Source of the DNA: Muscardinus avellanarius
Taxonomy: Eukaryota > Chordata > Mammalia > Rodentia > Gliridae
NCBI GenBank assembly: GCA_963383645.1
Contig: OY726565.1
Span: 42,078,944-42,142,943, forward strand
Direction of reading: 5' to 3'
Length of the DNA stretch: 64,000 nt
Below the pieces are notes generated by a model. The model saw only the letters and a list, made by a program, of their open reading frames with translations. It did not search any database and was not told where the DNA came from. Positions 1 to 64,000 of this stretch are shown piece after piece (within the stretch, counting starts at the first letter, position 1; every line of letters begins with the position of its first letter). The translations under genes were made by a program, and so were the position numbers.

Positions 1-140
1 AGAATGCCTGGTGTGGAAATGGTCTCACTAAGTTGCTGAGAGCCTCACTAAGTAGCTGAGGATGGCTTCGAACCTGTGCGATCCTACTGTCTCAGCCTCC
101 CAAGCTCTGGGATTACAAGTGTGCGCCACCACGCCTGGCA
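1..140 (-). mobile_element. B1-dID SINE, cut by left edge
   Basis: Only the B1-like half is inside the window; it ends CACCACGCCTGGCA. Confidence 0.85.
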
Positions 141-440
141 GGACAGACTTTTTGGAGACACCTTTTAATCACACTCCAATTTGGAATCTTAAGGACTGCA
201 TGAAGCACCCTCACCCAGTGACTGGGGTGGGGTCAATGGCTTATTAAGGGCTCACCTTTAATGGAAGTTTTAATCATTTTCCAATATCTTAAATATAATA
301 TTCATAAATGACATTAAATACTAATGCTACAGTTCAATTAGTATTAAAGTTATATATACAACTGTATAGATTTTTTTTTTTTACATGTTGTAATTCACTT
401 CCAGGTTAAAACAGGAGGTACAAATTTACCATCATATTAT

Positions 441-639
441 TATTTATCATTATTACTATTTTTTGGCGGTACTGGGGATGGGACCCTTCTACATACAGGC
501 TACACTCCCAGACCTATTTTATATTTTTATTTGGAAACAGGGTCTCTTAAGCCAGCGCGGCTGGCTTCGAACCTGCGCGATCCTCCTGTCTCTTCCTCCC
601 AAGCGCGGGGATTACAAGCGTGCCCCACCACACCCGGCA
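441..639 (-). mobile_element. B1-dID SINE, young subfamily
   Basis: Full-length, with a 13-bp direct repeat ACCATCATATTAT at 428-440 and 640-652. It retains the CCAAGCGCGGGGATTACAAG stretch with intact CpGs. Confidence 0.9.
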
Positions 640-831
640 ACCATCATATTATTTCCAGAAAGCTACTAAAGTAGAATGAAAGGAATAGAAATTAGTAACT
701 GAACTATATTAAAAAAGAGGCTTCTAAACTCTTACAGTAACATCGACATATTATGAAAACAGCATATGGGTAAAAAATTGGTTTCACTGCTAGAGAATAT
801 AGTGGTTTATATCTACTAAAAACTACATCCA

Positions 832-1011
832 GCCGGGCGTGGTGGTGCACACTTGTAATCCCAGCATTTGGGAGGCTGAGACCGGAGGATCGCGGTTCTC
901 GGACAGCCTCAGCTACTTAGTAAGGCCCTCTGCAACTCAGTGAGACCCTGTTTCAAAGTAAAGAATAAAAAATTGGGTTCCATCTCCAGACCTGCCCCCC
1001 CAAAAAAAAAA
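832..1011 (+). mobile_element. B1-dID SINE
   Basis: Starts GCCGGGCGTGGTGG and has lost most of the ID half (about 30 bp remain). An imperfect flank repeat (CTACATCCA/TTACATCCA) is visible. Confidence 0.85.
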
Positions 1012-2072
1012 TTACATCCATCTCAAGGTAAAAATGTTTCACATTTCACAGATTATGTTAATTACTGAAATGGCAGACTTGGGTAAATGAATACTGCTAA
1101 ATAAAGGTCAGGATTATCTAACTTTTCTCCAAGTCGTATTATATGGAAAGGAGTTAACACAGTAGGCCTGAGATAGTGTCACTATGCATGGCTGGCCATT
1201 GGAAAGCGCTGGGGAACTTGGCCTTTGTGAATGTTTCCACTAATCTGTTCACACTGGCTGGCTGTGCCTGAACTGTGTGCAAATATGGTTTATGTGGAAT
1301 GGCTGCTTTCCTTCTGTGAGTTTGGATTTGGCAAATGCTAGCTAGGCAGATGTATGGCTAGGTGACAAGCCCGCAATAAAAATCCTAGACATGAAATATC
1401 TAGTGAGTTTCTCTGACAGGCAACATTTCACATGTGTTATGGTTTTTTTTGTCAGAAGAATTAAGTACATCCCATACTACTCTAGGAGGAGAGGACCCTT
1501 GGAAGCTTGAACCCAGTTTCCTCTGGACTTAAGTCTGTGCCTTTTCCCTTTACTGATTTGCTTTGTAACCTTTCCCTTCAGTAAATCCCAGCTGTATGAC
1601 TACACGCTTAGTCCTCTGAATCCTCTTAGTGAATCACTGTAGCTGGAGGTGGTCTTAGGGAGACCAAACAATAGCATAAGAAACTCATTCCCATGGGGTG
1701 CTGTTATTAAGTCCAGAACAATGTATAAACGCCAATTATAAAACAGAAAGAAGACTTTGCTAAGGTGTGGGGAAAAAAGAGATAGTAAACTTCAGACTTT
1801 CTGACTTTGAATGTCCTACCCATTGCTTAACAGTTTAGCCTGCAGGAGTAAAGCATACATTAATATCCACAAAATATTTGTGATTTTTGCTCTCTCACAG
1901 ATGTGCACATACAATTTATAAGCAAGGATACTTGAAATGTCTCTGTGTGTGCATGTCCCTCTAAGCCCCAATAGCCAAACATTTCAAAAAACTGTTACAC
2001 ATTCAAGCTACAGACCCAAATATTTTTGGAAAAAGTCACCAAAATATTTTCTTTCTTAAAACTTAAAATAGA
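1012..2072. other. RARS2 intron 8, unique sequence
   Basis: No exon-like, repeat-like or RNA-gene-like structure recognised. The expected RARS2 exon 9 is not here. Confidence 0.5.
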
Positions 2073-2228
2073 AGCTGAGTGTGATGGTGCACACCTGTAA
2101 ATCCAGTACGTGGAGGGCTGAGACAGGATGATCACAGGTTTGAGGCCAGCCTTGGCAATTTAGTACAAAGGGCTGGGAGTAGAGCTCAGAGTTAGAGTGC
2201 CTCTGAGTTCAATTAAAAAAAAAAAGTA
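2073..2228 (+). mobile_element. B1-dID SINE, diverged
   Basis: B1 half lacks its distal part; the ID half reads GGGCTGGGAGTAGAGCTCAG. Confidence 0.75.
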
Positions 2229-2360
2229 GAAAAAACCCCAACAACCTTACATTTAAAATGGAAGTAATTAAAACAAAAATACTCTAACATTTAAAGAATT
2301 TTAGTACTACTCATATTTTAGCACTACTCAGCAATTTATGGTTATAAAGCTAACATTACT

Positions 2361-2561
2361 GCCGGGCGTGGTGGCGCACGCTTGTAATCCCCGCGCTTGG
2401 GAGGCAGAGACAGGAGGATTGCGCAGGTTCGAAGCCAGCTGCGCGCACTGGCTTAAGAGACCCTGTTTCCAAATAAAAATGTAAAAATAGGTCTGGGAGT
2501 GTAGCCCAGAGGTAGCAGGGCTTCCAGGAACCCCAGTACCACCAAAAAAAAAATAAATAAA
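2361..2561 (+). mobile_element. B1-dID SINE, young subfamily
   Basis: Perfect 16-bp flank repeat TAAAGCTAACATTACT (2,345-2,360 and 2,562-2,577). The ID half carries the subfamily mark GGGCTTCCAGGAACCCCAGT. Confidence 0.92.
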
Positions 2562-2967
2562 TAAAGCTAACATTACTAAATATCAACTATCAAACAGAAA
2601 TGCTTTAATTAGTACTTAACAATATATCTGTAACTTAACAATATATCTATAAATGGACATTATAAACTATAGCTATCATTTATTAACATTTTAGAAATTT
2701 ATTTCCTTCATACATATACTTAATACTATGAACTTCTGAAATTATGAGTTTTAATTTACAGTTATCATAAACCTTTTTTTATCCTACAAAAAAAAAAAGC
2801 CGTTTCTACCCTATTTTGGAGACAGCTTCTTCTTTCTTGAGCCTAGATTTAGACACCAAGGAAGACAAATAAAATTTTGAACTTGGGTTTGATAATAAGT
2901 CAATGTACTTAGTATGGTGTTCTTGAGAATGGAAGCACAATTTTTCTTTTAGTTACAGAATGTAATT

Positions 2968-3040
2968 GGGGCTGGGAGTGTGGCACAGTGGTAATGTTTC
3001 CTAGCATTCACAAGAACTTGGTTTGATCCTCAGTACCATG
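2968..3040 (+). mobile_element. Solitary full ID-type SINE
   Basis: Undeleted ID layout: GGGCTGGGAGTGTGGC start, a TTTCCTAGCATTCACAAG middle that dID copies lack, and a CAGTACC end. No B1 half is attached. Confidence 0.7.
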
Positions 3041-3330
3041 AAATGAACAAGCAACTCAAAAAAACAACATTTAAATTTCTAATAGGGACTAAACTAAATG
3101 TCCTGGACTTCCTTAAGGAATAATAACCTTTCCTTCTCACATGTTACTCATTTCAAATTTAACTAAGATAATTACAGTCAACTCTTGGGATTGTTTGCCT
3201 AAATATAAAGAATTAAGAATAAAATATGAGTAGTAGATAATGCCTACTTATTCCTAATCACTTAAATTCGATGCTAAAATAATACTAGCCACATGGGCAC
3301 AATTTAACTTTTTATAATTTTATTTTTTTT

Positions 3331-3526
3331 GGTGTATGTGTAGTACCAGGAATTGAAGTCAGGGTTGGGGGGAAATTCTATCTCTGAGCTGTACTCCCAG
3401 TTTAAAAATAAAAAATTTTTTGAAACAGCCCTCACTAAATTGCAGAGGTTGGCCCCAAACCTGCAATTCTCCTATCTCAGCCTCCCAAGTACTAAGATTA
3501 CAGGTGTGTGCCACCAGAATAGAAAG
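3331..3526 (-). mobile_element. B1-dID SINE, old
   Basis: Diverged reverse copy with the ACTCCCAG and CAGCCTCCCAAGTACTAAGA landmarks. Confidence 0.75.
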
Positions 3527-3785
3527 TACACCAGAGACCAGTACTGAATGAAGACAACAAGAGTCCCCTGTGATGGTCCTGGATGCACAGAAGAGGTGAG
3601 GGAACTCTGTGACTTAAGAGGTAGGAAACCCCGAACAATGCCTTATACTGACTCTCACCACTCAAAAGTGATGGCTAGGCTCAGGTTTAATTAGATTTAA
3701 AATTTAAGAACGACCTTGTATGTAAGTGTTATTAAGGAACACAATTCATACCCATCCTAGCAACCTTGTTGCTTGAGAAAAAAAT

Positions 3786-3912
3786 ATGCTAGGGGGTGTA
3801 GCTCGGAGGTCGAATGCCTCTGGGTTCCATCCCCAGACCTGCAAAATCAAAACAAAACAACAAAAAACTCTGTGTGTGTGTGTGTGTGTGTGAGAAAGAG
3901 AGAGAGAGAGAC

Positions 3913-3982
<70 letters not shown>

Positions 3983-3983
3983 A
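3786..3983 (+). repeat. dID fragment followed by (TG)n and (GA)n
   Basis: A dID half (3,786-3,845, GTGTAGCTCGGAGGTC) leads into an A-rich tail, 11 TG units at 3,871-3,892 and about 90 bp of near-pure GA to 3,983. Confidence 0.85.
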
Positions 3984-4052
3984 ATGCGTGTGCGGGGGGC
4001 ATTCTACCTACACACCCAACGTTATCCAGCTCTATTTTTTTTTTTTTTTAAA

Positions 4053-4165
4053 AAGGGCCTCACTAAGTTGTGAGGGCCTCAGTAAGTTGCTGAGACTGGT
4101 TGTGAACCTGTGATCCTCCTGTCTTAGCCTTCCAAGGACTGGGATTACAAATGTGTGCTATCATT
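4053..4165 (-). mobile_element. B1 half of a SINE
   Basis: The T-run at 4,036 precedes GGGCCTCACTAAGTTG; the ID half is missing. Confidence 0.7.
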
Positions 4166-4269
4166 TAGTAAAGAACTTTTGAATGCAACTTGTTAAAATA
4201 AGAATTTCTAATTATATATATACTTACATATAATTAGAATCAATTTCCATTTAGTCTTGAATTCTTTTC

Positions 4270-4885
4270 TTTTCTTTTTTTTTTTTTTTTTTTTTTGGCG
4301 ATACTGGGGATGAATCCCAGGCCCATTCTACCTCCAAGCTACACTCCCAGCCCTATTTTTTATTCTTTCTTTTTTTTTTTGTGTGTGTGTGTGTGTGGTA
4401 CTGAGGTGGAACCCAGGGGCTTGTCTACCTCTGGGCTATACTTCCAGACCTATTTTATAATTTATATGAAAACAGGGTCTCATTAAATTACCTCACTAAG
4501 TAGCTGAGGCTGGCTTCGAACCTGTGCAATTCTCCTGTATCAGCTTCCCAACCGCTGGGATTACAAGTATGCCTAGTTTTTTTTTTTTTCTTTTTTCTTT
4601 TTTGGTGGTACTGGGGTTCCTGGAAGCCCTTCTACGTCCGGAATACACTCCCACGGGCCACACTCCCAGACCTATTTCTTAACTTTAACTTTTTTATGTG
4701 GAAATAGGGTCTCTTAAGCCAGCGAGGCTGGCTCCGAACCAGCGCGATCCTCCTGTCTCCGCCTAGTTTTGATTCTTTATTTTAAAACAGGGTCTCACTG
4801 AGTTGCAAAGGACCTCACTAAGTAGTAGCTGAGGCTGTCATCGAACCGAGATCCTCCTGTTTCAGCCTCCCAAATGCTGGTCCAA
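4270..4885 (-). mobile_element. Nested SINE cluster
   Basis: The outer reverse copy begins at 4,297 and resumes at about 4,766-4,880. Inside it are a copy at about 4,381-4,575 headed by a (TG)n tail and a young-type copy at 4,603-4,765 (GGGGTTCCTGGAAGCCCTTC). Confidence 0.75.
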
Positions 4886-4923
4886 TTATTTTCTTAAACT
4901 TTTGTTTTAAAAATTGAATGTCA

Positions 4924-5112
4924 GCCGGTCGTGATGGCACACGCTTGTAATCCCCGCGCTTGGGAGGCAGAGACAGGAGGATCGCACTGGTTCGAAGCCA
5001 GCCTCGCTGGTTTAAGAGACCCTGTTTCCAAATAAAAAAATATAAATACAGGTCTGGGAGTGTAACCCAGAGGTAGAAGGGTTTCCAGGAACCCCAGTAC
5101 CACCCCCCCAAA
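4924..5112 (+). mobile_element. B1-dID SINE, young subfamily
   Basis: Flank repeat AAAAATTGAATG at 4,909-4,920 and 5,113-5,124. It lies 158 bp from the opposite-strand young copy at 4,603-4,765. Confidence 0.9.
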
Positions 5113-5124
5113 AAAAATTGAATG

Positions 5125-5320
5125 CCAGGGTAGGTATGTAGTCTCAGTAATTGGGAGGTTGAGAAGGAATATCACAGGTTTAAGGACCACCTCAGCAACT
5201 TAGTGAGGTTGTCAACAACTTATCAAGACCCTGTTTCAAAATAAAAAAATAAAATAGTAGCTCAGAGGTAGAAGGACCCTGGGTTCAATCTCTAGTACCA
5301 CACCAAAACAAAACAAAAAA
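5125..5320 (+). mobile_element. B1-dID SINE, old
   Basis: Diverged; TAGTCTCAGTAATTGGGAGG and GTAGCTCAGAGGTAGAAGGA mark the two halves. It abuts the previous copy's flank repeat. Confidence 0.75.
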
Positions 5321-5451
5321 CCTATGTCAAGAAAAATATTGTATCTTGAGGAACATGTAACATTGAAATTGAGTTCAGGGTTGCAAGGGAGGCAAAATCC
5401 AGCAAAAGGAGTGTAGGGAGTGTGAGACAGACTTACTTACTTACTTATTTA

Positions 5452-5640
5452 CTTATTTTTGCAGTAATGGGGATTAAACCCAGAAGCATTCTACCTCTGA
5501 ACTACATTCCCAGCCATATTTTTTATTCTTTATTTTGAAACAGGGTCTCACTAAGTTGCAAAGGGCCTAAGTAGCTGAGGCTGTCGGAGAACCGGATCCT
5601 CCTAAATGCTGGGATTACAAGCATGTGCCATCTGGCTGAC
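5452..5640 (-). mobile_element. B1-dID SINE
   Basis: Reverse copy preceded by a (TTAC)n/(TTAT)n tail at 5,431-5,460. Confidence 0.8.
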
Positions 5641-6060
5641 CAGGCACTTTTTAATTAATTAGCTCCCTCAGGGGAGGGGCCAGTCAGCAGAGCCATGCTG
5701 AGGGAGAAAGTGAGGGTATTTATGTAGCTGGGTCTTGGGGTGGGGGCTAGCAAGGCTGGCAAATGCTGTCCTCTCCCTGCAGCCAACATCTGGAGTCTGC
5801 CCCACCTCTGCTTCTGACTTCTGGGGCTCCGGGTCCTCCTGTCCCAGCTGCAGGGTCCCGTGAGGGAAGGGGGAGGGGATCTGACCTATCAGAACAGCTT
5901 CTATTTATTTGTATTATCACCCATCAAATTAGTGCTTTGATCTTAACAATTCTTTTTACTTAATATTTTTTTCTTGATTGTTGATATAAGGAATACAGGG
6001 TCAAGTCTGTTAATATTACTGATGCATTATTCACAATGTTCTATTTCTTTTCTCCTCTTT
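5641..6060. other. RARS2 intron 8, GC-richer unique stretch
   Basis: The 5,650-5,880 part is unusually GC-rich for this intron, with C- and G-runs, but I see no gene or known repeat in it. Confidence 0.4.
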
Positions 6061-6071
6061 TTTTTTCCCCC

Positions 6072-6405
6072 CCCTTTTGGTACTAAGAATTGAACTTGGG
6101 GCTATTCTACCACTAGGCTACACCCCCAGTCCCTTTTTTTTTTTTTTTTTTTGCGGTACTGGGGATGGAATGCAAGAACATTCTACCTCTGAGCTACACC
6201 CCCAGCCCTATTTTTTATTCTTTATTTTGAAACAGGGTCTCACTGAGATGCACCCCCAGACCTTTTTATATTTTATTTTGAAACAGGGTCTTCCTAAATT
6301 GCCGAGGTTACTCTAAGTTGATGAGTCTAGCCTTGAACCTTTGAGCCTCCTCTCTTGGCTTCCCATATACTGGGATTACAGGTGTGCACCAACATGCCTG
6401 GCTAG
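6072..6405 (-). mobile_element. Two SINEs, one nested
   Basis: ID-half sequence at 6,079-6,135 is interrupted by a second reverse copy from about 6,152. The B1 half ends GCACCAACATGCCTGGCTA. Confidence 0.75.
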
Positions 6406-7651
6406 TTCTCATTTACTGAATGCCCATCACTGCAATTACCTGAAATTCTTTTAGAAATTTCAGGTAAAAAAGAACCCTGGGGAATAAATTTCAAGAAGTA
6501 TTATTAAAAAGTATAGTAAATGACATCCATATACCCATGGTTCAGATTTAATATGCGTGAACTTTTCACTGGCTCTGGTATTAGCACCTATGCCATTTCT
6601 GACCCTGCAGGGCAGGCAAGGGCACCTGTCAAAGAGTGAATAAACCCAGTTGTTTATATGACTTTTAGATTTTCCTTCAGAAACGGAATAACATGTAATA
6701 ACATTTGTTTAAAGCTTAAAAATAAAAGAACAAAAGAAGAATAACTCGTCATTTACACTGAAAATCACTGATGACAGCAGCTCACAGTGACAGCTGAAAT
6801 TTTTAAGTGAAAACTGGATCTGTGAAAATTAGCACGAGTCTAATAAGTTGGGGGTGCCACTGCAGGCTCTGCGTGTTCTGTCCTGCAAGGAAAAGAGGAG
6901 AGCAGGTAAATGCTCTCAGGTGTTTCTGTGTTCAATTTCTAGCAGCAAGGAGGGTGTGCCTGTCTCACTTATCATCTATCATTTGCAAATCTGCTCCCTT
7001 GTCTCTGTTAGGCACAAGAAGACTAACAAAAGCAAGACCACAATTCCTTGACTTTTGAGCTATTCATAGAAGTACCGCCACCCTTGTTCCTTCCGCACAT
7101 GGATCTATCAATCAACTAACCTCTAACACAGACGACAATCTCTCACAAATTTATGAATCTCAAAGACAGGAAATACACTAAACTGCATAGGAAGAAATAT
7201 GCTGAGGTTTCTGTGGTGTTTGAGAATAGATTTTACTAAATATTTTAAATATCATAGAAAATATAATAAAAAACAAAGATTATTTGCTGGATTAAATAAA
7301 ACTTTGGAAGCAGGGAAGAAGAGGAATTCTCTCATAAATTAAGCTACTCTGAATCAAAGACATAAAGTCTTCAAGTAGATATTTGTATTTTCTATGCCAT
7401 ACAATGATATTCCTCTGTGCCTGGATCTCATAGAAGGTTTGCTAAGATTGTGGTAAAAAAATACTCACCATTAGTCAAAGTATAAAATCAGAACTCAGTA
7501 AAATTTCTAGACACTAAGATGATGTGCTTTATTTATAAGTAACCACAGAGTAATTAATTTTTAAACTCTTGCCTATCAATAAAACTCTTAATGGGAAAGA
7601 AAGAAGAAATATTCTTGTTAGCATAAATTGAAATGTAAACATTTACAGTGT
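6406..7651. other. RARS2 intron 8, unique sequence
   Basis: AT-rich, with no recognisable exon, repeat or RNA gene. Short frames here show no protein-like pattern. Confidence 0.5.
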
Positions 7652-7857
7652 GGAGCTGGGCGTGGTGGCACATGCTTATAATCCCTGTACTTGGGAGGCT
7701 GAGACAGCAGGATCACAGGTTTGCAGCCAGCCTCAGTGACTTGTGAGGCGCTCTACAACTTAAAGAGTGCCGGGGTTGTAGCTCAGAGGTAGAATGCCCC
7801 TGGGTTTCATCCCCACTATTATACCACACACACCAAAAAAAAAAAAAAAAAAAAAAG
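7652..7857 (+). mobile_element. B1-dID SINE
   Basis: Intact two-part copy with the dID mark GTAGCTCAGAGGTAGAATGC and a 22-base A-tail. Confidence 0.85.
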
Positions 7858-8707
7858 CATAGTGTGGGGATAAACTGAAGAGGATATGACAAACCCTTAG
7901 AGATCTGTCAGAATTAGAATTTGTGTTTGTTGTTCAACTAAACTATAAAACCGCTGCAAGTAGCAGAAAGAAAAATGATTAAGCACTCTCCATGGCTCTG
8001 GATGGAGGAGCAAAGCATTCTTTTGGCAAGAACATCTTTAGTCTGATCCCCTGGTACGTCACCAAAATGGCTGACACTGTATTCGTTTCCTTTTTAAGGC
8101 CCAGAAACATCAGAGATAACAGCTGGAAAAGTGAAAGGAAACTCATCCCTGGAGGTTACCTGGATGAGAAGAGAAGAAAGTATCCAAAGGACAAAAAAAA
8201 AAAAAAAAAAAAACCCAAAAACAAAAGAATGCAAAGAAGCTCACATTGTGCAAAACCCAGAAAATGAGATGAACGACAGAACACACACATACACCTCATA
8301 GAAACACATGCCTTTCCCCACACACCAGAAAAGAGCAAAATAATATATATTCATGTTCTATAAGTCTAAATGAATTATAGTTATTACCATGAGGAAAGCT
8401 GGAGTACATCAACTGACAGAAAACAGTAATTTCTCTCTGTTCCATCTGTTATCCTATGTGTTTATTATAAGAAGATTCTTTATCTGGGGAAATAATGTTT
8501 CTAATCAACTAAAATAGTAATAAAAGAAACTCTTGGATTTGGAAATGAAAAGAACTCCCCAGTAGTATAAAAGCAACATCTTCAATTAAGCTTTGGTTCT
8601 TTAAGGAACATGTTTTTTAAACCTCTGGGATTCAAAAGTGTTATCAAGCTGCACAGTACTTTGAAATAATGTTGAATATTTCCTAATATTGTTTCTTGTT
8701 GACTTAC
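7858..8707. other. RARS2 intron 8 start region
   Basis: Unique, with an A-run at 8,193-8,212. Nothing further recognised. Confidence 0.45.
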
Positions 8708-8784
8708 TTCAAAGAGATGTTGTAAAGGATTAGACTGGAGTTTTTCTTCATAGCCAAACAATTGGAAGCCAGTTCCCAGAAGAC
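8708..8784 (-). CDS. RARS2: RARS2 coding exon 8
   Basis: It encodes [20 protein letters not shown] then LQHLFE, identical by eye to human RARS2 in this stretch. It continues the catalytic Rossmann fold after the GDWG block. The acceptor is CATGATAG and the donor is GAA followed by GTAAGTC. The exon is 77 nt and restores phase 0. The expected next exon, starting VYVQVNKEAADDK in human, is not found between here and the left edge, so intron 8 must be longer than 8.7 kb. About 65% of the protein lies outside the window. Confidence 0.95.
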
Positions 8785-8977
8785 CTATCATGATAATCCA
8801 TAAATTAAAAGTTATAAAATAAAAGTTATAAAATGGAATAGTCAAGAACAGTCATGGCAAGAAACCAGTCTACTTCTATAAAAAGATCAACAACTCAATT
8901 ATTAAAAAATACATTTTTACTTTTGTTATCTTATAAATTGGCACAAGTCAAATTCTATATATCAAATCACATTCTCA

Positions 8978-9178
8978 GCCTGGTGTGTTGGTGCACAGCT
9001 TTAATCCCAGTGCTTGGGAGGCTGAGGCAGGAGGATAGCAGGTTTGAGGACAGCCATGGCAATGCAGAAAGACCTAGTGAGACCCTGTTTAAAAAAAATA
9101 ATATGGCTGGAGATATAGCTCATAGGAGGCAGCATAACTCTGGGTCCAACCCCCACTACCAAAAAGAAGAAAAAATTA
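8978..9178 (+). mobile_element. B1-ID dimer SINE with longer ID half
   Basis: The B1 half joins GGCTGGAGATATAGCTCATA. The ID part is diverged, so whether the internal deletion is present is unclear. Confidence 0.75.
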
Positions 9179-9314
9179 CACACTCAATACTATATATTGA
9201 ATAGATCACTGAGATTAAGTTCATAGGAACCAAGATTTTGAGCTCATCAAAGGTAGGGTCTAGGACCATTTAATTTTTGTACTAACAGTGCTCAACACCT
9301 CCCTAGCAAATAAT

Positions 9315-9370
9315 AAGAAAACATTTATTGAGCAGATACTCTGTGAGGTGCTAGACACTCAAAATTTGTG
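9315..9370 (+). mobile_element. Possible L2/MIR scrap
   Basis: CATTTATTGAGCAGATACTC with GTGCTAGACACTC resembles the L2 3' end pattern. Confidence 0.35.
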
Positions 9371-9462
9371 AAAACAAACCAATGGGAAGTGACTTTAAAC
9401 TTCCCTTTTGAACTTGTGGGTGTAAAATCAAACACAAAAGTAGAAATATGCTTGGTGATATG

Positions 9463-9620
9463 AGTTTTTTGTATGTGGCACTGGAGATTGAACCCAGTGG
9501 CACTCTACCACTGGCTACACCCCCAGCCTTGTTAATTTTTCAAATTTTGGACAAGGTTAAAGTTGCCTGGTTGGCCCTCAACTTGCAATCTTCCTATCTT
9601 AGCATCTCATAATATTAGTT
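9463..9620 (-). mobile_element. SINE, old and truncated
   Basis: GGAGATTGAACCCAGTGGCA and CTACACCCCCAGCC landmarks; the far end of the B1 half is lost. Confidence 0.65.
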
Positions 9621-10630
9621 CTTATACAATTAACTAAGGAAAACAAGCAGTCAAAGAAGATAAAATTCAAAGTACCCTGATTATTTCTCTCCATCAAAGT
9701 AGCTAAGTAACAACATTCTTCTGTTTAAACATGTATATTTTTTCAGTTTCTGATGGTAATTTTAGAGTTCAAGAATAGTGTCAACTTGAACCTTTTTAAA
9801 AACAAGTACTAAGTGAGATTTGCAAACTAAGTATGGAAATCCCCAGTATGGACAGTGAATATTTATATTCTTAAGAGATTTTTGCTAAAATATGATCATA
9901 ATTTCAGTTTCAAAGGATATATTCAGTCAAGAAAAATGGTTGTTTTGAAAACCAATCTGTTCCTATAATTATATCAATTATCAAGCTTCATGTCTAGAGG
10001 GCCTTGCAGATGTAGATCTTACTCTATAAGGCTCAGCAAAAAGTAGAATGCTACTGAGCATGGGGATATAAAGTACTCTGGAATTTAGATAGGAATGAGA
10101 AGAATAATTGAACTATTCACTTGCAAGCAAGAACAGATACGATTATGATTCAGGGTCTTAGAAGTGGGATTTGCAAAGATGCCTCGTGTATTCTAAAAAA
10201 ATAGAAACAAGAAAAGTAAAGGCCATTCCATTTAACATTCAATCTAATGCACGTTCAATAACTAGCTCTGTGTTTAGAAGCCAGCTGCCAACTTTCGAAT
10301 GGGGATAGCTGAAACAGCAAAATTATAATTCTTCAACAATGATGGTTATAATGGAAATGTTGACAGATCATTAGCCATAGCAGTCCTTCAGAGAAAACCC
10401 ACTAAAATCGAATTCTGCAGCTAAAATTTAATGAATACCATAATCACATATTTGTTAATGCCTGTGAAATGCCTAAATCAGTCAAACTAATATAAAGCAA
10501 GTGCCATCTATTAAGTCTGACTGTTGAGTCTAGAGCCTAAACCTTTTACCACCAGATGTTGTGAACTGTAGGTAGATTTTCAAAATGAAGGGTTTGTTTT
10601 CTGATTCCTCTACAGTTAGGATACTGTAGG
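9621..10630. other. RARS2 intron 7, unique sequence
   Basis: AT-rich; no structure recognised. Confidence 0.5.
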
Positions 10631-10642
10631 AAGGATACTGTT

Positions 10643-10833
10643 TTTTTTTTTTTTTTTTGGTGGTACTGGGGTTCCTGGAAGCCCTTCTACCTCCGGGCTA
10701 CACTCCCAGACCTATTTTATATTTTTTGAAACAGGGTCTCTTAAGCCAGCGCGGCTGGCTTCGAACCTGTGCGATCCTCCTGTCTCTGCCTCCCAAGCGC
10801 GGGGATTACAAGTGTGTGCCACCACGCCCGGCT
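10643..10833 (-). mobile_element. B1-dID SINE, young subfamily
   Basis: Flank repeat AAGGATACTGTT on both sides (10,631-10,642 and 10,834-10,845); CpGs of the B1 half are kept. Confidence 0.92.
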
Positions 10834-11164
10834 AAGGATACTGTTAATAGATCCAAATTCTAACATTTTTAGGGACTGAAAAATATTTAATAAACAAAAT
10901 ATTTTTATTAAAGTAAAATATTCTTATTTTAAAATAATATTTTTATTAATGCAAAATATTCACAAGAGAAGGTCATGATAAATCTCCTATGAGAGTATTT
11001 CTTCAAATGAACTCTCTTTTGGAAACTATAATTTCATTGCAGTGGATGGGGAATAAAAAAGTATCAGTGAACTCTGGAACTAGCAATGCACATTGCATAC
11101 TTTTACAGGAGCTTTAAAATACTACCTAACTTCTCTTTTGGATTAGTATCATAAAACGCTTCTT

Positions 11165-11290
11165 AGGACAGATTCATTTATCAGTCTGAGTGCCTCTTAT
11201 GTGCCAAGTGCTGTGGACACAAAAAGAATGAAGACACAGTCCACACCTTCAAGGAACATATCCTCTAGCAGGGGAGAGAAGCACACAACA
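11165..11290 (+). mobile_element. L2-like relic
   Basis: CATTTATCAGTCTGAGTGCC, ATGTGCCAAGTGCTGTGG, then CAAGGAACATATCCTCTAGC, the order of the L2 3' end. Confidence 0.6.
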
Positions 11291-11941
11291 AGATTACAGT
11301 AAGCCAAAAGCCTACGTGAGTGGTGCTGGGTGATAGGGGAAGACAGGCTGGGGTGTTGGCCTGCCACAGAATGTTTTATAGGCCCAACCTTAGGGCAGGA
11401 TCTCAAAAATGTAGCCGTTTGCATTTAACATGCTACCAGTCCTTCAAGACCATAACAACTTTACCTATCTTGCGCTCCCACACCTGGATAGCTGGTTTAT
11501 ATGAACTAGAAAGAGTCAGAGATAATCTGTGGCATTCAACTATTTGGGTCTCATTCTTCCTTTCTTTTCATTTTTACCCCCATCCACTGCTACCTTTCAG
11601 TTTATGGGGAAGCAAAAATATCATAATTTGTTTCCCTCTGGATTATTTGGCCATGGTATGATAAAAGAGCCCATGTAGGCTGGACCTCACTAGATTTAAA
11701 AATGGCAGAGCTGGGGTTTAGGAGAGTATCTATAGCTAGATGCATTACTTTGTATAATCATGTCTACATTTAACCAACAAATGAAAGCTTCTTTATTAAA
11801 ACCATTTATATATAATAGTTAACTATATATAACATTTCTATAAATGCTTTTATATAAATATATATCAGATCTTGCTCTAAATGTATAAAGTTTCCTTCTC
11901 AAAATTTACTTGTGTGGTGAGAATTACTCTTATAAGATTAT

Positions 11942-12040
11942 AGGCTGAGGATATAGCTCAGTAGTAGAGGATGTGCTATCCAAGGCCCTGGATTCAATCT
12001 CACCACCACAAAACAAAACAAAACAAAACAAAACAAAACC
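11942..12040 (+). mobile_element. Solitary full ID-type SINE with (CAAAA)n tail
   Basis: GGCTGAGGATATAGCTCAGT with the internal ATGTGCTATCCAAGGCCCTG segment retained; the tail is CAAAA repeats. Confidence 0.75.
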
Positions 12041-12100
12041 AGTTGGATCACACTATTTCATTGATATGATTTTTTACCTATACTCTGTTCAAAATGATCA

Positions 12101-12286
<186 letters not shown>

Positions 12287-12599
12287 CTATTTTGGCTTAT
12301 GAACCATGTGCTTTTTTCTTTTATAATACAGGAAATTCTTTTCACAAAATTCACTAATTTGATTTTTTTTTTTTACTAAAGCATTCACATTATTATGTTT
12401 TCATCTATGTTATAGAAAGGGAATACGGAATTACTTTTGAAGAAATTATTCCAAAGAATAATTCATGAGAACACAACTTTCATATAGGAGCAGAGAACAC
12501 ATTAGAATAATTGCTGTTCTAGTCAATTCCAAAGACAGAAAATAACAGAATCTTAGTAATTAACAAGAAATATACAATTTGACTATGCCCTAAGAACTG

Positions 12600-13440
12600 A
12601 GCCATACTGTTCTGCTCGCCCAAGAAGCTCACTTCATCGCTGGGTCACTGAAGTCCGTCCTCTGCATGCCTGCTCCTTAGAGGCACGCACCAGCACAAGG
12701 CTTTCACCTCCGTGTACAGCTGATGTGGGTTTGAGATTCAGCATCCACTCCACTCTTCCTCCTAATGCACCTCATATACTGTAGAGGCTGGGAGCCTAAA
12801 AAATCTATTTCCCAGAGGCTCTTGTGGTTAGGACTCCAGAAGTCCTTGAGGTTTTGGCAATCAAATACGCTTTGTGAGATCTGGAAGGGGAGCTACTTGT
12901 ATTTTTTTCTCACAAGCACAGATGTGGTTTTTGTGTTTTTCATTTGTGGCACCACTAACAGAGGTCCTCGATCTTGCTATGACCTCCAAAGTGGAGACAG
13001 GCCAGGAGACTATTTCTCTTGCTCGTATGGGTTCTAGGAGAGATCTCCACAAGCCGTGGCACTTCTCAGCTTATGCCGGTGGCAGTATGGCTCTAGAGCA
13101 GTACGAGTGGTGACAGAAGAGGCAGGAGCCCCCGTGATAACCGAGTTCTCTAGTCCAGTCAGGTGGCATTCATGTCAGCGTCATCCAAAGCTGCTTTTGA
13201 CCCTCCCCGACAACTCTGTACACCATTCAGTATCCTGTAAGTCTCTTCCTATTCTGAGAATGGACTATTTTCTGCAAAATAAACCCTCACTGCTAATGCC
13301 CCCAGCTTAAAGTACTACAGCTGTCTTCTTTACCAGCTTCTCTACTGCTAGACCTTCCAAGTCTACACAGTCCCAGGAAGAGTAACTGCTTCCTTCGGCT
13401 GCCACTCAGACTCCGCCTACTTCCCTTAGCCGCTTCATGG
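12600..13440. other. Unassigned GC-balanced segment in RARS2 intron 6
   Basis: Less AT-rich than its surroundings and rich in short open frames on both strands, which suggests an old LTR or DNA-transposon relic. I could not match a family. AAATAAACCC near 13,279 could be a polyadenylation signal. Confidence 0.3.
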
Positions 13441-13449
13441 ACCCAGTTC

Positions 13450-13670
13450 AGTGTCTTAGCCTTGGCTTTTGAAATTAGACTGATTGTAAATCCTGGCTAC
13501 AATACTTATTAGCCATGGGCTCATGGGAAAGTTATTTTTGGTATTTGAAGTTCTTCATCCGTAAACCAGGTTAACAGCACTTACCAAACAGAGCTGCTGT
13601 GACAGTATATGAGGGAACACATGAACACTTGGAATGATAAGGAAATTCTCAATAAATATTATCCCTTCCT
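13450..13670 (+). mobile_element. MIR
   Basis: AATCCTGGCTACAATACTTA, GCTCATGGGAAAGTTA, TCTTCATCCGTAAA and the CTCAATAAATATTATC end follow MIR order. Confidence 0.8.
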
Positions 13671-13780
13671 AGTCCAAATATTTTCCTTAACAACTGTCAA
13701 AACAACTTTACTGTGCCCTACCCTCATTTACTCACTAAAGTACTTTTGTACTTTACACTTACGTGTGTAGATTTCTTTCC

Positions 13781-13868
13781 TTTCCCTCCCTCCCTCCCTC
13801 CCTCCCTCCCTCCCTCCCTCCCTCCCTTCCTTCCTTCTCTCTCCCTCTCTCTCTCTTCCCTCCCCTCC
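13781..13868 (+). repeat. (CCCT)n / pyrimidine-rich microsatellite
   Basis: About eleven TCCC units followed by CCTT, CTCT and TCCCC variants. Confidence 0.9.
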
Positions 13869-13872
13869 CCTT

Positions 13873-14076
13873 TTTGTGATGCTGGGGATTGAACCAAGGA
13901 CATTCCACTTCCAAGATAGATACATCCTCAGCCCTATTTTATTTTTTATTTAGAAACAAGGTCTTTAGTTGCTAAGAGCCTTGCTAAGTTGCTGAGGCTG
14001 ACCTCAAACCTGGGATCCTCCTGTCTCAGCCTCCCAAATACTGGGATTACAGGTGTGTGCCACCAAATCTGGCTTA
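13873..14076 (-). mobile_element. B1-dID SINE
   Basis: Complete reverse copy whose tail is the preceding pyrimidine tract. Confidence 0.85.
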
Positions 14077-14083
14077 TATAGTT

Positions 14084-14274
14084 TTTTTTTTCCCCCCCAG
14101 TACTGGGGATTGAGCCCAGGGGCATTCTACCACTGAGCTACATTCTTTATTTGAAAGAGTTTCACTAAACTGCAGAGGGCCTCACTAAGTAGCTAAGGCT
14201 GGCCACAATCCCGAGATCTTCCTGTCTCAGCCTCCTCAGTGGTATTACAAGTGTGCGTCACCATGCCCAGTTCT
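14084..14274 (-). mobile_element. B1-dID SINE
   Basis: Second of three consecutive reverse copies; the poly-T head is at 14,084-14,092. Confidence 0.85.
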
Positions 14275-14317
14275 CATATAGCTTATCTTATACAGTATAT
14301 TTATTTATTTATTTATT

Positions 14318-14545
14318 TTTCTTTTTTCTTTTTTTCCCCTCTACTGGTGATGAAATCCAGGGGCATTGTACCTCAGAGCTACACTCTCAGCCCTATTTTT
14401 TAGTCTTTTTATTTTTCTGAAACAAGGTCTCACTGAGTTGCGAGGGACCTCACTAAGCACTAAGTAGCTGAGGCTGTCCATGAACCCTCTGGTCTCAGCC
14501 TTCCGAATGCTGGGATTACAAGTGTGCACTACCATGCCCGGCTTA
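14318..14545 (-). mobile_element. B1-dID SINE
   Basis: Third reverse copy, preceded by (TTTA)n at 14,299-14,318. Confidence 0.85.
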
Positions 14546-14627
14546 TATAGTATATTTCTTATACTCTTTTTCATCAAGTTTTGTCATTTCCTCTCTTAAA
14601 ATGTTGCTCAAAAACTCTAATAATGAG

Positions 14628-14835
14628 ACGGGCGTGGTGGTGCACGCTTGTAATCCCAGTGCTTGGGAGGCTGAGACAGGAGGATCACACAGGTTCTAAG
14701 CCAGCCTCAGCTACTAAATGAGGCTCTCAACAACTTAGTAAGACCCTGTTTCCAAATAAAGTATAAAACAGGTCTGGGAATGTAGCCCGGAGGTAGAAAA
14801 GCTCCCGGGTTCCACCCCAAGTTCCACAAAAAACC
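14628..14835 (+). mobile_element. B1-dID SINE, intermediate subfamily
   Basis: GGTCTGGGAATGTAGCCCGG in the ID half, close to the young group but without the TTCCAGGAACC mark. Confidence 0.85.
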
Positions 14836-15620
14836 CTAAAACTACAACATATGACCCCACTTTAGTCATAATCCATGTCGTAAGTACTAATTCCCCAGTT
14901 CTTAAAAGTGGTCAAGTATGAGTAAAATGCCTTTTTCTTGACCTTGCAGGAGACAAATTTCTACATTGGAAGACAAATTAGATGAGATAAATTCCTAAAT
15001 CCCCTCTAATTCCAATATTCTACATTTCTAATTTGAGTTTTAAATTTGCTAAAAAATGTAATGTTTTAAATAAATGAAATCACAAGTACTATGGTAACGT
15101 TGTTTATTAGAATGGTCTTGTTTAATTGTCTTGAACATTCCAGTTAGTGCTCACTCTTCTGAGATTGTTTCTTTTTTTTATTTTTCAGAGACAAAGAGGT
15201 TTATTTAGGAAAATGAGAATACATGTTCAAGAGAGAATGAAGGCCAATTTGCGAGAGTGAAAACCCAGTTCCTTTTTAAAAATGAAATATATGAACAATT
15301 TGGAGGGTTACTATTATTCCCACATAATTACTTTTGTTTTTGCATCTTTGTGTTCTTTTCCAAATGCATGCATATTTTTAGAAATCATAAGACATGTAAC
15401 AGTTAAAAGTGATTCCTGAGCTAATCTTTTGGCTTTGAAATTAATTTCATTTTTAATCTACAAACCACATTTTCCCATTTCATATAATACTTAAGTAGCA
15501 TTTAAGTTCATATAGATTTAAACTTTTAGTCCTTTTTCTATTTAAACATTAAGCTATTATATTGTAGAATCATATATTTTCCCACAGGTATGTTTAATAG
15601 TTTTCTGTGACAGTAAACAC
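14836..15620. other. RARS2 intron 6, unique sequence
   Basis: AT-rich stretch before exon 6; nothing recognised. Confidence 0.5.
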
Positions 15621-15624
15621 TTAC

Positions 15625-15680
15625 CTATGATGGTGGAACGCAGATGTCCAACATGAAATTTTTTGGCAATATTAGGTGAA
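15625..15680 (-). CDS. RARS2: RARS2 coding exon 6 (HIGH-motif exon)
   Basis: Joined to exon 5 it reads [23 protein letters not shown] is the class I aminoacyl-tRNA synthetase HIGH signature, which binds ATP and stabilises the adenylate-forming transition state. Both histidines are kept. The acceptor is TTGCAG and the donor is ATAG followed by GTAAGTG. The exon is 56 nt, entering with two bases owed and leaving with one base of a Gly codon. A reverse-oriented SINE begins only 40 bp upstream of the acceptor (15,721). Confidence 0.94.
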
Positions 15681-15720
15681 CTGCAAATTAATTGCAAAAG
15701 TTATATTAGTAGTACTGCTA

Positions 15721-15928
15721 TTTTTTGCTGTACTAGGGATTGGACCCAGGGGCATTTTACCTCCCTGCTACATTCTCAGCTCTATTTTTTATTCTTTATT
15801 TTGAAACAGGGTCTTACTAAGCTGTGGAGTTTTACACTAAGCAGCTGAAGCTGGCCCCAAACCTGCCATCCTTCTGTCTCAGCCTCCCAAGTACTGGGAT
15901 TACAAGCATATGACACCACACCCAGCTC
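15721..15928 (-). mobile_element. B1-dID SINE
   Basis: Reverse copy 40 bp upstream of the RARS2 exon 6 acceptor in the sense of the gene. Confidence 0.85.
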
Positions 15929-16171
15929 ACAAAAGTTACTTTTTTTATTATAAAAACAAGAATTCTAAGAAAGAACTAGGTCATGCATTCATAAACTGAT
16001 TTAATTAAGAATATGGCCTTTGGCATAATGCCCCTGGATTCAATTCCTCATACCAAATATAAAAAAGAATATAATTTAAAAACCTGATCCTACAGATAAA
16101 TGCATGCAATTATGGAATTATAAAACTACACAGATATTCATTCAAGTATTATTTAGAAAGTAAATATCCTA

Positions 16172-16390
16172 GCCAGGTACAGTGGCACATGCCTGTAATC
16201 CCAGTACTTGAAAAAAAAGGATTACATTTTTTAGGACAGCCTTAGCAAGTAGTGAGAATAAAAATAAAATAAGGGTGGGGGTATAGATTGGAAATAGAAT
16301 CCCTTTAGGTTTATTCCCCAGTATAACACACACACACACACACACGCACACACAAAAGAAAGAAAGAAAAAGAAAGAAAGAAAAAAAGTA
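16172..16390 (+). mobile_element. SINE with (CA)n and (GAAA)n tail
   Basis: The B1 half is shortened; the ID half ends CCCCAGTATAACA, then (CA)n at 16,327-16,354 and (GAAA)n. Confidence 0.75.
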
Positions 16391-16426
16391 AGTATCCTAC
16401 CGCTTCTAACCAAAAGAGAAAAACAG

Positions 16427-16642
16427 CCAGGTGCAGTGGCACATACCTAATCCTAGTACTTGGGAGGCTGAGAGAGTAGGATTACAGGTTCAAACATAGC
16501 CTAAACAACTTAGTGAAAACCTTAGTAACACAGCGAGACCCTGTTTCAAAATAAAAAGGGTTGGGAGTATAGCTTGAAAGGAGAATGACCCTGGGTTTAG
16601 CCCCCAGTACCAAAATAAAAAATAAAAAAATAAAAAAGAGAG
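16427..16642 (+). mobile_element. B1-dID SINE
   Basis: CCAGGTGCAGTGGCACATAC start; the ID half reads GGGTTGGGAGTATAGC. Confidence 0.8.
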
Positions 16643-17035
16643 ACAGAAACAAAAGTTGAATTTACTCTTTTGCCTTTAAACAATAAGAAAACTGAAATAA
16701 TATATGAAACACTGGTTTTATGAAACTGGAAAACAGGCAGTAAAGTAAACTGAAATCTCTGAAAGCAAAGAAGATGAGTCCTTGGACTGTACCATATTGC
16801 TACCTTCCTAGTAAATTTGTGGTGCACAGCAAGAACAGAAAAACATACAGCACAAAATGTTAATGTTGGAAAAAAAGTGTCTAATCAGTAATTAAGTTTT
16901 TTAAGAAAAAAGTTTAAGAAACTAGAGAAAGTCAAACTAACTAAATGCAAAGTAAGCAGGAAAGAAGGAAATACTATAGATGAAAGCAAAAATCAATAAA
17001 GGGAAAAAATTAGAGAAAAATAATTATACATTGTA

Positions 17036-17150
17036 ATGGTGTTGGTGGTAGTTACACAATCTGTACACTTCTGCCTAAACTCATCAAATTATGTGTTTAA
17101 ATATGGCAAACTGTATGGTATTTTAGGTATTTATAATGTTTCAAAAAATG
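17036..17150 (+). mobile_element. L1M-type 3' end relic
   Basis: GGTAGTTACACAATCTGTAC and AACTCATCAAATTATG follow the 3' terminal region of old L1s. Confidence 0.55.
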
Positions 17151-17339
17151 CCAACTTTCACCTATCTTTGGAATTTTCCTCTAGCATTCGAAAAATTGAA
17201 TTCATCTAGGTCTTTGATCTATGACAAAATGTCCCCTGAAATCATCAATTTGCCATTCTTGGGCACCATATTCCTATTGATAAGAGAAAACAACAGAAAG
17301 GATAAATTCAAGCCCTCTGACAACCAAAACATCTACTAT

Positions 17340-17520
17340 GAATCACAATTTGTACACCTTACTTTCATTAAATTGTTTCATGTAATTTCCTCAATTTTTT
17401 AAGGAATGGCAGATACTACTCTTACTTTCCAGATAAGAAAGAAGAACCGAGATATAAACTGCTCATTCAAGATCACTAAATCTTACTAATAGTCAAAACT
17501 GCTACTCTGACCTCTAGGGT
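17340..17520 (-). mobile_element. MIR
   Basis: Complement-order MIR blocks: TTCATGTAATTTCCTC, CTTTCCAGATAAGAAA, CATTCAAGATCACTAA. Confidence 0.6.
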
Positions 17521-17529
17521 TCCCATTTG

Positions 17530-18500
17530 ACCTGAGGCCCCCAATTGGTTTTGTGAGAATAGTTCACACTTGGGAACAACAGGCAAGGGAGGGAAGTTGA
17601 GGAAAGAGGAGAAAAGACCACACCTACTGTGTGCTCTTGCCATCTGCTCTGTATTGAATAGGAAAGGCTGACTCAGCAGAGAGACAAGAGGTAACAGCCG
17701 TTGAGTTTCAAGTCTTAATGCTAAGTGCATGAGGGACAGCCATCTGCCCAGGTACTTTATCAAACTGCTCTTAGATCTGACAAAAATACACGACAACCTA
17801 TACTCTCTGTCAGGGAGACAGTGAAAGGATACAGGCCTCAGAATCACAGTTCTATGAAGCTGGACAATTTACTAAGGTAGTATTACTATTATCATCATCA
17901 TATTAATAGAGCAGAAGTTTCTTAAAGACAGTGATTCTATATTGCTTTTCTAAGGGAAAACTGCCTGGTCTATTTGAGATACTGTGTGTTTTAAAAATTA
18001 TTTTATCCCATCTCTTTTCGTTTTCAAAAGAAATTCAAGAAAAATGTTTCAATCTATTTTGACCCTGTCCCCAACCTACTACCTTTACTTTGAAATCACA
18101 ATGGTGAGCAGCACAGCATCTGGAAAACTCCTAAGGGAGAGAGGAGCCCTGTACCCCCACCCATTCCAGAGGAAAACCATCATAGAGAAAGACACTGCTG
18201 GGAGCCAGGCTCTGCCTTCCCCAGCACTCAGATACTAACGGGATTCTCCAGCCTTTCTTAACTGCTTTAGAAAAAAAAAAAGAAGAAGAAGAGGAGCAAA
18301 TCCACAAATTCAAATTAGGTTATTTTTGAACAATTCTTAACAAGTATTAAAAAAAAAAAGGAGCAGTTTACTGGAAACAAATTTAGAAGAAAAGCCAGAG
18401 AATCAATGAGGAAAAAGACTGAAGTCTTGATATTTGAGAACTCAGCTGGAGAAGAGGGATGGTAACAGTAAAATAAAATGCAGACAATGTTAAAAGCAAG
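17530..18500. other. RARS2 intron 5, unique sequence
   Basis: A 123-codon minus-strand frame at 17,476-17,847 overlaps the MIR and has no protein-like pattern. Nothing else recognised. Confidence 0.45.
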
Positions 18501-18518
18501 TACTGGTGGCCAATTTTC

Positions 18519-18736
18519 TTTCTTTCTTTTCTTTTTTTTTTTTTTTTTTTGTGGTACTGGGGTTCCTGGAAGCCCTTCTACCTCCGGGCTGCACTCCCAG
18601 ACCTATTTTTACATTTTTAAAATTTTGGAAACAGGGTCTCCTAAGTCAGCACGCGCGGCTGGCTTCAAACCTGCGTGATCCTCCTGTCTCTGCCTCCCAA
18701 GCGCGGGGATTACAAGCGTGCGCCACCACGCCTGGC
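18519..18736 (-). mobile_element. B1-dID SINE, young subfamily
   Basis: 15-bp flank repeat TGGTGGCCAATTTTC at 18,504-18,518 and 18,737-18,751. Confidence 0.93.
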
Positions 18737-18871
18737 TGGTGGCCAATTTTCAAGTTCTGAGAAACTTGAAAAGCTATTGTTTCAAGGATGAAAGCATGGT
18801 AACAGATATTACACAGCCGCCCTACTAGTATTCCTTCACCTGCTGGTTAGTACAGAAGAATTTATTTCTTT

Positions 18872-19052
18872 TAGGTAGTACTGGGGACTGAATCCAGGGA
18901 CATTTTACCTCTGAGCTACACCCCTGGCCTTATTTTTTTATTTTGAAGCAGGGCCTCACTAAGCTGCTGAGGCTGGTCACAAACCTGGGATTCTCCTGTT
19001 TCAGTCTTCCAAGACCTGGGATTATAGGTGTGTAACACTGTGCCTGGCTTAG
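18872..19052 (-). mobile_element. B1-dID SINE
   Basis: Reverse copy; CTACACCCCTGGCC and TTCCAAGACCTGGGATTATA landmarks. Confidence 0.8.
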
Positions 19053-19319
19053 AAAGGAGTTTAATAGTAACTTGGTACTGAAGTGCTTTCCCAGGGAAGA
19101 AAACTACTTATCATCAGCTTAAAGACATGAGTGAAAGTAACTGAAGATGGCCTCCAACTGCTTGCCACTCTCACCATTAAGAGATGTAGCTGACTTTCCT
19201 CCCCTTGAACTTGGGAAGTGATCTTGTGAGGTAGCATAGGAAAAAATAAAAATAGGTTAAAATAAAAAAAAAAAAAGAAAAAAAAACCACAGTTTTAAAA
19301 TCCAGAAACTTCATAACCC

Positions 19320-19434
19320 TTATATTCACCCTACAAGGTCTGATTCTAAGAAAGTCCAGACCTCCTCCCCTGCTGTGTGCCCCTTCCCACCCCCTCTTGG
19401 GGGTCTCCTATAAAAGAAATGTGAGACCCCAAAG

Positions 19435-19528
<94 letters not shown>

Positions 19529-19930
19529 TAAGGTGGCCTTTCTCCTCCCTGGAATGTGTGTCCTCCGCTTTCCTAAATAAATCTGTCTTTATCTTTGGTG
19601 CTTGCTGAAATGCTTTTCTGCCAAGGAAGTCAAGGCCCTGCTGATACTGAGTTCCTGAGGTGAGGACTGAACCTGGCCCCCCTGACAGGAGGACTGACAG
19701 AAGTGATGCTGGGCCTGTCCCAAGACTAGAAGCTTTCACTGTGCTCTGCACACCTCTGTAAAGAGGTCTGGCTGCTCTGATGGGAGACAATGTGGATAGA
19801 GGGAGATGCTTGGCCAGACAAGTCAACGAGCCACATCGGGTTTCTAGTCCCAGTAAGGTCTCCAGATGGCTAGTTACAATAAGTGACCCCAGGCAAGTAG
19901 AAGAATCCATTAAACCCACTTTCCCCCATG
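19320..19930 (+). mobile_element. Candidate LTR-like segment with embedded (CT)n
   Basis: A TATAAAA box at 19,409-19,415 is followed by a long CT run and then AATAAA at 19,576-19,581, the spacing expected of U3-R in a retroviral LTR. GC-rich leader-like sequence follows to about 19,930. No family could be assigned and ends were not resolved. The open frame across it on the minus strand is mostly CT-repeat translation and is not a gene. Confidence 0.35.
19439..19528 (+). repeat. (CT)n microsatellite
   Basis: About 90 bp of CT with two small interruptions, inside the LTR-like segment. Confidence 0.95.
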
Positions 19931-19975
19931 TCCTGGTTTATGGTTGAAGTGCACTGAAATGGTTATAGGCTTTTG

Positions 19976-20185
19976 TTTTTCCTTTGGTACTAGGGGTTGA
20001 ACCCATTGTCTTTCAACCCCCAGCCCTATTTCATTTTTTTTATTGAAACCAGGTCTTAATAGGTTGCTGAGTCTTGCTAAGTTGCCGAGACTACTGAGAC
20101 TGCCCTCAAACCTATCTTGTCCTCCTGTCTTAGCCTCTCAAGTATTGGGATTACAGGTTACAGATATATAACACCATGTCCAGCT
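19976..20185 (-). mobile_element. B1-dID SINE, old
   Basis: Reverse copy with a duplicated TGCTGAGTCTTGCTAAGTTG stretch. Confidence 0.75.
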
Positions 20186-20244
20186 GAAATGGCTGTAGTT
20201 TAAAGGCGCTAGTCACTACCTGTCAAACTTCTTAGAAAGAAAAT

Positions 20245-20462
20245 ATTTATTTACTTATTTATTTTTTGTGGGTCTGGGGATGGAACCCAGGAGCATTTGA
20301 CCTCCGAGCTACACCCCCTGCCCTATTTTTTATTCTTTATTTTGAAAGAGGGTCTCCCTAAGTTGCGGAGGGCCTCACTAAGTAGCTGAGGCTGTCCGTG
20401 AACCTCGATCTTCCTGTCTCAGCCTCTCGAAGGCTGGGATTACAAGTGTAAACCATGCTTTT
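20245..20462 (-). mobile_element. B1-dID SINE
   Basis: Reverse copy headed by (TTTA)n at 20,247-20,266. Confidence 0.8.
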
Positions 20463-20621
20463 GGGCTATAGAGAGAGCCTCTGCTTCAACTACTCAATTC
20501 AACTCAGGTATACTGGGCCTTGTATACAACTTCCATTGTAAAGTGAAAGTAGCCACCACAGTAGATAAGATGTAAAGGAATATGCATGGCTTTGTTCTAA
20601 CAAACCGCTATTTACCTTGGG

Positions 20622-21050
20622 GGTGCCATGCCTGTAATCTCAGTACTTGGGAGGCTGAGACCGGAGGACTCAGGTTAGAGAACAGCCTCAGCAAGTAGTG
20701 AGACTCACCAATCTAGCAAGACTCTGTTTAAAAAAAGAAAATAGGGCCGGGCGTGGTGGCGCATGCTTGTAATTCCCGCGCTTGGGAGGCAGAGACAGGA
20801 GGATCACGCAGGTTCGAGGCCAGCCACATGCGCTGGCTTAGGAGACCCTGTTTCCAAATAAAAATGTAAAAATAGGTCTGGGCATGCAGCCCGGAGGTAG
20901 AAGGGCTTCCAGGAACCCCAGTACCACCAAAAAAAAAAAAAAAAAGTAAGAAAGAAAAAGAAAAAAAGAAAATAGGGCTGGACGTATAGCTTGGAGGTAG
21001 AATGTACCTGGGTTTAATCCCCAGTACCACACACACATACACACACCAAA
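20622..21050 (+). mobile_element. Outer SINE split by a young SINE
   Basis: The B1 half (20,622-20,745) and ID half (20,977-21,050) belong to one forward copy, cut by the insertion at 20,746-20,960. It ends in a short ACACAC tail. Confidence 0.85.
20746..20960 (+). mobile_element. B1-dID SINE, young subfamily, nested
   Basis: 16-bp flank repeat AAAAAAAGAAAATAGG (20,730-20,745 and 20,961-20,976) proves insertion into the A-rich linker of the older copy. Confidence 0.92.
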
Positions 21051-21113
21051 ACTATTTACAAAAACAGGTGACAGGCTGGATTTTGCCCACAGGCTGAAGT
21101 TTGCCAGTCTCCT

Positions 21114-21266
21114 TTTAACCTACCTCTGAGCTACATCCCAGCCCTCCCTGTTTTTTATTTTGAAACAGGGTCTTGCTAAATTGCTGAGGCTGGCCTTGAA
21201 TCTGTGATCCTCCTATCTCAGCTTCCCAATTACTGCAATTAGGGTATGCACAAACATACCCAGCCT
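21114..21266 (-). mobile_element. SINE, truncated
   Basis: Starts mid ID half at CTACCTCTGAGCTACATCCC. Confidence 0.75.
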
Positions 21267-21578
21267 TCTTTTTTAAAAAGAAATGACTGAAAGGATTGGG
21301 CACTTTGTTAGGAGGGCCTAAGTTCTTCTCTGGTGTGAGGATGGCTGCATGAAATCCCTCTCTTGTTAGTCATGCAACACCTGTTTAAACTCAAATTTAC
21401 ATATCATGATCGTGCTGTACTAAGAGTAAGATTCATACACCTCTGTCTGGTCCATAGGAATGATAGTTTACTCAGCAAGTAGTCCTTATCAGAAATAGAT
21501 GGCAGAGTCTTACAGGACTTGCCCTTTCAAGTGGTAGTGAGTAGTAGAATACAATGTGAAATATAAAAAGCCCACTCT

Positions 21579-21787
21579 GCCCGGTGTGGTGGTGCACGCT
21601 TGTAATCCCCGAGCTTGGGAGGCGGAGACAATGGATCACACAGGATCGCCAGCCGTGCTGGCTCAAGAGACCCTGTTTCCAAATTTAAAAAAAGTATAAA
21701 ATTAGTCTGGGAGTGTAGCCCGGAGGTAGAAGGGTTTCCAGAAACCCCAGCACCACCAAAACAAAACAAAACTAAACTGAAAAAAAT
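21579..21787 (+). mobile_element. B1-dID SINE, young subfamily
   Basis: Flank repeat CCCACTCT on both sides; the ID half ends AGGGTTTCCAGAAACCCCAG. Confidence 0.85.
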
Positions 21788-21943
21788 CCCACTCTTTCTC
21801 TATCTAGTTTTCTCTATCTAGTTTAGCTATAATCATAGCTAAATTTAAGTTATTATCATAAATGTGAAAATTAAATATTTTCTATCAAAGGATTAGCTTG
21901 ACTTCAGTTCCATTTTATAACCTTGTACTTATTTTTTAAATTT

Positions 21944-22194
21944 TATTTTATTTATTTATTTACTTATTTACTTATTTATTTACTTATTTACTTACTGGGG
22001 GTGGAACCCAAGGGCCTTTTCTACCTCCGGGCTATATTCCCAGGCCTTTTTTTTAATACTTTATTAGGAAACAGGGTCTCACTAAGTTGCTGAGAGCCTT
22101 ACTCAGTAGCTGAGGCTGACTTCGAACCTGTGTGATCCTCCTGTCTTAGCCTCCCAAGTGCTGGGATTACAAGTGTGCACTACCATGCTCTTTT
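21944..22194 (-). mobile_element. B1-dID SINE with (TTTA)n/(TTAC)n tail
   Basis: The tail 21,944-21,994 precedes GGGGGTGGAACCCAAGGGCC. Confidence 0.85.
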
Positions 22195-22417
22195 GTGTAC
22201 TTATATTGTTTTGGTAAAGATATTATTTCCTGGAAATTGTGTCAACCCCTCCCCTGGCATCCTCTTCATTCTGTGGTGTAAAGACTGTGCTGTTAAGCTT
22301 CTCACTAACAGGCATATAGCACAGGAGCCCCACTCTGGGAATGAAAGACACAGCAAGTTTCCACCCTGTTGTTCCTCCATGTCTCATTTTACTGGTGGCA
22401 AGATCCTATTTCTTTTT

Positions 22418-22672
22418 CTTTTCTTTTTTTTTTTTTTTTTGAGTACTAGGGATGGAACCTAGGGGCCTTGTACCTCTAAGGTACACCCCCAGCCCTATTT
22501 TTTTTTATTTTTAGTCTTTTTATTTTTTGAAACAGGGTCTTACTGAGTTGTGAAGGACCTGGCTAAGTAGCTGAGGCTGTCCTCAAACTGTGATCCTCCT
22601 GTCTCAGCCTCCCAAATGTTGGGATTACAAGTATGCTGGGATTACAGGCATGCGCCACCACGCTTGGCTGGC
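22418..22672 (-). mobile_element. B1-dID SINE with duplicated end
   Basis: The end ATGTTGGGATTACAAGTATG is followed by a second GCTGGGATTACAGGCATGCG, a small duplication. Confidence 0.8.
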
Positions 22673-22862
22673 AGCATCCTTTTCTGCAAAAAGTAAAAGT
22701 GCCTAGCTGAACCACTTTCAAATATATATCTTTTCTTACAATGCCATGGAAATTTATTTACAACATAAATTACAATAATGAGGTAGCATAAATAAAACAT
22801 TTCCCATATCAAGTTTTAAAAATCCTACAAAGGAATAAATACATAAGAAAACAAAAGGAAAG

Positions 22863-23078
22863 CCTGGCATGTTGGCACATGTTTGTAATCCCAGTACTTG
22901 GGAGGCTGAGATAGGATGATCGCAGGTTTGTGGGCAGCCTCAGCAACAGGAAGCCCTCTGCAACTGAGTGAGACCATTTCAAAATAAACAACAAAATAAG
23001 TTTGAGGGCGTAGCTCAGAGGTAGCATACCTTTGGGTTCAATCCTCAGTACCACAAAACCAAAACAAAACAAAAAAAC
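22863..23078 (+). mobile_element. B1-dID SINE
   Basis: A-tail carries CAAAA repeats. Confidence 0.85.
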
Positions 23079-23142
23079 AAAAAGGCTCTGGCAAACGCCA
23101 TCTTTCTAAGTTGAAGAGCAGTTCATCAAAACTCTTCATTTT

Positions 23143-23343
23143 GCCTAGTGTGGTGGCGCACGCTTGTAATCCCAGCACTTGGGAGGTTGAGACCGGAGGA
23201 TCGCGGTTCGAGGACAGCCTCAGCTACTTAGTGAGGCCCTCTGCAACTCAGTGAGACCCGGTTTCAAAATAAAGAATAAAAAAATAGGGCAGGGGGTGTA
23301 GCTCAGAGGTCAAATGCCCCTGGGTTTCATCCCCAGACCCGCC

Positions 23344-23389
<46 letters not shown>

Positions 23390-23392
23390 AAA
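23143..23392 (+). mobile_element. B1-dID SINE with (CAA)n tail
   Basis: The ID half GGGGGTGTAGCTCAGAGGTC is followed by about 15 CAA or CATCAA units. Confidence 0.88.
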
Positions 23393-23753
23393 CTCTTCAT
23401 CTTTTAGGAAGAAAAATACATCATCTGATCATTTTCTTGAGCTATCAAACTGTTAGTTGTACTATGAAGATACAAGTTCTTACTGTTTCCTTTATATTTT
23501 TGGTTATTTCAGAAATGTCCAAATTTTAGATGGCTATACAGAGAGCATATTAGAAAGTTACATAAATATTATTTACAGACATATTAAAACTTTAAGCTAT
23601 TTTTTGTTAACTTTTAAACACATATTATGAATAATACAAGGCTTTGTTCTTTAGTAATCAGGTTATTTTAGAATTCTTAATATGGTAGTAACCATACTAC
23701 TCTGCCTTAAGAATCTACTAAAATAAATAGTTCTTTGATGGGTAAGCACTCAC

Positions 23754-23851
23754 CTGAATTCAACCACAATCTTCTTCTGGGGGAGACTAGAGAAAAGTTC
23801 ACTTTTTAGTCCATATTTTGAGCCATCTTCAGTTACTTGTTGCAGCACTGC
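23754..23851 (-). CDS. RARS2: RARS2 coding exon 5
   Basis: It encodes [20 protein letters not shown], then [12 protein letters not shown] and two bases of a Ser codon. This segment leads into the catalytic domain: the KKIVVEFSSPN block directly precedes the HIGH-class signature. The acceptor is ATTTCAG and the donor is AG followed by GTGAGT. The exon is 98 nt, starts in phase 0 and leaves two bases over. Alignment to human RARS2 is ungapped by eye. Confidence 0.94.
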
Positions 23852-23859
23852 CTGAAATA

Positions 23860-24180
23860 TAAAAGGAGCGGGATTTAACAAGAGAAAAAAACTGCAGTGT
23901 TTTAAATTCCTCTGCTACTGGAAACTGAAATCTGCTAATTTGTTTATTCTAACTGATGGAGCTGAGAACTCTACAGCATTGCTAGCAGGACCATCTCCAG
24001 CACCAGCTTTTCTATTCCTGACGTCAGCTGGAGCAGTCAGGAGTAACACTGATAGGCCTCTGGGCTGGCAAATCACTTTTGTCCATCTTTACATTAGCTA
24101 CTGATAAAGATATTAGGTGAGGAAATTGAAGCCTGGTAAAGTTAAGTAACTCCTGAAAGTTCTACTGCAAATAGTAACAA
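23860..24180. other. RARS2 intron 4 near exon 5
   Basis: Unique; possibly the edge of a second MIR near 24,110-24,160. Nothing firm. Confidence 0.35.
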
Positions 24181-24356
24181 CAAAATCAGAAGTAGCATCT
24201 AATATTTACTAAGTGTACTTGATGTGCTCAGGCCCACGCTAAACACTTTATATGTTAAGTCATTTAGTCCTTACAATAGCCTTAGCGATAAGTACTATTT
24301 TTACAAAAGAGGAAAGAGTATATAGATGTTACATGAGTTTCCCAAGGTCATCCTGT
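24181..24356 (-). mobile_element. MIR
   Basis: TCTAATATTTACTAAGTGTA, CTAAACACTTTATATGTTAA, CATTTAGTCCTTACAATAGC and TCCCAAGGTCATC in complement order. Confidence 0.8.
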
Positions 24357-24369
24357 TTATTTGTTCGAT

Positions 24370-24583
24370 TGTTTGTTTATTGTGGTACTGAGGCTTGAAC
24401 CCAGAGGCATGCCACCTCCAAGCCACACTCCCGACCTGATTTTATTTCTTATTTGGAAACAGGGTCTCACTGGGTTGCTGAGAGTCTTGCTAAGTTGCTG
24501 AGGCTGGCTTTGAACCTGCTTTCCTCCTGCCTCAGCCTCCTAAGTACTGAGAATCACAGGTGTGTACCACCATGCCTGGCTCA
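24370..24583 (-). mobile_element. B1-dID SINE
   Basis: Reverse copy directly after the MIR; ends ACCACCATGCCTGGCT. Confidence 0.85.
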
Positions 24584-25385
24584 TTCTATTTTTAAGTCTT
24601 ATAGCAAAAACTTCCCCCACTCCACAGTGAATATGTTAACTACTACAGACATACTGTTGCTGCTTTTGTGATACTAAAGATAAGCAGTGGTAGGAGACAA
24701 ATAGAAACATATAATTAAATGATTACTGGCTACACAAGTGAAAAACAAGGAAATCATGCAAAAATTTCCAAAACATACTCAAATCATTTAGTTACGAACA
24801 AAACTACTGTACAGTTTATAAAACTCATGCTTTGTTTTTTAGTGGTAATGATGCATTTTTTCAAAAAGTATGGTTTTGAAATTACTGTGATAATTTTTAT
24901 TTACTCTTATATTGGTTTTTGCTTCACCAACTACATTTGAAGTCTTGAAAATGTAGTTCATGATGTGAAGAATTTTATTATTTAGTTATGGGTTAAGATG
25001 ATCACTTAATGGAACAGGCAGAGAAAAAAAGCAGTAGGTAGTAAAACAATACAAAATAACACTTAAGAAGCATCTACAGGGTGCTAGTTGGCTTGAGACT
25101 AAAAGCTTCTATATTATATTTAAGCTTCATCTTAAAGATGGAAAACATCCCCCATTTAATGCAAAAGCTAAGGTTCAGAAATAGTAAGCATTTGCAGAAT
25201 GACACAGAAAAATGCTCTTTTCAGTCACCACAGGGCAACTGGAAACAGAAAGGACCATACTGCCTGTCACACTAGGAGTCCCATAAATGTTACTGCAGGA
25301 ACATGTGACAAGAAGATACAAGTAGAGAGATAAACATTAGTGAGAAGGAATCTATATTCAGATTATTCTAGTTGAAAGTCTATAA
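24584..25385. other. RARS2 intron 4, unique sequence
   Basis: AT-rich. A faint MIR-like trace around 25,055-25,215 (CTAAGGTTCAGAAATAGTAA) is not firm. Confidence 0.4.
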
Positions 25386-25387
25386 AT

Positions 25388-25582
25388 CTATTTTTGGTAC
25401 TACAGGTTGAGCCCAGAGGCATTCTACCTCCATGCCATACCCTAGCCCAATTAATTTTCTTATTTTCAAACTGCTCTTGCTAAGTTACTGAGGGACCTCG
25501 CTAAGTTGCTGAGGCTGGCTTCAAACCTGTGATCCTCCTTTCTCAGCCTCCAAAGTCTAGTATTACAGGTGCATACCACAGA
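25388..25582 (-). mobile_element. B1-dID SINE
   Basis: Reverse copy bordering the unassigned open frame at 25,616. Confidence 0.8.
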
Positions 25583-25615
25583 TTCACAATCATCTTTTTC
25601 TCTGGATGATTTCTG

Positions 25616-26059
25616 TCATTTTATCCAGCTCTTTTGGTTGGTTATTTTCCAATGGGTTTCATTAGGACTTTTAAGAAAACTAGCATTACTTGCCTGGTCA
25701 AGTCTTTGGTCAACAGTTGAAAAGTGCTTAAAATCATTCATTCTTCCCATGTGTTCATGGAAGTTACATGTGAATTGAATGTATCCACTGCCTTTGGCTG
25801 CCAAAAACTCATTTAGAAAAGTAATGACAGAAGTAGAACCATTGAAATTAGTTATATCTTTTCTTGTTCTTTTTATCTTTTGCATTTTTTGTTTGATTAA
25901 AAATATTTTTTTCTTCTCCCTCTCAAATGAATCAAATATTACTTGAAGTCGATTTCTCTTGAATGTCATCTGCAAGTTACTGAGAGGTAGAATCTTGGTA
26001 CCAAAGTGATAGTTCTTTATGATGCCATTATGGTTACTCCTCAGAGAATATAAATTCAC
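25616..26059 (-). other. Unassigned 147-codon open frame in RARS2 intron 4
   Basis: The longest non-repeat, low-repeat open frame in the RARS2 introns. Composition is protein-like: a basic stretch (EREKKKIFLIKQKMQKIKRT) is followed by TSVITFLNEFLAAKG and HMGRMNDFKHF. No splice-like boundaries match RARS2 and I recognise no family. It could be a fragment of a processed pseudogene or chance in AT-rich DNA. Confidence 0.25.
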
Positions 26060-26798
26060 TGTGGGTCATAAGAAGGTTAAATCTATTACTTGATGTGATC
26101 TAAAAAATTGATTAGACATATAACTGTCTAAACCCTAAATGAATGGAATCAAGTCTAGAAGAAATTAGGCTTTGAGCAAATAAAGAGTTACCATTAAAGT
26201 TATAAAACATAGCAATAAACTATAACATATAGCATAAGGACATTCAATGCTCTGTTTTCAGACTATGAATGCCATTACTTTAGGTTGTATCTTTACTGTG
26301 ACACTGATCAGTGCTATGTGAGCAATTGGCTTGTTCCATGAGTGAAAACCACAGGAAGATTCAGATTCTCTAAGGTGCAATGAAGGGGGAATTTCCATTC
26401 TCATTCTTTGGTTTCTCATTCATAAGAAGTAGTAGCTGGACTTTTAAGTCCTGATTCTTGGTGCTTCATTGTCAAATGAGGAGGATTTGAAAATATTTTT
26501 AGTAAGGTAGTGAACATCCTTAAACCAGATAAAATTCTGGAGTTTGTTAAATTGTAATAGAGTATAAAAATTCATGGTGATTAAAGTTGTAAATTATTAC
26601 ATGAATACATGTTTTACTTTGAGACAAAAACTGTATTTCTTTTAGCTAAGCCACCTTTAAAGCCAAAACTCCACATAGCATTTTCCTATCTAGGAGAAAA
26701 GAATAGAGAAAAAATGTTGCTATACATTAAGTAACCTCAAATTTGAAAGGCACACTTTGGCAAGCTGCATTTCTACTCTCGTAAAAACTAAGAAAATA
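26060..26798. other. RARS2 intron 4, unique sequence
   Basis: Nothing recognised. It may belong to the same unidentified source as the open frame to its left. Confidence 0.4.
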
Positions 26799-27033
26799 AA
26801 GCTGGGTGTGGTGGCACACACTTGGAATCCCAGCATTCAGGAGGCTGAGACTGAAGGATCGCGGTTTGCGGACAGCCTCAGCTACTGCTTAGTGAGGCCC
26901 TCTGCAAATTAGTGAGACCCTGTTTAAAAATAAAGAATAAAAAATAGGGCAGGGGGTGTAGCTCGGAGGTAGAATGCCCCTGGGTTCCATCCCCAGTACT
27001 GCAAAAAAATAAATAAATAAATAAATAAATAGT
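26799..27033 (+). mobile_element. B1-dID SINE with (AAAT)n tail
   Basis: GCTGGGTGTGGTGGCACACA start; seven AAAT units at the end. Confidence 0.88.
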
Positions 27034-27074
27034 TGTCCAATATATGCATTATGCTACTTTGCATATGGTAGGAT

Positions 27075-27250
27075 ATTTGGGGCATTCTATCTCTCAGCTA
27101 CACCTTAGCCCTATTTTATTATTTATTATTTTGAAGCAGAATCTCACTATGTTGCTAAGAGTCTTGCTAAATTGCTGAGGCTGGCCTTGAACCTGTGATA
27201 CTCCTGTCTCAGTCTCTCAAGTACTGGGATTACAGCTGTATACCTGGCAC
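27075..27250 (-). mobile_element. SINE, old
   Basis: First of four reverse copies in a row to 27,856. Confidence 0.75.
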
Positions 27251-27261
27251 ATTATGATAAT

Positions 27262-27458
27262 TTATTTTGGGGGGTACTGGGGTTGAACTCCTGTCATTCT
27301 ACTTCCGAGCTATACCCCCAGCCCTATTTTTTATTCTTTATATTGAAACAGGGTCTCACTAAGTCATGGAGGACCTCACTAAGTAGCTGAGGATGGCCTG
27401 AAACCTGCGATCCCTCAAGTACAGGGATTACAAGAATGGGCTACCACATCCAGTTTTC
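27262..27458 (-). mobile_element. B1-dID SINE
   Basis: GGGGGGTACTGGGGTTGAAC start; the B1 half misses the CTGTCTCAGCCTC part. Confidence 0.78.
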
Positions 27459-27480
27459 CACCCAGCCCTTTATATCTTTT

Positions 27481-27481
27481 T

Positions 27482-27518
<37 letters not shown>

Positions 27519-27725
27519 TGTGGTTCTGGGGATGGAACCCAGGGGCATTCAACATCCACATCCGAGCTACAGCCCCTGCCCTATTTTTTATTCTTTATTT
27601 TGAAACCGGGTCTCACTGACTTGCAAAGGTCCTCACTAAGTAGCTGAGGCTGTCTGCGAACCGTAATCATCCAGTCTCAGCCTCCCAAATGCTGGGATTA
27701 CAAGCGTGTGCCACCATGCCCAGCT
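27481..27725 (-). mobile_element. B1-dID SINE with T-run and (TG)n head
   Basis: T-run 27,487-27,505 and (GT)n 27,506-27,521 represent the tail. Confidence 0.85.
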
Positions 27726-27856
27726 TTTTCTTTTTTTTCTTTAATTTTGAAACAAGGTCTCATTAAGTTGCTGAAGTTGGCCTCAAACCCATGATGATCC
27801 TCGTTTCAGCCTCCTGAACATTGGGTTTATAGGCATGCACCATCACACCCAGCTGC
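27726..27856 (-). mobile_element. B1 half of a SINE
   Basis: Only the B1-like part; GTTTATAGGCATGCACCATC. Confidence 0.7.
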
Positions 27857-28186
27857 ATTTTGATCAATTTTAAAACTGGGTTAAAATAAAATTCACCTAA
27901 AGTCTCACACTACTACCTATCCATGATCACTTAGTTTTCCAACATCCTGAGTGTGACTTCTTTATAAGATTTCTTTATAAGAATTTCCCAACCCTCCAGG
28001 CCATTCTGAATTTTCCATTTCTGAATTTTCTTATGCTTACGTATTAACCACTTCTGGATTAAAATATTGTTGTTTTATTTAAAAAAAACACTATCTCATG
28101 TCTTCTTCTGAATACATGTTATGCTTCCAATAGCCTACCAGAGAGAATAAACAAGCATACATTTCTTGCATTCAACAAGGATTCAT

Positions 28187-28275
28187 TTATTCATTGAGCA
28201 AATGATTACCTAGAATCTACTATGTTCCAGGTACTGTGCTAAAAACTGGAAATCCAATAGTGAGAAAAATAAATG
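28187..28275 (+). mobile_element. L2-like relic
   Basis: CATTTATTCATTGAGCAAAT and CTACTATGTTCCAGGTACTG, GTGCTAAAAACTGGAA. Confidence 0.7.
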
Positions 28276-28600
28276 CTATAAAGCTGGGTGGGAATTAGAG
28301 TTTAAAGGGCAAGTGGCATTAATCAAATAAAAAAAAAACTAAAATAGCAACTATGATAGGAGAAATACACAGTGCTATGAGAGACTAAATGTAAAAAGAT
28401 CAGAAATCGACTGCCATGAAAATCTCAAGAGTTGGAGGGCAAATAGCTGTTAACTTGGGCAGCATTATAGGCAGAGGGATCAGTCTGTACAAAGATTTAT
28501 ATGTTTTTATTTTGAAGTGAGGTCTCACTAAGAGGCAAGAGGCGGTACAATGAGTCTCAGAGGTAGAGGAAGATCAGTGTGGCTAAAGAAGAGAGAGGAA

Positions 28601-28808
28601 AGCCAGGCGCAGTGGTGCACACCTGTAATCTCAGTACTTGGGAGACTGAAGGAGGAGGATTGGGGGTTTGATGAAAAGCCTCAGCCTCTAGCAACTTAGA
28701 CCCTGTTTCAAAACAGAAAACTAGAAAGGGCTGGAGGTTTACCTCAGAGGCAGAATGTCCCTGGTTTCAATCCCCAGTACCACACACACACACACACACA
28801 CAAAAAAA
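28601..28808 (+). mobile_element. B1-dID SINE with (CA)n tail
   Basis: GCCAGGCGCAGTGGTGCACA start; CA run 28,782-28,801. Confidence 0.85.
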
Positions 28809-28847
28809 AGAGAGTAAACCCATAATAGCTGGACAATGACTCCTTAC

Positions 28848-28931
28848 CTTTGTTAATAGTTCTCTATTTATTTTGAAATTTACAGTTCCTTGACCAGTGC
28901 TGATTTCACTCACTACTGCATCACACTTAAG
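28848..28931 (-). CDS. RARS2: RARS2 coding exon 4
   Basis: It encodes 28 residues, [20 protein letters not shown] followed by INRELLTK, nearly identical to human RARS2 residues around 72-99. The [11 protein letters not shown] block is typical of the end of the N-terminal domain in this enzyme family. The acceptor is CTTTTCAG and the donor is AAG followed by GTAAGG, a strong site. The exon is in phase 0 at both ends. A (CA)n-tailed SINE ends about 50 bp downstream of the donor in the direction of transcription (28,601-28,799). Confidence 0.95.
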
Positions 28932-28934
28932 CTG

Positions 28935-29445
28935 AAAAGATAACAAATCATGTAAAATATGTATGTTATATAATAGATCCAATGAGACATATAGTTCTAA
29001 TACAATGAACTGTCTTATCAGAGGAGGTGAGTTATCTTCCACAGTCATTACGGTTGAACTCACGTGGCCTTATTTCTTTGCTTCTGTCAATTCTAATTAG
29101 ATAAACATGTTTTACTTCTTCCTGATTAGAATGCTATTCTGTATTCAGAGTCTCTCCCTTCCTCTTTGCCTTTCCTTAACCTCAACTTCTCCATCTACCC
29201 AAACAGTGAACACTTTATCTCACCGGAGAGACACAAAACATGACATTCTGCCAGGGCCTACACTAAGCACTTGCACAGCACAGAGCATATACATTATCAG
29301 TCTTTGCTGCGTACGACTTCACTTCTTAACCCCCTACCAGATGTTGAAACACCCTGATAAACCCCTTGAACTAGAGAGATGGTGTAGTTAGTCACTGAAG
29401 AATCGGCAGTCTTAATTTTGAGAATTTATAAGAAATGGGAGAAAC
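28935..29445. other. RARS2 intron 3, mostly unique
   Basis: A possible diverged MIR complement near 29,250-29,345; otherwise nothing. Confidence 0.35.
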
Positions 29446-29612
29446 CATTAGGGTGGCACATGCCTGTAATCCCAGTAATTGGGAGGCTGAGACAGGGGTA
29501 GCTCAGGTTTGAGGATAGTCTCAGAAGTTTGGTGAGGCCCTGTTTCAAAATAAACAAACAAAAGGGCTGGGGATATAGCTAAGTGGTAAAATGCTTCTAG
29601 GTTATATTAAAA
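29446..29612 (+). mobile_element. SINE, B1 half start missing
   Basis: GGTGGCACATGCCTGTAATC to GGGGATATAGCTAAGTGGTA. Confidence 0.75.
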
Positions 29613-29735
29613 AAAAGACTAAATATTATAACTAATTACTGATAAAAATCTGAGGTGATTTTGTAATCAAATATCTACTCAGTTACTAAAGTTTCTTTAT
29701 CATACTCATTCTTTAGTTAAATATCATTTTCATTC

Positions 29736-29743
29736 CCCCCCCC

Positions 29744-29790
<47 letters not shown>

Positions 29791-29978
29791 ACTGGGGATT
29801 GAAGATTTCTACTTCTGAGCTATACTCCCAGCCCTATTTTGTTTTTCATTTTGAAACAGGATATCACTAATTTTGTCCAGGGTCTCACTAGGTTACTGAG
29901 GCTCTCCTCAAACCTGTGATCCTCCTGTCTCAGACTCCTAAATACTGGGATTACAGGAATGTGCCATTGCACCTGGCT
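29736..29978 (-). mobile_element. B1-dID SINE with C-run and (GT)n head
   Basis: (GT)n 29,745-29,787 with about 21 units, preceded by ten C. Confidence 0.85.
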
Positions 29979-30640
29979 CTTTGACAGTGATTTTCATTGT
30001 TCCAATTCTTAAGAGTTCCGAGACACCTCCTCTGTATATAACACATAGTAGTCCTATTAACAACAAAAAACTTTGTCCAACACTTGCTTTTTCTGAGGAT
30101 ATCACACTAATAATTTAGATTTAATCATTCTCTATAATCTTTTCAATTTCTTTTTTAGATAACAAACCCAATCAGAAAACTTAGAAGTACAGAAGGTTTA
30201 ATAAATCATCTAACCACTTCTTCTCTGTAATCATGATTCCATTTATATCTAATCATTTCTTCTTATATTTTAATGTTCTCAGAATTCATTTGAAAAATTG
30301 TAACCCATTGCTTTAATTTATCAGGCTTGTTCTCCTAAATTCAAAAGTCCACCCAGCTTCAATCTGTAAATTTAATTAACACTTCAGTCCTACTGTAAGT
30401 AGTTAATCAAAAAACTGAACAATGTCAGTTTAAGAGGAATGCTTTGTAACTAACTTGAAAATTCATTGTAACAGAGTAAATGGCTAAAATAAATTTGAAT
30501 ATTTTCTAAGAGGCCTTGAACAAAGACACACTGATAAATTCATTATAATAATAATAGTGGAGATGGCCTGCAGAACCCTTTTTCCCTCTAAAATGTCGAA
30601 TTTATTATAATGTTAAATAGAGATAATACTGTTAAAATAC

Positions 30641-30743
30641 CTTCTCTGCCAGTCTCTTGGCTTGAACTTGAATATCTGGTCTTGAATGGTCACTGTTGTT
30701 TTCCAGTAAGGAAACCACAGATAGCTGAAAATCAGCCTCTTCT
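30641..30743 (-). CDS. RARS2: RARS2 coding exon 3
   Basis: It encodes [20 protein letters not shown] and then [14 protein letters not shown], clearly the RARS2 N-terminal domain. The acceptor is CTATAG and the donor is AAG followed by GTATTT. The exon is 103 nt. Together with exon 2 it makes a whole number of codons (59), which supports both splice choices. A SINE in the next intron stretch begins about 50 bp upstream of the acceptor (30,793-30,990). Confidence 0.93.
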
Positions 30744-30792
30744 CTATAGACAGTAAAAATAAAAGCTTTTGTTACTTTAAAAACATTATTAG

Positions 30793-30990
30793 TTTAAGCC
30801 TGTAATCCCTGTACCTGGGAGGCTGAGACATGAATGCTGCAGGTTCAAGGCCAGCCTCAGCAATCTCCTACCCCTCCCCCCCACAACTCAGTGGGACCTT
30901 ATTTCCAAATAAAAAATAAAAATAGGGCTGGGTTGTAGCTCTGAAGTAGAATATCCAAGGGTTCATTCACCAGTCCCCCTCCCCTCTCTC

Positions 30991-31034
<44 letters not shown>
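30793..31034 (+). mobile_element. B1-dID SINE with (CA)n tail
   Basis: B1 start missing; CA run 30,993-31,034. Confidence 0.82.
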
Positions 31035-31036
<2 letters not shown>

Positions 31037-32500
31037 ATGTTTAACTAATTGGTTCTCCAAAAATCACTTAATTACTTAGTCACGTAATTACTGTAGGTTC
31101 TCCACATTGGACACAATTTTATCTGAAAAAGGTGTTATGCTTTAAAAATTAAAGGCAAAAAATTTAGAAACCACCTTGACTTTATTTAGAACATTTTCCT
31201 TTTTTCTATCATTTTATAAAATTCTTCCTCTTGTTACCTTATTGCAGCTTTCTGCAATAAGGAAATAGGCAATAGGGAAACAGGCAGAGATGTTGGTAAG
31301 TTAAATGTCTCATCTCAAATCCTACTGCAATTAATAACATGCAGATTCAGAGAAAAGCCTAGGTCTGCTGGCTGCTTCTACAATCTTCCTCTACTACCCC
31401 AAATGTTTGCTTCCAAAGTCTAGCTCGTCCACTGACCTCCAAATGACAAAAGAAAAAATATTTATTAAATTTTGTCATTTGAGTTTCAACACAAGGAAAA
31501 GTAATTATTCTTAACATTCAGTCGCTCATTAGAGACAGATACTGTCATTTGTCATTTTCTTTGGGTTGATGATGTAACAATGCAAAAACAAACAGTGTAA
31601 TCTATTAGTGAAAATAATCATTTGCTTGGTTAGAGAGGTTATCTATACGGAAAAAAGGTAGGAAATGGAATCAAAGAAGTATATATCAGTGACTTGAACA
31701 GTATTTGCAATGTTTTGTTACTAAAATAAAAACCAACTGAGAAAAGCTGTCTTGATAATTTAGATGGTGACTGCACAAAATACTATGTTATTCTCTATAA
31801 AATTTTCTATAGGTTTGAAGTAGTTCAAAGTGTACAAAATATTTCTTAATCATATCCAAACATCTATGTCATTACCCACACTAACATCTGGTGTTTAATA
31901 AGAACTAGAGAATAGAGCTCTACGGGTACAGTAAGTGGGTTACACAACTGTCAAGCTCATGTGGCACTCACATAAAAGGGCATATTTTGGAGAGGCACAA
32001 TGGCTTCTTTTATATTATTCATGAAACTAAAGGAAATGCTTAAAAATGTCTGTATGACATTTGGTTAATAGCATATTAAAAATCCTAGTCTGCATTAACT
32101 ATTGAGAATTTTTGTTTTTTATCCTTCCATATTTTCCTGAAATTCTTTAAGAATATTATCGACTTTGCTAAAAAATAGAGCTTTTTCTAACAAAAACAAA
32201 CAGAAACTTTAAAAAGATTTAACATCTAGGTTATGAAAAACAGTAGACATCAAAATAAACCAATGGGCAAGAGAATGGGTAGGTGACAGATGAAACAAAA
32301 TGAGTCCTGTACAGATAATATAAGAATAATATCACCTATCACATCAAAGTATCTAAAATGTATTTTAATCAAGTTCATTGGAATAATAGGTTGAATATAA
32401 TGAGTCATATCTTAACTTCAAGGAGTATGCTAGAATTTGAAGAGTAACTTTTTAAAATCAATATATTCAACATATTCCAGATTGTTACAAGTATATAATA
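31035..32500. other. RARS2 intron 2, unique sequence
   Basis: The longest SINE-free stretch of the window. AT-rich; no exon, RNA gene or known repeat recognised. Confidence 0.5.
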
Positions 32501-32506
32501 CTTAAC

Positions 32507-32580
32507 TGTTTTTTTGAAACTGGAACTGCAGATATTGACTTGATCAAGTTTTCTGGGGGAAGATCCAACACTCTAGAAAG
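32507..32580 (-). CDS. RARS2: RARS2 coding exon 2
   Basis: It encodes LSRVLDLPPENLIKSISAVP and four more residues, matching human RARS2 residues from about 13 on. This is the start of the N-terminal additional domain of arginyl-tRNA synthetases, which contacts the tRNA elbow. The acceptor is TTTTAG at 32,581-32,586 and the donor is GTTAAG from 32,506. Length is 74 nt, so it enters in phase 0 and leaves with two bases that complete a Gln codon in exon 3. The donor is weak (ACA before GTTAAG), but only this junction keeps both frame and alignment length. Confidence 0.9.
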
Positions 32581-32636
32581 CTAAAAGTAAAAACAAACAA
32601 ACAAACAGATCAAGACTGCTGATATTTTCTGTTCTA

Positions 32637-32900
32637 GATTCAATGGAATACTACTTAGCAACAAAAAGGAATACACTTAATATAATCTCAAATATATTAT
32701 GCTAAATAAATAGAAGTCAGATTCAAAAGGGCATATAGTATATGATTTCATTTATTTGACATTCTGAAAATCCAGAACTACAAGGATGAAGAAAAGATCC
32801 ATGGTTGCCAGGGATTTAATCATGTAAGGAAGATGTGACCATAAAGAAGCAAACAGATCTGTTCACCTTTTTTGGGAATGAATATATGTTTGTAAACTTA
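32637..32900 (+). mobile_element. L1M-type ORF2 end/3'UTR relic
   Basis: CAATGGAATACTACTTAGCA, TATGCTAAATAAATAGAAGT, ATGATTTCATTTATTTGACA and CATGGTTGCCAGGGATT keep the old-L1 order. Confidence 0.8.
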
Positions 32901-32944
32901 AAAATAAACTTCTACTTAGGATTCAGAGATAATTATATTTTCTT

Positions 32945-33030
32945 ATTAAAATATTTACTGAGTGAATACTGTGTGTAGGTACTGTTCTAGGCACTGGGGA
33001 TACAACAGTGATGAAACAAATATCTCATGA
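32945..33030 (+). mobile_element. L2-like relic
   Basis: TATTTACTGAGTGAATACTG, TACTGTTCTAGGCACTGGGG and ATACAACAGTGATGAA. Confidence 0.75.
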
Positions 33031-33274
33031 CACTTAAAAATAACAAACACTAGGAAAAATTTGATCCCTCCAGGATCAAAAAGATTTACTCATCAGAATA
33101 GCAGGGTACCCCCCCTGCAAAGAGAGAGGTAGGTGCATTTGTATTTTTTAAAGCATTCCCTTTATGATTGTAATACTTAGTCAAGTTGTGAATTAGTGCC
33201 TTAATCAGACACTTAAAAGTTCAGTTGAAGAAACATTCCCAGGTATTGAATAATTCTCATGTGACAATCAGGTC

Positions 33275-33445
33275 TTATATGCTCTAATTTTTTCTTGCAA
33301 CAATCCTACAACTTTCATATTATAGTCTTCATTTCATAAATTATAAAACTGAAGTATACAGAGACTTAATGTAATTTGCCTTAGTAGAGAAGCTGAGATA
33401 TAAACACTGGCTATCTAACAGCAGAACCTACACTCGCCCCTGTGA
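33275..33445 (-). mobile_element. MIR
   Basis: CAACAATCCTACAACTTTCA, TAAAACTGAAGTATACAGAG and AATTTGCCTTAGTAG in complement order. Confidence 0.6.
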
Positions 33446-33551
33446 CACATACACACATACTTTCAATTAGAAATGCATTAAAACTGAACAGTAAAATAAC
33501 ATAGCCATAATAAATTTTGACTGTCTTCATCTTTCTTCTCTACTTCCTCAA

Positions 33552-33659
33552 CTCAGTGAGACTCTGTTTCAAAATAAAAAAATAAAAATAGGGCTGGAGG
33601 TGTAGCTTGACAGTAGAATGTCCCTGGGTAACATCACTAGTACTGCAAAAAAAAAAAAA
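33552..33659 (+). mobile_element. SINE fragment
   Basis: Starts at CTCAGTGAGACTCTGTTTCA, so only the end of B1 plus dID remains. Confidence 0.75.
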
Positions 33660-33689
33660 GTACTTTTAGTAAATTCCTATCAAGTGTAT

Positions 33690-34819
33690 TACCTTCAAGG
33701 CACTCTACTACGTCCCCCTCTCTCTCTGATGTAGTGCTTTATAATTCTGTCCCTTCTTTCTACCTTTGTAATAATAAAAATTGCTTAAGCTTGCAGGAGT
33801 AAGTTCTGGGTAATTTTTCTAAACTAGCTAAGAACAAGAACCCATGACCTCGACATCTCACACCATTACAGTTTTGGCTCTATTACAGTTTTGGCGCCCA
33901 AATGTGGGGCTCTGTTACAGTTTTGGTTACCAACGTGGGGCTCCATCTGGCTCTGTTAGAGTTTTGGCATCGTTACAGTTTGGCTCCCAATATGGAGCTC
34001 TATCTTGCACTGTTACAGTTTGGTGCCCAACAGCAGGGCTCCAGCTGATGGTAGCCTAACGCCACTGCATCTTAAAGATTAGTAACCCTCCCCAAAAAGT
34101 GATCATATCCTGACGGATGACTGGGATAATCAGCGCCAACAGGCTCTCCCTGATCATAGAGACACCCTACCACCGCTTAGCTACAGCAGACTCCCCAGGG
34201 AAGGGGAAAATTCACCTTTAACTAGAGTAGGAGACAAGGGGCTCCACACCCTCCTCAAGCTTACTATATGAACTCATAGGCAACCAAACAGCGACTTGGG
34301 AGCCTCATGCCATTCGCAGTAACAGCTCATGTTGCCTTATGTTCTCATAAGTGAGGCTAGATCTGTGTCAAGATCTATATTGGGGACCTGGGGAAACCTG
34401 CTATTGTCTTGTAAGGCCCAACAAGTGCCCATCCATTTTGCCCCCATCAAAGATGGGACACTCTGTTAAAAAGCTAAATCCAAAAAATACCCATAGCCCA
34501 CCCCCCAGGGAACCCCAAAATAGAGGGGTGCCAGCCATCACCCCTTGCTAAACAGCAGCAAGTCTCTCTTGCCATAGGACAGGCTATAGGGAGATAAGAG
34601 AAGCTATATATACAGTTTTCTTCTTAACTATCTCCAGAGCCACCCAGACCTATTCAAAGATGCAAGCTTTATTCAAAAATTGCTGCTGCAATTTTAGCAG
34701 AAGTGGAGGCAAAACCCAAACACCAGGTAACTCCAGAAAAGCAGGATGACTGTTCTGCAGGAGCTAGAGCAGTAGAGCTCCCTTTAGCACCGGCAGAGCA
34801 GTGCTTAAATAGGTCCCCT
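33690..34819 (+). mobile_element. Degraded endogenous retrovirus remnant (LTR end, primer-binding region, leader)
   Basis: A 3' LTR-like end carries an AATAAA signal at 33,773-33,778 and finishes in CATTACA at 33,870. It is followed by TGGCGCCCA (33,892), the start of a lysine-tRNA primer-binding site as used by betaretrovirus-like class II elements. Downstream to 34,819 is non-repeat-like sequence that would be leader and possibly early gag. Frames there are short and broken, and I recognise no retroviral protein domain. No matching upstream LTR start or second LTR is evident. Class assignment rests on the primer site only. Confidence 0.5.
33864..34053 (+). repeat. Tandem repeats of a primer-binding-site-like unit
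   Basis: Six imperfect units start TTACAG or TTAGAG at 33,866, 33,883, 33,915, 33,956, 33,973 and 34,013. Full ones continue TTTTGG..CCAA..TGGGGCTC. Unit length varies from about 17 to 41 bp, and some units lack the second half. Confidence 0.8.
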
Positions 34820-34844
34820 CCAGGCCAGGGTGGTGGCGAAAGCT

Positions 34845-35033
34845 TTTTTTTTTTTTGGTGGTACTGGGATTCCTGGAAACTCTTCTACCTCTGGGCTACA
34901 CTCCCAGACCTACTTTTTATACTTTTTATTTGGAAACAGGGTCTCTTAAGCCAGCGCGGCTGGCTTCAAACCTGCGCGATCCTCCTGTCTCTGCCTCCCA
35001 AGTGCGGGGATTACAAGCGTGCGCCACCACCTG
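34845..35033 (-). mobile_element. B1-dID SINE, young subfamily, nested
   Basis: Reverse insert near the start of the outer copy; GGCGAAAGCTTTT and GGCGCAAGATTTT flank it as an imperfect repeat. Confidence 0.85.
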
Positions 35034-35170
35034 GCCATGGCGCAAGATTTTAATCCCAGCATTTAGGAGGCAGAGACCGGAGGATCGTGGTTTGCGGACA
35101 GCCTCAGCTACTTAGCGAGACCCTTGGCAACTCAGTAAGACCCTGTTTCAAAAAAATAAAAAAAGACTAG

Positions 35171-35372
35171 AGCCAGGCATGGTGGCACATGTTTGTAATC
35201 CCAGCGCTTGGGAGGATGAGGATCACACAGGTTCAAACCCAGCCTCAGCTACTTAGTGAGGCTCTCAGCAACTTAGTGAGACCCTGTTTCCAAATAAAGT
35301 ATAAAATAGGTCTGGAGGATAGCTTGGACGTAGAAAAGCCCCTGGGTTCTACCCCCAGTACCACCAAAAGAA
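35171..35372 (+). mobile_element. B1-dID SINE, intermediate subfamily
   Basis: GCCAGGCATGGTGGCACATG start and GGTCTGGAGGATAGCTTGGA in the ID half. Confidence 0.85.
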
Positions 35373-35521
35373 CTATTTCTTTTGGTGAAAAAAGAAACTA
35401 AATAAAAAGACTCAAAAAATAGGTCCCAGCTGATTCTAATGTAAAGTATGGGGACCTCTGTACTGTCTGTTATGTCTTTGGGTTACCTGCGGATAGTGGG
35501 TATCAAATCTGAATGAATATC

Positions 35522-35695
35522 AGCGTGTGTGTGTGCATATGTAGTATTGTGGATTGAATGGAAAGGTTTTCTACCTCTGAGCTACACTTCCAGTCCTATT
35601 TTATTTTTTATTTGGAAACAGGGTCTCACTAAGTTGATGTGAACCTCATTGAGTTGCGGAGGCTGGCTTCAAACCTGTAGTCCACTGCATGGGAA
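35522..35695 (-). mobile_element. SINE with (TG)n head, truncated
   Basis: The B1 half stops at ACCTGTAGTCCACTGCATG. Confidence 0.75.
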
Positions 35696-35884
35696 GATAC
35701 TAGTTACCTGTTATTTTAACAACACCCAAACTGGCAAATAATTTTATCCATCTCTAGGTATATCTATCTCTCAAATGGGGGATAGGAGAGAAGATGTTGA
35801 GAATCACCATCAAGTAGTTAAATGCTATTCCAGAGAAGAATGCATTCATCTTGAACCTTGGGAGAGTGCTTAGAAAACTATAGA

Positions 35885-36010
35885 CTCTTAACACCCTGTT
35901 TCAAAAATAAAAAGACTAAAAACAATATGGCTAGGGGTGTAGCTTGGAGGTACAACACCCCTGGGTTCCATCCCCAGTATTGCAAAACAAAACAAAACAA
36001 AACAAAAAAC
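35885..36010 (+). mobile_element. SINE fragment with (CAAAA)n tail
   Basis: End of B1 plus dID half; tail of about five CAAAA units. Confidence 0.8.
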
Positions 36011-36207
36011 TGTAGACTCATTAATCAAAGTTTGCTATTGAATGTAATGCATCCTTCATTCCTAAACTAGCAAAAGGATCTTCACTTGTACTATATTAAG
36101 TATTCTATGTATTTCTATTTTCTATTTATCCTCAAGTTTTAGATCACCCCCGCCCCCAGTGATTCCATATCCAGAAAAATACATGTTACTTAGTTTGTAA
36201 GAACCAT

Positions 36208-36212
<5 letters not shown>

Positions 36213-36257
<45 letters not shown>

Positions 36258-36446
36258 AGTACTGGGGATGGTACCCAGGGGCATTCAACCTCCAAGTTAC
36301 ACCCGTAGCCCTAATTTTTATTTTGAAACAGAGTCTCACAGAGCTGCAAAGGGCCTCATTAATTAGCCGAGGCTGTCCTTAAACATCTTCCTGTCTCAGC
36401 CTCCCAAATGCTGGGATTACAAGCGTGAGCCACCATGCCTGGTTCA
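36213..36446 (-). mobile_element. B1-dID SINE with a 43-base T-run
   Basis: The longest mononucleotide run in the window (36,213-36,255) is its A-tail complement. Confidence 0.88.
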
Positions 36447-36456
36447 TAAGGTCCTT

Positions 36457-36461
<5 letters not shown>

Positions 36462-36506
<45 letters not shown>

Positions 36507-36698
36507 GGGGATGGAACTCAGGGGCTTTCTACCTCCGGGCTATGTTCCCATACCTATTTTATATTTTATTTGGAAACAGGGTCTCACTAAGTTACTGAGA
36601 GCCTAAGTAGCTGAGGCTGGCTTCGAACCTGTGCAATCCTCCTGTTCTCAGCCTCCCAAACACTAAGATTACAAGTGTGCACCACCATGCTCGGCTTC
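36462..36698 (-). mobile_element. B1-dID SINE with (TG)n head
   Basis: About 20 TG units at 36,463-36,502, then TTACTGGGGATGGAACTCAG. Confidence 0.87.
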
Positions 36699-36764
36699 AT
36701 AGGGTCCTTTTTAGTGACCAACTGATCTTCCTTCACAAACTAAACAGAAGTGTACTAGAAACAG

Positions 36765-36990
36765 CTGATTCTGAAGTGAGGCAGAACTGAGTTCATAAAA
36801 CCTCTTTTCAATTTATTGACCTGCAGGCCTTGGATAGGTTAAATAAAATCTCTGTAGGTCTTGCTTTGCTGAACTGCATAATAATACAGTTTACATAATA
36901 TAGTACAGTTTGCATAATGTAAACTCTACTATAGGGTTGCCATGTAGCTTAAATGTCAATGTAAAATAACTCAATAAATATTTGTTCCTC
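36765..36990 (+). mobile_element. MIR, diverged
   Basis: TGAGGCAGAACTGAGTTCAT, GCCTTGGATAGGTTAAATAA and ACTCAATAAATATTTGTTCC fit MIR order. Confidence 0.6.
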
Positions 36991-36994
36991 TTTC

Positions 36995-37675
36995 TCCAAC
37001 TTAACTTTTTACAAGGAAGAATACAACCTTTACAAAAGTAAACAACACATTCTATTTACAGTATTAATCTAAGAGCTGAGAATGGAAAGCTTCTACTGGA
37101 CTGGAGGTCCCAGAATGTAGTTTAACTTAAAGTGATTCATTATTTCTTTATCTTCATTAGCATACCTTTACAATTCTTGGAGATTTATGCCTAAATAATT
37201 TGATTGTTCACTGTAGGAACTTCCTGAAAAAAAACCTATCAGTTCTTCAATAGAAAGCATTTTTATGTCTTAAAAATCCCTGCATGGCTTGCCTTGGTCT
37301 TTCCACTAATCATAAACTGTTACATAAGGATTCCTGTCCAAATCTATTCAAGACATTACCCCAACCTTCTCCCACCCTCTGCCACTGAAAGACCAGCCTT
37401 AAACAATACTTCAAATTCTCAATAAATCTGACCTTGCCTTCCCAATTTGAAGCACTATCAGAGTTCTGATATCCCAGAGTTCTTATCCCAGTAGGTAATA
37501 AACTGGGTTTTCTCAAGCCCAAATGTGATATTTAAGGACCTACCACTGGATAGTGCATTTGTAAGCATAAACACAAGGCAAAGGAATGTCCCCCGTAAGC
37601 ATCTGGAAACAAAAATGGGTTCTCAATACCCCAATTTTAAGTTTCCTTAAAAAATATCATAGATGGACAGTGAAT
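36995..37675. other. RARS2 intron 1, unique sequence
   Basis: Nothing recognised. Confidence 0.45.
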
Positions 37676-37856
37676 TATTTTTTGTTTTATGATAACATGG
37701 ATTGAAAATAAGAGTGTTATATCTCTGAGCTACACTCCCAGCCTGGTTTTATTTTTATTTTGAAACAGTCTCCCTAAATTGCTGAGGATGGCAATGATAC
37801 TCTGTCTCGGCCTCCCAAGTACCAGTATTACAGGCATGCGCCACCATACCCAGCTG
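37676..37856 (-). mobile_element. SINE, old
   Basis: CTACACTCCCAGCC and AGTACCAGTATTACAGGCAT landmarks. Confidence 0.72.
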
Positions 37857-38385
37857 AATTTTTAAAATTCTTTTTGATTAATTCCAGATTTAACATGCAG
37901 GTTTTAGCCCCTGTCAAAAAAAAGTTTCATTTACTTTTGAAATTTTCCAGAACGAATTCTAGGGTGGGCTGTCGAAGTGACTGCAAAGACAAAAACACCA
38001 GCTTTTATGTTAGATTCTTTCCAATGGCAATTCAGATCCATGATCGACTTCACACAATGAGGAACATTACTTTGTATAGGTTATAAACAAAATGCCCAAA
38101 AGACATTCCACCCAGGTAAAGCAGGCAAGACTGTGGGCTGAAGAACAAGGGAAACAACAAGTGTCCTTTAAGTTTTACTTTTCATTTGAGAAAGTGATCT
38201 CTGCCTTCTTCCCATCCCTCCACCTGGCTCGCCTCTGCAGCTCCTGCAGTAGGGGGAGGAGGCAGAAAGACAAAAATGATTTCGCGGAACCGTCCCTCGG
38301 GCTGAGCGCCTGGCTCCAGGCGGCTAATAGGCCTGGGGTCGCTGGCTCCGCGGGGGTCGCCTTCTGCCCACTCCGGGACCCGTAC

Positions 38386-38421
38386 CTGATGAGCAATACA
38401 CCTGCGGAAGCCACTCGCCAT
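38386..38421 (-). CDS. RARS2: RARS2 coding exon 1 (start codon)
   Basis: First coding exon of mitochondrial arginyl-tRNA synthetase, which charges mitochondrial tRNA-Arg in the matrix. It encodes 12 residues, MASGFRRCIAHQ, closely matching the human start MACGFRRAIACQ as I remember it. The ATG is at 38,419-38,421 with G at -3 and G at +4, a strong context. The exon ends at CAG followed by a GTACGG donor at 38,385, phase 0. The basic, acid-free start joins LSRVL of exon 2 and fits a mitochondrial targeting peptide. The ORC3 start codon lies 202 bp away on the other strand. The frame stays open upstream of the ATG but has no earlier ATG, so this start is preferred. Confidence 0.95.
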
Positions 38422-38623
38422 GTCTGGCTTTAGGAAGCGCGCTCCGGACAGCAAGCGCCTGGGCCCGCCCCGCCCACTTCCACAGGCTCCGCCCCCGCGC
38501 CGGAAACCCGCCCCGGAGGGCCATGCCAGCCAATCAATAAGTCGCACGGCCCGCCTCTAACCTTTGCCCTGCTGCCGCGAGGGCGCGCGGGAAATCCCGA
38601 GTGCGTCTGGCACCGGTCGGGCA

Positions 38624-38647
38624 ATGGCCACCTCCTCGGTGTCCAAG
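38624..38647 (+). CDS. ORC3: ORC3 coding exon 1 (start codon)
   Basis: First coding exon of origin recognition complex subunit 3, part of the nuclear ORC1-6 complex that loads MCM helicases at replication origins. It encodes MATSSVSK; human begins MATSSMSK. The ATG has G at -3 and G at +4. The exon ends AAG followed by GTACGTGG, phase 0. The frame is open upstream for about 20 codons but without an ATG, so this start is the only reasonable one. It lies within the CpG-rich promoter shared with RARS2. Confidence 0.95.
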
Positions 38648-38924
38648 GTACGTGGGGGCGGGCGCTCCTGGGGCTCCACCGCCGCCTGTTTCCTCCTTGA
38701 AAAAGGGATGAAGCGGTGGTTACTTAGGCCGCGGTTCCCAGGCTTGCATAGAGGCAGTGACAGATCGAACTCAAGTGTTTTTGCCTCGGTCCACTTGAGG
38801 CCAACGCTTCTTGGGGAGCAAGGTCTGCCTTGCGGTGCGACTAGAGTGGATTTTTAAGTTAAGATAGGTGGGGCTCGGATGCTCCGAGGATGTGCCCCAG
38901 TCTCCCCTGCTTTTCCCTTCCATA

Positions 38925-39110
38925 AATATTTCTTGTGTTTCAGGCACTTCGTTAGCTACCGAGATACAGAAGTAAACAAAATAGACTTGTTTCTGCATTT
39001 TAAAAAGACATTAGTAAGTTGGCCGTAAGTTGTGACCAGCGTTGGGAAGGGGAAGAAAGCTCTAAGCGAGATAGATGAAAGAGCAGGCGGAATCCGATGT
39101 AGATTGCTGG
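38925..39110 (+). mobile_element. L2-like relic in ORC3 intron 1
   Basis: ATAAATATTTCTTGTGTTTC, CAGGCACTTCGTTAGCTACC and GAGATACAGAAGTAAACAAA. Confidence 0.6.
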
Positions 39111-39796
39111 GGTCAACAGAGTCTTTTTGCAAAGAGTGAAAATTTGGCTGAAACCTTAACAATGAGTAGAAGTGTGTCAGGCATAGGATTAGAAGAAGGA
39201 GAGCTGGAGAATGACATGTTTTTTGCCTAAAAAGTTAGGGGAAAGAAGTGGCATGTTAAGGAAACTTAAAAATCAATATAATCAGGGTAGAGAAAGAATA
39301 GAAGCATTAGGAAAAATGCGATTAAAAAATAATTCAGGTATGTGTGTGTTGGGAATCTTACAGACCACCTTCATATAGGCTGCCTAGAAGGCAAGGGATT
39401 GCAAGATAAAGCTAGTTAGACCTTGTGCAATGCCATATCCACTAACCACATGTGGCTATTTAAATTTGAATTAAAATAAAGGAAAAAAAACACCCTAAAA
39501 TATCACTCCCCAATTGTGCTAGCCACATTTCAAGCAATTAGTAACCATAATGACCGTAGTTATTATAGGAGACAGATCAGATATATGACGTTTCTATCAT
39601 TACAAAAAGCTCTATTGGTAGTTCTGCTCTGGACCATGTAAAGTACATCCTGTAGTTGGGCTGTAAGTGAAGTGGGAAGCTCCTGAATTTAAGCCATCCA
39701 ATGAAGTTGAAAATGCAGATGAAGTCTCAAAGTCATTTCTACCCTATGTTAAAGCATTGAAGTAATTATGAAGGTTAAACCAGGGTCTGGCTTTGT
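39111..39796. other. ORC3 intron 1, unique sequence
   Basis: No repeat or gene recognised. Confidence 0.45.
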
Positions 39797-40007
39797 TTGT
39801 TTATTGTGGTACAATGGGGATTGAACAGGGATATTCTACCTTCGAGCTACATCCTCAGTCCTAATTATTTTTTAAATTTTGAAACAGGGTCTCAGTAAGC
39901 TACTGAGGGCCTTGCTAAGTTGCTGAGGCTAGCTGTGAACCTGTGATCTTCTTGTCTCAGCCTCCTAAGTACTGAAATTACTGGCTTGCACCACCACACC
40001 TGGCTTT
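39797..40007 (-). mobile_element. SINE
   Basis: Reverse copy; AATGGGGATTGAACAGGGAT start. Confidence 0.8.
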
Positions 40008-40167
40008 ATTAATTTTGATAACAATAGTCTATGAGAAGCAGTGTTTTCCAAGACTCTATCCCAAGGAGAAAATACAAACCCTAGGGGTTAAGGTTTTAAA
40101 GAATTGAGCGTGGTGTTAGCTGCAAAAGCTAGAGAGATTTAATAGTACAGATTACTTATTGTTGGTT

Positions 40168-40416
40168 GTTTTTTTTTTTGTTTCTTTTTTGGGGGGTTTC
40201 TTTTGGTATTGGGAATTGAACCATCCAGAGGCATTCTGCCTTTGAGCTACACCCCTCAGTCATTTTTACTTTTTTTTTTTTAAATTTTGAAACAGGGTCT
40301 CACTAAGTTGCTGAGGGTCTTGCTAAATACCTGAGTCTGGCCTTTGAATCTGTGATCCTCCTGTCTTATCCTCCCAATTATTGGGACTACAGGCATGCTC
40401 CATCATGCCTGACTTA
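40168..40416 (-). mobile_element. SINE
   Basis: T-rich head, then TTTTGGTATTGGGAATTGAA; a second T-run lies inside at the B1-ID junction. Confidence 0.8.
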
Positions 40417-40473
40417 TATTTTTTTTTAGGATTAGTACTGATTTCATTTTTTTCTAAGTTATAAAATCTCATA

Positions 40474-40638
40474 GGCCAGGTGTGGTGGCACACAGTTGTA
40501 GTCTCAGCATTTGGGAGGCTGAGATAGGAGGATTGTGTTCGAGGCCTGCCCCAGACCCTTTTTCAAAATAAAGAATAAAAAATAGCTCATATATAGAATG
40601 CCCCTGGGTTTCATCACCAGTACCATACACACACAAAA
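40474..40638 (+). mobile_element. SINE
   Basis: GCCAGGTGTGGTGGCACACA start; the middle of the B1 half is deleted. Confidence 0.8.
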
Positions 40639-40779
40639 GTCTCATAGATTTTGAGTCTTATCTCCTAATCTTATTTGTTGCCTAATATCTCTCTTATTTT
40701 TATGAACTTTCAAAACATTAATTTTTTTCAAGAAAGCAATTTTTGGCATTATAACAGAAATTGCCTGTTTTGGTTTTTT

Positions 40780-40950
40780 TTTGGTTTTTTTTTTTTTTTT
40801 TTTTTGGTGGTATTGGGGATGGAAACCTTCTACCTCCAGACTATACTCCGAGACCTATTTTATATTTTTATTTTGTAAACAGAGTCTCTTAAAACAACGA
40901 GGCACCTGTGCGATCCTCCTGTCTTAGCCTCTGCCACCATGCCCGGCTAT
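40780..40950 (-). mobile_element. B1-dID SINE, young-type, internally deleted
   Basis: GGTGGTATTGGGGATGGAAA; loses the segment between CTTAGCCTC and TGCCACCATG. Confidence 0.78.
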
Positions 40951-41301
40951 TTTTTGATGATTATAAAGTAGACTTTACATAAATAAGAACCTTGGAGGGC
41001 CATTAGGAATTCATGTCACTGCCAGCCTTTTAAAATTTTTTATTTTATTTTATTTCTTTTCAAAGCCTATGTAAATATTTTTACCTCTCTCTCCTCATGA
41101 GATTTTCTGGCTCTTGGCCCTCCTAGATTTCTTCCTTCCTGTCAAACACCATCACTTGATCATTAATTAATAACAGAATTATTAACCCTATTACTACTAC
41201 TGCCTTAGATTAGAATCCATTCTGGGTACTCTTCCTGTCTTGCTCCTTTAGAGCTCCTTTCCTATGTTGAATTTCAGGTCTGTATTAAAAGGAGGCCATG
41301 A

Positions 41302-41491
41302 TAGCCGGGCGTGGTGGCACACACTTGTAATCCCTGCGCTTGGGAGGCAGAGACAGGAGGATCGGCGCAGGTTCGAAGCCAGCTGCCGCGCTGGCTTAGG
41401 AGACCCTGTTTCCAAATAAAAATGTAAAAATGTGTCTGGGAGTGTAGCCCGGAGGTAGAAGGGCTTCCAGGAACCCCAGTACCACCAAAAA
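41302..41491 (+). mobile_element. B1-dID SINE, young subfamily
   Basis: 15-bp flank repeat AAAAGGAGGCCATGA at 41,287-41,301 and 41,492-41,506. Confidence 0.93.
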
Positions 41492-41812
41492 AAAAGGAGG
41501 CCATGACAAACTTAACATGGTACCATATTATTTTTCAGAGTATGTATGTGTATTCACATAAGCCCATTAGTTACAGATATAAGAATATAAGGCACAGTTC
41601 TTAATTTGGAAACTGTAATCCAATGACCACTTTATATTTTGCACACTTGTCTTTTACACTATCTTGAGGTGACTAGGTGTTTTTCTTTTTTATTTCTTTC
41701 CTTATTTTATATAAGTGGAGATCTTTAAGATTTCTATAAAGTGTGGCATTAGGGTTGGTAGATACACTAGGAATAGTAATTTAGGAGCTATGTACCACTA
41801 GTCAAATGTAAT

Positions 41813-42228
41813 AAGCCAGGTGTGGTGGCACATGCATATAATCCTGGTACTTGGGAGGCTGAGACATGTAAACCGCACGTTCAAGGACAGCTTCAGCAAG
41901 TAGTGAGACTCATCAACCTATTGAGACCCTGTTTCAAAAAATAAAATAAAAGCCGGGCGTAGTGGCGCATGCTTGTAATCTCCTTGCTTGGGAGACAGAG
42001 ACAGGAGGATCCTGCTGGTTCAGAGCCAGCCTCGCTAGCTTAAGAGACCCTGTTTCCAAATAAAAATACAAAATAGGTCTGGGAGTGTAGCCTGGAGGTA
42101 GAAGGGTTTCCAGGAACCCCAGTACCACCAAAATAAAATAAAATCAGACTGGAGGTTTAGCCTAGAGGTAGAATTCCTCTGGGTTCAATCCCTAGTACCC
42201 CCCCCACCCCATACACACACAAAGTAAT
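41813..42228 (+). mobile_element. Outer SINE split by a young SINE (41,952-42,135)
   Basis: The outer copy's A-rich linker took a young copy (AGCCGGGCGTAGTGGCGCAT ... GGAACCCCAGTACCACC). The outer ID half resumes near 42,146. Confidence 0.85.
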
Positions 42229-42274
42229 AATATGAAACTAAAGGTAACTAGGAAAGTATCATGAAAACTGTTTG

Positions 42275-42560
42275 GAAAACATTCATTCATTCTCTGTATT
42301 GATTGCCTAATGTATATGTTAGCACTATCCAAACATTGATAAAAACAATAAAATGCAGTCTGTGCTCTGAAGGTGCACAATCTACTTGGGAGATAGACCC
42401 AAAGAAAAACTTTGATATACAGTGAAAGTGAGCCAAAACAAAGCTAAATAAAAATGCTTGAGTACTGTGAGATTTCAGGGAAAGGAGCACTTTTGGCTAG
42501 GGAATCAGGAAAGGTTTACCGGAAGAGGTGAGTTTTGAGTTAAAATTTATTGGATAAATG
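42275..42560 (+). mobile_element. L2-like relic
   Basis: CTGTGCTCTGAAGGTGCACA, ACTTGGGAGATAGAC and GGAAGAGGTGAGTTTTGAGT follow the L2 3' region. Confidence 0.65.
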
Positions 42561-42673
42561 AGTAAGAATTTTATCAATTGGGTGAAATAGCAGCCCCAAA
42601 TCAAGAAATAGATACTTGGAGTTTAAATAAATAATAAATACTTCTTTTGGAATAGAACATTATTTCCAACTTT

Positions 42674-42752
42674 ATTTGGTACTGGGGACTGAACTTACAC
42701 ATTTGTACATGCTAGCTAAGTGATCTACCACTTAGCTACATCCCTGGCCCTA
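42674..42752 (-). mobile_element. Solitary full ID-type SINE
   Basis: The complement keeps the ACATGCTAGCTAAGTGATCT internal part missing in dID. Confidence 0.7.
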
Positions 42753-42902
42753 TTTTAAGCCGTGTTGATCTTCCTTTTAGTGTCATTTCTCTTTTTTAAG
42801 AAGGATTCAGAGGCTGCTATTACTAAGAGCACTGACTTTTCCCTTGGGCCTACAGATGTGTGACAGGAAACTAAAAGCAGGATAAAAAAAATGTAGCATC
42901 AA

Positions 42903-43131
42903 GCTGGATATGGTGGCACATGCTTGTAATCCCGGCATTCAGGAAGCTGAGACAGGAGGATTGAGGTTCTCGGACAGACTCAGCTACTACTTAAAGAGGT
43001 CCTTTGCAACTCAGTGAAACCCTGTTTCAAAAATAAAGAATAAAAAAAAAAAATAGGGTTGGGGTATAACTCGGAGGTAGAATGCACCTGGTTTCCATCC
43101 CCACTACGGCAAAAAAAAAAAAAAAAAAAAG
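42903..43131 (+). mobile_element. B1-dID SINE
   Basis: GCTGGATATGGTGGCACATG start; 20-base A-tail. Confidence 0.85.
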
Positions 43132-43163
43132 TAGCATCTCTGCTTTCATTTTTTATCTGTCTT

Positions 43164-43342
43164 CTTAGGGCACAGTAGCACACACCTGTAAGCCCTGTAC
43201 TTGGGAGGCTGAGACAGGAGGATGACAGATTCAAGGCTAGCCTTAGTAATTTAGTGAGGCCCTGTTTCAGAATGAAAAGTAAAATGGGCTGGGGTTGTAG
43301 CTCCAAGGGAATGCCCCGGGTTCAATTCACAGAGCCAAAAAA
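43164..43342 (+). mobile_element. B1-dID SINE
   Basis: GGGCACAGTAGCACACACCT start; ID half TGGGGTTGTAGCTCCAAGGG. Confidence 0.8.
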
Positions 43343-43423
43343 TCCAACCAGACCAAACAGTAAAACTGTTGGTTATATTCCAGCTCAACTCTGCTCAGAC
43401 ACGTTAATCATTTTAGCAAATCA

Positions 43424-43585
43424 AGCCTGTAATCTCAGTACTTGGGAATCTACAATTGTAGGAACTTAGGTTAAAGGCCATTGTGCAATAACTTTGTGAG
43501 ACCCTGTTGCAAAATAAAAAAAGGGCTGAGTGTGTAGTTCAGAGACAGGATGTTTTTGGGTTCGATTCCTAGTAATACATACACG
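43424..43585 (+). mobile_element. SINE, B1 start missing
   Basis: Begins AAGCCTGTAATCTCAGTACT; a middle portion is replaced. Confidence 0.7.
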
Positions 43586-43639
43586 TTAATCACTTAAGGG
43601 ATGATCATCTAAAACCTGGTAATGCAAGGTCGATAGGCC

Positions 43640-44160
43640 TTCCTTTACTTAACCTCTCTTGGCCCCTTTCAAGACTACAGACACCAAGATAATAGTAACA
43701 AATATATTTCCAAGATTCTAGGAACAGTGAGCCTTGCTGGCAGATCACTTTATGATGTGACTGCATTCCCTAAGCAGAAACTACTACTACATGACAGAAA
43801 GTAAGGCTGCCCCAGACCGAATTGTCCCCTCAAGTGATGGTGACTCCCACGGAGCCAGCAGGCCTTTGAAGAACTGACCCAAGATCATGATCAACCGGAG
43901 CAGTCTGACCAAGGCTGCTGAACTATGTGTACTTCTTCCACACACTTTCTCCCTTCCCTATTTAAACTTGAAGCTCGTGCAGTACCCCAGAAGGCATGAC
44001 TAAGGACACTTGGTCTCTCTTCCATTCCATGTATGGATATACTGAATAAAATTTCTTTCCTACTTTATTATATTTTGCATTTGATTTTGGGGGTGTGTAC
44101 CTGGACCTGGTATATTGGGACTACCTGAAGTCAGGCCCCCCCTGGCCTAGTACTATAGCA
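43640..44160 (+). mobile_element. Candidate solo-LTR-like segment
   Basis: A U3-like GC-balanced stretch leads to TATTTAAA (43,959-43,966), then AATAAA at 44,045-44,050 and a T-rich tail. The 80-bp spacing between TATA and polyadenylation signals fits an LTR. No coding content and no identified partner LTR. It could also be an unrelated unique sequence. Confidence 0.4.
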
Positions 44161-44502
44161 ACACTTTTAAATTTTATAAAAATGACATTTCTGGAACTAA
44201 ATTTTACCAGCTTTCATTGTCTTTGTCTATCTCTTAGAGCAAGGCCTTAAAGAGTAAAATCACAGATCTTTCAGAGAATTCCATGGGAGAGTGGGTAAAG
44301 AATGGATAGTCATTTAACATTTTTCCTTCTATAAATCAGAGAAAAGAGATGTGATTTTCCTGTCCTGGAAGAAACATTTCTCCCTCGTTTCTTTTAAGAA
44401 AATCTGCTTATCCATAAAAATTTGGTTAATCAGATTTGTCTGCTCTGTGGCTACTTTTACCTTATGCTATTTTCTTATTTTCTTTTTTTTTTTTTTTTAA
44501 AG

Positions 44503-44557
44503 GGCTGTTTTGTATTTAAACCAAACTTCAAGAAGAGAAAGATCTCTGTACCAATAG
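44503..44557 (+). CDS. ORC3: ORC3 coding exon 2
   Basis: It encodes GCFVFKPNFKKRKISVPI plus one base, matching human ORC3 residues 9-26 except Ser to Phe and Leu to Val changes. The KKRK cluster could act in nuclear import, but that is inference. The acceptor follows a very long T-tract (TTTAAAG at 44,502) and the donor is ATAG followed by GTAAGG. Length is 55 nt, leaving one base. Confidence 0.95.
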
Positions 44558-45246
44558 GTAAGGTGTCAAATTTGATAATTTTCCCCCCATGTCTTATACT
44601 TTAAGAACTAATGCTTTCCCCCTAAAATTTAGTAATCTTTTCTAAACCTGTTTGCCATGTTAATGTAAAGGTTATGTTCAAAGGCATTGGGATAAATGTC
44701 TACCCTGGGGATGTAATTTAAAAGAGAATGTCAATATAGCTTCAAAAGGCAAGTTGGAAAGTAAATTTATTTTGATGATTTCTCTGCCTACAACTTTAGA
44801 AATGAAAAGAAAATCATATTTTACTAGAAAAACACTTTGATCCTTGACCAAATAATCAAGACAATTTTGAATGCTAAGTAGCAACCCAGATGTCTAAAAG
44901 TGGTGAAAATATTATATAGAAAATAAAATGATATTTAATAACACATGAAAAAACTACAAAAGAAAATGACTACAAATTTGTATATATTTGCTAGTGAAAA
45001 CTATATAGATATTATTCCTGCTTAGGGAAAACTTGAACATGCTTAAAAATTTGGTATGGTCTTCCATTTTGTGAATTAATTTGGTAGGACAGAAGAAAAA
45101 TAATTGTGTGTGGAGCATATAGTACTAGGCTTAGTAACTGTGTGTGTTAAATAGAATGTCACAAGTTCTAATTTGGGGAAAAGTGGTGTGTACACCAATA
45201 CATGTTGGGGGGAAAAAGCCCAAGGTCTCTGGATCTCTCTCTCTCT
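44558..45246. other. ORC3 intron 2 start, unique sequence
   Basis: AT-rich; nothing recognised. Confidence 0.45.
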
Positions 45247-45461
45247 TTTTTTTTTGCGGTATCGGGATGGAACCCAGGAACATTCTACCTCCAAGCTACA
45301 CCCCCAACCCTATTTTTTATTCTTTATTTCGAAACAGGGTCTCACTGAGTTGCAAAGGGCCTCACTAAGTAGTAACTGAGGCTATCCTTGAACCCCAATC
45401 CATCTCAGCCTCCCAAATGCTGGGATTACAACCCTGTGCCACCACCCCTGCCTCTGGATCT
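45240..45461 (-). mobile_element. B1-dID SINE
   Basis: CT-run and T-run head, GCGGTATCGGGATGGAACCC. Confidence 0.85.
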
Positions 45462-45990
45462 CTTAATAGTAATTCTATCAAGTTATGGAAACAAAGTTAT
45501 AGAATCACCTGAACTAGAACTAATGGAATTTGAAGTATGGTCCCAACCCTAACTAGCTCTGCCTTGGCCCTGCGTTTAGCCTTTCCCTAATCTCCTCGTC
45601 TATAAAATCAGTTTTTTCCTGTTCTCATTTTATACTTATAAAAGCAATTAAAAAGTGGGACTGTGTGAGATAGTAACAAATACCTTGTGCTCTTGTGGGC
45701 TGCACCTACCCTGGAAGGAAGGGAAAAGCTGAGAAGGAGCAGCTGAGGACATCTGCTCTTATATCTGCCACGACTTCCAAGTGGCCTACATTCGCTGCCT
45801 GTTACTCCTTACATCCTTTCACCAGTTTGAATTTTCTGTTCTCTCTTATGCACAGGGTGTCCTGGATTATTCTTCTCATTCCTTATTCCAAATAAAACAA
45901 ACTTACTAAATTATTAGACGAATGGGTTTTAATCACACAAAGATAAACATAGTCATTTTATACATTTTTATTTAATTTAATCTTATTTTA
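45462..45990. other. ORC3 intron 2, possible LTR scrap
   Basis: CCAAATAAAACAAACTTA near 45,888 could be a polyadenylation signal region; otherwise unassigned. Confidence 0.3.
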
Positions 45991-46578
45991 TTTTTTTGGC
46001 AGAACTGGGAATCGAACCCAGTGTCATTCTACCTCAGCTACACTCCCAGCCCTGTTTTCTATTCTTCATTTTGAAACAGGGTCTCACTGAATTGCAAAGA
46101 GCCTCACTAAGTATTAGCTGAGGCTGTCCACGAACCGCTACCCTCTTGTCTTCAGCCTCCCAAATGCTGGGGTTACAAGAGTGCACCACCACCCCGGCTC
46201 TATTCTTTATTTTGAAGCAGAGTTTCACTAGCTTGTGGAGGGCCTCACTAAATAGCTGAGACTGATTGCAAACCTGCAATCTTCCTATCTCAGCCTCCCA
46301 AGTACGGGGATTACAAGCATGTGCCACCACACCTGGCTTAGATAGTCATTATTTTTTATTTTTATTTTTTTTTGTGAAACTGGGGGTTGAACCCAGGAGC
46401 ATTTTACCTCTGTGCCACACCTCCAGCCCTGTTTTGTTTTTTCTTTATTCTGAAACAGGGTCTCACTAAGTTGCAGAATGCCTCACTAGGTTGCTGAGGC
46501 TGGCCACAAACCTGTGATCCTCCTGTCTCAGGCCACCAAATGCTGGGATTACAAGTGTTCACCACCATGCCCAGCTCA
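45991..46578 (-). mobile_element. Three consecutive reverse SINEs
   Basis: Copies at about 45,991-46,198, 46,199-46,338 (B1 half only) and 46,350-46,578, head to tail. Confidence 0.82.
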
Positions 46579-46639
46579 TAGTCATTATTAAGGGAATGGA
46601 TTTTAACTATTCATTCAGACATTCCTGTGAGTAAATAGA

Positions 46640-47130
46640 GGAAAGATATTAATTTGTTTAAAAAAACAGATTAAAAAAATTATCAGTGGTTTTTCTGGGG
46701 CAAGGTAGGAAAAATTGATTGCAAAAGGGCAAGAAGAGAGCCAGGCATGGTGGGCACACTTGTAATCCCAGCATTTGGGAGGCTTAGACAGGAGGATCAT
46801 GGTTCGAGGACAGCCTTAGTTATTTAGTGAGGACCTTTGCAACTGAGTGAGACCTTGTATCAATATAAAATATAAAAAATAGGGCTGAGGATATAGCTCG
46901 GAGGTAGAATTCCTCTGGGTTCCATCCCCAGTACTGCAAAATAAAATTAAAAAAAAAAAAAAAGAGAAAAGGGCAAGAGGGTGGAAATGGAGTGATGGAA
47001 ATATTTTTTATCTTGGTCTCTAATTTTAGGGGATGGTTATGTGTGTACTTGTGTCAGAACATACCACACTGTTAAATGGATGTAATTTATTATTTGTAAA
47101 TGATACCTCAAGACAATTAAATTATTAAAA
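46640..47130 (+). mobile_element. L1M-type 3'UTR relic, interrupted
   Basis: TCAGTGGTTTTTCTGGGGCA lies before and GATGGAAATATTTTTTATCT ... AAATGATACCTCAAGACAAT after a SINE at 46,738-46,962. Confidence 0.75.
46738..46962 (+). mobile_element. B1-dID SINE in an L1M relic
   Basis: The flank repeat AAAAGGGCAAGA/G on both sides shows insertion into the older L1. Confidence 0.88.
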
Positions 47131-47247
47131 GTAAAGCGTCTGTCTTCACTCTTTACATTTGTCTCTTGATCTACTGTGGTTAGTGATTAGATTAAGACCT
47201 GACTTCTTCAAACAAATCACAATGTTACTGTCACTCATCAAGTATTT

Positions 47248-47610
47248 ATTGCAGTGGTTCTCAGTTGTAGCTCTACATTACAGTCACTTAGGGGAATTCT
47301 TTAAAAAGTATTTTATCTTGATATAAATGTAGATTCACATATAGTTGTAAGAAATATTGTGGAGTTCTCCTGAACCCTTCACCTGGTTATCCTTAGTGGT
47401 AATGTCTTGCATAACTGTAGTACAGTTTCAGAACCAGGAAGCTGACATTGATACAGTTCACTAATCTTTTTCAGGTTTCAGTTTGGGGAGTTTTTTAAAA
47501 ATAGTGCCAAGTCCTATCCCAGACAAACTGAATCAGAAGCTCTGGGAGTGGGACCACGATGTTAGAATTTTTCAAAAGCTTCTCATAGGCCTATTGAATG
47601 TTTTCACTCA
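47248..47610 (+). mobile_element. MER5A-type hAT relic, interrupted
   Basis: CAGTGGTTCTCAGTTGTAG start and ACTGAATCAGAAGCTCTGGG / CTTCTCATAGG end blocks match MER5-like elements. About 170 bp of foreign, L1-like sequence (about 47,310-47,480) sits inside. Confidence 0.65.
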
Positions 47611-48249
47611 ATTCAAAACTGTGAAGATTAATTCCAGTGGAAAAATTATGTGGAGTTAAGCATACCCATGTACTTGTTTTGAATACCACTGTTTAAGGAA
47701 ATAAATAAATTGAATCCAGAGAATAAGACTTTTCTAAACCATCACATGATATGATAATCCTTCATTCTAAGACTAACTAGATAAGAGACCTGTGCTCATG
47801 GAAAATATAATGAAATAATGGTCTAATGGAGGGTAATGGGGGAGAGTAGGATTTATAATAGGAACTGAGTTTGTCTTTAATAGAGGAATAAGCAATGGCT
47901 TAGAGCTTTCTACTCTTGTAGATTTGATCCCAAAGAAACTTGATGTCTTTTCAATTCCTTGCCCTCCTCCCCTTAAAAAAAAAAACCAAAAAACTAAAGC
48001 AATAGTGGTGGACTTGGAAATAGAGCACAAAGAATAACTGTTTTATAAATTATTTTTAAGTAATTGACTTATGAGAAAATTTAATGTTGGAGATGGTTAA
48101 ACTTACTAGAAATAGTTCAGGGAAAATGTAAGACTTTTTCCCCAGGACTGACGAGGAAAATAAAAAATGCAGTGACATCTGGTATCAGCAATATAGTTAC
48201 AGAACATTGCTAGCATATTTGGAGCATTGATTTGTGCTGGATTGTATAA
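47611..48249. other. ORC3 intron 2, unique sequence
   Basis: Nothing recognised. Confidence 0.45.
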
Positions 48250-48373
48250 ACACTTTTTTTTTTTTCTTTGTGGTACCAAGAATTAAGCAGTGGCTGGTCT
48301 TGAACCAGCGGAGTCTCCTGTCTCAGTCTCCCTAGCACTGGGATTATAGGCATGGACTAACACATCTGGCATG
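48250..48373 (-). mobile_element. SINE, middle deleted
   Basis: GTGGTACCAAGAATTAAGCA runs directly into GGCTGGTCTTGAACC. Confidence 0.75.
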
Positions 48374-48567
48374 TTCTAAACATGAATACAAATGTATTCA
48401 TTTGTGTAATTACCTCAGCAAAATTAAAGGAATGTATATATGAGGATACATAGATGGAGAAAACTTTCTGACTCTTATAATGCTGTAAGTGGTGGAGCTG
48501 GGATTTAAACCCTGTGGGTCTGATTTCATAGTCACTGATCTAACCATTACTTAATAGCACCTCTTAT

Positions 48568-48937
48568 TTTTATTTATTTATTTTTTTATTAATTTATTTT
48601 TTTTATTGGTGCACTGTATTCATACATCATAATGGGATAAAAAAAAAAAAACTTTTGTAGACATACATGCACACATTGCCCAATTAGCCCCTACCCGATC
48701 CCCACCCCGTTCCCTCCCCATCCCTTCTTCCCATGCTTGGCTTCGTGGTTGACATCTAGTATTATAGCAATTTATCCAAAATTAACAATGATAATCTCAC
48801 ATAACAGTTTCATTTGTCTGATACCAAGCTTTTGATGACTTAAAGATAACATTTCAATATTTCTTTTTACTTTCTTTCTTACCAGAGAATATTTTTTTAA
48901 GTTGAAACTATCATATATTTATATATTTATTTTTCAG
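48568..48937 (-). mobile_element. 3'UTR of half-L1-like copy 1
   Basis: On the minus strand it carries a G-rich purine tract (48,690-48,735), a hallmark of mammalian L1 3'UTRs. It then has TACAGTGCACCAATAAAAAA, with an AATAAA signal, and ends in an A/T-rich tail. On the plus strand it offers a good-looking splice acceptor, TTTCTTTCTTACCAG, ending at 48,885. Confidence 0.7.
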
Positions 48938-49628
48938 AAAAAATCTATCCTAATATGGAATATGGACTCTAGGTACCCAAAACAATTTCGAAAAAGAACA
49001 AAGCTAGAAGATACATATTTTCTGATTTCAAACCATATAAAGCTACAATAATTGAAACAGTGTAGTACTATTCTAAAGGCAGATATATAAACCATTGGAG
49101 TTAAATAAAGCGTAGAGATAACATTCTTCCATATATTGTCAAGTTATTTTTGACAAGGTTTCCACGAACATTTGGTGGAGGAAATAATAATCTTTTAACT
49201 AAATGTTGTTGAAAAATAATAATTACATGAAAAAGAATAAAATTGGACCCTTACCTAATCCCATATACAAATATTAACTCAAAATAGATAAAAGACCTAA
49301 ATATAAATCTTAAGACTATAAACTTTTAGAAGAAAACCTGGGTCATAAAACCTCACAACATTGAAATTGGCAGTGATTTCTTGGATATGATTTCAATGGC
49401 ACAGGCAACAGAAGGGTAAACAAACTCCCTAAAAATTAAAAACATATCGTATATCCAAAGACAATGTAAACAGAGTTAAAAGTTACTGATAGAATGGGAT
49501 AAAATGTTTCCAAATGCTATATCTGAAGGTATATTAATATTCCAACTAGAAATCCTAAAAAGTAGCAACAATAAAAGCAAACAATATAATTTACAAATAG
49601 GTAAAAGACTAACATAAATAATGAATCT
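48938..49628 (+). mobile_element. Captured antisense L1 ORF2 fragment in copy 1
   Basis: On the plus strand this reads as the 3' half of an old L1 ORF2. Decayed frames contain the pattern DFKPYKAT, a Lys-Asn-rich lead-in, TTTTTGACAAGG followed by the AACAT..GG stretch, and AGGCAACAG. It is opposite in orientation to ORF1 around it. The equivalent segment of copy 2 has the same extent, so it was present before the two copies separated. Confidence 0.75.
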
Positions 49629-49746
49629 CCACAGATAACCAATCTTAGTTGTCTGCTGCATGGGAAATCTTGTTTCTCTGGTTCTGGTATGTGTTACCTA
49701 TTTCTTCTTTGTAGTTAATCTCCTTGAGTATTTTCTCTAGCGCTGG

Positions 49747-50562
49747 TTATGAAGACATAAATTCCTTCAGTTTCTGTTTGTCATGGAAGCTTCTTATTTC
49801 CCCATCTAATTTGATAGAAAGTTTTGCTGGGTAGGAAATTTTTGGCTGGAAGTTGTTTTCTTTCAGAGTTTGGAATATGTTACTCCAAGCCCTTCTGGCT
49901 CTCATGACTTGGTTTGGGAAGTCTGGAGTGATTCTAATGGGTTTGCCTCTGAATGTCACTTGGCCCTTTGTTTTTGTTGCCTTTAAGATTCTCTGCTTGG
50001 CTTCCACATTGGTCATTTTGACAATTATGTGGCGTGGGGATCCTCTTCTCTGATCCTGTCTAAAGGGGGTTCTATAAGTTTCCTGGACCTGTGTATCAAC
50101 CTCTTGCTCTATGTTTGGAAAATTTTCTGCTATTACTTCCTTGAAGAGATTGTTGATCCCTTTGGTTTCACCTTCTTTTCCCTCCTCTATTCCAATTATT
50201 CTTAGGTTAGCTCTCTTAAAATGGGCCCATATTTCTTCAATGTCAGATTCCTGCTGTTGGATTTTTGTTTCTATTTTAGAAACTATGCGTTCATTTTTGG
50301 ATTGCTCATCTTCTAAGAGTGAGATTCTATTCTCCATGTGGTCTAATCGGTTGTTTTTGCTTTGAATTGAGGCCTTTACTTCATTAATTGCATCCTTTAT
50401 CTCTTTTTGGCTCTCTCTGAATTCTTTTCGAAACATCTCTATTATTTCTGCAGTTATTTTCCTGATTTGATCTTCTAGAAATCTCTGAATTTCTGTTTTA
50501 TCGGGTTCTGATGTTGTGAGGTTGTGGGCATTCATTGCTCCATTGTTATTTCTCTTTTCCAT
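49747..50562 (-). pseudogene. L1-type ORF1, copy 1, stopped early
   Basis: ORF1p of L1 elements is a trimeric RNA-binding chaperone that coats its own transcript. From the first ATG (50,562) this frame runs 271 codons. It shows a coiled-coil-like N-terminal half, the RRM entry RANLRIIGIEEG, the block RRGSPRHIIVKMT, and the C-terminal block NFQPKISYPAKL. It stops at 49,747 where copy 2 has Lys: one A/T difference makes TAA. The frame beyond remains readable to 49,645. A longer reading to 50,607 uses GTG and is not preferred. Confidence 0.85.
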
Positions 50563-51534
50563 GATTTCGGAAGTTTGTGTCTTCTCTGGGTTCTTCCCTT
50601 GGTTCACTGCGACTTCACTTAAGGTGCTCTGGATCTCGAGTCTGTGGTATCTCAGTCCCCACTACTCCTTTACTAGGTTGTATCGAAGAGTCTCAGACCC
50701 AGGGAGTCAATTGAGGCTGCTTTAGACCATGGGGGGTGCCAGGTTGGGCATTCTCCTATGGTGTGATGTCTCTGTCACCGCCACTCCCCCACTGGGTCAA
50801 GGTCCTGGGAGTGCAGTACTGGGATTTCTCCTCTAGGGGCTGCAGTTTGACTCACTGTTGTTGAGTGCGTCGATCGAGCTGTAGTGGACTCAAAGAATTC
50901 GCTGCTGCTGCTGCCGGTGGCAATATGGCGTCGCTGCCATGCCCTCGGCCGTGAGGCTGGCATATTTCTTCTCTGGTTTTGAGCTCCGCTCTTAGGCCCT
51001 GCAGTGTGTGCTAAGCCCAGCCACTGGGAGCTTTATATGCTCCCTGTGCCGAGAAATCTGCCGAATTCCTCCCGGCTGATCCGCAGCGGCCCACCTCAGC
51101 TCGCTGCCCGCCGCTCCTCTCTGGAGCCTGGTGGACTGTTGAGAGCGTTGGTCTGGAGCCGTCCAGTGAGCTCTCCACTGCTGCCAGCAGTAAGGCACTG
51201 CTGCTGCGTCCTCGTGCGTGAGGCCGGCGTATCTCCTCTGTGGCTCTGAGCTCCGTTTTGAGTTCCCCTCCTCTCTGGGGCCTGGTGCTGACTGGAGAGA
51301 TGGCGCCCGCTGCTCCGCGCCGCGGCTTCAGCCACAACACTGTGATCTGGTTTCTTTCTGGTATCTCGTTTTTTCAGCTCTCTTTTTCTCTGTCCCTTGT
51401 AATTACATTTTTTGTTTCTCTGCTGATGGTATTTTCTGACTATGAAAGGCGCTGAATTTGTAGTAATAGAGATTGGTTGTTAGCGGGGCTCATAAGCCCT
51501 GCTTTTCTCCGTCACCATCTTCCTGGAAGTCCAC
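50563..51534 (-). promoter_or_regulatory. 5'UTR/internal promoter region of half-L1-like copy 1
   Basis: About 970 bp of GC-rich sequence before ORF1. Two related blocks lie about 266 bp apart, around 50,880-51,000 and 51,160-51,265. Each reads CTGCTG..., then GTGAGGC(T/C)GGC, then a TCTCTGG/GAGCTCCG run (plus-strand view). This resembles the repeated promoter monomers of some rodent L1s. The first bases contain GAAGATGG, similar to the YY1 site at the start of human L1. Promoter activity is inferred, not shown. Confidence 0.55.
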
Positions 51535-51616
51535 CACCTCTTATAATAGAAGGCACATATTTGCTTGGAACTTTTTATATTTAATTTAAGCTAGAATATA
51601 TTAAGATTTGTTTACA

Positions 51617-51795
51617 GGCCAGGTGCAGTGACACGTTTCTGTAATTTCAATATTTGGAAGGCTGAGACAGGAGGAGTGCAGATTTGAGACCAGTGCACAG
51701 TAACTTAGTAAGATTCTGTTTCAAAAGACAGGGAGTGGAGTACAGCTCAGAGGTACAACAACACTGGGTTCAATTCCCAATTACAGAAAAAAACC
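51617..51795 (+). mobile_element. B1-dID SINE, old
   Basis: GGCCAGGTGCAGTGACACGT start, 70 bp beyond the half-L1-like copy 1. Confidence 0.8.
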
Positions 51796-52370
51796 CAAAA
51801 GATCTGTTTACAGTTTTTAATATTCATAAGCCTAATGTGTACAATTGTATAATTTGAGCTTTACTTCTGAATTTTGTTAGATTTTTTTTCTTTGTGCTAA
51901 TCTTAAGACCAACAGATTAATATTATAATAAAATGAAAATCTTCAAGGACTTAACCCTCATTATAAGACAGATGGAGCAAGAATGAGGAAAATATACCCG
52001 GTTTTTAGCCCTTGCCTTCACTGGCTTCGATTCTTGAAACAGATTGTCTGAAGAAGTAGGAAGATGCTCTGGTTTTGCCTACCATCTGTTCCCTGACTTG
52101 AAAACACTTGGGCATGTCCCTAAGAGAAGATGGTAACTCTCCCTCTCCTAAGTGTTCTGTGGATGTCTGTGCATCAATAAACAACTGGGCAGAAATGGCT
52201 CTGGCACTGTAGGAGAGGTTCACATCAAAGCAAAGCACTGTGAGTGGGAGCCAAGGCTGGAGGAAACCTGACCACAGGGAGAGCTTACATTTTTTTAGCT
52301 CCTTTCAGTGCATATTTATTTTTTGACCACCTGATTTAAAAAGATCCAAGAGAAAGCATTCTATATATTT
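51796..52370. other. ORC3 intron 2, unassigned
   Basis: A GC-balanced part at 52,005-52,280 with ATCAATAAAC near 52,173 may be an LTR relic; no family recognised. Confidence 0.3.
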
Positions 52371-52378
52371 TATTTATT

Positions 52379-52574
52379 TATTTTGGGTGGGGGGGGTACT
52401 AGGGTTCCTGGAAACCCTTCTACTTCCAGGCTATACTCCCAGACCTATTCTATACTTTTTTATTTTTTTGGAAACAGGGCCTCCTAAGCCAGTGTGGCTT
52501 CGAACCTGAGCGATCCTCCTGTCTCTGCCTCCCATGCGTGCCGATTACAAGCATGTACCACCACGCCGGGCAAA
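52379..52574 (-). mobile_element. B1-dID SINE, young-type
   Basis: GGGTTCCTGGAAACCC mark. AAGAGAAAGCATTCTA occurs on both sides (52,348 and about 52,573). Confidence 0.88.
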
Positions 52575-52693
52575 GAGAAAGCATTCTAACAGATTAAAAT
52601 GCCCTGCAGCTGTCTTGAATTTCTGAGGGTATTTTTTTCCCCTTATGCATTTTAAAATAGCATTATTTGGCACATTAAAAAAAAAGTCACATC

Positions 52694-52880
52694 TTGCCAG
52701 TGTAGTGGCTCATGCCTGTAATCCCAATATTTGAGAGGTTGAGACAGGAGGATTGCAGGTTTAAGGCCAGCCGCAGCAACTTAACGAGACTGTTTTAAAA
52801 ATAAAAAGGGCTTAGAGTGTAGCTCAGAGGTAGAATATGGGTTCAATTGCCAGTACCATACACACATAAAAAAAAAAATT
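52694..52880 (+). mobile_element. SINE
   Basis: GCCAGTGTAGTGGCTCATGC start; ID half GCTTAGAGTGTAGCTCAGAG. Confidence 0.8.
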
Positions 52881-52999
52881 CACGTCTTGATTTGCTACTT
52901 AAAATTTTACCGTGATTCTGTCCATTATCAATACAAATGATTATTTTTGTTCTGTTTAAGGCTACTTTGTTATTCCGTTTTTTCTCTTAGTAGTATTGT

Positions 53000-53437
53000 A
53001 TTTATTTATTTATTTATTTTTTTGCATTACTGGGAATGGGACCCAGGGACATTGTACCTCCGAGATACACCCCCAGCCCTATTTTTTAAGTCTATTTATT
53101 TATTTATTTATTTATTTGGTACTGGGGTTCCTGGAAACCCTTCTACCTCTTGCCTACACACCCAGACACCTATTTTTTATATTTTTATTTGGAAACAGGG
53201 TCTCTTAAGCTTGCGATGCTGGCTTCGAACTTGCACGATCCTCCTGTCTCCACCTCCCAAGTGCGGGGATTACAAGCGAGCTCCACCATGCCCAGCTAGT
53301 TTTTTTCTTTTTGAAACAGGGTCTCACTGAGTTGTGAAGGGCTCACAAGTAGCTGAGACTGTCCACAAACTGTGATCCTCCATTCTCTGCTTCCCGAATG
53401 CTGTGATTACAGGCCTGCGCCACCACGCCTGGCCGTA
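53000..53437 (-). mobile_element. Nested SINE pair
   Basis: The outer reverse copy (53,020-53,090 and about 53,300-53,437) is split by a young-type reverse copy whose tail is (TTTA)n at 53,093-53,116. Confidence 0.82.
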
Positions 53438-53474
53438 TTTACTTTTCTGTTTGCATTTTAAAACTATATATCAG

Positions 53475-53673
53475 CCAGGTGTGGTGGCGCACGTTTGTAA
53501 TCCCCGCGCTTGTGAGGCTGAGACAGGAGGATCAAAGCCAGCCTCAGCTACTTAGTGAGGCTCTCAGCAATGTAGTGAGACCCTTTCTCCAAATAAAATA
53601 TAAAAGGTCTGGGAGTATAGCCCAGAGGTAGAAAGCCTCTGGGTTCCACCCCCAGTACCACCAAAAAAAGAAA
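53475..53673 (+). mobile_element. B1-dID SINE, intermediate subfamily
   Basis: GCCAGGTGTGGTGGCGCACG start; GGTCTGGGAGTATAGCCCAG in the ID half. Confidence 0.87.
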
Positions 53674-54149
53674 CCCCCAAAAAACTGTATTTCATTATGA
53701 GATGACTTCATTGTATTCTAAGATGTTTGATAAAATTAAGAATTAATACTTGCTAAAAACTCAGAGTCAACTAGAATTAGAAGGAAAATTCTTTAACACA
53801 AAAAAGAATTTCTATTTCAGACTCTCAACATTTAAACTTGATGATAGAATACTAGCAGTAAAAAATTTAATGCCATGAAGACTCTAGCCTTTGCAATAAA
53901 ATATCTAGCTTTAAACAATAATATATATGAAAGACTATAGAAAATTATAAGGATGGTGTAATACTTGATTAAAGGAGATCTGTGGTTTTTGTATGTGAAT
54001 TTTTAAAATTACTTTAAAATGTTATTTTTAACATTTTAAACGCAATCTTTATGTTTTATTTTATTTAGCTAAAATTTAACTGGTGTAATTATTTTTGAGA
54101 AGTAACAAAGTTACTACAAAATTAATTTGATAGGATGGCCTGTGTTTTG

Positions 54150-54350
54150 GAAAAAATACATTCTTTGGTGGCAGTGGAATAAAAGACCTGTATCTAGTTA
54201 ATATTAAAATACACTAACATACAGAGCTACAATAATTTAAAAATTCAGGACTGGTATGGGAATAAAATTGGATTCAGTATAACAATGGATAAAGTCCAAA
54301 AGTAGTTTGAAGTATATGTAAATGTGTAGACTAAAAGGGCATCCCAAGTC
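54150..54350 (+). mobile_element. Old L1 ORF2 relic
   Basis: CAGAGCTACAATAATTTAAA, CAGGACTGGTATGGGAATAA and ATGGATAAAGTCCAAAAG echo the ORF2 3' half. A further faint continuation to 54,930 is possible. Confidence 0.5.
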
Positions 54351-55109
54351 ATTAAGAAAAAGAATGAATGATTATTCAGTAAATAAATGTTTTTCAAGCT
54401 GAAGGTCATAACCATATGTGAGTTATGAAATAATTTAACAGAAAAAATATTTGCTATTATATGATAAGAATTATTATGTAGGACTTTTGTTTGTGTTTCT
54501 GTTATGTGTATGTGTGTTAGATTATGATAAAATGTATTCTTTAATGAGGATCATGGCTTAAAAAGCTTGAAAACCATTGTAATAGAAGGTATTTTGACAA
54601 ATAGCTAATTATTTAGAGAAAACATTGAAAAAAGATATAAAAAATACCACATGAAAAACTGGAGTACACTATATCCGTGGAACCAAAAAAATAAGAATAG
54701 TAGGGAAAAAATCATTAATGGATAAGAATTTAAAGCATATGTATAAAGAAAAAATATATGACGCCATAGCATAAGAGCAAATAATGAAAACACCAATATT
54801 AAATATATATACCTCAAGCCAAAAACTATTAAATAAAATAAAATTTGAAAGTAAAGATAAAAATACAACTTAAAAATTAAATATATTTAAATTGAAAGAT
54901 ACAGTTAATGTGGAAAAATGAGATACATAAAACCTAAATACAAAGTATATGAAGTATTATTTCTCTTTTTCCTCACCCCCTCTCTGTATATATATTTGAT
55001 TCATAGAAAAATATTTAGCTCCCATCATTTACTCTGTGGCTTTGCATGCAGTGTTTCTAACTTTACTGTATAAAAAAAGAAACTGACTTCTTTCTTTCTT
55101 TGTCTTTAG

Positions 55110-55207
55110 AGGACTATTTTAGTAAAGGGAAGAATGAGCCTGAGGACAGTAAGCTTCGATTTGAAACTTACCGCTTGATATGGCAACAGATGAAATATGA
55201 AACTGAG
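55110..55207 (+). CDS. ORC3: ORC3 coding exon 3
   Basis: It encodes [20 protein letters not shown] then [13 protein letters not shown], a clear ORC3 match. The acceptor is TGTCTTTAG and the donor is GAG followed by GTGAAA. Length is 98 nt, entering with one base carried over and ending in phase 0. This segment starts the helical N-terminal region that precedes the degenerate AAA+ fold of ORC3. The exon sits between two copies of the same antisense half-L1-like element (48,568-51,534 and 55,588-58,352). Confidence 0.95.
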
Positions 55208-55587
55208 GTGAAAACTTTTTTTAACATTTCTCTAGTACTGTAAATCCTTTTTTGTTGCTTTATTTGTCTCCACCAATGTACAACAATTATTGATGAAATT
55301 TAGGATACACTGGTCAAGCATCATCTGTAAAAATCCTAAAAAAGAAGCTCTAGTATCCCAAATAATGCACATAGCTTTAGGAACGGCAAAATGATAGATG
55401 TTAACGCAAGGTGCTTTCAGATGGTGGCACTCTTAAGTCATTCATTCAGTTAACAAGGTATACAAGTATGAGATTAAGCTATTTCTAAACTCTTTTACTC
55501 CTTGTCTTCACATCCAGTTATTATGTTCTCATATTTCAGCTGTGAAATATTTCTCAGTATAACAAGTTGGTAGCTCTAGGTCTAATG

Positions 55588-55937
55588 TCTTTTTTTTTTT
55601 TTTTAATTGGTGCACTGTATTCATACATCATAGTAGGATACATACTTTTGTAGACATACATGCACACTTTTCCCAGTCAGCCCCCACCCAATCCCCAACC
55701 CATTCTCTCCCTATCCCTCCCTCCCATGCTTGGCTTAGTAGTTGACATCTAGTATTGTGGCAATTTATCTAAAATTAAAAATGATAATCTCACATAACAG
55801 TTTCATTTGTCTGATACCAAGCTTTTGATGACTTAAAGATAACATTTCAATATTTCTTTTTTCTTTCTTTCTTACCAGAGAATATTTTTTTTTCTATTTT
55901 TTAGGTGAAACTATCATATATTTATATATTTATTTTT
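55588..55937 (-). mobile_element. 3'UTR of half-L1-like copy 2
   Basis: It repeats the G-rich purine tract (55,680-55,730) and the TGCACCAATT end seen in copy 1. The A-tail is a run of about 16 T on the plus strand. The plus-strand acceptor TTTCTTTCTTACCAG is also kept, ending at 55,878, only about 670 bp downstream of ORC3 exon 3. Confidence 0.7.
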
Positions 55938-56625
55938 CAGAAAAAAATCTATCCTAATATGGAATATGGACTCTAGGTACCCAAAACGATCTTGAAAAAG
56001 AACAAAGCTAGAAGATATATATTTTCTGATTTCAAACCATATAAAGCTACAATAATTGAAACAGTGTAGTACTATTCTAAAGGCAGATATATAAACCATT
56101 GGAGTTAAATAAAAGCCTAGAGCTAAATTCTTCCATATATTGTCAAGTTATTTTTGACAAGGTTTCCACGAACATTTGGTGGTGGAAATATTAATCTTTT
56201 AACTAAATATTGTTAAAAAATAATAATTACATGGAAAAGAATACAATTGGACCCTTACCTAATCCCATATACAAATATTAACTCAAAATAGATAAAAGAC
56301 CTAAATATAAATCTTAAGACTATAAACTTTTAGGAGAAAATCTGGGTCATCAAACCTCACAACATTAAAATTGGCAGTGATTTCTTGGTTATGATTTCAA
56401 TTACACAGGCAACAGAGGAGTATACAAACTCCCTAAAAAAAAAATTGTATATCCAAAGACAATGTAAACAGAGTTAACAGTTACTAATAGAATGGGATAA
56501 AATATTTCCAAATGCTATATCTGAAGGTATATTAATATTCCAACTAGAAATCCTAGAAATTAACAACAATAAAGGCAAACAATACCATTTAGAGATAGGT
56601 AAAAGACTGACATATATAATGAATC
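55938..56625 (+). mobile_element. Captured antisense L1 ORF2 fragment in copy 2
   Basis: Counterpart of 48,938-49,628, in the same position and orientation relative to ORF1. Scattered substitutions and small indels separate them (for example GGTGGTGG against GGTGGAGG). Frames are broken throughout, as expected for an old relic carried as passenger sequence. Confidence 0.75.
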
Positions 56626-56642
56626 TCCACAGATAACCAATC

Positions 56643-57560
56643 TTAGTTGTCTGCTGCATGGGAAATCTTGTTTCTCTGGTTCTGGTATGTGTTACCTATT
56701 TCTTCTTTGTAGTTAATCTCTTTGAGTATTTTCTCTAGTGCTGGTTTTGAAGACATAAATTCCTTCAGTTTCTGTTTGTCATGGAAGCTTCTTATTTCTC
56801 CATCTAATTTGATAGAAAGTTTTGCTGGGTAGGAAATTTTTGGCTGGAAGTTGTTTTCTTTCAGAGTTTGGAATATGTTACTCCAAGCCCTTCTGGCTCT
56901 CATGACTTGGTTTGGGAAGTCTGGAGTGATTCTAATTGGTTTGCCTCTGAATGTCACTTGGCCCTTTGCTTTTGTTGCCTTTAAGATTCTCTGCTTGGCT
57001 TCCACATTGGTCATTTTGACAATTATGTGGCGTGGGGATCCTCTTCTCCGATCCTGTCTAAAGGGAGTTCTATAAGTTTCCTGGACCTGTGTATCAACCT
57101 CTTGCTCTATGTCTGGAAAATTTTCTGCTATTACTTCCTTGAAGAGATTGTAGATCCCTTTGGTTTCACTTTCTTTTCCCTCCTCTATTCCAATTATTCT
57201 TAGGTTAGCTCTCTTAAAATGGGCCCATATTTCTTCAATGTCAGATTCCTGCTCTCGGATATTTTTTTCTAGATTAGAAACTATACGTTCATTTTTGGAA
57301 TGATCATCTTCTAAGAGCGAGATTCTGTTCTCCATGTGTTCTAATCGGTTGTTTGTGCTTTGAATTGAGGCCTTTACTTCATTAATTGCATCCTTTATCT
57401 CTTTTTGGCTCTCTCTGAGTTCTTTTCGAAACATCTCTATTATTTCTGCAGTTATTTTCCTGATTTGATATTCTAGAAATCTCTGATTTTCAGTTTTATC
57501 GGGTTCTGATGTTGTGGGGTTATGGGCATTCATTACTCCAGTGTTATTCCTCTTTCCCAT
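56643..57560 (-). CDS. L1-type ORF1, copy 2, uninterrupted
   Basis: An open frame of 305 codons from the ATG at 57,560 to TAA at 56,643; human ORF1p is 338 residues. Counting from the upstream GTG at 57,605, the coiled-coil-like region is roughly residues 40-130, the RRM 134-228 and the C-terminal domain 229-310. Recognisable blocks are ANLRIIGIEEG, RRGSPRHIIVKMT, GKPIRITPDF and NFQPKISYPAKL. It encodes an RNA-binding chaperone, not an enzyme, so any mobility would depend on ORF2p supplied by another L1. Whether it is expressed is unknown. Confidence 0.85.
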   Translation of the reverse strand: MGKRNNTGVMNAHNPTTSEPDKTENQRFLEYQIRKITAEIIEMFRKELRESQKEIKDAINEVKASIQSTNNRLEHMENRISLLEDDHSKNERIVSNLEKNIREQESDIEEIWAHFKRANLRIIGIEEGKESETKGIYNLFKEVIAENFPDIEQEVDTQVQETYRTPFRQDRRRGSPRHIIVKMTNVEAKQRILKATKAKGQVTFRGKPIRITPDFPNQVMRARRAWSNIFQTLKENNFQPKISYPAKLSIKLDGEIRSFHDKQKLKEFMSSKPALEKILKEINYKEEIGNTYQNQRNKISHAADN

Positions 57561-58352
57561 GATTTCAGAAGTTTGTGCCTTCTCTGGGTTCTTCCCTTGG
57601 GTCACTATGACTTCACTTAAGGTGCTCTGGATCTCTAGTCTGTAGTATCTCAGACCCCACTACTCCTTTACTGGGTTGTATCACAGAGTCTCCGACCCAG
57701 GGAGTCGATAGAGGCTGCTTTAAACTATGGGGGGTGCCAGGTTGCACGTTCTCCTTTGGTGTGATATCTCTGCCACCGCCACTCCCTCACTGGGTCAAGT
57801 CCCAGGAAGTACAGTACTGGGATTTCTCCTCTGTGGCCCGCAATTTGACTCACTGTTCTTGAGTTCGCAGATGTAGCTGTACTGGCCTCGTTGAATTCGC
57901 TGCTGCTGCCTCCGGTGGCAATATGGTGCTGCTGCTACGCCCTCAGCTCTGAGGCTGGCTTATTTCTTCTTGGTTTTGAATTCCACTCTGAGTTCTTGCA
58001 GCATGTGCTGAGCTCAGCCACTGGGAGCTTTAGATGTTCCCTGCGCTGAAAAATCCCGCCTGGCTGTTCCGTAGCGGCTCACCTCGGCTTGCTGTAGCCG
58101 TCCGGTGAATTCGCCGCTGCCGCCAGCAGTATGGCGCTGCTGCCGCATCCTTGGGCGTGAGGCCGGTGTATCTCCTCTGTGGCTGTGAGCTCTCTTCTCA
58201 GTCCGCTTTCTCTCTCGAGCCTGGTGATTTTTTTGTTTCTCTGGTGATGGTGTTTTCTGGCTATGAAAGGCGCTGATTTTGTGGTAATGGAGATTGGTTG
58301 TTAGCGAGGCTGTTAATCCCCGCTTTTCTTGGTCACCATCTTCCCGGAAGTC
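57561..58352 (-). promoter_or_regulatory. 5'UTR/internal promoter region of half-L1-like copy 2
   Basis: About 790 bp, shorter than in copy 1. It retains the two related blocks, near 57,895-57,990 and 58,095-58,200, each with a CTGCTGC run, a GAGGC(T/C)GG core and TATTTCTTCT/TATCTCCTCT. The outer end holds ACTTCCGG (ETS-like) and GAAGATGG (YY1-like). Confidence 0.5.
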
Positions 58353-58354
58353 CT

Positions 58355-58497
58355 TATTTTTTATTTTTAAACAGGGTTTTTCTCACTTGCTAAGAGTCTT
58401 AGTATGTTGCTGAGGCTCTCCTAGGACCTGTGATCCTCCTATCTCAGCCTCCTAAGTACTTGGATTACAGGTCTACCTCACCATGCCCTGCCTCAAA
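58355..58497 (-). mobile_element. SINE, truncated against half-L1-like copy 2
   Basis: Starts at the B1-ID linker (TATTTTTAAACAGGG); the ID half is missing where the L1-like 5' end begins. Confidence 0.8.
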
Positions 58498-58729
58498 ATG
58501 CAATTTAAACTTCAAACATCTTGCCCTTTCTTTGAGTCTCATATGTTGTTTGTGGCTCATTGTATGTAATTTTCCCACTTAAATCTATCTATTGCCAGCT
58601 TATTTCATAGATTAAAATTATTTAATGTTCAGAGGGAAAAGAAAAATTGAAATATTCTTACTCTAGGAAGGATACATCAGATTACTACAAATAATGATAA
58701 TTTATAAAGTTTTTTTTATTTTTTTGTAG

Positions 58730-58874
58730 CGGGTACAGGAAGAACTAAATAAAAACCTGTTTGACAGTCTAATTGAATTTCTGCAAAAGTCTCATTCTGG
58801 ATTCCAAAAGAATTCAAGGGACTGGGGCTATCAAATAAAACAGAGAGAAATTCCAACGGCTGCTCTTGTTCTTG
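58730..58874 (+). CDS. ORC3: ORC3 coding exon 4
   Basis: It encodes [20 protein letters not shown], then [15 protein letters not shown] and [13 protein letters not shown] plus one base. Against human the changes are few, such as Asn to Ser in LFDSLIE and a Trp in SRDWGYQ. The acceptor is TTTTTGTAG and the donor is CTTG followed by GTATGTATG, giving 145 nt. IPTAALVLG leads toward the nucleotide-binding-like AAA+ core, which in ORC3 does not hydrolyse ATP. The next exon, expected to begin VNVTDHDL, is not seen before the right edge. Confidence 0.95.
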
Positions 58875-59395
58875 GTATGTATGTATCTGTATCTTTTGAT
58901 GCATGTATATACTTCTTGAATATTTTTTTTATTGTTGATAATAGTGTGGAATAACTTATTCTGATAAAGCTCTTTTGTTTCTTTTACTTATAGAATTAAA
59001 CTAACTCTAGTTTTCTTTGCAGACTTTTCAAAACCAATAAAACTTTCTGATCATGTAACTGTAAACTTTAAAAAATTGATCCAGCTAATACTTTATTCAA
59101 GTTTTTGTCAGAAGGGGAATGATATTTGTTTTATTCTTTCTTCCTTATATATATTAAGTGAGTATTTGAGGGCTTGGTAATAAACCACCAGTGTCTTAGT
59201 GGATTTGATTTTTGTACCTTTTTTAAAATCATATTTTCAGTAATCTGTATTATTAATTTTACTTCCTTGTATTTATTTTTTTGATTTTAGGTTGTTTTAT
59301 TATATTAATATTAATTGCCAAAGAAGGATTTATATGAATTGTAAATAAATTGCTTTCAGATTGCAGGTTATAAATTTTATGTATGTGTGTGTGTG
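58875..59395. other. ORC3 intron 4 start, unique sequence
   Basis: AT-rich; the next ORC3 exon is not present here or further right. Confidence 0.5.
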
Positions 59396-59727
59396 GTATT
59401 GATGTTGTTGTATTTTGTGTGTGTGTGTGTGTTGTTGTTGTTGTTGTTGTTACTGGGAATTGAACCCACGGGCATTCTACCTCTGAGCTATATCCTCAGT
59501 TCTTTTTAAAAATTCTTTGTTTTGAAACAGTCTTGCTCAGTTGCTGAGGGTCTCTCTAAATTACTGAGGCTGGCCTCGAAATTACAAGTACACCATCATG
59601 TCCTACTTTCTTTTTTATTTTTGAAACAATCTCACTAAGTTACTGTTTACTGGCTTTGAGCCTCTAATCCTCCTGTCTTAGCCTCCCAAGTACTGGAATT
59701 ACAGGCATATGGCATCATGCCTAGCAT
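59396..59727 (-). mobile_element. Two reverse SINE parts with (TG)n/(TTG)n head
   Basis: First copy about 59,446-59,605, second B1 half 59,606-59,727; the microsatellite head is 59,418-59,450. Confidence 0.78.
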
Positions 59728-59837
59728 TAGTTCCTTAAATATTCACCACTAGTACCTCATCTTTACCAAACATTTGGATTCTAGGATAATGGGAGAAAAT
59801 TCTCTGAGATATTAGCAAGTTTCTTTTGTATAGTTTT

Positions 59838-59922
59838 TTTTTTTTTCCCCCGTCATGCTGAAGATTGAACCCAGGGCTACAAGCCTGCTGAGCATGTGTT
59901 CTACCATTAGGCTACATCTTTT
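59838..59922 (-). mobile_element. Solitary full ID-type SINE
   Basis: AGATTGAACCCAGGGCTACA then GCCTGCTGAGCATGTGTTCT, the undeleted ID layout. Confidence 0.72.
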
Positions 59923-60324
59923 ATTTCATTCTTTTTATAAAGAAAGTAAAATTTACTTGGGTTTCAAATGTTCTTTTCATTTCACTTTCAACTTTGAATT
60001 TATTTCGGATTTGTTATACCAGTAGGTTATGACATAATAACATTTGTTATATACTAGTAGATTATGAGGTGCTAGGGTAGGAAAAATAAAAAGATAGATA
60101 GAAAGGAGAGAAAAGGAAGGACAAGGGAATATGATTTTAATCTAACGTTCCACACCTTTCCAGCCCCGTCATTTCCCAGGTTCTTCTCCCAGGGCTGTAC
60201 CTCAAATTTCTGCGGAATCTGTAGTTCTTAGAATTACTGGCAACTTATCCACTTATGAAAAATTTCTTGTGCATTTTTAATTAGCCTTTGTAATAAATAG
60301 GTTAAGCAAATTGATACGATTTTG

Positions 60325-60536
60325 TGGGGAGACACTGGGGATTGAATCCAAGGGCATTCTACCTCTGAGCTACACTTGTATTTCTGTTCTCATTTCTTAG
60401 TTGAAAGAGGATCTCAATAAGTTGCTAAGGGCATTACTAAGTTGCCAAGGCTGATCTCAAACCTGCTGATCTCAGTCTTCCTGTCTCATCCTCCTAAGTA
60501 CTGGGGTTATAGGTGTGTGCCACCATGCCCAGCTGA
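60325..60536 (-). mobile_element. B1-dID SINE
   Basis: Reverse copy; CACTGGGGATTGAATCCAAG start. Confidence 0.82.
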
Positions 60537-61035
60537 GATATAATATTTTAAGAAACCTATAATCTAGGGTACTTTCCAACATTATCTACTGATCATATAG
60601 TAGAGACCACATTAGGCCGAGGATTCTGAATATTGCCAGGTCACCATAAATCATCTGTGATCACCATAGTAATATCATTTCTACATACCTTCCCATACCT
60701 ACACCTCACCAAATTTCCTTTTAAATGAAGATCCTGCGATCCCCTAAAACATATTTCATACTCAGGATGGCCTGCATTCTTTCTTGAATGTGTATGCCTT
60801 ATTCTGTGCCTCTAGTTGACAAGTCTTTAAATGAGTTTCTGTGATGTTTGTCAAGCCCACTTATCCTGAGGGGAGGTCCGCCCTCCACAAACTCCTCAGA
60901 CCACTTCCTGTGACAATAATTAATTAATTCTCTTGTATAATACTTTCTCTAACACTGTTCACTACCCAAATTTTATTCTAGATATTGAGGAAAATAGTTC
61001 ACAAACTAATATATGTAGAAATAACTACAGAAAGG
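60537..61035. other. ORC3 intron 4, unique sequence
   Basis: Nothing recognised. Confidence 0.45.
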
Positions 61036-61039
61036 TCTT

Positions 61040-61150
61040 ATTAAAATGCAGGTTTTTGTTAATAGGTCTGGGATGAGGCCTGAAATCTTGTATTTCTAAC
61101 AGGTTTCTACCTGGTACCCACACTGCTGATCTCTGGACCACCCTGTATAA
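61040..61150 (+). mobile_element. MER5A/Charlie-like scrap
   Basis: GGTCTGGGATGAGGCCTGAA, TTGTATTTCTAACAGGTTTC and GCTGATCTCTGGACCAC. Confidence 0.55.
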
Positions 61151-61467
61151 TAAGCCGTAATGGAGTGATTTTTATAATGTTGTGGACTAGCTTTCCAGTG
61201 TAGCCTGCCATCCAATTTTAAACCCTTTCTACTTATGGGTGAGCAACTCGGGCCCAGTGATGGCCCATTTGTACTATTGGATGCTTCATTTCTCTGCTGC
61301 CAGGTTACAGCAACTAGGGGTGGAGGAGGAGGCACAGGTTGACCTGATAGTTGAGAGTTTAAAGCCCTACCCTGCCAAAAAGGAAGAAAAGAAGTTAATG
61401 GAAATTGGGTTTGTCAGAATCATGGTCTGAAGAAAACATTTTTCTAGTTAAAGACATTGTTGATTAT

Positions 61468-61682
61468 CTTTTTTGGGGGGCGTTACTGGGGATTGAACCC
61501 AGGGGCATACTCTCTCCAAGCTACAACACCAGCCCGATTTTTTCATTCTTTGTTTTGAAACAGGGTCTCACTAAGTTGCAGAGGGCCTCACTAAGTAGCT
61601 GAGGCTGCCCACGAGCCCAGATCCTCCTGTCTCAGCCTCTCAGATGGTGGGATTACAAACTTGCACCACCAAACCCAGCTCT
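61468..61682 (-). mobile_element. B1-dID SINE
   Basis: GCGTTACTGGGGATTGAACC start; ends ACCACCAAACCCAGCT. Confidence 0.85.
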
Positions 61683-61902
61683 CATTATCTTGTTGGCAAT
61701 AGACAGTTCTATGGTAATGTTAAATTACTCAGAAAGGCAGGAAAAGCCAGTTTTTTACTGAGCTCCCAAATTTGTTCTGATATGTATTATTACAGCCATA
61801 GACTCTGATATATTCAAGGAACAGTATGGTGGTGTAAAAAATTTTATACTTAGAACTTAAGAGCAATTGCATGTTTTTATCCATTTTAAAATAGTTTGCT
61901 GC

Positions 61903-62119
61903 CGAGCATAGTGGCACGCGCTTGTAATCCTAGCGCATGGGAGCCTGAGACAGGAGGATCGCACAGGTTCAAAGCCAGCCTTAGCTACTTACTGAGGCTC
62001 TCAGCAACTTAGTAAGACCCTATTTCCAAATAAAATATAAAATAGGTCTGGGAGTATAGCCTGGAGGTAGAAAAGCCCCTAGGGTTCCATCCCCAGTACC
62101 ACAAATATATATATAATAA
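61903..62119 (+). mobile_element. B1-dID SINE, intermediate subfamily
   Basis: GCCGAGCATAGTGGCACGCG start. AAAATAGTTTGCT/ATAGTTTGCTA flanks it on both sides. Confidence 0.87.
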
Positions 62120-62128
62120 AAATAGTTT

Positions 62129-62340
62129 GCTACCAGCATTTGGGAGGCTGAGACAGGACGTTGATGGTTTGTGGACAGCCTCAGCTACTTAGTGAGCCCC
62201 TTTGCAACTCATTGAGACCCTGTTTCAAAATAAAGACTAAAAAATAAGGCTAGGGGTGTAGCTCGGAGGTAGAATGCTTCCGAGTTCTATCACCAGTACT
62301 GCAAAAATAAATAAATTAGTAAATAGAAATAAAAATAGAA
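62129..62340 (+). mobile_element. B1-dID SINE, B1 start missing
   Basis: Begins TACCAGCATTTGGGAGGCTG; A/T-rich tail to 62,340. Confidence 0.82.
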
Positions 62341-62540
62341 GCCGGGTGTGGTGGTACACACTTGTAATCCCTGCGCTTGGGAGGCAGAGACAGGAGGATC
62401 ATGCAGAGACCCTGTTTCCAAGTAAAAATATAAAATAGGTCTGGGAGTGTAGCCCAGAGGTAGAAGGGTTCCATCCCCAGTACCGCCAAAAAATAAATAA
62501 TAAATAATAAATAAAACTAATAAATAAATAAAAAATAGTT
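62341..62540 (+). mobile_element. B1-dID SINE, young-type with internal deletion
   Basis: Inserted in the tail of the previous copy; the B1 half jumps from ATCATGCAG to AGACCCTG. (AAAT)n tail. Confidence 0.85.
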
Positions 62541-62930
62541 TGCTAAAAAGAAAAACAGGCAAAAATGTTCAGGAAAAAGGTCTGCTAACATTTAATGTTT
62601 TAGCTTTCCTGGGGGAGGAAAGAAAAGCTTATTGCTGTCATGAATGCTTTTGAAATTTTTCTTTGTTTCCAAATAAAACCAGTGTCAAGAAAGAACTTTC
62701 TAGAAATCATAAGTTGTTATATTATAGAAGGTATTAGTTAATGGAATTATTCCCAGAATAGGGGAGAAATTTCCATCCAACACTAGTTGTATGAAAAGTA
62801 TTAAAACTGGTTTATGGAAATGAAAACTGAAAGTTTGGTAAATACCAAAGCCTCATAGGTTTAATTACTTTTTAGGCTTTTCCTTTAAAATTCAGCTTAG
62901 TATACACTTTTACCTGTTTACTGAGTTCTA
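62541..62930. other. ORC3 intron 4, unique sequence
   Basis: Nothing recognised. Confidence 0.45.
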
Positions 62931-62931
<1 letters not shown>

Positions 62932-62968
<37 letters not shown>

Positions 62969-63474
62969 CCAGTACTGAGGATTGAACTCAGGGGCACTCT
63001 ACCACCGAGCTACACTCCCAGTTCTATTTTTTATTCTTCATTTTGAAACAGGGTCTCACTGAGTTGCAAAGGGTCTCACAAAGTAGCTGAGGCTGTCAGC
63101 AAGCTGTAATCTTTCTCCCTCAGCCTCCCAAATGCTAGGAATATAAACGTGCACCACCACACCTGGCTCCAGCCCTTTTTATTTTTTTGTGGAACTCAGT
63201 ATTGAATTCAGGGGTATTATAGCTCTGGGATACACCCCTAGCCTTTTTATTTATTTATTTATATTTATTTTTTGCAGTACTTGAAATGGAACTTAGGAGC
63301 ATTCTACCTGTAAGCTACACCCCCAGCCCTATTTTTTATTCTTTATTTTGAAACAAGGTTTCACTGAGTTGCAAAGGGCCTCACTAAGTAGCTGAGGCTG
63401 TCCTAAACCATGATCCTCCTGTCTCAGCCTCCGGAATGCTGGGGTTACAAGCATGCGTCACCACAACCAACTGA
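62932..63474 (-). mobile_element. Run of three reverse SINE copies
   Basis: Copy with a (TTG)n head at 62,932-63,170, an ID half at 63,171-63,247, and a complete copy at 63,248-63,474 after (TTTA)n. Confidence 0.83.
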
Positions 63475-63721
63475 GTACTATGATTATTAATAGTATAGTA
63501 TTGTACTTGGATTTTCCTCATTTTTTAAGTCAATAAATGACTTAAAAATAAATCCACAATAAAGCTGGATTTCATATCCCCTTATTTTTGAATTGATAAA
63601 GAGCTTTTTATGAATTTGACAAAGAAATGAAGTTATTTCTGAGATATTTTCAAAGGTTAATTATACATCCTCAGTAATTTTTTTGAAAGGAGTAGTGCCG
63701 AGTATCTCAACACACAAATCA

Positions 63722-64000
63722 ATTGTGTCACTCAGCTTTCTGATAGTGTGACAAAATACTTGAGGTAATTAGCACATAAAGTAGAAGGTTCTATTTTGGT
63801 CAGTTGGTCCGTGTTGAGGCCAGTACTGAGGCAGCGCATCATGATGGGGAGCACATGGAGGAGCAAAGGTGCTCATTTTTTGGCAGCTGGGCAACAAAGA
63901 GAGACAGAAAGGGGCCAAATTTGGTATTCCTTTCAAGGACATCTCCCCAAAGACCTGATTTCCTTCCACTGATTTCCTTCCTCTAAGTCTAACCTCCTAA
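63722..64000 (-). mobile_element. MaLR-like LTR fragment, cut by window end
   Basis: The plus strand reads GTGACAAAATACTTGAGGTA, then a purine-rich AAAG run, then GCATCATGATGGGGAGCACA, then AGAGAGAC. This is the order of blocks seen in the complement of MaLR (MST/THE1/ORR-type) LTRs. It is diverged and continues past 64,000. Confidence 0.5.

Follow-up and report, generated by a model that had tools for sequence, protein, structure and literature searches.

A half-L1-like retrotransposon family of Muscardinus avellanarius with an inverted L1 ORF2 segment between ORF1 and the 3'UTR

Two L1-derived elements lie 7 kb apart in the 64,000-nucleotide stretch of Muscardinus avellanarius DNA analysed here (the window), and in each the place of ORF2 is taken by an L1 ORF2 fragment in the opposite orientation, which raises the question of whether this is one accident in two copies or the structure of a mobile family. 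Both elements, copy 1 at ~48,600–51,532 plus tail and copy 2 at ~55,605–58,353 plus tail, read on the minus strand as 5'UTR, ORF1, reversed L1 ORF2, A-tract, L1-type 3'UTR and A-rich tail; the shared order and orientation proposed in the initial annotation thus hold, with shifts of a few bases. A BLASTN comparison of 48,400–51,700 against 55,400–58,500, which included ~150–200 bp of flank on each side, aligned the copies with 2,421 of 2,707 columns identical (89%) and gave an extra 163-column match at the 5' end. This similarity stopped at the element ends, in agreement with the proposal of equivalent junctions within differing flanks, and self-comparison of the whole window added no flank match between the copies. 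By segment, with approximate limits, identity was 84.8% in the 5'UTR, 95.9% in ORF1, 93.2% in the reversed ORF2 and 91.3% in the 3'UTR.

Copy 1 is bounded by an exact 10-bp target-site duplication (TSD), ATAAGAGGTG, the left (3') side of which, CACCTCTTAT, lies at 48,558–48,567 and matches the right (5') side at 51,535–51,544. Within it, the minus strand carries a 5'UTR (50,563–51,532) that starts GGACTTCCAGGAAGATGG and an ORF1 of 305 codons plus stop with one premature stop (49,645–50,562), followed by the plus-strand ORF2 fragment (48,900–49,635), for which a core of ~48,980–49,595 is supported by alignment and the outer ends were set by eye. There follow, again on the minus strand, an internal A-tract between the reversed piece and the 3'UTR (48,892–48,899, placed from an alignment of 22 copies), an L1-type 3'UTR with a terminal AATAAA (48,600–48,891, based on comparisons with family copy L010) and an A-rich tail, T-rich on the plus strand, with which the element ends as CCAATAAAAA (48,568–48,599). 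The corresponding minus-strand parts of copy 2 are a 5'UTR ~115 bp shorter than the L010 type (57,561–58,353), an open ORF1 of 305 aa with its TAA stop near the reversed ORF2 piece (56,643–57,560), the internal A-tract (55,885–55,903, from the same 22-copy alignment), the L1-type 3'UTR (55,605–55,884) and an A tail (55,590–55,604), with the plus-strand ORF2 fragment at 55,904–56,633 resting on matches to human ORF2p, its outer ends again by eye. The surroundings of copy 2 are A-rich, and no clear TSD was found there.

The minus-strand ORF of copy 2 matched the Pfam L1 RBD-like (E-value 5.2e-26) and dsRBD-like (5.3e-23) domains as well as human L1 ORF1p structures (2yko, 4.7e-60), and the 305 aa family ORF1 is a full L1 ORF1 protein. 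The reversed ORF2 measures ~610 bp where supported by alignment and ~740 bp by eye. The plus-strand piece of copy 2 matched residues 856–1051 of human L1 ORF2p (4.4e-20), and tblastn with that human segment hit both 48,985–49,539 in copy 1 (residues 861–1050) and 55,977–56,420 in copy 2. In the majority sequence of 51 family copies, each of the three ORF2-sense frames of this piece is interrupted by stops, so the piece was already dead in the family majority. No sense ORF2 followed ORF1 in any of the 41 best-match copies, including the 17 with an intact ORF1, and all 41 run from ORF1 straight into the reversed piece; the element is therefore ORF1-only, as had been proposed, and is not an autonomous L1.

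The arrangement is far from confined to the window. A 50-mer spanning the ORF1/reversed-ORF2 junction (junction 1) matched 3,152 + 3,086 = 6,238 sites with up to three mismatches in the window's assembly, while the reversed-pattern control matched 0 + 0. Junction 1 was present in 41/41 best-match copies and junction 2 in 40/41, and the 5' end fell within 6 nt in 28/41; among ten copies selected via junction 1 alone, nine had junction 2, eight had the 5' end within 6 nt and six had a TSD score of at least 9. The inverted L1 piece is thus fixed, as claimed. The ~115-bp 5'UTR gap of copy 2 recurred in seven of the ten junction-picked copies, and one of the ten lacked that 5'UTR region entirely. 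The G+C content of the 5'UTR is 56% in L010, and one copy, L031, carries a 355-bp insertion. Beyond the assembly, the exact junction pattern had no match in viral contigs, and a search for the ORF1 protein in contigs from genomes of bacteria and archaea gave 24 pattern matches, none of which was confirmed.

The initial annotation had also expected many copies with both junctions, each with its own TSD. This largely held: the junctions are as expected, the TSDs so in part. Once L021, L022, L056 and L063, which lack the 5' or 3' part, were removed from the 51 copies, exact TSDs of at least 9 bp were found in 27 of the remaining 47 (1/47 with shuffled flanks) and none by this rule in the other 20. 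Approximate scoring gave a score of at least 9 in 27/41 best-match copies (2/41 in a reversed-flank control) and weak matches in nine further copies, window copy 2 among them; L021, L023, L037, L043 and L050 gave none whatever. The first four TSD bases were A in 23, 23, 20 and 18 of 27 and the preceding base was T in 17/27, so that insertion sites appear mostly T|AAAA-like, a pattern compatible with that expected of the L1 machinery. A-rich tails were also seen at the 3' ends of copies.

We next consider what has been kept in the element. An ORF1 of 305 aa was open from MGKRN to its end in 17 of the 41 best-match copies, and at least 300 aa were open in 23. Relative to expectation, the non-CpG N:S ratio in ORF1 was 1.11 among variants seen in one copy (221:70), 0.72 among those in 2–3 copies and 0.52 among those in at least four copies (28:19, with no stops); since variants common to several copies lean silent, the source elements kept ORF1. 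In an ORF1 tree with midpoint root the family groups with P0012, P0001, P0003 and P0020 (100/99), and that group adjoins sciurid L1 ORF1s (88/82).

Based on its L1 ORF1 protein, the lack of an ORF2 coding region, the A tail and TSDs and its L1 descent, the family is HAL1-like, as first suggested, and we consider it very probably a HAL1 (half-L1) in which an inverted ORF2 passenger has become fixed. HAL1s (Smit 1999; Bao and Jurka 2010, both as cited in PMC5753468, the latter also in PMC5322556) are described as L1-derived elements with ORF1 only, a poly(A) tail and TSDs that need L1 enzymes in trans, and as having several independent origins. The present family shares with these descriptions its L1 derivation, sole ORF1, A tail and TSDs, and would share the dependence in trans, but is set apart from them by the reversed ORF2 piece fixed between ORF1 and 3'UTR. 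Among the literature matches listed, judged by title or the start of the abstract, none concerned a HAL1 with an inverted ORF2.

Two other classes invite comparison. Twin priming yields insertions in which a reversed part of ORF2 precedes an L1 3'UTR in sense orientation and an A tail. The family resembles such twin-primed (5'-inverted) L1 copies in having the same succession, but it has a sense 5'UTR and ORF1 ahead of the reversed part, and its arrangement recurs by descent in thousands of copies whereas a twin-primed copy is a one-off product. The family is accordingly not itself a 5'-inverted insertion product, its inverted segment being internal and at the same position in every best-match copy rather than 5' and copy-specific. 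SVA and LAVA are non-autonomous, are mobilised by L1 and are not known to encode an ORF1. The family is likewise composite, non-autonomous and presumably L1-mobilised, but its only protein is a conserved L1 ORF1p. SVA and LAVA are described in PMC7353768 as composite elements of hominoid primates, and the twin-priming mechanism is outlined in PMC13174262.

How might such an element have arisen and spread? An L1 master would have retained its sequence from the 5'UTR to the ORF1 stop codon; beyond it the reversed ORF2 piece takes the place of ORF2, and an L1-type 3'UTR containing AATAAA follows, with an A tail at its end. The 5'UTR would drive transcription of the family RNA, which would be translated into ORF1p and reverse-transcribed into new sites by ORF2p that L1 elements presumably supply in trans. 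As to the reversed piece, we tentatively propose as our first choice, with a little less than even confidence, that the source L1 captured, just after its ORF1, the product of twin priming (a 5'-inverted L1 insertion) or of an equivalent template switch, and that it thereby gained a new 3' end together with a poly(A) signal. The terminal 199 bp of the 3'UTR in L010, which contains AATAAA, is 73% identical to the L1 3' end downstream of ORF2 in L029. Inspection of the ORF1/ORF2 junction by eye revealed neither a duplication from a captured insertion nor a clear L1 cleavage motif, making the twin-priming origin weak.

That no relic duplication could be read at the junctions instead favours a DNA-level inversion inside one L1 with two flanking deletions, by which the C-terminal half of the parent's own ORF2 was flipped; this we regard as possible though somewhat doubtful. 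Every identifiable piece is an L1 piece in L1 order with the middle alone flipped, and an old L1 is similarly deep in ORF1 and ORF2 relative to the family. At this locus (L033/L034) an ORF1 related to the family (P0012-like) and an ORF2 lie on the same strand, which we took as one L1; at the DNA level its ORF1 matches the family with identities of 64.6% (over 632 bp) and 71.7% (over 127 bp), and 445 bp of its ORF2 align to the reversed piece at 60.9%. This 61% identity in an L1 with a related ORF1 would fit another, older L1 as the source, as proposed in the initial annotation, and the parent's own ORF2 alike. The inversion and two deletions would, however, have to coincide, and the A-tract before the 3'UTR suggests a once-independent 3' end, as does copy L025, which terminates at that tract with its own 14-bp TSD. 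As the end of L025 shows, a copy can do without the present 3'UTR, which hints at a layered history of the element.

It is very unlikely that the reversed piece has a job, such as antisense pairing with L1 RNA or provision of an alternative poly(A) signal. The element transcript would indeed be antisense to ORF2, and AATAAA motifs, at positions 2,599 and 2,607 of L010, immediately precede the internal A-tract at which L025 ends, but only this one of the 41 best-match copies ended there. Moreover, comparison of the piece in L010 with the L1 ORF2 copies L034 and L029 gave identities of 61% and 64%, and the density in the piece of variants shared by at least four copies, 6.3 per 100 non-CpG sites, is about that elsewhere (ORF1 5.2, 3'UTR 7.7, 5'UTR 9.9). 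We found no sign of a role beyond being carried.

Two further accounts have a negligible chance of being right. Ordinary autonomous L1s independently disrupted at the same place by later insertions or inversions could draw on 5'-inverted L1 copies being a known class (PMC2912911, with twin priming in PMC13174262), but this is refuted by a junction shared by all best-match copies and thousands of sites and by decay of the piece that is common to the family and visible in the majority sequence. That a single accidental rearrangement was duplicated locally or segmentally, as the closeness of the two window copies might suggest, is refuted as an account of the family by similarity that ends with the elements, their differing flanks, the 6,238 junction sites and the exact TSDs, which also excludes the contrary outcome foreseen in the initial annotation, two copies only with alignable flanks.

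A search with the marmot L1 ORF1 P0006 gave 119 scored matches (of 59,208 first-look candidates) at 44–53% identity; the four that were placed, L064, L065, L066 and one located through a neighbouring junction hit, were all HAL1, with no young autonomous L1 partner among them. It is conceivable, though we think it improbable, that this scrambled ORF1-only L1 derivative, with more than 6,000 copies, has become the chief source of intact L1 ORF1 that survives in this genome, having outlived or displaced decayed autonomous relatives.

The family shows that neither the loss of ORF2 nor the presence of a dead, inverted L1 fragment ahead of the 3'UTR need keep an L1 derivative from reaching thousands of sites, with many copies full-length; a scrambled element thus became a successful mobile family in a mammalian genome. 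Its fixed junctions provide a clean marker with which to count and date the family, and selection on an ORF1 that has no ORF2 linked to it is relevant to the service of ORF1p to its own RNA.

The two elements in the window, copy 1 (about 48,600-51,532) and copy 2 (about 55,605-58,353), have an identical part order on the minus strand: a 5'UTR, an ORF1, a reversed L1 ORF2 piece, an A-tract, an L1-type 3'UTR and an A-rich tail. They align at 89% identity across 2,707 columns, with a further short match at the 5' end, and their similarity does not extend into the flanks. The family ORF1 contains both L1 ORF1 domains and matched solved L1 ORF1p structures, and the reversed piece matched residues 856-1051 of human ORF2p; the order and orientation proposed in the initial annotation hold in both elements. 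Read by eye, the reversed piece is ~740 bp long and ends ~9 nt from the ORF1 stop; in L010, a related family copy, ~610 bp of it is similar to two L1 ORF2 copies, to within ~55 nt of that stop, with weak similarity (E 2e-4) in the stretch nearest to it. L010 also has two related 5'UTR stretches (element positions 265-394 and 532-672; 70% identical, ~270 bp apart) that look like diverged L1 5'UTR monomers. Both window copies lie antisense within neighbouring introns of a plus-strand gene (in the stretch 44,500-58,900) that resembles ORC3, peptides of which were read at 44,512, 55,109 and 58,754.

The element is a mobile family, as had been proposed: its junction occurs at thousands of sites, the junctions are common to the sampled copies, and many copies have exact target-site duplications (TSDs). 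A 50-mer spanning the ORF1/reversed ORF2 junction (junction 1; ≤3 mismatches) was present at 6,238 sites across 2.50 Gb (none for the control), probably a lower bound because most of the ~100 sites listed have two or three mismatches to the window in common. A whole-genome search yielded 40 scored places (50 rows) on many contigs, among 18,571 first-look candidates. We fetched the 39 other scored places and added the two window copies; this best-match set of 41, which is biased toward whole copies, had junction 1 in 41/41 and the junction on the 3'UTR side (junction 2) in 40/41. Because of that bias we also took ten copies from among the 19 sites with three mismatches listed for contig C1, in which junction 1 was present by choice (10/10); nine continued through junction 2 to the 3' end, eight started ≤6 nt from the 5' end, and six had a TSD score ≥9. 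Among these junction-picked copies, one (L056) stops within the reversed piece and another (L063) is without the 5' part. Elsewhere, three junction sites fall within ~180 kb (C18:47,289,404-47,470,816).

Exact TSDs of ≥9 bp were found in 27/47 testable copies (1/47 in a shuffled-flank control), and looser scoring gave 27/41 (2/41 with reversed flanks). The first four TSD bases are A in 23, 23, 20 and 18 of 27, and the preceding base is T in 17/27, in agreement with the known L1 endonuclease preference, given as TT/AAAA in PMC13174262. As the TSDs mostly start with A after T, the copies were most likely made by L1 enzymes; since the element is without ORF2, ORF2p would be supplied in trans for its movement. 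One copy (L025, C10:108,497,764-108,501,379) stops at the internal A-tract, ahead of the 3'UTR, and has a 14-bp TSD, so this tract can act as a 3' end.

Across ORF1, reversed piece and 3'UTR, the 10 junction-picked copies show a non-CpG divergence from the majority of 2.92% (range 2.1-3.6), made up of 1.90% for ORF1, 3.55% for the reversed piece and 4.11% for the 3'UTR; for the 41 best-match copies the overall figure is 2.67%. At an assumed rodent rate of 2-2.5e-9 substitutions per site per year, our guess for the family's age is roughly 12-15 million years. An ORF1 of 305 aa starting MGKRN is intact in 17/41 copies, and ORF1 is open for ≥300 aa in 23/41. As a count, without a formal test and with variants common to copies by descent, N:S was 1.11 of expectation for single-copy variants, as expected of dead copies, 0.72 for variants in 2-3 copies (4 stops among them) and 0.52 for those in ≥4 copies (0 stops); this fall toward widely common variants argues that the source elements kept ORF1.

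In the 51-copy majority of the reversed piece, stops interrupt each of the three ORF2-sense frames, and this passenger was therefore already dead by the time the sampled copies spread. Over 445 bp the piece shares 60.9% identity with the ORF2 of an old L1 at locus L034, and over 104 bp it shares 64% with an L1 ORF2 at locus L029, where the L1 3' end also matches the final 199 bp of the 3'UTR (73% identity). In a midpoint-rooted ORF1 tree the family clusters with the ORF1 sequences P0001, P0003, P0020 and P0012 (support 100/99), and that cluster adjoins squirrel and marmot L1 ORF1s (88/82). Given the tree, the ORF2 matches and the L029 match, ORF1, reversed piece and 3'UTR all trace to L1s, be it one or several. 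L033/L034 (C15:59,140,000-59,157,900), with a P0012-type ORF1 and an ORF2 on the same strand, is taken as one old L1 split by two family copies in opposite orientations. A further locus (L031:5896-6246) has a ~355-bp insertion within an old L1 ORF2 region, with AGAATACTAC on either side (by eye), in which a 179-bp stretch of the reversed piece (94%) is fused to a different L1-type 3'UTR (72%); the insertion resembles either a chimera produced by template switching or a copy from another subfamily.

A genome search with a marmot L1 ORF1 (P0006) surfaced no young L1 partner; its 119 scored matches were just 44-53% identical, and the 4 of 119 that could be placed were all the family under study. 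Autonomous L1 may have decayed in this genome, or copies of the family may have crowded the first look; ground squirrels are a cited case of LINE and/or SINE quiescence (PMC5857283, citing Platt and Ray 2012). Since the family works like a half-L1 (HAL1), an ORF1-only L1 derivative, with a presumed dependence on L1 in trans, and has all four HAL1 features tested in it, we file it as a HAL1 in which an inverted ORF2 passenger has become fixed, compared with known HAL1s by the descriptions in citing papers. Several independent origins are stated for HAL1s (PMC5753468), so that, on these descriptions, the family is a further variant of the HAL1 kind.
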